Both the position numbers and the translations under genes were made by a program. Of a DNA stretch of 32,994 nucleotides, positions 1 to 32,994 are shown in pieces. The stretch is taken from the NCBI GenBank assembly GCA_944350335.1, contig CALVOQ010000005.1:1-32994 (forward strand), written 5' to 3'. Below the pieces are notes generated by a model. The model did not search any database and had not been told where the DNA came from. It saw only the letters and a list, made by a program, of their open reading frames with translations. The stretch is from an uncultured Bacilli bacterium. Its GTDB lineage: Bacteria; Bacillota_I; Bacilli_A; RF39; UBA660. The first letter of the stretch is position 1. Every line of letters begins with the position of its first letter.

Positions 1-38
1 TTTTGATTTTTAAAACCTTCGCAAACCCTTATTTTATG

Positions 39-2531
39 CTACTTTCCACAACAGTTTTTATACTTTTTACCCGAACCGCAAGGACAAGGATCGTTTCTTC
101 CAATTTTTTTGCTAACTCTTTTTGGGATTTTTTTAGTTTCTTCTTTTGTATCATTAGTTTTTATATTTTTATTTTCATGGCGTTCTAGGTTTTGTCTAAC
201 TTCTGCTTTTAATAAAAACGTTGTTATTTCTCTGTTTACTTGTGCTAACATATTATCAAATAGTTCAAATCCTTCAAGTGCATATGCTTGTAATGGATTT
301 GTTTGAGCATATCCCCTTAGTCCAATACCTTCCTTTAAATGTTCCATAGCATCTAATTGTTCCATCCAGTTTTTATCCAATATTCTTAATGTTATTGCTT
401 TTTCAAAATCATTTTGAATTTCCTTAGGAACATCCTTTAATTTTTCTTTATAGTCTGTATTAACAATATTGTTTATAAATTCCACAATTTCTTCAACTGT
501 TTTGTTTTCTAAATCTTTGCTAGTTATTTTCTTACTTTTAAGTAAGTTAGCATTAAAATGTTCAACTATATTATCTATATCGTTTATTGTTAATTTATCT
601 TCAGGTGGTATGTGACTAGTAACTTCTTGATGTACATATTCCTTAAAAGTTTCTAATATTCTTTCTCTTATACTTTCTTGGTCTAAAATCTCATTTCTTC
701 TTTCATAAATTATTTCTCTTTGGCGACTAATAACATTATCGTAATCTAGTAGCGCTTTTCTTCTGTCGTAATTAAATCCTTCAACTCTCTTTTGAGCACT
801 TTCAATGTTTTTTGATAACATTTTATGTGTTATTGGTTGATCTTCTTTTATTCCAAATGTGGTCATAATAGCTTTCATTCTATCTGACCCAAATCTCGCC
901 ATTAAATCGTCTTCCATAGAAATAAAGAATCTAGTTATTCCAGGATCTCCTTGACGCCCACTTCTACCCCTCAATTGGTTATCTATTCTTCGGGAATCAT
1001 GTCTTTCAGATCCCAGTACTGCTAAGCCTCCTAACTCTTTAACACCTTCGCCTAACTTAATATCAGTACCACGACCTGCCATGTTTGTTGCTATTGTAAC
1101 AGAACCTTTTTGACCCGCGTTTTTTATTATTTCCGCTTCTTTTTCGTGGTTTTTTGCGTTTAATAGCTCGTGTTTTATTCCTCTTTTCTTAAGTAATGAA
1201 CTAAGTAGTTCGGAACTCTCTATTGATGCTGTACCGACTAGTATAGGTTGTCCTGTCTTATGTATTACATCAATAGTATTAGCTAATGCGTTATATTTTC
1301 CTTTTATATTTATATATACGAGATCGTTCAAATCTTCTCTTATAACTGGCATGTTTGTTGGTATTTCTATAACATACATGTTATATATGTTTCTAAATTC
1401 TTCTTCTTCAGTTTTTGCGGTTCCTGTCATCCCCGATAATTTATTATACATTCTAAATAAGTTTTGAAATGTAATTGTTGCTAGTGTTTTGGTTTCCCTA
1501 TTAATAGTCACACCTTCTTTAGTTTCTAATGCTTGGTGTAATCCATCAGAGTATTGTCTTCCGTGCATTAATCTTCCTGTAAATGCGTCAACAATTATTA
1601 TTTTGTCATTATCTACGACATAATCCACATCTTTTTTAAACGAATAGTTTGCTGATAAAGCTTTGTCAAGATTATGTACTAACATTGCATTATTAATATC
1701 ATATAAATTATCTACTTTTAATAGTTTTTCTGCTTTTTTTACGCCTTCTTCTGTTAAAGTTACTTTTTTTGTTTTTTCATCTATTACATAATCATCTAGT
1801 GTTAAACTTTTTGCGGCTTTATCTGCAAGTATATATAAATCAGCGCTTTTACTTACTCCGCCAGATATTATCAACGGTGTTCTTGCTTCATCTATTAAAA
1901 TTGAATCTACTTCATCTATTATTGCAAAGTTAAGTCCTCTTTGAACTCTATTTTCACTTCTAACCACCATGTTATCTCTTAAGTAATCAAATCCTAATTC
2001 GTTGTTAGTTGTATATGTTATATCTTTACTATAAGCTTCTTTTTTTTCTTGAGGAGTTAAGTCTTTTTTATTAACCCCCACTGTTATTCCAAGTAAATCA
2101 TAAACTTTTCCCATCCATTCTGCATCACGGGTTGATAAGTATTCGTTTACGGTTACTATATGTACGCCTTTTCCTTCTAACGCGTTTAGGTATGCTGGCA
2201 TTGTAGAAGTTAACGTTTTTCCTTCACCAGTTTTCATTTCTGCAATATTACCATAATGTATAGCTAACCCACCTATAATTTGTACCCTATAAGGTTTTTC
2301 TTTTAATACTCTCCATGCAGCTTCCCTTACAAGAGCAAAGGCTTCTACAATTATATCTTCTAAACTTTCTCCATTTGATAGTCTATTTTTAAATTCTTCT
2401 GTTTTTTTTACAAAATCTTCTGTTTTTAATTTTGATATTTCTTCTTCCTTTTCTATTATTTCATCTGCTAATTTATTAAATCTTTTTAATTCTCTTGCTT
2501 CATGATTAAATATGTTACTAAATATTCCCAT
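39..2531 (-). CDS. secA: SecA, protein translocase ATPase
   Basis: SecA is the ATP-driven motor that pushes unfolded preproteins through the SecYEG channel at the inner face of the membrane. The 830-residue product matches normal SecA length. It has the Walker A segment TGEGKT (about residues 101-106), the DEVDSILIDEAR region with the DEAD-type box (about 205-220), the helicase-like second nucleotide-binding domain with MAGRGTDIKLG and QLRGRSGRQGD, and a C-terminal zinc motif CPCGSGKKYKNCC. The ATG at 2531 follows an AAGGATGTGA ribosome site. Its upstream neighbour is hpf, as in Bacillus, where prfB follows secA; only 38 bases remain beyond the stop here and no gene can be called in them. Identification is secure. 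Confidence 0.98.
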   Translation of the reverse strand: MGIFSNIFNHEARELKRFNKLADEIIEKEEEISKLKTEDFVKKTEEFKNRLSNGESLEDIIVEAFALVREAAWRVLKEKPYRVQIIGGLAIHYGNIAEMKTGEGKTLTSTMPAYLNALEGKGVHIVTVNEYLSTRDAEWMGKVYDLLGITVGVNKKDLTPQEKKEAYSKDITYTTNNELGFDYLRDNMVVRSENRVQRGLNFAIIDEVDSILIDEARTPLIISGGVSKSADLYILADKAAKSLTLDDYVIDEKTKKVTLTEEGVKKAEKLLKVDNLYDINNAMLVHNLDKALSANYSFKKDVDYVVDNDKIIIVDAFTGRLMHGRQYSDGLHQALETKEGVTINRETKTLATITFQNLFRMYNKLSGMTGTAKTEEEEFRNIYNMYVIEIPTNMPVIREDLNDLVYINIKGKYNALANTIDVIHKTGQPILVGTASIESSELLSSLLKKRGIKHELLNAKNHEKEAEIIKNAGQKGSVTIATNMAGRGTDIKLGEGVKELGGLAVLGSERHDSRRIDNQLRGRSGRQGDPGITRFFISMEDDLMARFGSDRMKAIMTTFGIKEDQPITHKMLSKNIESAQKRVEGFNYDRRKALLDYDNVISRQREIIYERRNEILDQESIRERILETFKEYVHQEVTSHIPPEDKLTINDIDNIVEHFNANLLKSKKITSKDLENKTVEEIVEFINNIVNTDYKEKLKDVPKEIQNDFEKAITLRILDKNWMEQLDAMEHLKEGIGLRGYAQTNPLQAYALEGFELFDNMLAQVNREITTFLLKAEVRQNLERHENKNIKTNDTKEETKKIPKRVSKKIGRNDPCPCGSGKKYKNCCGK

Positions 2532-2574
2532 GTTATCACATCCTTAATGTTTATTGTAACATATTTAGTGCTTT

Positions 2575-2596
2575 AAAAAAAGCACTTTTCAGTGCT
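2575..2596 (-). terminator. Intrinsic terminator of hpf, with competing hairpin toward secA
   Basis: Read on the minus strand, AGCACT-GAAA-AGTGCT is a perfect 6-bp stem with a GAAA loop followed by seven T. The first arm begins inside the TAG stop of hpf. The second arm can instead pair with a downstream AAAGCACT (2567-2574), giving an 8-bp stem without a T-run; the two structures exclude each other. Both are seen in the sequence; any switching role is inference. Confidence 0.8.
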
Positions 2597-3113
2597 AGTT
2601 TGTTTCTATTAGTCCGTAGTTACCATCGTGTCTTTTATATATTACACAAATTAAACCACTTTCTATGTTTTTAAATACAAAGAACGTGTGACCTAACAAT
2701 TCCATTTGTGTTATTGCTTCTTCTTCGTCCATTGGTTTTAGATATATTTTTTTCCTTTTAACAATTTCTTCATCAATATTTGCATCTATTTCATAAAAAT
2801 CAGGTATATTTTCTTGTCTTGATTTATCTATCAGTTTCGTTTTGTATTTTCTAAATTGCCTTTCCAACTTGTCTATTATTAAATCAACGGCTGCATATAA
2901 GTCACTATGCGTTTCTTCTGCTCTTAAAAAATAGCCTTTTGTTTGTATTGTAACTTCTACTCTTTGTTCAACACCTTTTACCTTTATTAGAATTTTTGCC
3001 TCAATATTTTCTGGATTATCTAAGTATTTATCCATTTTTGATAATTTTTCCTCTATATATTTTCTTATTGAGTCTGTTACTTCTAATTTTTCTCCTCGAA
3101 TTAAATATTTCAT
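2595..3113 (-). CDS. hpf: Ribosome hibernation promoting factor, long form
   Basis: Long HPF binds the 30S subunit and dimerises 70S ribosomes into inactive 100S particles in stationary phase. The 172-residue protein has an N-terminal S30AE/YfiA domain (residues 1 to about 100, starting MKYLIRGEKLEVTDSIRKY) and a C-terminal dimerisation domain (about 118-172, with MDEEEAITQMELLGHTFFVF and a final YGLIETN). Two domains mark the long form typical of Bacillota, as opposed to the short enterobacterial HPF. AGGAGGT lies 6 bases before the ATG. It is followed by its own terminator and then secA, the same neighbour as in B. subtilis (yvyD-secA). Confidence 0.96.
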   Translation of the reverse strand: MKYLIRGEKLEVTDSIRKYIEEKLSKMDKYLDNPENIEAKILIKVKGVEQRVEVTIQTKGYFLRAEETHSDLYAAVDLIIDKLERQFRKYKTKLIDKSRQENIPDFYEIDANIDEEIVKRKKIYLKPMDEEEAITQMELLGHTFFVFKNIESGLICVIYKRHDGNYGLIETN

Positions 3114-3150
3114 AATATGACCTCCTAATATAATATTATCATATCAAGAG

Positions 3151-3174
3151 TAAAAAAACTACTATACAGTAGTT
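3151..3174 (-). terminator. Intrinsic terminator of the cold-shock gene
   Basis: On the minus strand AACTACT-GTAT-AGTAGTT forms a perfect 7-bp stem that runs into seven T. The stop codon TAG of the cold-shock gene lies in the hairpin, so the last codons are part of the terminator stem. Confidence 0.88.
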
Positions 3175-3383
3175 AATTTAACTTCTTTTACATTAATAGC
3201 TTGACTTCCTTTAGCAGTTTTTATTAATGTAAACTCAACTATATCGCCTTCTTTTAACGACTTATAGCCTTCACACTCAATCGCAGAATAATGTACGAAT
3301 ACATCTTCATTTAACGCTTCACCAGTTTCAATAAATCCATAACCTTTTTCATTATTAAACCATTTAACTCTGCCTTTGTTCAC
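3162..3383 (-). CDS. Cold-shock domain protein
   Basis: A 73-residue single cold-shock domain (OB fold) that binds single-stranded RNA or DNA and acts as an RNA chaperone. Both nucleic-acid-binding motifs are visible: RNP1 as KGYGFIE and RNP2 as VFVHYSAI, after the family opening [13 protein letters not shown] place the start at the GTG at 3383, because AAGAGGTGG sits 5 bases upstream and the protein then begins M-N-K-G-R-V-K-W-F like its relatives. An in-frame GTG three codons earlier falls within that ribosome site. It has its own terminator. Upstream lies a 280-base gap shared with the divergent agrB. Which Csp paralogue it is cannot be told. Confidence 0.93.
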
Positions 3384-3666
3384 ACTTTCCACCTCTTTTC
3401 ACATAAGCCTATCAAAATTTACCTCCAATTATATATCATGATTTTCCGATCGCTAAAATCTGACATTTATACCACATCATGATTATATTACATTTAAATA
3501 TTTTATAAAATTTAATTGTTTATACGTTGTCTTTTTTTGTCTATTTTTACTTTTAATATCATAATTTTTCTTTAAATGAAATTTAACACTTTTTTTTACA
3601 AGTATGAAACTAGTTTTAATATTTTTCTTTATTTTTTTGTTATATTTTTAATTGTTAGGAGGATTT
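3384..3666. promoter_or_regulatory. Divergent control region between the cold-shock gene and agrB
   Basis: This gene-free stretch must hold both divergent promoters. For the minus strand, a TATAAT is present near 3432-3437, with TTAGCG 17 bases before it as a weak -35. For agrB, a TATATT at 3641-3646 is the best -10 and has no recognisable -35. Two imperfect 11-base repeats at 3580-3590 and 3601-3611 are exactly 21 bases apart and resemble in layout the tandem sites bound by LytTR-type AgrA regulators. The region is extremely AT-rich, so all of these are weak calls. Confidence 0.35.
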
Positions 3667-4278
3667 GTGAAGGAAGTGGTTGTTAACAATTTAATGGCCC
3701 CAATTATTAAATATAAAAATTATGATGAAGTTAAATTAGCCGAAATAAAATATGGGATTGAATCATTTTATTTAACAATTACCAAGACTATTGTAATATT
3801 TGGCTTATCATATTTCTTGGGGACCATTAAAACTTTGTTACTATTTATGTTTTTTTACACACTGCTGAGGGTTAATGGTTACGGATTACATGCCAAAAAA
3901 AGTTGGCAATGCTGGCTAGGTTCAACTTTAGTATTCCTGTTGATGCCCTATTTATGCTTGGTTACAAATATTCAAAAACCATATTTAATAGTTATAGCCT
4001 TCATTTGTTTATTACTAGCATTTAAATATGCTCCAGCTGATACTGAAAAAAAACCCATTATAAGTAAAAGGAAAAGGCGTGTGCATAAATATCTGTGTTC
4101 GATAACGATAATTACGTACATTTATTTAATTTATTCTTTGCAAAGTACATACCTACAAAATATTTTATTTTTTTCAATTATTTTGGAAACCCTTATGATA
4201 TTGCCAATTAGTTATAAAATATTTAAACTGAAGTATGATAATTATATAAATTATTCAAATATAGATAGCGCAGTTTAA
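3667..4278 (+). CDS. agrB: AgrB-type membrane peptidase
   Basis: AgrB cleaves the C-terminal tail of the AgrD propeptide and closes it into a cyclic (thio)lactone during export. The protein is about 203 residues with four or more hydrophobic stretches. It carries the family signature as N-G-Y-G-L-H-A followed by K-K-S-W-Q-C; the His-to-Cys spacing of seven matches the catalytic His77/Cys84 pair of S. aureus AgrB. I choose GTG at 3667, 4 bases after AGGAGG; a TTG at 3652 lies upstream of that ribosome site. It is followed 29 bases later by agrD on the same strand. With agrD it is transcribed toward the origin, opposite to agrAC. Confidence 0.93.
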   Translation: MKEVVVNNLMAPIIKYKNYDEVKLAEIKYGIESFYLTITKTIVIFGLSYFLGTIKTLLLFMFFYTLLRVNGYGLHAKKSWQCWLGSTLVFLLMPYLCLVTNIQKPYLIVIAFICLLLAFKYAPADTEKKPIISKRKRRVHKYLCSITIITYIYLIYSLQSTYLQNILFFSIILETLMILPISYKIFKLKYDNYINYSNIDSAV

Positions 4279-4307
4279 GTATTTTTATAGAAAGGAAGGA
4301 GGTTAGT

Positions 4308-4427
4308 ATGAAATTATTTGCAACAGTTGTTTCTGCTTTAGGTGCATTTTTTGCATTAACTACAAGTGGCGCTTCATGGATTGGCTGGTTTGAAGAATCT
4401 GAAACACCTAAATCATTAATAAAATAA
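4308..4427 (+). CDS. agrD: AgrD-type autoinducing peptide precursor
   Basis: A 39-codon gene encoding the precursor of a secreted cyclic signal peptide. It has a hydrophobic, amphipathic leader (MKLFATVVSALGAFFAL), a central candidate signal segment SGASWIGWF, and an acidic tail EESETPKSLIK that matches the conserved AgrD tail (DEVEVPKEL in S. aureus). There is no cysteine at all, so the ring must be a lactone through serine. Ser23 to Phe28 would give a six-residue ring; Ser20 to Phe28 a nine-residue ring like the enterococcal pheromone GBAP. AAGGAGG lies 5 bases before the ATG, and a terminator follows. Its position right after agrB, the small size and the tail make the call firm; the mature peptide is inferred. 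Confidence 0.92.
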   Translation: MKLFATVVSALGAFFALTTSGASWIGWFEESETPKSLIK

Positions 4428-4474
4428 CATTAATATTGAAAAGATTTTTTAAAATTTTTTCTTAAATTTATAGG

Positions 4475-4501
4475 AACCCCTAGATTTCTCTAGAGGTTTT
4501 T
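4475..4501 (+). terminator. Intrinsic terminator of agrBD
   Basis: AACCCCTAGA and TCTAGAGGTT form a 10-bp stem with one mismatch around a TTTC loop, followed by a run of T. It ends the agrBD transcript on the plus strand. No clear terminator was found for the converging agrC transcript. Confidence 0.85.
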
Positions 4502-4668
4502 ATAAATATTTTTTTAATATTAATTTTACACTGTATTTATATTTGTGCTTTTATTTTTTATTAATATATAGACACAGCAAAATGCTTTAATTGTTATTAT
4601 AAGAATTTAATGCGAAAAAAGATAAAATGTTTTTTGATGACTGATAATAATTCAAATGGATAATGTGT
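4502..4668. other. AT-rich gap between the convergent agrBD and agrAC genes
   Basis: Together with the agrBD terminator this makes a gap of about 240 bases. The rest holds no supported gene: the longest plus-strand reading frame (4610-4663, 17 codons) has no ribosome site. No strong hairpin was found to end the minus-strand agrC transcript. Confidence 0.6.
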
Positions 4669-5973
4669 TTATTCAAATTTAATCTTTAATAATGTAACAA
4701 AATTACCGTTGTTATTTATGTATTGCTTATAAGTAATTGTTTTAGATTGCTTTTTTAATTGACTTGCCACATATAAACCCAACCCGCGATTTTGACCTTT
4801 GGAAGAATAGTATTTATTTTTTAATAAGCTTACATCTACATTTCCATCAAAGCTATTTTCAATGTAAAATACTATGTATTTTTCTTCTTTGTATATGTCA
4901 ATTATAATTAATTTTTTCTTACTTCTTAATGCCGATTCTATAGCATTATCTAAAAATATATTTAGTAATTTGCATAGTTTTGAATAATCTTTAGCATTAT
5001 CTTCATTTATAAACTTATTTAAGTTTTTAGTACAATAAAACACGATGTTTAATTTATTTTTTTCTATTGTATTCATTTTGTAATATAAGATTCCTTTTAT
5101 TCCATATGGTAAATGAGCTATATTGTTATAATAACTTCCCTTTTCAGAATATTTTTTTATTATGTCATTTAACGTGGCCGTATACTTTTTACTATTTTTA
5201 TTTTTAAAACTACTCAATAAAATTAGATTATTTAGCATTTCATGTTTATTAATCTTATACTGATCTAGTAATAGTTCATATTTTGTCATGTATTTTAAAA
5301 TTATTTTTTCGTTTTCAATAACACTAATTAATTGTAATTTATATATAATTATCAAGCACATGCAACATAATATAATTATTACTGCAACTAGGTTATTGTA
5401 ATAATTTGAAACACTTATATTAAACGTTAAAATAAATATAATATATACTATAAAAGCAAAAAATATTATAATCAACATTTTTATTGTCTTATTTCTTTTA
5501 ATTATTATTAAATCTATAGTTTTAACTAAAAATTTTTTTACCTTGGAAATGTGTATTATTAATAAGATACTTAAGTAAATTAGTAAAGAAAATAAGTTTC
5601 GCATAAATAATGTATCAGTAGTTGTTACTTCAAATGTATTAAAATTTAAAATTATAAAAGTAAACGAATACGTAATTTCAAATAAAATCTCTATGGTGTA
5701 TATGATTATCATTATCAGAAAAATTTTTCTTATGTCATCTTTATAAATAATATTTATTAAAACAATATTCAAGAAAAGATTTATAAATAATTTATATTGA
5801 TTAAATATTGATAGCCCCATGTAAATTTGTATTGCAGAAAAAAATAATATTATTATAAGCTGGTTTTTATATATTTTTTCTTTATGTCTTTTTGTTAAAT
5901 GTTTGTAAGTGATAAAAAATACAAAAACGCCATAAAACACAATTACATAAGAAAAAATGTAATTTAAACTCAT
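4669..5973 (-). CDS. agrC: AgrC-type sensor histidine kinase
   Basis: This is the membrane receptor for the cyclic peptide made by AgrB/AgrD. The 434-residue protein has six or seven hydrophobic segments in its first 215 residues (sensor part) and a cytoplasmic kinase core. The phospho-acceptor box reads INKHEMLNNLILLSS (about 241-255), like the H-box of the AgrC/HPK10 group. The GHKL ATPase follows, with N-box LLNIFLDNAIESALRSK and G-box GQNRGLGLYVASQLKK. It starts 1 base after the stop of agrA, so the two are co-transcribed, with the regulator first, unlike the S. aureus order B-D-C-A. The specific ligand is inferred from gene neighbourhood. Confidence 0.93.
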   Translation of the reverse strand: MSLNYIFSYVIVFYGVFVFFITYKHLTKRHKEKIYKNQLIIILFFSAIQIYMGLSIFNQYKLFINLFLNIVLINIIYKDDIRKIFLIMIIIYTIEILFEITYSFTFIILNFNTFEVTTTDTLFMRNLFSLLIYLSILLIIHISKVKKFLVKTIDLIIIKRNKTIKMLIIIFFAFIVYIIFILTFNISVSNYYNNLVAVIIILCCMCLIIIYKLQLISVIENEKIILKYMTKYELLLDQYKINKHEMLNNLILLSSFKNKNSKKYTATLNDIIKKYSEKGSYYNNIAHLPYGIKGILYYKMNTIEKNKLNIVFYCTKNLNKFINEDNAKDYSKLCKLLNIFLDNAIESALRSKKKLIIIDIYKEEKYIVFYIENSFDGNVDVSLLKNKYYSSKGQNRGLGLYVASQLKKQSKTITYKQYINNNGNFVTLLKIKFE

Positions 5974-5974
5974 T

Positions 5975-6679
5975 TTACTTTAAATCCTTCTTATGAGTTT
6001 TTGATAAAAAGTATATTTCTTCTCCTGTTTCAAATATTATTTTATTATCTTTCCAAACATATGCTTCAACTTTGTCAGTATTTACTAAACATGCTTTATG
6101 AGTAAATTTAAACCTGCTATCTAGTTTTTTAGACAAATCCGATATGTTAATAATTATTTTGTATTTTTTGTTATTTGTTGTGTTTATTATACATTTTCTT
6201 TCAACCGTATCTCTATAAACATACAATATTTTATTCATATCTAAATTATAGTCTATACCCTTGTACTTAAAATTTAATGTTTTTTTGGTACTAAATTGTT
6301 TAAAACAAATATCAAATAATTCATGAAGATTCTTCTCTGCTTCAAATTGTTTATTTACAAAATCTAAAATTTGTAATCTTTGTTTAAATGTATCATATGC
6401 CATTCCGCCGTTAACGGTAAAAATAATTATAGGACTTAGCCAATCGGTTTCTCTTAATTTCCTAGATAAGTCTATTGCAGTTGTACTTGGCAATTCAAAA
6501 TCAAATATGTATATGTTATGTTCATCTGATAAGCTCATATGTTCTTCTAACTCTTTGTTATAATCTTCAAACTCGATTATGTCAAATTCTATTTTATTTT
6601 TCATCATGTACTTTAAAATTATATTTTTTATTTTTTTCCTATGCAATTTATTATCTTCCACTACAACAAAGTTCACCAT
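5975..6679 (-). CDS. agrA: AgrA-type LytTR response regulator
   Basis: A 234-residue two-component regulator. The receiver domain (1 to about 125) has the acidic pair in VVVEDNK, the phospho-acceptor Asp in IYIFDFELP, the switch Thr in IIFTVNG and the conserved Lys in FVNK. The C-terminal LytTR DNA-binding domain (about 135-234) includes ILYVYRDTVERKCII, FKFTHKACLVNTDKV and a final FLSKTHKKDL. By family knowledge it binds tandem repeats upstream of its targets, often agrB. The ATG follows AAGAAGAGGTAATAATT. The gap of 88 bases upstream holds a candidate TATATT -10 preceded by TG, but no good -35. Confidence 0.93.
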   Translation of the reverse strand: MVNFVVVEDNKLHRKKIKNIILKYMMKNKIEFDIIEFEDYNKELEEHMSLSDEHNIYIFDFELPSTTAIDLSRKLRETDWLSPIIIFTVNGGMAYDTFKQRLQILDFVNKQFEAEKNLHELFDICFKQFSTKKTLNFKYKGIDYNLDMNKILYVYRDTVERKCIINTTNNKKYKIIINISDLSKKLDSRFKFTHKACLVNTDKVEAYVWKDNKIIFETGEEIYFLSKTHKKDLK

Positions 6680-6767
6680 AATTATTACCTCTTCTTATCC
6701 TTTATGCTATTAAATATATCACAATTTTAGCTAAAAATAAAGGAATTAATTACCTAGATGAGGTTAA

Positions 6768-7019
6768 TCAAATAAGTGACCTTTTGGTTTTTAAATATTT
6801 TCTTCTTGTTGCTTCACCTCCTTTTATATGCCTCATTGCCAAATGCTTTTTTAATATTTTTTCAACTTCTACAAATAATTCTAAGTTAATAGATTTTAGT
6901 CTATATTTTAAATCTTTATGAACCGTACTTTTGCTAACGTTAAATTGTTTAGCTATTTCTCTAATAGTTTTACTTGTTTCTATTATATATGTAGCTTCAT
7001 TTTTTATTCTTTCTAGCAT
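6768..7019 (-). CDS. spoIIID: SpoIIID, mother-cell sporulation transcription factor
   Basis: SpoIIID is a small helix-turn-helix protein that activates or represses many sigma-E genes and helps turn on sigma-K in the mother cell. The 83-residue product carries the diagnostic core TIREIAKQFNVSKSTVHKDL (HTH, about 18-37) and a basic C-terminal section AMRHIKGGEATRRKY, both nearly the same as in B. subtilis. The nearest good ribosome site, AAGGGGG, is 15 bases before the ATG, an unusually long spacing, so translation may be weak or the true control more complex. It follows spoIIQ and that gene's terminator, as in the conserved spoIID-spoIIQ-spoIIID order. Confidence 0.96.
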   Translation of the reverse strand: MLERIKNEATYIIETSKTIREIAKQFNVSKSTVHKDLKYRLKSINLELFVEVEKILKKHLAMRHIKGGEATRRKYLKTKRSLI

Positions 7020-7062
7020 TTGTATTTTACATAACCCCCTTACTAACTATATTTAATAAATA

Positions 7063-7084
7063 TAAAAAAAGACCTATAGGTCTT
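7063..7084 (-). terminator. Intrinsic terminator of spoIIQ
   Basis: On the minus strand AAGACC-TATA-GGTCTT is a perfect 6-bp stem followed by T residues (seven in a row counting the end of the stem). The TAG stop codon of spoIIQ is inside the hairpin. Confidence 0.88.
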
Positions 7085-7697
7085 CAAAATTTAATGTATA
7101 AAAACTTTCTGGATCGATTAATTCACCATTATAATAAACTTCAAAATGTAGCGATGTATTATAGTTTGTATTAATTTTTGATGTTCCACTAGTTCCAATA
7201 ATTGTTCCTTGATTAATTTTGTCGCCTTGTTCTATTTCTATGTTATCTATACCTTGGTATACTGTTATAATATTTTTTTCATGTTTTATTTTAACTATCT
7301 TACCTAATGTTGAATCTGTTTCAATTGATATAACTTCTCCGTCTAAAACAGAAACTATATCAAATGTTTCTTCACTTATATAATCTACGCCAGAATTTTG
7401 CATATATGTATTTTCATATAAAATCAAACTGTTTTGTTGTCTCTCTTCATCTGCTTCGAAGTCGTAAAAATATTTTCCTATTGTTACTTTTTCGGATAAA
7501 TATGGTTTAATTATTGTATGCCCTACATCTACTACTGGTAATATATTTTCGAATTGCGTTTGTATAGAATAATTATAATCTTTTGGTATAGTAAGATACT
7601 TGTTTATACTTGTAATAACTAGTACTATACTTGCAATTATCAATGTTACAGCTACTAAATATATTGATGGCACAATTAATTTTTTTACTTTAATCAT
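7074..7697 (-). CDS. spoIIQ: SpoIIQ-like M23/LytM-fold sporulation protein
   Basis: SpoIIQ is made in the forespore and reaches across the intermembrane space to SpoIIIAH, supporting engulfment and the feeding channel. The 207-residue protein has one N-terminal membrane helix (about 8-30) and a C-terminal LytM domain (about 120-205) with SGVDY, GKIVKIKH, IEQGDKINQGTIIGTSG and LHFEVY. Two metal or catalytic histidines are absent: the HxGxD motif reads N-S-G-V-D and the HxH motif reads S-L-H. It therefore looks like a scaffold without peptidase activity; B. subtilis SpoIIQ is also degenerate. It lies between spoIID and spoIIID, which supports the name. A 9-base inverted repeat frames its ribosome site. 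Confidence 0.88.
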   Translation of the reverse strand: MIKVKKLIVPSIYLVAVTLIIASIVLVITSINKYLTIPKDYNYSIQTQFENILPVVDVGHTIIKPYLSEKVTIGKYFYDFEADEERQQNSLILYENTYMQNSGVDYISEETFDIVSVLDGEVISIETDSTLGKIVKIKHEKNIITVYQGIDNIEIEQGDKINQGTIIGTSGTSKINTNYNTSLHFEVYYNGELIDPESFYTLNFEDL

Positions 7698-7730
7698 TTG
7701 TTCACTCTCCTACTTATAATTGTGAACAAA
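7697..7730. promoter_or_regulatory. 9-bp inverted repeat around the spoIIQ ribosome site
   Basis: TTTGTTCAC (7697-7705) and GTGAACAAA (7722-7730) are perfect inverted repeats 16 bases apart. The unit overlaps the last base of the spoIIQ start codon and encloses AGGAGA, the Shine-Dalgarno sequence. It could be an operator dyad or an RNA hairpin that presents or masks the ribosome site. Confidence 0.55.
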
Positions 7731-7748
7731 TTTGTTTTATTTATACAT

Positions 7749-8663
7749 TTATTTGACTATTTCTATTCCACTATAATAATGTTTTAATATTTCATCATAA
7801 GTATAACCTATTTTTGCAAGTTCGTTAGCGCCGTATTGACTCATGCCTACTCCATGTCCATAGCCTTTTGTTACTATTACTACTCCGCCTTCTACTATAG
7901 AAATATCAAAATCAGTAGATCTTAAATTTAAAAGTTGTCTAATTTCTATACCCGAATATATTTTATCGTTTATTGTTATTGTTTCTACTCTGTTTGATTC
8001 TGTTCTTGTTATATTTCCAATTTTTATATTTGGATTTTCTATTAAGTTTAATTTGCTTAAAAATTCTTCTTTATTTATTAAGATTTTGTTATAAAATTGT
8101 TTAGTATTCTTGTCGTATGGGGATTCTACACTTATCAGATAATCTAATTGTTCGCCAAATACATTTTCTACATTTTCTGTATATCCGTTTGACGTAGAAA
8201 AGTAATATGCTTTAATTATATTATCTTCATATGTCATATATTCTCCAGTGGTATCTTTTACTGCTTTTTCTATCTTGTGTAAATATTTTTGATAACTTTC
8301 TTGCCATTTATTTTGAAGTTCTTCACTAGTATTATAACATTGATCATTTGTAGTGGAAGAAATTGTATTATTTTTATTCACTTGGAGCTTATTTAAAACG
8401 TATGTCCGAGCTGCTACTGCACCTGCTTTTAATGCTTCTTCTTCAAAAAGAGCGGGCATTTCACAGCCTAAAACCCCAGTCACATATTCTTCTAAATTTA
8501 GTTCAATAGTGACATTTTCTTTATCAACTTTGACTTTTACATTTGTCGATTCGGATAATTCTTTGTTATTACTAATAATTTCTTGATTTTTTAATTTTGG
8601 AGTAGCAACTAAAAGTAAAATAATTACTACTAAAAAGAATATATAAATGTATTTTGATTTCAT
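7749..8663 (-). CDS. spoIID: SpoIID, sporulation lytic transglycosylase
   Basis: SpoIID cuts septal peptidoglycan glycan strands during engulfment, together with SpoIIM and SpoIIP. The 304-residue protein has an N-terminal membrane anchor (about 5-22) and the SpoIID domain with LEEYVTGVLGCEMPA, holding the catalytic Glu of EMPA, then EALKAGAVAARTYVL, the STSNGYTENVENVFG segment, and the C-terminal signature KGYGHGVGMSQYGAN. It starts 14 bases after the rpiB stop with no recognisable Shine-Dalgarno sequence, which is unusual here and suggests coupling to rpiB or weak initiation. The downstream neighbour is spoIIQ. Confidence 0.96.
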   Translation of the reverse strand: MKSKYIYIFFLVVIILLLVATPKLKNQEIISNNKELSESTNVKVKVDKENVTIELNLEEYVTGVLGCEMPALFEEEALKAGAVAARTYVLNKLQVNKNNTISSTTNDQCYNTSEELQNKWQESYQKYLHKIEKAVKDTTGEYMTYEDNIIKAYYFSTSNGYTENVENVFGEQLDYLISVESPYDKNTKQFYNKILINKEEFLSKLNLIENPNIKIGNITRTESNRVETITINDKIYSGIEIRQLLNLRSTDFDISIVEGGVVIVTKGYGHGVGMSQYGANELAKIGYTYDEILKHYYSGIEIVK

Positions 8664-8677
8664 GTATTTATATATTC

Positions 8678-9133
8678 TTATTTCTTATTTTTAGAACTAT
8701 TTTTTTCTAAATTTTTTATTTTTGTTATCCTTTTTTTGTATCTTTCGCTATCTATAAATTCTGCTTTCATATATTTATCTAGCATGTCTTTAACAACAAG
8801 TATATTTTTTTTAGAACTAATACTTATAACGTTTGCATTATTATGCGCTTTAGCGTAATACGCTTCTTCTTCATTGTCAATTTTCGCACACATAATGCCT
8901 TTTATTTTGTTCGCGGCAATAGTCATTCCAATTCCGGTACCACATATGAGTATTCCAAAATCCAGCTTATCTTTTTTTACGTTTTCACATAGTTTTTTTG
9001 CATAATCTACATAGTCAACAATCACACCGGAATCCGTCCCATAATCTATAATTATATTATCTTTGCTTAAATATTTAATAACTTTATTTTTAAGTGCGTA
9101 TCCTCGGTGGTCACATGCTATACCTATTTTCAT
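8678..9133 (-). CDS. rpiB: Ribose 5-phosphate isomerase B
   Basis: RpiB interconverts ribose 5-phosphate and ribulose 5-phosphate in the pentose phosphate pathway. The 151-residue product has IACDHRGYALK near the N-terminus (substrate-binding Asp-His), the active-site loop GILICGTGIGM with its Cys, IAANKIKGIMCAK and the HNNANVI segment. The C-terminal arginine pair appears as R-Y-K-K-R, although the usual GGRH wording is changed. GAGGTGATAAT precedes the ATG. In B. subtilis the homologue ywlF lies in the same prfA-spoIIR-mntP neighbourhood. Related sugar-phosphate isomerases (LacA/LacB) are alternatives but no lac genes are nearby. Confidence 0.92.
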   Translation of the reverse strand: MKIGIACDHRGYALKNKVIKYLSKDNIIIDYGTDSGVIVDYVDYAKKLCENVKKDKLDFGILICGTGIGMTIAANKIKGIMCAKIDNEEEAYYAKAHNNANVISISSKKNILVVKDMLDKYMKAEFIDSERYKKRITKIKNLEKNSSKNKK

Positions 9134-9177
9134 ATTATCACCTCTTTCATTATAGCATTTAAGAATTTTTTTTCAAT

Positions 9178-9197
9178 AAAAAAAGACCTTTGTCTTT
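9178..9197 (-). terminator. Intrinsic terminator of rpmE
   Basis: On the minus strand AAAGAC-AAAG-GTCTTT followed by T residues forms a short perfect hairpin. The last two bases of the rpmE stop codon TAA are in the first arm. Confidence 0.82.
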
Positions 9198-9393
9198 ATT
9201 TTATTCCATACTTATCTTTGAACTTTTGTACATTGCCTGTTTTAGCTGTCATATGCTTTCCAGTGTAAAATGAATGACATTTTGGACATGTTTCTAGTTG
9301 TATTTCTTCTAAAGTTGATTTTGTAGTAAACTCATATCCACATGCACACCTTACTTTACATTCTTTTAGTTCTGGATGAATTCCTTTTTTCAT
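9196..9393 (-). CDS. rpmE: Ribosomal protein L31, zinc-binding type
   Basis: L31 joins the 50S subunit and helps bridge it to the 30S head. The 65-residue protein has the zinc-binding form, with cysteines in VRCACGYEF and LETCPKCHSFY and the typical end KFKDKYGIK. Keeping all four cysteines implies zinc-replete expression; a cysteine-free paralogue may exist elsewhere. I choose the ATG at 9393 because AAAGGAG lies 7 bases before it; the ATG two codons upstream is only 1 base from that site. A sigma-A promoter and a leader hairpin precede it. Confidence 0.95.
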   Translation of the reverse strand: MKKGIHPELKECKVRCACGYEFTTKSTLEEIQLETCPKCHSFYTGKHMTAKTGNVQKFKDKYGIK

Positions 9394-9411
9394 TTTCATT
9401 CTCCTTTCGCC

Positions 9412-9429
9412 ATAGTTACATATAACTAT
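9412..9429 (-). promoter_or_regulatory. Leader hairpin upstream of rpmE
   Basis: ATAGTTA-CATA-TAACTAT is a perfect 7-bp stem with a 4-base loop. It ends 4 bases before the rpmE ribosome site and lies in the predicted leader. L31 leader motifs that bind L31 are known in Firmicutes; whether this is one is inference. Confidence 0.45.
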
Positions 9430-9444
9430 AGAAACTCTTAATGT

Positions 9445-9472
9445 ATTATATCATTTATTTTTGTTTCGTCAA
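9445..9472 (-). promoter_or_regulatory. Sigma-A promoter of rpmE
   Basis: On the minus strand TTGACG, 16 bases, then TATAAT. The predicted start near 9438 gives rpmE a leader of about 45 bases. Confidence 0.75.
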
Positions 9473-9477
9473 TGGTT

Positions 9478-10224
9478 TTAAATGAGTTTTTCTTCTTCAA
9501 CCAATTTAATAAGCTCATTTGAAATTAAATTGTATCCTTCTAAAGAGGGAAAAACGTTATTTTTGTTTGGTAAATATGTTTCCTTTTCTTTAAATGTATC
9601 ATATATATCTAAATAAAAAGTGTTTTTGTTTATTATTTCGTTAAATTTTAAGTCAATGTAGTTAAATATATTATCCATTGTTGTTTCATTTGTTTGTGAA
9701 AAAGGTATCGGATTATAATACCCAATAAATATAATAGGACCTTTATTGTACTTTCTTATTTTTTCTATTAATTTGTTTGCATCTTGAAACATTTCATCTA
9801 TATATTTTATTATTTTTTGTTTGTTTCCTATTTTAATATTGTCGTTATATTGTTTTAACTTATAAAACAATTCATCACTTCCCACGGATATTGTTATTAT
9901 ATCTGCTTTTTTGATTAAACTTGTTATAGTTAAGTTATTCTCTTCTTTTATTGTATAAACATTATCTATGTCATTTATTAAATCTGTTATTCTATAATCT
10001 GATTGTGTAAAAGTCTTATAATTATCGTTTACTTTGTATTTACTTTTTAAATAATTATAAAAATAATCAGTATAACTTTCCCCAAATGTATCAAATGGGG
10101 TTTGTCCTTTTGCTAAACCATCGCCTAGTGCTAAATACGTTATTTTTTTATCATTTGTTATATTGTATATAAAAATTATGATTATAGCACTAACTAAAAA
10201 AATTACAAATTTAATGTGTTTCAT
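9478..10224 (-). CDS. Membrane-anchored SGNH/GDSL-fold protein, catalytic residues missing
   Basis: A 248-residue protein with an N-terminal membrane helix (about 4-20), probably exposed outside the cell. The fold signature of SGNH hydrolases is visible: block I as YLALGDGLAKG, block III as ITISVGSDELF and block V as NNVFPSLEGYNLIS. Each catalytic position is changed: the nucleophile Ser of GDSL is Gly, the Asn of GxND is lost, and the Asp and His of DxxHP are Asn and Phe. The length and structure are otherwise intact, so it reads as a maintained pseudoenzyme rather than a decayed gene. I choose ATG 10224, 9 bases after AAGGAA. It follows murA by about 30 bases, suggesting a cell-envelope role. 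Function unknown. Confidence 0.8.
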   Translation of the reverse strand: MKHIKFVIFLVSAIIIIFIYNITNDKKITYLALGDGLAKGQTPFDTFGESYTDYFYNYLKSKYKVNDNYKTFTQSDYRITDLINDIDNVYTIKEENNLTITSLIKKADIITISVGSDELFYKLKQYNDNIKIGNKQKIIKYIDEMFQDANKLIEKIRKYNKGPIIFIGYYNPIPFSQTNETTMDNIFNYIDLKFNEIINKNTFYLDIYDTFKEKETYLPNKNNVFPSLEGYNLISNELIKLVEEEKLI

Positions 10225-10253
10225 AATTACCATTTCCTTTGTAATAATTTTAT

Positions 10254-11501
10254 TTATATTTCTTCTATTTTAGCACCAACTTTTTGCAACTTTATTATTA
10301 TGTCTTCGTAGCCTCTTAATATGTGTTCAGTATTGTCTATTATTGTTGTTCCTTCTGCTATAAGGGCAGCTATTACAAGCGATGCGCCTCCTCTTAAGTC
10401 AGTTGCATAAACATTATTTCCTTTTAATTTTGTCGGACCTTTAACATATAAGATATTACCATCGTATTCCGTATTTGCTCCCATTAGATTTAGATATTCT
10501 GTATGCTTAAACCTTGACTCATATATAGTTTCAATTATCTTGGAGTTTCCATTTGCTTGAGTTAATAGCGTTGTAAATGGTTGTTGTACATCTGTGGGAA
10601 ATCCTGGATATACTTGTGTCTTTATATTTACTGGTTTTATATTACTGATTTTTGATATTGTTATTTTATTGTTTGATATATTATATCTTCCACCTACTTC
10701 TACTAGCTTATCAAGTACTGAGTTTATATGTTCCTTTATTGCGCCTTCTATGGTCAGGTTTTTTCCTATTAAAGCTCCCAAAATTAGGTATGTTGAGGCC
10801 TCTATTCTATCTGGAAATACTTCTACTATTCCATTATCCAAATCACTGGTTCCTTCAATTATTATTGTACTTGTTCCTGCTCCATTTATTTGAGCACCCA
10901 TATTTATTAAAAATGATGCAATGTTAACTATTTCAGGCTCTTTCGCTGCGTTCTCTATTATTGTTGTTCCCTTCGCACCAACTGCAGCGAGCATCAAATT
11001 AATTGTTGCGCCAACACTGGCAAAATCTAAATATATTTTTGTTCCTATTAATTCTTCGGCTTCAAGTATATATTTGTTTTTAATTTGAGTTATTTTTACG
11101 CCAAGTTTTTCAAACCCCTTTAAATGTAAATCAATTGGGCGATTTCCAATTTTACACCCTCCAGGAAAAGAAATTTCTGCTTTTTTAAATCTTGCTAACA
11201 TTGCCCCCATATAATAATAGGATGCTCTCATCATTTGGCTCAATTCTTCTGGAATAGCATTGTACTTAATATTAGTAGTATCTATCGTTATAATGTCTTC
11301 TTTTATTGATACTTGACAGTTTAGTAATTCAGTTATTTTAATTAAATATTCTATATCACTTATTTTAGGTACGTTAAATATAGTACTTCTTGTTTTAGAT
11401 AATATTGCAGCTGGTATTAAAGCAACAGCACTATTTTTGGCTCCGCTTATTTTTATACTGCCAGTTAATACATTGCCTCCTTCAATCTTTAATTTAGACA
11501 T
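10254..11501 (-). CDS. murA: UDP-N-acetylglucosamine 1-carboxyvinyltransferase
   Basis: MurA adds enolpyruvate from PEP to UDP-GlcNAc, the first committed step of peptidoglycan synthesis, in the cytoplasm. The 415-residue product has ISGAKNSAVALIPAAIL near the N-terminus, the catalytic loop GGCKIGNRPIDLHLKGFE with the active Cys retained (the residue attacked by fosfomycin), the central TDVQQPF region and the C-terminal DLRGGASLVIAALIAEG. GGGAGG lies 7 bases before the ATG. It follows fba by 12 bases and probably shares its promoter. Bacillota often have two MurA copies; which one this is cannot be decided, although both fba-murA and murA-spoIID orders exist in B. subtilis. Confidence 0.97.
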   Translation of the reverse strand: MSKLKIEGGNVLTGSIKISGAKNSAVALIPAAILSKTRSTIFNVPKISDIEYLIKITELLNCQVSIKEDIITIDTTNIKYNAIPEELSQMMRASYYYMGAMLARFKKAEISFPGGCKIGNRPIDLHLKGFEKLGVKITQIKNKYILEAEELIGTKIYLDFASVGATINLMLAAVGAKGTTIIENAAKEPEIVNIASFLINMGAQINGAGTSTIIIEGTSDLDNGIVEVFPDRIEASTYLILGALIGKNLTIEGAIKEHINSVLDKLVEVGGRYNISNNKITISKISNIKPVNIKTQVYPGFPTDVQQPFTTLLTQANGNSKIIETIYESRFKHTEYLNLMGANTEYDGNILYVKGPTKLKGNNVYATDLRGGASLVIAALIAEGTTIIDNTEHILRGYEDIIIKLQKVGAKIEEI

Positions 11502-11513
11502 TTTAAAACCTCC

Positions 11514-12344
11514 CTATGCTTTATTTCTACTTCCAAATATGTTTATTAGTTCTGATACTACCTTTTTTATTCCTTGACTAGTAGATTCAATAATGAATAC
11601 TGGATCTGTTTCATTTTGATTTTGTTCTAAATATTTTCTCAAAGAATTCGTCCAAGCATGCTTTAATTCTGTATTAATGTTTATTTTTGCAATTCCATTT
11701 CTTATACTTTCTTTAAAACTTTCTTCACTTAGTCCAGAACCTCCATGCATCACTAATGGTGTATCTATATTTTCTTTTATTTGTTTCAATAATTCATAAT
11801 TTAAAATTGGTGTTCCTTTATAAACTCCATGTACAGTTCCAAATGCTGGTGCTATAAGTTGAGCATTTGTTTCTCTTTTTATTCTAATTATGTCTTCTAA
11901 TTTTGAATATATTATACCCTCATTACCATTTTTTCCAATGCTTCCAACTTCGCATTCTATAATTATATTTGGATTTTCTTGTACTAATGATTTAGTTACA
12001 CTTATATTTTCTTCTAATGTATGTGACGAATAGTCTATCATCACTGAATCGAAGCCTGCTTTTATAGCTTTTTCACATATTTCTTTTGTTTTTGCATGAT
12101 CTAAATGTAAGATAACTGGGATCTTTATATTTAAATCTATAATTAATCCTTCTATTATTTTTTTTGTAACATTAAAACCACCTAAATGTTTTGCAACCTT
12201 TTCACTTACACCTAGTATTACTGGCGATTTTTGATTTTCACATTCTTCCAATATGTATCTCGCATACTCTACATTTATAATGTTAAACTGCGGTATAGCA
12301 TATCCTTCTTTATATGCTTTAAGTATTATTTCATATTTATTCAT
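11514..12344 (-). CDS. fba: Class II fructose-bisphosphate aldolase
   Basis: The zinc enzyme cleaves fructose 1,6-bisphosphate into dihydroxyacetone phosphate and glyceraldehyde 3-phosphate in glycolysis. The 276-residue product shows the class II motifs: PQFNIINVE, the metal-binding HLDHAK, FDSVMIDYSSHTLEENI, ECEVGSIG, FGTVHGVYKG, HGGSGL and KININTEL. ATG 12344 is preferred: GGGAG lies 6 bases upstream, and the predicted transcript begins near 12354, downstream of the alternative ATG at 12356. It heads a likely fba-murA-SGNH unit. A tagatose-bisphosphate aldolase is possible by sequence family, but the link to murA matches fbaA of B. subtilis. Confidence 0.92.
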   Translation of the reverse strand: MNKYEIILKAYKEGYAIPQFNIINVEYARYILEECENQKSPVILGVSEKVAKHLGGFNVTKKIIEGLIIDLNIKIPVILHLDHAKTKEICEKAIKAGFDSVMIDYSSHTLEENISVTKSLVQENPNIIIECEVGSIGKNGNEGIIYSKLEDIIRIKRETNAQLIAPAFGTVHGVYKGTPILNYELLKQIKENIDTPLVMHGGSGLSEESFKESIRNGIAKININTELKHAWTNSLRKYLEQNQNETDPVFIIESTSQGIKKVVSELINIFGSRNKA

Positions 12345-12360
12345 AGTTTCTCCCATTTTT

Positions 12361-12389
12361 AATATATTATTTTTAATAGTTTAAGTCAA
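12361..12389 (-). promoter_or_regulatory. Sigma-A promoter of fba-murA
   Basis: On the minus strand TTGACT, 17 bases, TATATT. The expected start site, about 7 bases after the -10, leaves a leader of only some 10 bases before the ATG at 12344. Confidence 0.7.
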
Positions 12390-12402
12390 TCTGCTTTCAT
12401 TC

Positions 12403-12933
12403 TTATTTACATAAAAAATATATAATTAATGTAAATAAAATTATTATTGAAATTATTTTAGCTGTTTTTTTTAATTTATTTGTTATAAACTTTCCTAAAA
12501 AAAATCCTATCATGGTAAAAATAAAACTGCTTATTGAAAAATATATGCTTGAAATTATTACTTTTGATGTAAAATAATTTAAACCTGTTCCAATTAAAAA
12601 ACTATCAATAGATACTAGAAAAGCAAATGTGAGTGATTCAAGAAAATTTATGTTTTTTTCCTTAAATTCCTTATTATTTGACTTTATCATTTCTACTAGT
12701 ATTATTGATAGAGTAATTATTAATACTCCTTTTGAATTAAGTGAGAGTGTATTTATTAATAATTTACCAAACATTATACCAATTAAAGGCATAAAAAAGT
12801 GAAATAGACTTACTAACAATGAAGTTAAAATAATTTTTTCTTTTTTTATATTTAGTAGTCCATATGCTACAGATAAAGTGAACGCGTCTATACTTAAACT
12901 TATTGCAATTAATATTAAAGTTATGTGTTCCAA
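12403..12933 (-). CDS. mntP: MntP-family manganese efflux pump
   Basis: MntP proteins export excess Mn(II) across the cytoplasmic membrane. The 176-residue product has six predicted hydrophobic segments and the two paired family motifs, SLSIDAFTLSVAYGL at the N-terminus and LVSIDSFLIGTGL in the middle, each with the conserved Asp, plus FHFFMPLIGIMFGK. The start is a TTG, 4 bases after AGGTGATC, a sequence that pairs exactly with the 16S anti-Shine-Dalgarno end. The position directly after spoIIR matches ywlD (mntP) in B. subtilis. YtaF-type paralogues share the fold; the neighbourhood favours MntP. Confidence 0.85.
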   Translation of the reverse strand: MEHITLILIAISLSIDAFTLSVAYGLLNIKKEKIILTSLLVSLFHFFMPLIGIMFGKLLINTLSLNSKGVLIITLSIILVEMIKSNNKEFKEKNINFLESLTFAFLVSIDSFLIGTGLNYFTSKVIISSIYFSISSFIFTMIGFFLGKFITNKLKKTAKIISIIILFTLIIYFLCK

Positions 12934-12978
12934 TCTTGATCACCTATTTAAGTATAGTTTTTATTCTCATATTTATAC

Positions 12979-13500
12979 TTATTTAATTAACTTGTTTATT
13001 ATGTCAGTCAGAAAAAAAGTGTATTCTACATCTTCAGTATTTTCTGTTTCCATCATACATAGTGGAGGAAATAAAACGCACCAGAAATTGTTTCCTTCTG
13101 CTTTTCCTATTTCTACCACCAAAGATTCATAGTATCCTTCATCATACGTTATTCCTTCATATTGCTTTTCTGGAAAATAATTTAAACCATACTTTATGTT
13201 TATATTTTTGTCGTAATTTATTTTATTTTTTGTATTTTCTATATTGTTTTTTATTTTGTCTAAGTTTGTTATTATTTTGTTTCTAGTTTCTTGTATAGAT
13301 GAAGTATCCATTATCTCTTTTAGATCTTTTTCTAAGGATTTTTGTATTGATTCTTTAGCAGCAATATCTTCGGCGCTGTTACTATTTGGAATAATTCTAT
13401 ACCTTATTGCTTCATCTGGTATAGTAAGATATTTTTTTTCTTCATTGTTATATATTACTATTAATATGATTATTCCCACAATTATTAATACTTTTTTCAT
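12979..13500 (-). CDS. spoIIR: SpoIIR, sigma-E activation signal protein
   Basis: SpoIIR is made in the forespore under sigma-F, secreted into the septal space and triggers SpoIIGA to process pro-sigma-E in the mother cell. The 173-residue protein has an N-terminal signal or anchor segment (about 1-18), then the family landmarks IPDEAIRYRIIPNSNS, GLNYFPEKQYEGITYDEG and NNFWCVLFPPLC. The ATG at 13500 has AAAGG 12 bases upstream and sits directly behind a hairpin and T-run. It follows prmC, as in B. subtilis. It lies 14 kb from the origin; early forespore access of spoIIR is known to matter for timing in B. subtilis, and the location here fits that. Confidence 0.95.
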   Translation of the reverse strand: MKKVLIIVGIIILIVIYNNEEKKYLTIPDEAIRYRIIPNSNSAEDIAAKESIQKSLEKDLKEIMDTSSIQETRNKIITNLDKIKNNIENTKNKINYDKNINIKYGLNYFPEKQYEGITYDEGYYESLVVEIGKAEGNNFWCVLFPPLCMMETENTEDVEYTFFLTDIINKLIK

Positions 13501-13539
13501 AAAAAAACCCAACCTTTCTAAATTAATATTGGTTAAGTT
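13501..13539 (-). terminator. Hairpin with T-run between prmC and spoIIR
   Basis: On the minus strand AACTTAACC pairs with GGTTGGGTT over 9 bp including two G-T wobbles, with a 16-base loop, and is followed by five more T that end exactly at the spoIIR ATG. The AAAGG ribosome site of spoIIR straddles the loop and second arm. It may terminate the prmC transcript or control spoIIR. Confidence 0.6.
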
Positions 13540-13548
13540 TTTATTTTT

Positions 13549-14280
13549 TTATTCATTAAATATAAATAAATATCTATTTTTTCCTGTTAAATCTTTTTCA
13601 AAAGTGTAGTTTAACTTGTTTTCTTCTAATACTTTTTTTAATATTTTTTTATGAGTTTCATGTATCTCAATAGTTAATATTCCCTGCGGTTTTAAATATT
13701 CTTTATAATCTTTTAAGATTTGCAATATGAGTTTTGTTCCATTTTTTCCACCATATAATGCTCTTCTTGGTTCATGTTTTACTATTTTTGATAATTTTTC
13801 TTTCGTTGGAATGTATGGAGGATTGCTTATTATTACATCATATTTTTCATTTTTAATTTTTTTAAATAAATTACTTTTAATATATTTTATATCTACGTTA
13901 TTTATTTTGGCGTTTTTTTTAGCTAAACTTAATGCTTTTATTGATATGTCTGTTGCAGTTACATCGGCATTTAATAGCTCTTTTTTTAATGTTATGGCAA
14001 TGCAACCGCTACCAGTGCATAAATCTAGTATTTTTGGATTTCTTATTTTTTTATCTTTCATGTATTTTAGTGTTTTGTATACTAGTGTTTCTGTTTCGTA
14101 TCTAGGGATTAATACATTTTTATTTACTAGTATCTTATAACCATAAAAGTTTACATAACCTATTATATATTGTGAAGGGTAGTTCTTCATAATTTTTTTA
14201 ATATTTTTTTGTGTGTATTTTTTTGTTTTTCTTAATTCCTCAATCTCTATCTTTGATATATAATCTGTTAATTTATTCAT
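13549..14280 (-). CDS. prmC: Release factor glutamine methyltransferase
   Basis: PrmC methylates the glutamine of the GGQ motif in release factors RF1 and RF2. The 243-residue product has an N-terminal helical domain, the SAM-binding motif [18 protein letters not shown] (about 92-109) and the amino-methyltransferase motif ISNPPYIP (about 153-160). Its ATG overlaps the last 8 bases of prfA, so the enzyme and its substrate RF1 are translationally linked. The order prfA-prmC-spoIIR is that of B. subtilis. Confidence 0.96.
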
Positions 14281-15343
14281 TTGTTGTTTCCATTTTTCTT
14301 TTTGTATCCTCTGTTATTAAGGCTTCTATTATTTCATCCAAATTACCTTCCATCACTTTATCTAAATTCATTACAGAAAAATTAATTCTATGATCTGTTA
14401 CTCTATTTTGTGGATAATTGTATGTCCTTATTTTTTCTGACCTATCCCCAGTACCAATTTTTATTTTTCTATTGTTTTCTTCTTGTTCTTCTTGTTCTCT
14501 AAGTTTTTGTTCGTATAGCCTTGTTTTCAATATTTGTAATGCTTTTTCTCTATTTTTTATTTGACTTCTTTCGTTTTGGCAAGTTACTACTATGTTTGTC
14601 GGTATATGCGTTATTCTAACAGCTGAATCTGTAGTATTTACACTTTGTCCGCCTGCGCCACTACTTCTAAACACATCTATTTTAATATCACTTTCTTTTA
14701 TTTCTACATCCACTTCTTCTGCTTCTGGCATCACTAATACTGTTGCTGTTGATGTGTGTATTCTACCTTGACTTTCTGTTACCGGCACTCTTTGTACTCG
14801 ATGTGACCCACTTTCATATTTTAATTTTGAATAAACATTGTCTCCCTTTAACATAAATTCAACTATTGTAAAACCGCCATTATCGCTGTGTGATTCATTT
14901 ATTATTTCTATTTTCCAATTTTCTTTTTCAGCATATTTCAAGTACATTCTGTATAGATCTCCAGCAAATATATTTGCTTCGTCTCCACCAGCAGCACCTC
15001 TTATTTCTACAATAACGTTTTTTCCGTCATTTGGATCTTTAGGTAATAACATTATTGTTAATTCTTGTGTAAGTTTTTCAATTTTGTCTGCAATAATCTG
15101 TATTTCTTCATTTGCAAACGATATTGTTTCTTCATCTGTGCTCTCTTTTAACATTTCTTTGGCTGTTTCTAAATCTTCTTTTGCCTGTTTATATTTCTTA
15201 TATTTTTCAATAATTTCTTCTAATGATGTTTTTTCTTTTGAAAATTGTTTCATTTTATTAAAATCTGTATATATTTCTTCTTTTAGCAACTCTTCATTTA
15301 AAAAATTATATCTTTCTAATATTATTTCTAATCTTTCTTCCAT
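14273..15343 (-). CDS. prfA: Peptide chain release factor 1
   Basis: RF1 recognises UAA and UAG in the ribosomal A site and triggers hydrolysis of the peptidyl-tRNA. The 356-residue protein has normal length, the anticodon-like tripeptide P-V-T in [11 protein letters not shown], and the catalytic GGQ in [17 protein letters not shown] (the P-x-T sequence separates RF1 from RF2, which has SPF). AAAGGAG lies before the ATG. UGA stops are also used in this window, so an RF2 gene must exist, probably beyond secA. Upstream is rpoE with a 48-base gap and no terminator. Confidence 0.97.
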
Positions 15344-15391
15344 TATAATCTCCTTTCCTTTAATTTTATTATTCTAAATTTAAAGTAAGTG

Positions 15392-15820
15392 TTATAATTC
15401 GTCGTCTAGTTCATTTTCATCAATTACTACTAAGTCTTTTAGATCATCTTCTGTTTCATCATCGTCTACTTCTTTTGTTTCGTCTAAATAATTATCTTCA
15501 GTGTCTTCTTCAAGCGCGCTATGTACAATTTCTTCTTCAAAATCTTCTTCATCTTCTTGTTCAATCTTTATCGAGTGGTTTTCTCTTAAGTCCCAGCATC
15601 CTTTATCGAGTTGAACAAATCTTTTTTCCGTAGTTAATAATGTAAAAAAATCCGCGATTTGGTTTTCATATGTTGTTTCATCGAGATTCTGTAACTCACA
15701 GATAATTTTAAATATTTCTGCCGTTTTCATCTTTTTACCCTTTTCTTTTAAAATAATATATGCTAAATCATCAAATGGTAATGTTTCAACGTCTTCTTTA
15801 TTGATACTTTTTATTTTCAT
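15392..15820 (-). CDS. rpoE: RNA polymerase delta subunit
   Basis: Delta binds RNA polymerase in Bacilli, speeds recycling and raises promoter selectivity. The 142-residue product has the N-terminal HARE-HTH domain (about 10-85, with DLAYIILKEKGKKMKTAEIF and RFVQLDKGCWDLRE) and an acidic, probably disordered tail rich in Asp and Glu to the end. I choose ATG 15820, 5 bases after AGAGGAG; an in-frame GTG five codons earlier overlaps that ribosome site. Presence of delta is a marker for Bacilli. It starts a probable rpoE-prfA-prmC unit. Confidence 0.94.
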   Translation of the reverse strand: MKIKSINKEDVETLPFDDLAYIILKEKGKKMKTAEIFKIICELQNLDETTYENQIADFFTLLTTEKRFVQLDKGCWDLRENHSIKIEQEDEEDFEEEIVHSALEEDTEDNYLDETKEVDDDETEDDLKDLVVIDENELDDEL

Positions 15821-15847
15821 TTTTTCTCCTCTCACTTATCTCCTAAA

Positions 15848-15875
15848 ATTATACTTATATTTTATATAAAATCAA
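15848..15875 (-). promoter_or_regulatory. Sigma-A promoter of rpoE-prfA-prmC
   Basis: On the minus strand TTGATT, 16 bases, TATAAT, about 30 bases before the rpoE start codon. It lies in the short divergent gap with the PBP gene. Confidence 0.7.
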
Positions 15876-15978
15876 GTACTTTATTAATCTTTTTTATTAT
15901 ATTCTAGTTTTAGCTTTATTATAGTTATTTTTGCTCATATTTTTTTATTTTTTTTTAATAATAAAAATAGTGATATAT

Positions 15979-17934
15979 ATGAAATTTTTAAAAAAAGTGA
16001 TTTTTGTTATCAAGATTTTTGCTTTTTTAGTATTAATTTTTGTAACTGGTAATGTTGCTCTTTATTTGTATGCTTACATTACACCAAAAATTGATATTAA
16101 TACAAATAATTCTATTGTTTTTTATGATAATGCAAATAGAAGTTTTTTTGAAAGTTCTTCTGAAAATAAATGGGTTTCTATTAATGATATATCTGACTAT
16201 GTTATAAATGCTACTATAGCTACCGAAGATAAAAATTTCTATTTGCATAAAGGTTTTGATTTTCTAAGAATTGCAAAAGCTTTTTATATTAATTTTAAAA
16301 ATGGTAGTATTACTCAAGGGGCTTCTACTATCTCTCAACAATATATTAAAAACTTATATTTAAGTTTCGATAAGACTTGGGATAGAAAAATCGAAGAAGC
16401 TTTTTTAACTTTGGAGCTTGAAACTCATTATTCTAAAGATGAAATATTAGAGGGTTATTTAAATTCTATAAATTATGGTTCTGGACAATATGGTATTGAA
16501 AATGCTAGCAAGTTTTACTTTAATAAGGAATCACAAGATTTATCTTTGGCTGAAGCTAGTATATTAGTTGGAATTCCAAAAAATCCTTCTTTATATAATC
16601 CAATTTCTAATTTTGAAAAATCAAAAGAAAGACAAAATGTTGTCTTGCTAAGTATGGTTAGTGAGGGATATATTTCTGAAAATGAAATGAATGAAGCTAT
16701 AAACACTGACCTCGTTTTTTATGGTAAAGATGATCCAGAATCTGTTATGAGTATTAACTATTATAAAGATGCTGTTTTACACGAGTTACAAAACATAGAT
16801 AGTATTCCAGATTCATTAATTGATTCTGGGGGGTTACATATCTATACTAATTTGGATGTGGATGCTCAGAAAAAAATGGAAAATATTATAAAAGAAGAAA
16901 TGGAAAATCAAGAGGATTATCAAGTTGCTTCTATGGCAGTTGAACCTAGTTCTGGAAAAGTTGTGGCTTTAATTGGTGGGGTTGATTACAACATCAGTGA
17001 GTTCAATAGAGTCACTCAAGCACAAAGGCAAGTTGGTTCAACTTTTAAGCCTTTGCTTTATTATGCTGCTTTAGAAAATGGGTTTACAGCTTCTTCTACT
17101 TTTACCAGCGAAGCAACTACTTTTAATATGGATAATGGTAAAACTTACTCGCCCAAAAATTATGGTAATAAATATGGAAATAAAAATATATCATTAGCAA
17201 CTGCTATTGCATATTCTGATAATATTTATGCTGTAAAAACTCATTTATTTTTAGGTGAAAACACTTTGGTGAATACGGCAAAAAGAATGGGAATTGAAAA
17301 AGAGTTGCAAGCTAATCCTTCTTTAGCCTTAGGTACTGAAGAAATTTCTATGATAGATTATGGCAATGCTTATAATACTTTAGCAAATTATGGTGTCAAA
17401 AATGACGTTTATTTGATTAGAAAAGTGACAGACAATGATGGAAACGTTTTATATGAACACAAGTTTGAGGAGGAATCAGTTTTAAACAAAAGGTACGTAT
17501 TTATTTTAAATGAATTATTGAGCAATACTTATAATTATAATTTTGTTGATTATTCTAGTCCGACTATGTTATCAATCAGTAATATTTTGACTAAAAAATA
17601 TGCGGTCAAAAGTGGAAGTACTGATACTGACTATTGGGTGATTGGATATAATCCAGATATGCTTGTTCTAGTTTGGAATGGCTACGATGATAATAGGGAA
17701 ACTAACTCTGGGCAATCAATCGTTACTAAAAGAATATGGGCTAAAACTATAGAAAGTTTATTAAGTGATAAAGAAAATACTTGGTATGATATTCCAACTG
17801 GTGTTACTGCTTCTATGGTTAATCCAATAAGTGGGAAAATTGATGAAAGTTCTAAAGCTTCTGTTATGTTTTATATTAAAGGTACCGAGCCTAATTTAAG
17901 TAATAATGTTTTTGATAATTTATTTCTAAATTAA
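15979..17934 (+). CDS. Class A penicillin-binding protein (PBP1a type)
   Basis: A bifunctional peptidoglycan synthase that polymerises glycan strands and cross-links peptides outside the membrane. The 651-residue protein has a short cytoplasmic start, one membrane helix (about 8-33), a glycosyltransferase GT51 domain with ATEDKNFYLHKGFD, GASTISQQYIKNLY and ILEGYLNSINYGSGQYGIENA, and a transpeptidase domain with the serine motif GSTFK, the SDN motif in AYSDN, and K-S-G-S in place of the common KTGT. I choose ATG 15979; it has no strong ribosome site, only a weak AGTGA. It is one of only two transcription units in the window facing the replication fork and is not part of the usual neighbourhood between noc and rpoE. 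Confidence 0.94.
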   Translation: MKFLKKVIFVIKIFAFLVLIFVTGNVALYLYAYITPKIDINTNNSIVFYDNANRSFFESSSENKWVSINDISDYVINATIATEDKNFYLHKGFDFLRIAKAFYINFKNGSITQGASTISQQYIKNLYLSFDKTWDRKIEEAFLTLELETHYSKDEILEGYLNSINYGSGQYGIENASKFYFNKESQDLSLAEASILVGIPKNPSLYNPISNFEKSKERQNVVLLSMVSEGYISENEMNEAINTDLVFYGKDDPESVMSINYYKDAVLHELQNIDSIPDSLIDSGGLHIYTNLDVDAQKKMENIIKEEMENQEDYQVASMAVEPSSGKVVALIGGVDYNISEFNRVTQAQRQVGSTFKPLLYYAALENGFTASSTFTSEATTFNMDNGKTYSPKNYGNKYGNKNISLATAIAYSDNIYAVKTHLFLGENTLVNTAKRMGIEKELQANPSLALGTEEISMIDYGNAYNTLANYGVKNDVYLIRKVTDNDGNVLYEHKFEEESVLNKRYVFILNELLSNTYNYNFVDYSSPTMLSISNILTKKYAVKSGSTDTDYWVIGYNPDMLVLVWNGYDDNRETNSGQSIVTKRIWAKTIESLLSDKENTWYDIPTGVTASMVNPISGKIDESSKASVMFYIKGTEPNLSNNVFDNLFLN

Positions 17935-17960
17935 AAAAAATGTAATTTTATACATTTTTT
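17933..17960. terminator. Bidirectional terminator between the PBP gene and noc
   Basis: AAAAATGTA and TACATTTTT form an A/T-rich stem flanked by A and T runs on both sides. It fills the 25-base gap between the convergent stop codons and touches both of them, so one hairpin serves both genes. Confidence 0.82.
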
Positions 17961-19252
17961 TAATCTTTTCTTATTTTGATTATTATTTGATACATATCTT
18001 CAAAATCAAATTCTTCTGATTCTACATTTAATCCAGAAGCTTTTAATTTATTTATTGTATCTCTTGAAGTGTTAATTGCCGATACAAAATTATTTTTAAC
18101 TTCAGGTTCATTGGTTGTTTCCACACTATTTTCTGCTTTCATTTCTCTAAATTCGTTTATTATTGAATTTGTCGTTTCTTGTTGTAGTGGTTCGCTACTT
18201 GGTGTAAAAAAGTCCATCACTTCAGGTTTTTCTGGTTCTATAAATGGATTAAATGGAACCTTTGATTCATCAACTATGTCTCCCATGTTAACGTTTGCTT
18301 CAGTCTCTTCTAAATCAATTTTTTTTGGTGGCACAGGATCAAATTGTCTTTGATCTTCTATTTCATTTTCTTTTTTCAATAGCATATCTAGGTTTGCTGG
18401 TTCAGGAGTCTTAATTATATCTTCTGAATGTGTTTTTATTTCTTCAGTATTAACATTGAATATATTGTCATTTATATCTTTTGAAGAAAATACTTCTTTG
18501 TTTTCTTGTGCAACTTCAGGTTGAACTTCTACTGGGCTTGAAAACTGATTTTCTATGTTCCCGCTTTGTCCTAAATTGGTTTTAGGTGTATCAAAAATAT
18601 TACTTTCTTCTTTAGGTGGTTGTGTATTAATAGGTCTACCTAATAATTTTGAAATTTCTTCATCAGTTTGCCTTACAGTTAACCTTTCGCTAATTATTCT
18701 TCTTAACATTTGTACTTGAATGTTTTGATCAGTTATAGCTAATAAACTTCTTGCATGTCTTTCACTTATTTTATTTCCTAATAAAGCATCTTGTACTTCT
18801 TGATTTAGATTTAATAACCTTAATTTATTTGCTATAGTTGGTTGACTCACACCCATTCTAGCAGCTAATTCTTCTTGTGTTAAATATCCTTTGTCTAATA
18901 TTTTTTTATACGATTGTGCTTCTTCTATAGCAGTTAGATTTTTTCTTTGCAAGTTTTCAACTACGGCAATTTCTGCACTTTTATTGTCATCTATTTCTTT
19001 TATTATAGCAGGAACTTTAGTCAAGCCAGCCATGCATGCTGCTTTGTATCTTCTTTCTCCTGCAATTATTTCAAACTTATCATTTAATCTTCTTAAAACC
19101 AATGGCTGAATAATTCCATGAATTTTTATTGATTCTGATAATTCTTTTAATGCTTTTTCATCAAAAGCTAATCGTGGTTGAAAGCGATTTGGTATTATAT
19201 CTTCTACAGATACTTCAATAACTGCATTGGTCATATTTTCATTATTATTCAC
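17960..19252 (-). CDS. noc: Noc-type ParB-family DNA-binding protein
   Basis: Noc is a CTP-dependent ParB-like clamp that loads at NBS sites and blocks division over the nucleoid. The 430-residue product has the ParB CTPase domain with IIPNRFQPR, IAGERRYKA and ENLQRKNLTAIEEA, an HTH with MGVSQPTIANKLRLLNL, and a C-terminal dimer domain (about 388-430) close to that of B. subtilis Noc. The Q and K in SQPTIANKL match Noc rather than Spo0J (SRPHIANHL). Two features differ from B. subtilis Noc (about 283 residues): the amphipathic membrane-targeting N-terminus is missing, and a Glu/Pro/Asn-rich linker of about 170 residues separates HTH and dimer domain. The start is GTG after AAGGGG. Confidence 0.9.
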   Translation of the reverse strand: MNNNENMTNAVIEVSVEDIIPNRFQPRLAFDEKALKELSESIKIHGIIQPLVLRRLNDKFEIIAGERRYKAACMAGLTKVPAIIKEIDDNKSAEIAVVENLQRKNLTAIEEAQSYKKILDKGYLTQEELAARMGVSQPTIANKLRLLNLNQEVQDALLGNKISERHARSLLAITDQNIQVQMLRRIISERLTVRQTDEEISKLLGRPINTQPPKEESNIFDTPKTNLGQSGNIENQFSSPVEVQPEVAQENKEVFSSKDINDNIFNVNTEEIKTHSEDIIKTPEPANLDMLLKKENEIEDQRQFDPVPPKKIDLEETEANVNMGDIVDESKVPFNPFIEPEKPEVMDFFTPSSEPLQQETTNSIINEFREMKAENSVETTNEPEVKNNFVSAINTSRDTINKLKASGLNVESEEFDFEDMYQIIIKIRKD

Positions 19253-19282
19253 TGGTTATCAGCCCCTTCTATTCTATATAAT

Positions 19283-19311
19283 ATTGTAATTTATTTTTTG
19301 ACATTTTTCAA
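19283..19311 (-). promoter_or_regulatory. Sigma-A promoter of noc
   Basis: On the minus strand TTGAAA, 17 bases, TACAAT. The -35 lies inside the last codons of rsmG, giving noc its own promoter. Confidence 0.7.
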
Positions 19312-20007
19312 GTCTTTTATTATTTTGTTATATTCTCTTGGATACTTATCGTCAGTTTTTGCTATTTTCTTTAAAATAATTATATTTCTTGTACTATTTT
19401 CTATTGGTAACTTATAGTTGATTATTTTTTCAATCTTAATACCTATTTCTTTTATTTTCGATTTGCTTTCTTCTATTTCGTCTTTTATTTCGCCTTTTAA
19501 TGGTACGAAAAAACCATTTATTTTAATCATCGGTACACTTAATTCAATTATTGTACTTAAATGTGAGACTGCTCTACAAGTTGCTATATCATATTTTTCT
19601 CTGTTTTCTTTTGAATAATCTTCTGCGCGTTTGTTTATTATATTAACATTTTCTAATAGTAAGTTTTCTTTAATTTCGTTTAAAAATAAACATTTTTTTG
19701 TGTTTGATTCTATTAAATCTACTTTTAAGTTTTTAAAAAATATTGCTAAAACCATGCCCGGAAATCCTGCACCAGTTCCAAAGTCCACTAAGTTATTGTA
19801 CTCATATAAGTTTATTGCTTTTTGTATACATAGACTATCATAAAAATGTTTTAAATTAATATCATTGTTTTCAATGATTCTAGTTAAATTGAATTTTTTA
19901 TTCCATATTTTTAATAGTTCTGCATATTTCTTTAACTTTGTAAACATTTCTTCATCTACTATTATTTGTAGGTCTTTAACTTTTTCTTTTAATTCTTTAT
20001 CATTCAT
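19291..20007 (-). CDS. rsmG: 16S rRNA (guanine-527-N7) methyltransferase
   Basis: RsmG (GidB) adds the N7-methyl group to G527 of 16S rRNA; loss gives low-level streptomycin resistance. The 238-residue product has KIWNKKFNLTRI near the N-terminus and the SAM-binding motif LVDFGTGAGFPGMVLAIFF (about 71-89), then TCRAVSHLSTIIEL. Its ATG overlaps the final 8 bases of mnmG, so the two are co-translated. Position mnmG-rsmG-noc is that of Bacillus. Confidence 0.97.
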   Translation of the reverse strand: MNDKELKEKVKDLQIIVDEEMFTKLKKYAELLKIWNKKFNLTRIIENNDINLKHFYDSLCIQKAINLYEYNNLVDFGTGAGFPGMVLAIFFKNLKVDLIESNTKKCLFLNEIKENLLLENVNIINKRAEDYSKENREKYDIATCRAVSHLSTIIELSVPMIKINGFFVPLKGEIKDEIEESKSKIKEIGIKIEKIINYKLPIENSTRNIIILKKIAKTDDKYPREYNKIIKDLKNVKK

Positions 20008-21856
20008 TTGAATATTCCTTTTTTAAATAAATTAGAAGCATTGATATATCGGCTGGATTTACTCCACTTATTCTAGTTGCTTGCCCTATTGTTAATGGTC
20101 TTACTTTTTCTAATTTTTGTTTTGCTTCTGTCGCTATGTTTTTTACTTTATTATAATTAATATCTTTTGGAATTTTTTTGTTTTCTAATTTTAGCATTTT
20201 TTCTATTTCTTTTTTTGTTTTATCAATATATCCTTTGTATTTTATTTCTATTTCTACTTGTTCTCCGGCTCTTTTATCTATTTTTTCATCCATTATCTTC
20301 TCAATATCTCTCATTGTTATTTCTGGCCTTTTTAATAATTCTTCTAACGATATTTTGCTATAAATTTCTTTTAATTTTAATAATTTTAATTTGCCATTTA
20401 TTTGATTAGGAACTACAAAAGTTTCTTTTAGATATGTTGTTAAACTTTCTATTTTTTGCTTTCTATTTTGAAATATTTTATATTTTTTATCATTTATTAA
20501 TCCTACTTTTCTACCTATTTCTGTTAATCTTAAATCTGCATTATCGTGTCTAAGTAAAAGTCTAAATTCTGCTCTTGATGTTAAAAGTCTATATGGTTCT
20601 GTAATTCCTTTGTTCACTAAATCATCAATTAAAACTCCTATGTATGCTTCGTTTCTTTTTAGTATTAGTGGTTCTTTGTTTTCTAATTTTAATGTAGCGT
20701 TAATTGCTGCAATTAACCCTTGTGCGGCGGCTTCTTCATATCCACTAGTTCCGTTTATTTGACCTGCCGTGTATAGGTTTTCTATTATTTTACTTTCTAA
20801 TGTTATTTGTAATTGTGTTGGATCTATAGCATCGTATTCTATAGCATAACCATATTTAGTTATTTTTGCTTTTTCTAAACCTTTCATTGTATGTATTAGT
20901 TCTTCTTGAATTTCTGGTGGCATAGTTGTTGAAAATCCGCTTACATATACTTCTTTTCCATTTCTCCTTTCAGGTTCTATAAATATTTGATGTCTTTCTT
21001 TATCTCTAAACTTTACTATTTTATCTTCTATTGAAGGACAATATCTTGGGCCAATCCCTTTGATTAAACCACTATATAATGCACATTTATCTAAGTTATT
21101 TAGTATAATTTCGTGTGTTTTTAAGTTAGTATATGTTAAATAACATGATATTTGTTCTTTAATTTTATAACTTGGTTTATAGAAATTACTAAAAGTTAAA
21201 AGTGTGTTATCTCCCTTTTCTTCTTCCATTTGTGCATAATTTACAGTTGTTTTTAAAATTCTTGGTGGTGTGCCTGTTTTAAGTCTAATTAATTTTATAT
21301 TATTCTTTTCTAAACTTTGACTCAAAAATAAAGATGGTTTTTCTCCGTGTGGTCCTCCTTTTTCTTTATTGTGACCTACAAGTATATCAGCATTTAAATA
21401 TGTTCCTGTAGTAAGAATTACTACTTTGCTTTCTATTTTTTCGCCATTTTCTGTTATTATTCCATTAACTTTTTTATTCTTTACTATTAATTCTTTTGCC
21501 AAATCTTCTAAAATAGTTACATTTTCATAACTTTTTAATGTCTTTAGCATATTTTTTGGATATATAGTTTTATCTGCTTGGCATCTTAGTGATCTTACCC
21601 CTGGACCTTTTTTGGAATTAAGCATTTTTATTTGAAGATGTGATTTATCTGCATTTTCACCCATTTCTCCACCTAATGCATCTATTTCTCTAACTACTAT
21701 ACCTTTTGCAGATCCTCCTATTGATGGATTGCATGGCATATCAGCAATATTTTTAATATTTCCAGTTATTAATAATGTTTTATAACCTTTTCTTGCGCTG
21801 ACAAGTGTTGCCTCACATCCCGCATGGCCTCCACCGACAATTATGATATCGTACAT
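20000..21856 (-). CDS. mnmG: tRNA uridine-5-carboxymethylaminomethyl modification enzyme MnmG
   Basis: MnmG (GidA) is the FAD subunit that, with MnmE, modifies the wobble uridine of several tRNAs. The 618-residue protein starts with the dinucleotide-binding motif IIIVGGGHAGCEA and has PCNPSIGGSAKG, MLNSKKGPGVRSLRCQ, RLKTGTPPRI and the C-terminal TIGQATRISGVNPADISML. ATG 21856 is preferred: AGGTGG lies 5 bases upstream, and the in-frame GTG at 21865 is within that site. It begins 9 bases after mnmE, its partner. Confidence 0.98.
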   Translation of the reverse strand: MYDIIIVGGGHAGCEATLVSARKGYKTLLITGNIKNIADMPCNPSIGGSAKGIVVREIDALGGEMGENADKSHLQIKMLNSKKGPGVRSLRCQADKTIYPKNMLKTLKSYENVTILEDLAKELIVKNKKVNGIITENGEKIESKVVILTTGTYLNADILVGHNKEKGGPHGEKPSLFLSQSLEKNNIKLIRLKTGTPPRILKTTVNYAQMEEEKGDNTLLTFSNFYKPSYKIKEQISCYLTYTNLKTHEIILNNLDKCALYSGLIKGIGPRYCPSIEDKIVKFRDKERHQIFIEPERRNGKEVYVSGFSTTMPPEIQEELIHTMKGLEKAKITKYGYAIEYDAIDPTQLQITLESKIIENLYTAGQINGTSGYEEAAAQGLIAAINATLKLENKEPLILKRNEAYIGVLIDDLVNKGITEPYRLLTSRAEFRLLLRHDNADLRLTEIGRKVGLINDKKYKIFQNRKQKIESLTTYLKETFVVPNQINGKLKLLKLKEIYSKISLEELLKRPEITMRDIEKIMDEKIDKRAGEQVEIEIKYKGYIDKTKKEIEKMLKLENKKIPKDINYNKVKNIATEAKQKLEKVRPLTIGQATRISGVNPADISMLLIYLKKEYSNE

Positions 21857-21865
21857 TTTTACCAC

Positions 21866-23221
21866 CTATTTTCCAAGGCAAAACTTACTGAATATTTCAT
21901 CTAATAATTCATCTTTATATGTTTCTCCAGTTATTTCGCCTAATTTTTCCCACAATAATTTTAAGTCTATCTCTATTAAGTCTACACTTGTATGATTCTT
22001 ATTTGATTTTTCTATTTGTTTTGATATTTTTACACACTCTTTAATTAATGCTATTTGTCTTGCATTTGATAGATACGTATAGTCACTATTAGCTATTTTT
22101 TCTAAATTAAACTTTGATATTATTGTCTTTTTTAACTCTTCTATTCCTATATTTTCTTTCACTGATATTTTTATAATTTCATAGTTTTTTATTTTGTCAA
22201 TTTCTAATTTTTGATTTAAATCTATTTTATTTAATAATACTATTGTCTCCTTATTTTTTGCTTTTTTTAGTAATTCTTTATCTATTTCAGATATTTCTCG
22301 GCTACTATCTAATATTAATAGTAACAAATCCGCTTTTTCTAAAACTTCGTAACTCTTTTTTACACCTATTTGTTCTACATAGTTGTTTGTTTTTCTTATT
22401 CCTGCTGTATCTATAAAGTTTACCTGTATTCCATTTAATAATATTGAGCCTTCCACTAAATCTCTTGTAGTTCCTTCTATGTCAGTAACTATCGCTTTTT
22501 CTTCATTTAATAATTTATTTAGTAAACTACTTTTCCCTGCATTTGGCTTACCTAAAATCCCTATATTTATTCCATTTTTAATTATTTTTCCATTTTTACT
22601 TTGATTTAAGATTTTTGTGAGTTCTTCAATTATTATTTTTATATTTTCTGTTAAGTTTTCATTAGTTACTTCTATCGCATCTTCATATTCGGGATAGTCA
22701 ATATTTACTTCAATATTTGCATTTATACTTAATATTTTTGATCTTAAATCTTTTATTAATTTTGATAGTGTTCCATCTAATCCTTTTATACTCATTTTTC
22801 TAGCACTTTCAGTTTTTGAGTTTATTAAATCTTGTATTGATTCAGCTTCTACTAGGTCTATTCTTCCGTTAATATATGCTCTTTTAATAAATTCGCCTGG
22901 TTCGGCTAATCTGGCACCTGAAGTTAACATTATTTCTAATATTTTGTTAGTTGCAGCTATTCCACCGTGACAATTAATTTCAACTACATCTTCAGTTGTA
23001 TAACTTTTTGGTGCTTTGAAAACTGATACTAGGACTTCATCTATGATTTCCTTGTTATAAATGATATGACCATAGTTAATTGTGTGACTTTCTACTTTTT
23101 TTAAATCTTTTCCTTTAAAGTTTTTATTTACAATGTCAATAGCTTTTTTACCACTTAATTTTATAATATTAATAGCACTTTGACCTATAGCTGTTGCTAT
23201 TGCTACTATTGTATCATCCAT
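21866..23221 (-). CDS. mnmE: tRNA modification GTPase MnmE
   Basis: MnmE (TrmE) is the GTPase partner of MnmG in wobble-uridine modification. The 451-residue product has an N-terminal folate-binding domain (TIVAIATAIGQSAINIIKLSG, then VEINCHGG), the G domain with LGKPNAGKSSLLNKLL (G1), IEGTTRD (G2), FIDTAGIRK (G3) and LLNKIDL (G4), and the C-terminal motif FCLGK that carries the Cys of the family (usually CIGK). AGAAGG is 8 bases before the ATG. It heads the mnmE-mnmG-rsmG unit and has a clear sigma-A promoter overlapped by an inverted repeat. Confidence 0.98.
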   Translation of the reverse strand: MDDTIVAIATAIGQSAINIIKLSGKKAIDIVNKNFKGKDLKKVESHTINYGHIIYNKEIIDEVLVSVFKAPKSYTTEDVVEINCHGGIAATNKILEIMLTSGARLAEPGEFIKRAYINGRIDLVEAESIQDLINSKTESARKMSIKGLDGTLSKLIKDLRSKILSINANIEVNIDYPEYEDAIEVTNENLTENIKIIIEELTKILNQSKNGKIIKNGINIGILGKPNAGKSSLLNKLLNEEKAIVTDIEGTTRDLVEGSILLNGIQVNFIDTAGIRKTNNYVEQIGVKKSYEVLEKADLLLLILDSSREISEIDKELLKKAKNKETIVLLNKIDLNQKLEIDKIKNYEIIKISVKENIGIEELKKTIISKFNLEKIANSDYTYLSNARQIALIKECVKISKQIEKSNKNHTSVDLIEIDLKLLWEKLGEITGETYKDELLDEIFSKFCLGK

Positions 23222-23248
23222 AAATATGCCTTCTTTCTTTCGTGTGTG

Positions 23249-23277
23249 ATTATATCATGTAAAGATTGATATGTAAA
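23249..23277 (-). promoter_or_regulatory. Sigma-A promoter of mnmE-mnmG-rsmG
   Basis: On the minus strand TTTACA, 17 bases, TATAAT, about 28 bases before the mnmE start codon. Confidence 0.8.
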
Positions 23278-23288
23278 CTCTTTACATG
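23256..23288. repeat. Inverted repeat over the mnmE promoter
   Basis: CATGTAAAG (23256-23264) and CTTTACATG (23280-23288) are perfect 9-base inverted repeats 15 bases apart. One arm lies in the -10/-35 spacer and the other just upstream of the -35, a layout that fits a repressor operator. The binding protein is unknown. Confidence 0.5.
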
Positions 23289-23294
23289 TTTTTT

Positions 23295-23308
23295 ATTTCC
23301 TGGGAAAT
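23295..23308. promoter_or_regulatory. Candidate Noc-binding site (NBS)
   Basis: ATTTCCTGGGAAAT differs from the B. subtilis NBS consensus ATTTCCCGGGAAAT at one central base. The palindrome extends to TTTATTTCC-TG-GGAAATAAA, nine bases per arm (23292-23311). A Noc-type gene with Noc-like recognition residues lies 4 kb away. Confidence 0.75.
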
Positions 23309-23334
23309 AAAAAAACTTCGTTATTTTGAAGTTT
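23309..23334 (-). terminator. Intrinsic terminator of the radical-SAM gene
   Basis: On the minus strand AAACTTC and GAAGTTT form a 7-bp stem with an 8-base loop, followed by T residues. The TAA stop codon of the gene lies in the loop. The T-run touches the candidate NBS. Confidence 0.83.
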
Positions 23335-24877
23335 TTGTATTTATTTTATTCTTTTTATTTCTTAAAAACAAGTATACTTTTGGGAAATAATTTATTAATA
23401 CTTTTTTTGCTATTCCCATACTTTTTACTTTAATCATTTTAAAAAATGATAACGTTCTTCTTGGTGTTATAGGACCAGTAACCCAGAAGTCTAGCCACTT
23501 TTCATATGCTTTTCTAAACTTTGTGTCTTTTTTAAAGCACCATCTATATCTCTTTACGTAATACATAAAGTAATCTCTTATAAATATTACTTCGTGATCT
23601 GGAAATTGAGGTTGTTTTATATAAACTTGAGTTTTTGGTGTTATTTCTCTTAAAAATCCTGCATCTTCTGCTGTTTTCCTTAATATTGTCATCGGATATG
23701 GATAAAATACGTTTGGTATTATTTGATCACTTTGAAGTCTTGCATTTAATTTAATAGTTTCTAATGCTTTATGAATATCTTCGTATGGTAAACCAATTAT
23801 ATTATAAGTCAACACTGTAATTTTATACTTTTTAAACCATTTGGAACAATTTATCATTTGTTCATCTGTAGTATATCTATGTAAATACTTGTGTCTTATT
23901 TCTTTATTTCCTGATTCCAACCCTATATCAATTGTATAGCAACCCGCTTCTTTCATCTTTCTTACTGTATCTTCTGTTACTATGTCAAATCTTAAGTTAC
24001 ATGTAAATGGTAAATGTATTTCTTTTGTATATAAATCTATGAATTTATCAAACCATTCTGGAAACATATTGAATATAGCATCTCTAAAAAATATATATTT
24101 TATGTTTGGATATTGCTTTAATACATTTTTTATTAGCTCTATGCTTTTTTCTGGGCTTCTAAAACGAGCATATTTTACTTTATTTGGATATATATTTCTA
24201 AATTGACTATTACCACAGTAAGTACATGCATATATACAACCTCTACTTAACATAATTAGTGCTGTATTTACTTTTGTTGTATCTAAGTTTTTATAGTCAA
24301 ATAAATTAATGTCAGGAAAAGGTAAATCATCAAGATTTTCTATTAATGGCCTTACTGGATTTTTTATAATTTTTTTACCCTTTTTAAAATAAAAACTTTG
24401 TATATCATAATAATCTTTGCCATCGCGCATTCTATCCATTAGTTCTAGTATTGGATATTCCCCTTCGCCTACACACACAGCATCTAAATAATCTACTTCT
24501 ATACATTCATCTGGTACTAGAATTGGATGATATCCACCCATAAATGTAAATACATTAGGCATTTCTTCTTTTGTCCACTTTAACAGGTCTTTTACATAAT
24601 CAAACGCAGTTGTTCTAGTACTAAAACCAATTAAATCCGCATTTTTATATTTTCTTAAACTTTCTTTATATTCTTTTTCATCAAATTCATGATTTATATG
24701 TATCAATGATACTTTATAACCACCCTGTTTAATTACCGCAGAAATTGATGCTAGTCCTTCGCTATAACTTCCACCGCTCCTCCTTTTTGATGCATCGCCT
24801 TCTAGATAATCAGGATAAACTAATACTAAATGTAATTGTTTTTTATTTGGGTTTTTTTTTAATTCTTTTTGTTTCAT
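23321..24877 (-). CDS. B12-binding-domain radical SAM protein of unknown substrate
   Basis: The 518-residue product belongs to the class with an N-terminal cobalamin-binding-type domain followed by a radical-SAM domain. The first part (about 15-180) has VLVYPDY, GLASISAVIKQGGYKVSLIHIN, DLIGFSTRTTAFDYV and MGGYHPILVPDE, then GEGEYPILELM. The iron-sulfur motif reads C-I-Y-A-C-T-Y-C (about residue 215), followed by FRDAIFNMFPEWF, DIGLESGNKEIRHKYL and YNIIGLPYED, typical of this group. No His of a DxHxxG motif is seen, so cobalamin binding is uncertain. Members act in methylations and rearrangements of lipids, hopanoids, antibiotics or RNA; nothing nearby fixes the substrate. It has AAGGAAGTGG before the ATG and its own terminator, and interrupts the usual jag-mnmE order. 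Confidence 0.85.
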   Translation of the reverse strand: MKQKELKKNPNKKQLHLVLVYPDYLEGDASKRRSGGSYSEGLASISAVIKQGGYKVSLIHINHEFDEKEYKESLRKYKNADLIGFSTRTTAFDYVKDLLKWTKEEMPNVFTFMGGYHPILVPDECIEVDYLDAVCVGEGEYPILELMDRMRDGKDYYDIQSFYFKKGKKIIKNPVRPLIENLDDLPFPDINLFDYKNLDTTKVNTALIMLSRGCIYACTYCGNSQFRNIYPNKVKYARFRSPEKSIELIKNVLKQYPNIKYIFFRDAIFNMFPEWFDKFIDLYTKEIHLPFTCNLRFDIVTEDTVRKMKEAGCYTIDIGLESGNKEIRHKYLHRYTTDEQMINCSKWFKKYKITVLTYNIIGLPYEDIHKALETIKLNARLQSDQIIPNVFYPYPMTILRKTAEDAGFLREITPKTQVYIKQPQFPDHEVIFIRDYFMYYVKRYRWCFKKDTKFRKAYEKWLDFWVTGPITPRRTLSFFKMIKVKSMGIAKKVLINYFPKVYLFLRNKKNKINTKTSK

Positions 24878-24908
24878 TATGCCACTTCCTTAAGTACTAA
24901 TATAACAT

Positions 24909-24932
24909 AAAAAAAGTCTTTTTAATAGACTT
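24909..24932 (-). terminator. Intrinsic terminator of jag
   Basis: On the minus strand AAGTCT and AGACTT form a 6-bp stem with a 7-base loop, followed by T residues. The last two bases of the jag stop codon TAA are in the stem. Confidence 0.8.
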
Positions 24933-25551
24933 ATTTATCATTTTTTTCCTTATATTTAATTACTATATAACGATTTGGTTCTTCTCCTTCGCTTTCAGTT
25001 TTTATATAATCAAACTTACTTAATGCGTTATGAATTGTCCTTCTTTCATATGAATTCATGGGATCTAATTTAACTGAAACTTTTGAAAGTGTCACCTCTC
25101 TAGCTATTTTTTTTACCTCTTTTATTAAATAATACAATTGTTTAGATTTATAATTTTCAACATCTACAATAACATTTGTTTTTATATTTATTTTTTTGTA
25201 TATTGCTTGTTTTAAATATATTTGAAGCGAATTTAATATCCTCCCTTTTTTCCCTATTATCATAGAATTGTTATTAGAAATTATATTATATGATATTAAC
25301 TTTTCTCTTATCTTTGTTTCAATATTACAATCTATTCCCATGTTAGATATTATTTCTTCTAGTAATTGTTTTCCTAACTCAGAAATATCGCTAATTTTTA
25401 CTAATTCTAATACTACTTTTTTTGATTTAAGTAATCCTGCCTTTTCTTCGATTACTTTGTAAAAAATATCATTTTCTGTTAAATTTAATTCTTCTAGTGC
25501 TTCTTTTAATATTTCCTGCTCATTTTTTCCTTTATATATATATTTTTCCAT
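24931..25551 (-). CDS. jag: Jag (KhpB/EloR), RNA-binding protein
   Basis: Jag is a cytoplasmic RNA-binding protein linked to cell elongation and sporulation (SpoIIIJ-associated). The 206-residue protein has an N-terminal Jag domain (about 1-50, YIYKGKNEQEILKEALEELN), a KH domain with MIIGKKGRILNSLQIYLKQA (about 97-116) and a C-terminal R3H domain with YERRTIHNALSKF. It begins 11 bases after yidC; its AGGAG overlaps the yidC stop. The yidC-jag pair is almost universal in Bacillota. Confidence 0.97.
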   Translation of the reverse strand: MEKYIYKGKNEQEILKEALEELNLTENDIFYKVIEEKAGLLKSKKVVLELVKISDISELGKQLLEEIISNMGIDCNIETKIREKLISYNIISNNNSMIIGKKGRILNSLQIYLKQAIYKKINIKTNVIVDVENYKSKQLYYLIKEVKKIAREVTLSKVSVKLDPMNSYERRTIHNALSKFDYIKTESEGEEPNRYIVIKYKEKNDK

Positions 25552-25562
25552 TTACTTCACTC

Positions 25563-26468
25563 CTATTTTTTTCTAACTACTTTTTTTTGAATAATACCTT
25601 GCACAACGGCAAAACCACTACTTACTATCCAATAAAAGGCTAAGGCTGATGGTAATCCAAATGACATTATGCCAATAAATCCGACCATAAACTTATTCAT
25701 GATGTTCATTTGTTTTGCTTGCATTTCATCCATTGAAATTGTATTTATATTTTTGAATGATAGATATGTTGTGACAAGTATTAATAATACGATAATAATG
25801 TAGTAATATTGTCCTGCAATGATGCCTTCCCAAGGAGTTGTTCCTAAATGAAATATCCATAATTTTTCCTCAAATATTACTGGTACTCTTTGTATAGCTT
25901 CTAAAAATGCAAATAATATTGGTAATTGTATAAATGATATTAAACAGCTGGATACAGGACTTATATTATATTTTTTATAAACTAACATCATTTCTTGACT
26001 TTTCATCATCATAGATTGTTGATCTGTTTTGTCTTTATATTTTCTCTCTAATTTGTCTAATTCTGGCTTAGCTTTTTTCATGTTTTCACTCATTGCCATT
26101 GTTTTTTTACTCATAGGAAGTAATATAATTCTTAAGGCTATACCTAATATCATTATAGCAATTCCATAATTTTTTACAATTTGACCTAAATTGATTATTA
26201 ACCAAGCTAGTGGTTTTACAAATATTGATGTCCAAAGACCTTCATAGCCACCGTCAGTTATTTTGAAATCAGCACATGTTGATAATTCTTCAATATTGAT
26301 ATTGGTATTTTTTTGATTTTTTATATATATTTCTTTGACTTCATCAGTTGTTGGCTGACATAAAATATTTTTTGTATATTGCTTTTCACTTTCTTCATCT
26401 ATGAAACTTTTAGTACAACCAGTACTTAGGAAAAGTATTGCTAAGATAAGAATTAATATTTTTTTCAT
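25563..26468 (-). CDS. yidC: Membrane protein insertase YidC (SpoIIIJ/OxaA)
   Basis: YidC inserts membrane proteins, alone or with Sec; the B. subtilis copy SpoIIIJ is needed for stage III of sporulation. The 301-residue product has a lipoprotein signal with lipobox LSTGC (Cys at about 18) and the five-helix insertase core from about 80, with AIMILGIALRIILLPMSKKTMAMSENMKK, whose arginine in RIILLP sits in the hydrophilic groove position, and later ISPVSSCLISFIQLPILFAFLEAI. Its ATG overlaps the TGA of rnpA by 4 bases. Only the Gram-positive short form is present, without the large periplasmic domain. Confidence 0.96.
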   Translation of the reverse strand: MKKILILILAILFLSTGCTKSFIDEESEKQYTKNILCQPTTDEVKEIYIKNQKNTNINIEELSTCADFKITDGGYEGLWTSIFVKPLAWLIINLGQIVKNYGIAIMILGIALRIILLPMSKKTMAMSENMKKAKPELDKLERKYKDKTDQQSMMMKSQEMMLVYKKYNISPVSSCLISFIQLPILFAFLEAIQRVPVIFEEKLWIFHLGTTPWEGIIAGQYYYIIIVLLILVTTYLSFKNINTISMDEMQAKQMNIMNKFMVGFIGIMSFGLPSALAFYWIVSSGFAVVQGIIQKKVVRKK

Positions 26469-26785
26469 TTTTCCTCCCTCAATGTATTAAGTAAATATTC
26501 TTGTTTCATGTCATAACTTAATGTTAATAAAATATTCCTAACTATTATAACATAATCTTTATTAATTGATAGTTTATTTTTCATTAATATATCTTTCAGT
26601 TGTCTTTTAAGTTTGTTTCTAACGTTTGATTTTCCTATTTTTTTATTTACTGAAATACAATATCTACTATAATTATAGTTATTTTCTCTATAAAAAACTA
26701 AAAAATATTTATTGTTTATTTTTTTGCCAACTTTAATTATTTCTTGTATTTCTTCATTTTTTGTAATTATATATTTTTTATTCAT
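26465..26785 (-). CDS. rnpA: Ribonuclease P protein component
   Basis: RnpA is the protein subunit of RNase P that matures tRNA 5' ends with the RNA subunit. The roughly 106-residue basic protein has the signature KIGKSNVRNKLKRQLKDI (the RNR motif region), preceded by the YFLVFYRENN strand and ISVNKK. I choose ATG 26785, 5 bases after GGTGA; a GTG three codons earlier is that ribosome site itself. It follows rpmH after a strong terminator, so it needs read-through or its own weak promoter (a TATAAT abuts the T-run). The rnpA RNA gene partner was not seen here. Confidence 0.93.
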   Translation of the reverse strand: MNKKYIITKNEEIQEIIKVGKKINNKYFLVFYRENNYNYSRYCISVNKKIGKSNVRNKLKRQLKDILMKNKLSINKDYVIIVRNILLTLSYDMKQEYLLNTLREEK

Positions 26786-26812
26786 TAGTTTCACCGCTTG
26801 TATAAATTATAC

Positions 26813-26841
26813 AAAAAAAACTACTTAATTAAAAGTAGTTT
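26813..26841 (-). terminator. Intrinsic terminator of rpmH
   Basis: On the minus strand AAACTACTT-TTAATT-AAGTAGTTT is a perfect 9-bp stem followed by further T, a run of eight counting the stem end. It lies just after the rpmH stop and upstream of rnpA, so expression of L34 and RNase P protein can be separated. Confidence 0.88.
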
Positions 26842-26843
26842 AG

Positions 26844-26969
26844 TTATTTAACTATTGATTTTCTGCCTCTTTTTCTTCTAGATGTTAGTATATTTGAATC
26901 TTTTCTTGCTCTAAATCCTTGTTTTTTAACTTTTTTTATATTTTTTTTGGCCTTTGGTGTTATTTTCAT
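26844..26969 (-). CDS. rpmH: Ribosomal protein L34, shortened
   Basis: L34 is a small, arginine- and lysine-rich protein of the 50S subunit. The 41-codon gene keeps the family core QGFRAR and the basic end SRRKRGRK. It differs from the usual 44 residues: the N-terminus is MKITPKAKKN instead of the near-invariant MKRTxQP, and about four residues are missing in the loop after GFRAR, where most species have a K-N-G-R sequence. The frame is open throughout and has GGAGG before the ATG, so this is not a frameshift. It is the first gene left of the origin, with a consensus promoter. The name is secure from position and core motif. Confidence 0.93.
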   Translation of the reverse strand: MKITPKAKKNIKKVKKQGFRARKDSNILTSRRKRGRKSIVK

Positions 26970-26992
26970 AGTTTGCCTCCTTAATCGCAATA

Positions 26993-27021
26993 ATTATAAA
27001 AAATTATTTATCTTTTGTCAA
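26993..27021 (-). promoter_or_regulatory. Consensus sigma-A promoter of rpmH
   Basis: On the minus strand TTGACA, 17 bases, TATAAT: both hexamers perfect, as expected for a strong ribosomal-protein promoter next to the origin. Confidence 0.9.
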
Positions 27022-27070
27022 CTAGTTTTTATTCTTCAAAAGTTCTTAATAATTTGTTTTGAGTTATTAA

Positions 27071-27275
27071 TTATTAACATCTATTAAGTATTGATAACAA
27101 TTCGTTTTTTAATAATTTATAGGCTATAAAATATTTATTAACAGTTATGTTGATAAATATTTATTAGCTTATTAACATGTTGATATAAAAATTGTTAATA
27201 CTGTTGATAACTAAAAAAAAATATTATAAAATAAGAAAAATTGTGTTAATAAATTGTTGATAACTCTGTTAATAT
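27071..27275. other. oriC: Origin of replication: DnaA-box cluster upstream of dnaA
   Basis: This gene-free region between rpmH and dnaA has seven exact copies of TTATYAACA: at 27071, 27135 and 27169 on plus, and at 27148, 27202, 27244 and 27255 on minus (left coordinates). Three further copies have one mismatch (27178, 27193, 27267). The boxes at 27169-27177 and 27178-27186 abut as an inverted pair. The classic TTATCCACA is not present. The rest, to 27358, is A/T-rich and includes a likely dnaA promoter with TACAAT at 27320-27325. A second small cluster lies after dnaA, giving a bipartite origin as in Bacillus. Confidence 0.88.
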
Positions 27276-27358
27276 TTATTTATTTAAAAAAAACGCTATC
27301 AAATTAATTAAAAATGTTTTACAATTATGTTGAAAGGTACTTTATCTAGGGTGGTTTT

Positions 27359-28738
27359 ATGAGTAATAATGAAATATGGAATAAATTTTTACAACTTATA
27401 ATTACTAAGATATCTAGTATATCTTTTCAAACGTGGTTTAAGGATTTAAAACTTAAAAACGTTGAAAATGATAAAATAATATTAACTGTACCTTTTGAAG
27501 CACAAAAAAATCAGCTTATTAATTTATATAAAGAATTAATAGAAGATATTTTTTCTGAAATTATTGGTTTTGAAAAATCTATTGAAATTCTTTTAGAAAA
27601 TGAAGCAATTGAGCAAAACAACAATGTTTATAACTCAACAATTAAAAATAACACATCTGATAGTGATAAATTATCTTATAAATATTATTCAAATTTTAAT
27701 CCTAAATATACTTTTGATAATTTTATAGTAGGAGACTCAAATAGATTTGCATATAGTAGTGCATTAGCAGTTGCAGAAAAACCTGGAAAATTATATAATC
27801 CTTTATTTCTTTATGGAAAAAGTGGGCTTGGTAAAACTCATTTGATGCACGCGATTGGAAATTATCTTTTAGAACATTCTGATAAAAAAGTTTTATATAT
27901 AACAAGCGAACAATTTATAAATGAATTTATTAATTTAACTAAAGATGGTGGCAATAAAGAAGACAATTTAACTTATATTGAGATTTTTAAAAGTAAATAT
28001 AGAGATATTGATGTTTTAATGATTGACGATATTCAATTTTTAGTTGGAGCGGTTAAAACTCAGCAGGAGTTTACTAATACTTTTAATAGTTTATATTATA
28101 ATGAAAAACAAATTATTATATGTTCTGATAGAAGTGTTGATGACTTAAAATTATTTGAAGAACGTTTAAAAACTAGATTTAATTGGGGCTTAAAAGCTAT
28201 TATATCTGTTCCAGAATTTGATTTAAAAGTAAAGATTATACACAATAAAATTAAAAGTGGGGATTTAATTATAAATTTAGATGATTCTATTATTGATTTT
28301 ATTGCTGCTAATTGTGGTAGTGATGTTAGAAATCTAGAAGGTGCTATTACTAGGTTACATGCTTTTTCGGCAATTATGAACATAAAAAAATTAACTTTAG
28401 ATGATGCGCGCGAAGCTTTAAAAGATTATACAAATAATTCTATATATGATCCTAATACTGTGGAAAAAATTCAAAATATTGTGGCAGATTTCTTCAAGTT
28501 AAACATTGATGATTTAAAAGGAAAAAAACGAAGTAAAGTTATTGCTAATGCTCGTATGATAGCTATGTATCTTTGTAGAACAATGACTGAAGAAACTTAT
28601 CCACGGATTGGACTAGAATTTGGTGGAAGAGACCATTCTACAGTAATTCATGCTTATGAAAAGATTAGTAAGGATTTGAAATTAAACGTAGAACTTGGTA
28701 AAATTATAAATGAGTTAAAACAAAAGATATGTGAATAA
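27359..28738 (+). CDS. dnaA: Chromosomal replication initiator DnaA
   Basis: DnaA binds DnaA boxes at oriC, melts the origin and loads the helicase. The 459-residue protein has domain I with SSISFQTWFKDLKL, a short Asn/Ser-rich linker (about 85-105), the AAA+ domain with Walker A GKSGLGKTHLMHA, Walker B VLMIDDIQFL and the arginine-finger region FEERLKTRFNWGL, and the DNA-binding domain IV with the signature FGGRDHSTVIHAYEKI. The signature reads H-S-T where most DnaA have H-T-T; this helix contacts the box, and the local boxes are also non-canonical. It is flanked on both sides by DnaA boxes. Confidence 0.98.
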   Translation: MSNNEIWNKFLQLIITKISSISFQTWFKDLKLKNVENDKIILTVPFEAQKNQLINLYKELIEDIFSEIIGFEKSIEILLENEAIEQNNNVYNSTIKNNTSDSDKLSYKYYSNFNPKYTFDNFIVGDSNRFAYSSALAVAEKPGKLYNPLFLYGKSGLGKTHLMHAIGNYLLEHSDKKVLYITSEQFINEFINLTKDGGNKEDNLTYIEIFKSKYRDIDVLMIDDIQFLVGAVKTQQEFTNTFNSLYYNEKQIIICSDRSVDDLKLFEERLKTRFNWGLKAIISVPEFDLKVKIIHNKIKSGDLIINLDDSIIDFIAANCGSDVRNLEGAITRLHAFSAIMNIKKLTLDDAREALKDYTNNSIYDPNTVEKIQNIVADFFKLNIDDLKGKKRSKVIANARMIAMYLCRTMTEETYPRIGLEFGGRDHSTVIHAYEKISKDLKLNVELGKIINELKQKICE

Positions 28739-28745
28739 CTATTAG

Positions 28746-28845
28746 TTATCAACATAATAAAATTTGTTATATTTGTGGAATATATAAGGGTTTTATAAAG
28801 TTATTAACACTATTAACAGTGATAATAATAAATATATATATATAA
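28746..28845. other. Second DnaA-box cluster and candidate unwinding element, dnaA-dnaN gap
   Basis: TTATCAACA at 28746-28754, TTATTAACA at 28801-28809 and a one-mismatch copy directly behind at 28810-28818 are all on plus. They are followed by a pure A/T run of 24 bases (28822-28845) just before the dnaN ribosome site. Boxes followed by such a run match the B. subtilis layout in which DnaA bound downstream of dnaA opens an adjacent AT-rich element. Confidence 0.75.
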
Positions 28846-28861
28846 GGAAGGGTGTATTTTT

Positions 28862-29983
28862 ATGAAATTTAAAATTAAAAAAAATATTTTATTAGAAGGA
28901 TTAAATAATGTTAGTAAGGCTTTATCAAATAGAAATATTATACCTGTATTAAATGGGATACTATTTAATTTAACAAACAAGGGTTTATCTTTAACAGCTA
29001 CAGATAATGATTTAACTATTAAAACTTTTATAGATAAAAGTGATATTATCAACATTGATAGTGAAGGTAGTGTTGTTATAATAGGTAGATACGTTTTAGA
29101 TATTATTCGTAAGTTACCTTGTGAAGAGGTTGAAATAGAAGAAATAGAAGGTGGGAAGGCTATAATTTCTACACCCAATGCAAAATATAATTTAAATTGT
29201 TTTGATATTAATGACTTTCCAAAAATTGATATTGTGGAAAATGATAAACCTATTAAATTATTAACAGGTAAGTTTAAAGAAATAGTGAATCAAACAGTTT
29301 TTTCAACATCTATGCAGGAAAGTAGACCTTTATTAACAGGTATTAACTTGAAAATAATAGGTAATTTATTAGAAACTGTAGCTACTGATTCTTATAGACT
29401 TTCTAAAAAAATAATAAAACTTGATAAAAATGTGGATAATAATATTAATATAGTGATTCCAGCAAAAAATGTTATTGAACTAATTAAAATAATAGAAAAT
29501 GAAGAAAGTGAATTAGTATTATACTGTTTTAATAATAAAATTTTATTTAAATATGAAAATATTTTATTTCAATCAAGTCTATTAAATGGAACTTATCCTA
29601 ATACTGATACATTGATTCCAACTGAATTTCAAACTAAGTTACAATTAAATTTAAATGATTTTTATGATGTGGTTGATAGGGCAGCATTATTAACACAAGT
29701 TAAAGATAAAAATATAGTTCAATTAGAATTAAAAGATAATAATATTATAATTACTAGTTCTAGTCCTGAAATAGGTAAAGTTGAAGAGGTAATGCCTATT
29801 AAAGCTTTAACTGGTCCAAATATAAAAATATCTTTTAGCGCAAAGTTTATGATGGATGCATTAAAAAGTTTTACAAGTGAAGAAGTTATAATAATGCTAA
29901 ATGGAGATATTAAACCAATTATAATAAAAGAGTCTGAAGATGGAGATTTAACACAACTTATTTTGCCTATTAAGACATATTAA
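28862..29983 (+). CDS. dnaN: DNA polymerase III beta clamp
   Basis: The sliding clamp holds DNA polymerase and repair factors on DNA. The 373-residue protein has normal length and the three-domain clamp layout: LLEGLNNVSKALSNRNIIPVL at the start, ESRPLLTGINLKI with ATDSYRLSKK in the middle, and the C-terminal end DLTQLILPIKTY, close to the family ending that forms the partner-binding pocket. AAGGAAGGG precedes the ATG. A hairpin terminator follows, so comK downstream is a separate unit. Three extra TTATTAACA sequences inside the gene (29258, 29330, 29687) encode Leu-Leu-Thr and may be chance. Confidence 0.98.
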   Translation: MKFKIKKNILLEGLNNVSKALSNRNIIPVLNGILFNLTNKGLSLTATDNDLTIKTFIDKSDIINIDSEGSVVIIGRYVLDIIRKLPCEEVEIEEIEGGKAIISTPNAKYNLNCFDINDFPKIDIVENDKPIKLLTGKFKEIVNQTVFSTSMQESRPLLTGINLKIIGNLLETVATDSYRLSKKIIKLDKNVDNNINIVIPAKNVIELIKIIENEESELVLYCFNNKILFKYENILFQSSLLNGTYPNTDTLIPTEFQTKLQLNLNDFYDVVDRAALLTQVKDKNIVQLELKDNNIIITSSSPEIGKVEEVMPIKALTGPNIKISFSAKFMMDALKSFTSEEVIIMLNGDIKPIIIKESEDGDLTQLILPIKTY

Positions 29984-30009
29984 AGAAAATTTAATTTTTC
30001 TTTTTTTTT
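29982..30009 (+). terminator. Terminator of dnaN
   Basis: AAAGAAAA-TTTAAT-TTTTCTTT is a perfect but A/T-rich 8-bp stem followed by T residues. It starts at the dnaN stop codon. Weak in pairing energy but well placed. Confidence 0.6.
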
Positions 30010-30050
30010 GACAAAAAATGACATTTATCGACAAATTTATATGTTATAAT
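30010..30050 (+). promoter_or_regulatory. comK promoter with phased GACA repeats and a ComK-like AT-box
   Basis: TATAAT at 30045-30050 is a good -10, but the hexamer 17 bases upstream (CATTTA) is a poor -35, which suggests an activated promoter. GACA occurs at 30010, 30020 and 30030, exactly one helical turn apart. Bases 30015-30027 read AAAA-N5-TTTA, one base from the ComK AT-box AAAA-N5-TTTT, so autoregulation is possible. In such AT-rich DNA the box alone is weak evidence. Confidence 0.5.
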
Positions 30051-30083
30051 GGGAGTATTAATTTCAAGAACGGGGGTGATAAG

Positions 30084-30536
30084 ATGGAATATGAAATTAA
30101 TAATAATACTCTTTATATTTGTGCGTTAGAAGGTAAAAAAACTAAAATATATGAATCTGATGCGGAATATGAAGTAAATATTAGTGCTAGTAAAGTAATT
30201 GAACATAGTTGTGAATATTTTGGATCTACTATGGAAGGTAGACAATTAGGAACAAAATCTTTAATTGGTGTTACTCATAAGTCACCAATATTTATTGAAG
30301 AAAGTTCAAATATTATATTTTTTCCTTTAAATTCTCCAAGAAATGAAATGTGTTCTTGGGTAAGTTTTAATAATGTTTTAAGTTATAAGCAAGGAAAAAA
30401 TCAAAAAACAACTATTATAAGATTTAAAAATGGTAAAGAATTAGAAGTTTTTGCTAGTATTGGAACAATAACTAATCAAATTTTGCGTTCATCTAGACTA
30501 CAAGTAGTATTAAATGATAGAAAACAAAGAATTTGA
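30084..30536 (+). CDS. comK: ComK-family competence transcription factor
   Basis: ComK is the master activator of DNA-uptake genes in Bacillus. The 150-residue product aligns with B. subtilis ComK through its core: VIEHSCEYFGSTMEGRQLGT, then THKSPIFIEESSNIIFFPL and CSWVSFNNVLSY, then FKNGKELEVFASIGTITNQILRSSRLQ, with conserved Cys, Gly and HK-P positions. It stops about 35-40 residues short of B. subtilis ComK (192) and so lacks the C-terminal region with FMLYP that MecA binds for ClpCP degradation. I choose ATG 30084, behind GGGGGTGAT. It occupies the place between dnaN and recF where Bacillus has the S4-domain gene yaaA. Whether it controls competence here is inference. Confidence 0.88.
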   Translation: MEYEINNNTLYICALEGKKTKIYESDAEYEVNISASKVIEHSCEYFGSTMEGRQLGTKSLIGVTHKSPIFIEESSNIIFFPLNSPRNEMCSWVSFNNVLSYKQGKNQKTTIIRFKNGKELEVFASIGTITNQILRSSRLQVVLNDRKQRI

Positions 30537-30556
30537 TAGAAATTAGAACATATTTG

Positions 30557-30565
30557 TGATATAAT
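30557..30565 (+). promoter_or_regulatory. Extended -10 promoter of recF-gyrB
   Basis: TG-A-TATAAT is a perfect extended -10; there is no recognisable -35. The expected start, near 30572, falls in the first arm of a long dyad. Confidence 0.6.
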
Positions 30566-30568
30566 TGG

Positions 30569-30600
30569 TAATAGGTATAGGTGTACTCGTATACCTATTA
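30569..30600 (+). repeat. 11-bp dyad at the recF-gyrB transcription start
   Basis: TAATAGGTATA (30569-30579) and TATACCTATTA (30590-30600) are perfect inverted repeats with a 10-base loop. The following bases are T-rich but not a clean T-run. It can be an operator over the start site, a 5' stabilising hairpin, or a poor terminator of comK. Confidence 0.65.
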
Positions 30601-30632
30601 TTTACTTTATAAGGGGCAAAAGAGGTTTTAAA

Positions 30633-31718
30633 ATGAATATCACTAACTTAGAGTTAAATAATTTTAGAAATTATAAAAAGTTAAAATTAAAAGATTTAGC
30701 AAAAACTAATGTTATAATTGGAAAAAATGGTATCGGAAAAACTAGTATATTGGAATCTATTTATGTATTATGTTTAGCTAGAAGTTTTAGAAGTAATATT
30801 GAACTTAATCTTATTAAATTAGATAGCGAATATTTAAAAATTAAAGGAGATATTTTAAGTAATTCTAAAATTAAAAAACTTGAATATTTTTTGTCAAAGT
30901 CGGGAAAAAAAACGAAGATAAATAATGTTTTAAAGAAAAAAATTAGCGATTTTATAAGTCAATATAAAGTAATTTTATATGCTCCTGATGAAGTAAAATT
31001 TATTAAAGATTCTCCTAGTAATCGTAGAAGTTATATTAATATTAGTTTGTCTCAATTAAATAAGTCTTACATTAAACTTTTAAATGATTATAATGTTTTA
31101 ATAAAGAATAAAAATGATTATTACAAGAAATTGTACATTAATTCTTTTATTGATGAATCTTACTTAGATGTTTTGGATTTAAAAATATCTGAACTGGGTT
31201 ATATGATTTATAAAAGTAGAAGAGATTTTATTGATAAAATTAATAATTATTTAAAAAAAATATGTAGGAAGTTGAAATTAGGTGATAAGATTAACCTAAA
31301 TTATGTTTCCCAATTTAACAATTTAAATGAAAATGATTTTATAAAATTGTTAAAAAAAAATAGAAAAAAAGAGATTCAGCAAGGCATTACTAAAACTGGT
31401 ATACATAGGGATGATTTTGAATTTTTATTAGATGATAAAATTGTTAAAGATTATTGTTCTCAAGGTGTTCAAAAAATGGTAATGTTAGCTTTAAAGTTAG
31501 CTGAAATGGAAGTGTTAATAAAAGATTATTATGAACAACCTATACTTTTATTAGATGATTTATTTAGTGAATTAGATGAAAAAAATCAAAATATTATTTT
31601 GGAAAATCTGAACAAGGATATTCAAATTTTTATTACTACAACAGATATTAATAATATTAAAAAAAATATTTTAAAGTCTGCAAAAGTTATTGATTTAGAT
31701 AGGATGGTGGAACGATGA
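30633..31718 (+). CDS. recF: DNA replication and repair protein RecF
   Basis: RecF, with RecO and RecR, loads RecA at single-strand gaps. The 361-residue SMC-like ATPase has Walker [18 protein letters not shown] (about 28-44), [20 protein letters not shown], the signature region [17 protein letters not shown] and Walker [21 protein letters not shown] precedes the ATG. Its TGA overlaps the ATG of gyrB by 4 bases, so the two are translationally coupled, as in many Bacillota. Confidence 0.97.
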
Positions 31719-32994
31719 AAAATGAAAATTATGGAGTAGAATCTATTCAAGTTTTAGAAGGGCTTGAAGCTGTTAGAAAAAGACCAGGTATGTATATTGG
31801 TTCAACTGGGGAAAGGGGCTTACATCACTTGGTATGGGAAATTGTTGATAATTCTGTTGATGAAGCTTTAGCTGGATTTTGTGATGATATTGAAATTATA
31901 ATTAATACTGACGAGTCTGTTACAGTAAAAGATGATGGTAGAGGTATACCAACTGGAATTCATCCAAAAACAGGAATTTCTACAGTTGAAACAATTTTTA
32001 CTGTATTACATGCTGGTGGTAAGTTTGGTGGAGGCGGATATAAAGTAAGTGGTGGTCTTCACGGAGTAGGTGCAAGTGTAGTTAATGCTTTGAGTGAGTG
32101 GTTAGAAGTTAAAATATATCAAAATGAAAATGTTTATTATCAAAGGTATGAAAATGGAGGACATTCTGTTAATCCATTGGAAGTTATTGAAAAATGTGAT
32201 AAAAATAGAACTGGTACTGTAGTTACTTTTAAACCTGACCCTAATATTTTTAAGGAAACAATAATTTTTGATTATGATGTTTTAAAGACACGCGCTAGAG
32301 AATTAGCATTTTTAAATAAGGGTTTAAGAATTAAATTAATAGATTTAAGAAGTGATAAAAGCGCAGAATTTCTTTATAATGGTGGTATTATTGAATATGT
32401 AAAAATGTTAAATGAAAATAAAAAACCAATCCATGATACTATTGTTTATATTGAAAATACGGAAAATGATATTGAAATGGAAATAGCATTTCAATATAAT
32501 GAAGGATATTCTTCAAATATTTATTCTTTTACAAATAATATTAATACTTTTGAAGGTGGTACTCATGAAGATGGTGTTAAAATGGCACTATCAAGGGTAA
32601 TAAATAATTATGCAAGAAAAAGTAATATACTAAAAGAAAAAGATGAGGCTTTATCTATTGATGATGTACGTGAAGGAATTACTATGATTATTTCATGTAA
32701 ACATCCAGATCCTCAATTTGAAGGTCAAACTAAAACAAAACTTGGAAATGTTGAAGTGAAAAAAATTGCTTCTAATATATTTGGTAATGGTTTGGAAAAA
32801 TTTTTATTAGAAAATCCTAATGAAGCAAAAATTATTATAGAAAAAGCATTATTAGCTAGTAGGGCTAGAATGGCTGCAAAGAAGGCAAGAGAGCTAACTA
32901 GAAGAAAAAGTGATTTAGATGTTGTTAATTTTGGAGGAAAACTTGTTGATTGTAAGGAAAAAGATCCGTCAGTCTGCGAAATTTTTTTGGTCGA
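31715..32994 (+). CDS. gyrB: DNA gyrase subunit B, 3' end outside the window
   Basis: GyrB is the ATPase subunit of gyrase, which introduces negative supercoils. About 426 codons are present; the usual length is near 640, so the gene is cut by the window edge and not broken. Seen are the GHKL ATPase motifs [65 protein letters not shown], the transducer domain with [16 protein letters not shown], and [15 protein letters not shown]. The window ends at EIFLV, just before the expected Toprim motif EGDSAGG. GGTGG is 5 bases before the ATG, inside recF. Confidence 0.98.

Follow-up and report, generated by a model that had tools for sequence, protein, structure and literature searches.

What holds a gene for a ComK-family regulator between dnaN and recF in a small-genome gut bacterium, and which signal is this gene placed to read? 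We addressed this question in the window, i.e. the whole stretch of 32,994 nucleotides analysed here from an uncultured RF39 bacterium, and in its relatives; the window's genome is an 818-kb draft of 66 contigs. The gene, its ribosome-binding site and its neighbours are arranged as follows:

28862..29983, plus strand: dnaN, the upstream neighbour (Pfam DNA_pol3_beta, three times)
30072..30078, plus strand: ribosome-binding site GGGGGTG, read from the sequence and kept in relatives
30084..30536, plus strand: comK, 150 aa (PF06338, E=3.5e-41; predicted model with pLDDT 94.6 and, as a lead, a LytTR-like fold)
30633..31718, plus strand: recF, the downstream neighbour (SMC_N/RecF domain), in conserved order

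In a PF06338 profile search of the whole genome, the product of 30084–30536 was the sole match, and the Pfam search of the window assigned it to ComK (E=6.2e-41; 140.1 bits, the cut-off being 22.3 bits) over profile positions 3–151 of 152. The same profile matched only B. subtilis among 14 control genomes. The start codon, ATG at 30084, lies 3' of GGGGGTG and is the start kept in relatives; a 172-aa frame beginning at 30018 was rejected as the extent of comK because it would read through the promoter described below. Besides comK, the dnaN–recF gap of the window holds no ORF of at least 60 aa. ComK measures 144–159 aa across the family, and ORFs of 134–163 aa were found in other families of the class. 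Judged by profile and length, the gene product is a genuine ComK-family regulator, as the earlier note on this DNA had recognised, and is full-length; 150 aa is the usual length in the class. Our literature search gave no paper on ComK or on competence in RF39.

The protein ends where B. subtilis ComK continues with FMLYPKEERTMIYDFILRELGERY, the C-terminus recognised by MecA (PMC8138137), and the ComK proteins of the family have no counterpart of this region. The earlier note had read the missing tail as the mark of a degradation-resistant ComK. The absence of the MecA-binding region was borne out; resistance to degradation as a distinctive trait was not. Specifically, MecA (PF05389) was detected in 0 of 40 genomes searched, with a search that detects B. 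subtilis and Lactococcus. Because MecA is absent in the relatives and a tail would have no partner, the missing tail tells little of stability, and because 150 aa is a class-normal length, it is not visibly 'lost' in the window's protein. Thus, neither an FMLYP-type motif nor a mecA gene, the two marks of B. subtilis-type MecA/ClpC control of ComK, was found.

The position of the gene turned out to be shared. Pfam confirmed dnaA, dnaN and (via the RecF/SMC domain) recF around comK, and by profile search each of the 37 family genomes carries exactly one ComK. We read 30 family loci: dnaN and recF adjoin comK in 27, one locus is truncated where its contig ends, and in two the gene has moved (L005, L007). 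We also surveyed 80 comK loci from named genomes; these are MAGs, recorded as uncultured Bacilli, Tenericutes, Mollicutes or Erysipelotrichaceae, and many were sampled from animal guts. Both neighbours lie within 400 bp of comK in 62 of the loci; seven retain a single neighbour (in most cases at the edge of a contig), six have an insertion and five have moved. In other families of the class, neither dnaN nor recF was found near the ComK gene. By this survey, the dnaN–comK–recF arrangement seen in the window is lineage-wide and no peculiarity of this genome.

Upstream of comK lies a promoter with three regularly spaced elements:

30007..30013, plus strand: 0A-like box 1, TTTGACA (6/7 to TTCGACA), first of a triple GACA array
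30017..30023, plus strand: 0A-like box 2, AATGACA (4/7, GACA core kept), 10 bp from box 1
30027..30033, plus strand: 0A-like box 3, ATCGACA (6/7, all three Spo0A-contacted bases kept), 10 bp from box 2
30042..30050, plus strand: comK extended -10, TGTTATAAT, read from the sequence

TTCGACA is the reverse complement of the Spo0A box TGTCGAA, in which Spo0A contacts G2, C4 and G5 (PMC3485338). The three boxes in the window are all imperfect, and only box 3 has every contacted base. Their GACA cores lie at 30010, 30020 and 30030; the -10 hexamer follows the end of box 2 by 21 nt and the end of box 3 by 11 nt, and the phasing of box 3 relative to the -10 is kept across species. The exact pattern GACA-N6-GACA-N6-GACA occurs a single time in the window's genome, namely at the comK promoter, and the reversed-pattern control occurs 0 times in 37 genomes. 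Elsewhere, triple arrays were found before spo0A in G017 and before a kinase-like gene in G018.

Across relatives, TCGACA lies upstream of 45 of 76 comK genes versus 5 of 312 other genes of the same loci (Fisher p ~1e-32). With similar sequences removed beforehand, 30 of 59 comK upstream regions contain the word, whereas 200 shuffles that preserved dinucleotides gave 0.79 on average and never more than 4. Read backwards, the word was found in 0/59, and in the opposite orientation in 1/59. Tandem TTCGACA boxes at comK share one orientation. The GACA-to-GACA spacing is 10 in 25 pairs, 20 in 16 and another value in 8, and extended -10s are located almost exclusively 11/12, 21/22 or 31/32 nt downstream of GACA. 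The box at 21/22 bp usually fills the role of the -35, a result that is partly due to how promoters were picked. At the level of sequence, putative 0A boxes are therefore in excess over chance at comK and stand in tandem at 10/20-bp spacing. A comK box, counted if it has at most one mismatch or a T plus the GACA core, is present in 34 of 37 family genomes. Two of the exceptions (G025, G028) have an intact Spo0A, yet no box at comK; in the third (G029), the comK region is cut by a contig end.

The protein expected to read such boxes is encoded in the same genome. Its Spo0A matches the NCBIfam equivalog TIGR02875 with 276.7 bits against a cut-off of 200, and the recognition helix, SRVERAIRHAIEV, is identical to that of B. 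subtilis C-Spo0A (PDB 1lq1). SpoIVA is likewise encoded in the window's genome. Of the 37 family genomes, 36 gave a match to Spo0A and 35 to SpoIVA, so the window's bacterium and its family are probably spore formers; published predictions of sporulation for RF39 are mixed, and our counts are in line with them (PMC10868615). In the window's genus, a paired box also lies upstream of spo0A, which in the window's genome reads ATCGACA-AAA-TAAGACA, and of a membrane sensor kinase. As in B. subtilis and Clostridioides difficile, we find the TGTCGAA core, the contacted bases, the recognition helix and a likely autoregulation of spo0A (PMC3485338); the difference is that here comK and the sensor kinase are among few tandem-array targets in the genus.

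One genome (G010) provides a suggestive, if weak, natural case for Spo0A reading the boxes: its Spo0A helix is SSIERAISRVIEV, it is without SpoIVA, comK has moved and only TTCTACA remains. Because TTCTACA boxes are found despite an intact Spo0A helix in G014, G018 and G022, the change of helix and box in G010 alone proves nothing. In G019, the comK boxes are present and Spo0A was not found in the draft genome.

The boxed kinase is itself a recurrent gene: a HisKA/HATPase membrane kinase of 406 aa (404 in one genome), with tandem 0A boxes ~35 bp before its start. The boxed kinase was seen in five genomes of the genus (L230, L240, L242, L247, L252).

Because the conserved promoter element is a putative Spo0A-box array, the sporulation phosphorelay is indicated as the input of comK, and we conclude that Spo0A~P most likely controls comK directly. 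In the working model that we consider likely, Spo0A~P would bind the tandem 0A boxes of the comK promoter, which would substitute for the -35 element, and together with RNA polymerase would switch comK on upon entry into the sporulation decision; ComK, a DNA-binding transcription activator, would then act on DNA-uptake and pilus genes. In this model, we infer the binding of Spo0A to the boxes, activation over repression and control of the com genes by ComK. The conserved array suggests that one short circuit may link spore formation and DNA uptake in small-genome gut Bacilli.

Spo0A control of comK has been worked out in B. subtilis, where the layers MecA-ComS, Rok and CodY blur it. In that species, Spo0A~P binds PcomK, the promoter of a gene of the same protein family, directly, with activating sites A1–A3 and repressing sites R1–R2 (PMC3297582). 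The link as such is therefore known; to our knowledge, the tandem-array arrangement in this lineage is new. The lineage's boxes stand in 10-bp tandem at the -35 position, whereas the B. subtilis sites are scattered about a promoter that has a -35 itself. The lineage's ComK, at 150 aa, differs from that of B. subtilis in lacking the tail that MecA recognises, in the lack of MecA and in the dnaN–recF locus. If the model is correct, the retention of a clear 0A-box array at comK in a deep gut lineage that has no MecA would suggest that the link between sporulation and competence is old and workable in a very small genome. The prediction concerns bacteria that nobody yet grows, and B. subtilis could serve as a test host.

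On the output side of the model, we considered the genes on which ComK would act. Late competence genes, which the earlier note had proposed as a check together with paired AT-boxes, are present in the genome: a comEA–comEC pair on contig C21 (ComEC, TIGR00361, 246 vs 190 bits; ComEA, TIGR00426, 80 vs 53 bits), a PilB/GspE/ComGA-type ATPase with two pilins on C22 and a T2SSF platform protein on C32. The models for ComGA (NF041000, 269 vs 300) and full-length ComEA (TIGR01259, 121 vs 152) stayed below their cut-offs. In G007, a prepilin peptidase adjoins comGA. Paired AT-boxes (AAAAN5TTTT), the canonical pair known from B. subtilis ComK, are unenriched upstream of comGA (p=0.96) and comEA (p=0.89). 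Upstream of comGB there is a weak signal (p=0.014, uncorrected and with related sequences included), and upstream of comK the value is p=0.0008, which is confounded by a T-run and the boxes.

These results bear on the alternative that ComK serves another Spo0A-linked programme, e.g. a pilus or the use of DNA as food in starvation, rather than transformation. DprA (PF02481) was not found in the window's genome or in 22 of 23 family genomes, G021 being the exception, with a search that matched in 11 of 14 control genomes; because of this, transformation is uncertain. The missing AT-box enrichment at comEA and comGA points the same way, as does G008, in which ComEC was not found although ComK is present. 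On the other hand, comEA, ComEC, the ATPase, the platform protein and the pilins are retained in most of these genomes of only 0.8–1.7 Mb, and we regard this alternative as somewhat unlikely. A broader variant, in which ComK would belong to the sporulation programme and a minimal kinase–Spo0A–ComK circuit without MecA and DprA would fire DNA uptake during commitment to the spore, with the DNA used as nutrient or for recombination based on RecF instead of DprA, is doubtful.

It is also conceivable that Spo0A~P, on binding the boxes, acts as a repressor: its rising level would then shut competence off by way of the array and let the cell sporulate. In agreement with this, the boxes cover the -35 position of the comK promoter, and PcomK of B. 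subtilis is repressed from R1/R2, two sites close to the -35, which R1 overlaps (PMC3297582). However, none of the 33 testable comK promoters has a TTGACA-like -35 at 16–18 bp, and TGnTATAAT is present in only 5 comK upstream regions as opposed to 70/77 comK–recF gaps, in which it belongs to the recF promoter. Because the comK core promoter is weak, an activator fits better than a repressor. Moreover, the box is regularly 21/22 bp from the -10, which we take to be similar to the box-to--10 distance of the Spo0A-activated spoIIG promoter. We therefore consider repression unlikely and retain activation of comK by Spo0A~P as the preferred reading.

The gap downstream of comK contains elements that concern recF:

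30557..30565, plus strand: recF extended -10, TGATATAAT, of the TGnTATAAT type
30570..30599, plus strand: recF leader with the conserved GTATAGGTGTAC at 30575–30586, inside a possible hairpin

As predicted from these sequences, a separate extended -10 sets recF apart from comK. The proposal, already in the earlier note, that an origin-proximal comK ties competence to replication or gene dosage (by copy number, DnaA or RecF) is very unlikely: the conserved location speaks for it, and TTATCGACA, which comprises box 3 and the bases to its left, departs from a DnaA box at a single position, but the comK and recF promoters are separate, the family consensus TTCGACA has a G where the DnaA box has a C and repeats in 10-bp tandem phasing, and the box stays with comK at six loci where the gene has moved or been split from dnaN (L155, L147, L174, L108, L152, L175). 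Accordingly, we rejected both the GACA repeats as DnaA boxes, the window holding one near match, and a regulation tied to the dnaN–recF site, from which the box travels with comK. Because comK and recF are each served by a promoter of their own, a strong one in the case of recF, and the boxes follow a moved comK, the origin-proximal place looks like an inherited location that would have no regulatory role of its own.

In the recF leader, a motif GTATAGGAGTA(C/T) lies 3' of the recF -10 in many species, and its relaxed form was seen in 46/76 gaps (L097–L176). In the window's genus, it falls within the possible hairpin AATAGGTATA...TATACCTATT; a hairpin common to all recF leaders was rejected, as only some clades are able to form one. 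The Rfam search of the window returned no family.

We also compared the predicted structure of ComK (residues encoded by 30084–30533; pTM 0.89) with known folds. The six best fold matches are all LytTR domains, with Z values of 6.9–8.3 (the pneumococcal competence regulator ComE 8.3, B. cereus LytTR 7.8, AgrA 6.9–7.4), which fall in the range flagged for caution by the comparison tool; the next match has 4.4. Foldseek gave a best E of 1.7e-3 and query TM-scores of 0.35–0.45. Against this likeness to the LytTR domains of ComE and AgrA stand a sequence identity of 12–13%, the lack of a receiver domain in ComK and the search of the ComK profile against sequences of solved structures, which gave no match. 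We treat a LytTR-like DNA-binding fold of ComK as a lead from the predicted model.

Several observations concern the pilus genes. The divergent pilin/comGA promoter region (L091 5665–5783; comGA upstream of L035–L057) contains a near-palindrome, which in several genera reads approximately TTATTCTAAATATATTATATAATATATTTAGAATAA and in the window's genus TTTCTATT...AATAGAAA, and which is a candidate operator by sequence and not obviously a ComK AT-box pair. In L091, a Hpt-receiver protein (7713–8489, Pfam) and an apparent hybrid sensor kinase (8499–10331, by sequence reading) adjoin a comG-type pilin and could possibly form a phosphorelay for Spo0A or the pilus. Apart from the comG-type genes, L093 carries at 4060–7715 a Tad-type pilus/secretion cluster with a CpaF-like ATPase and its neighbours.
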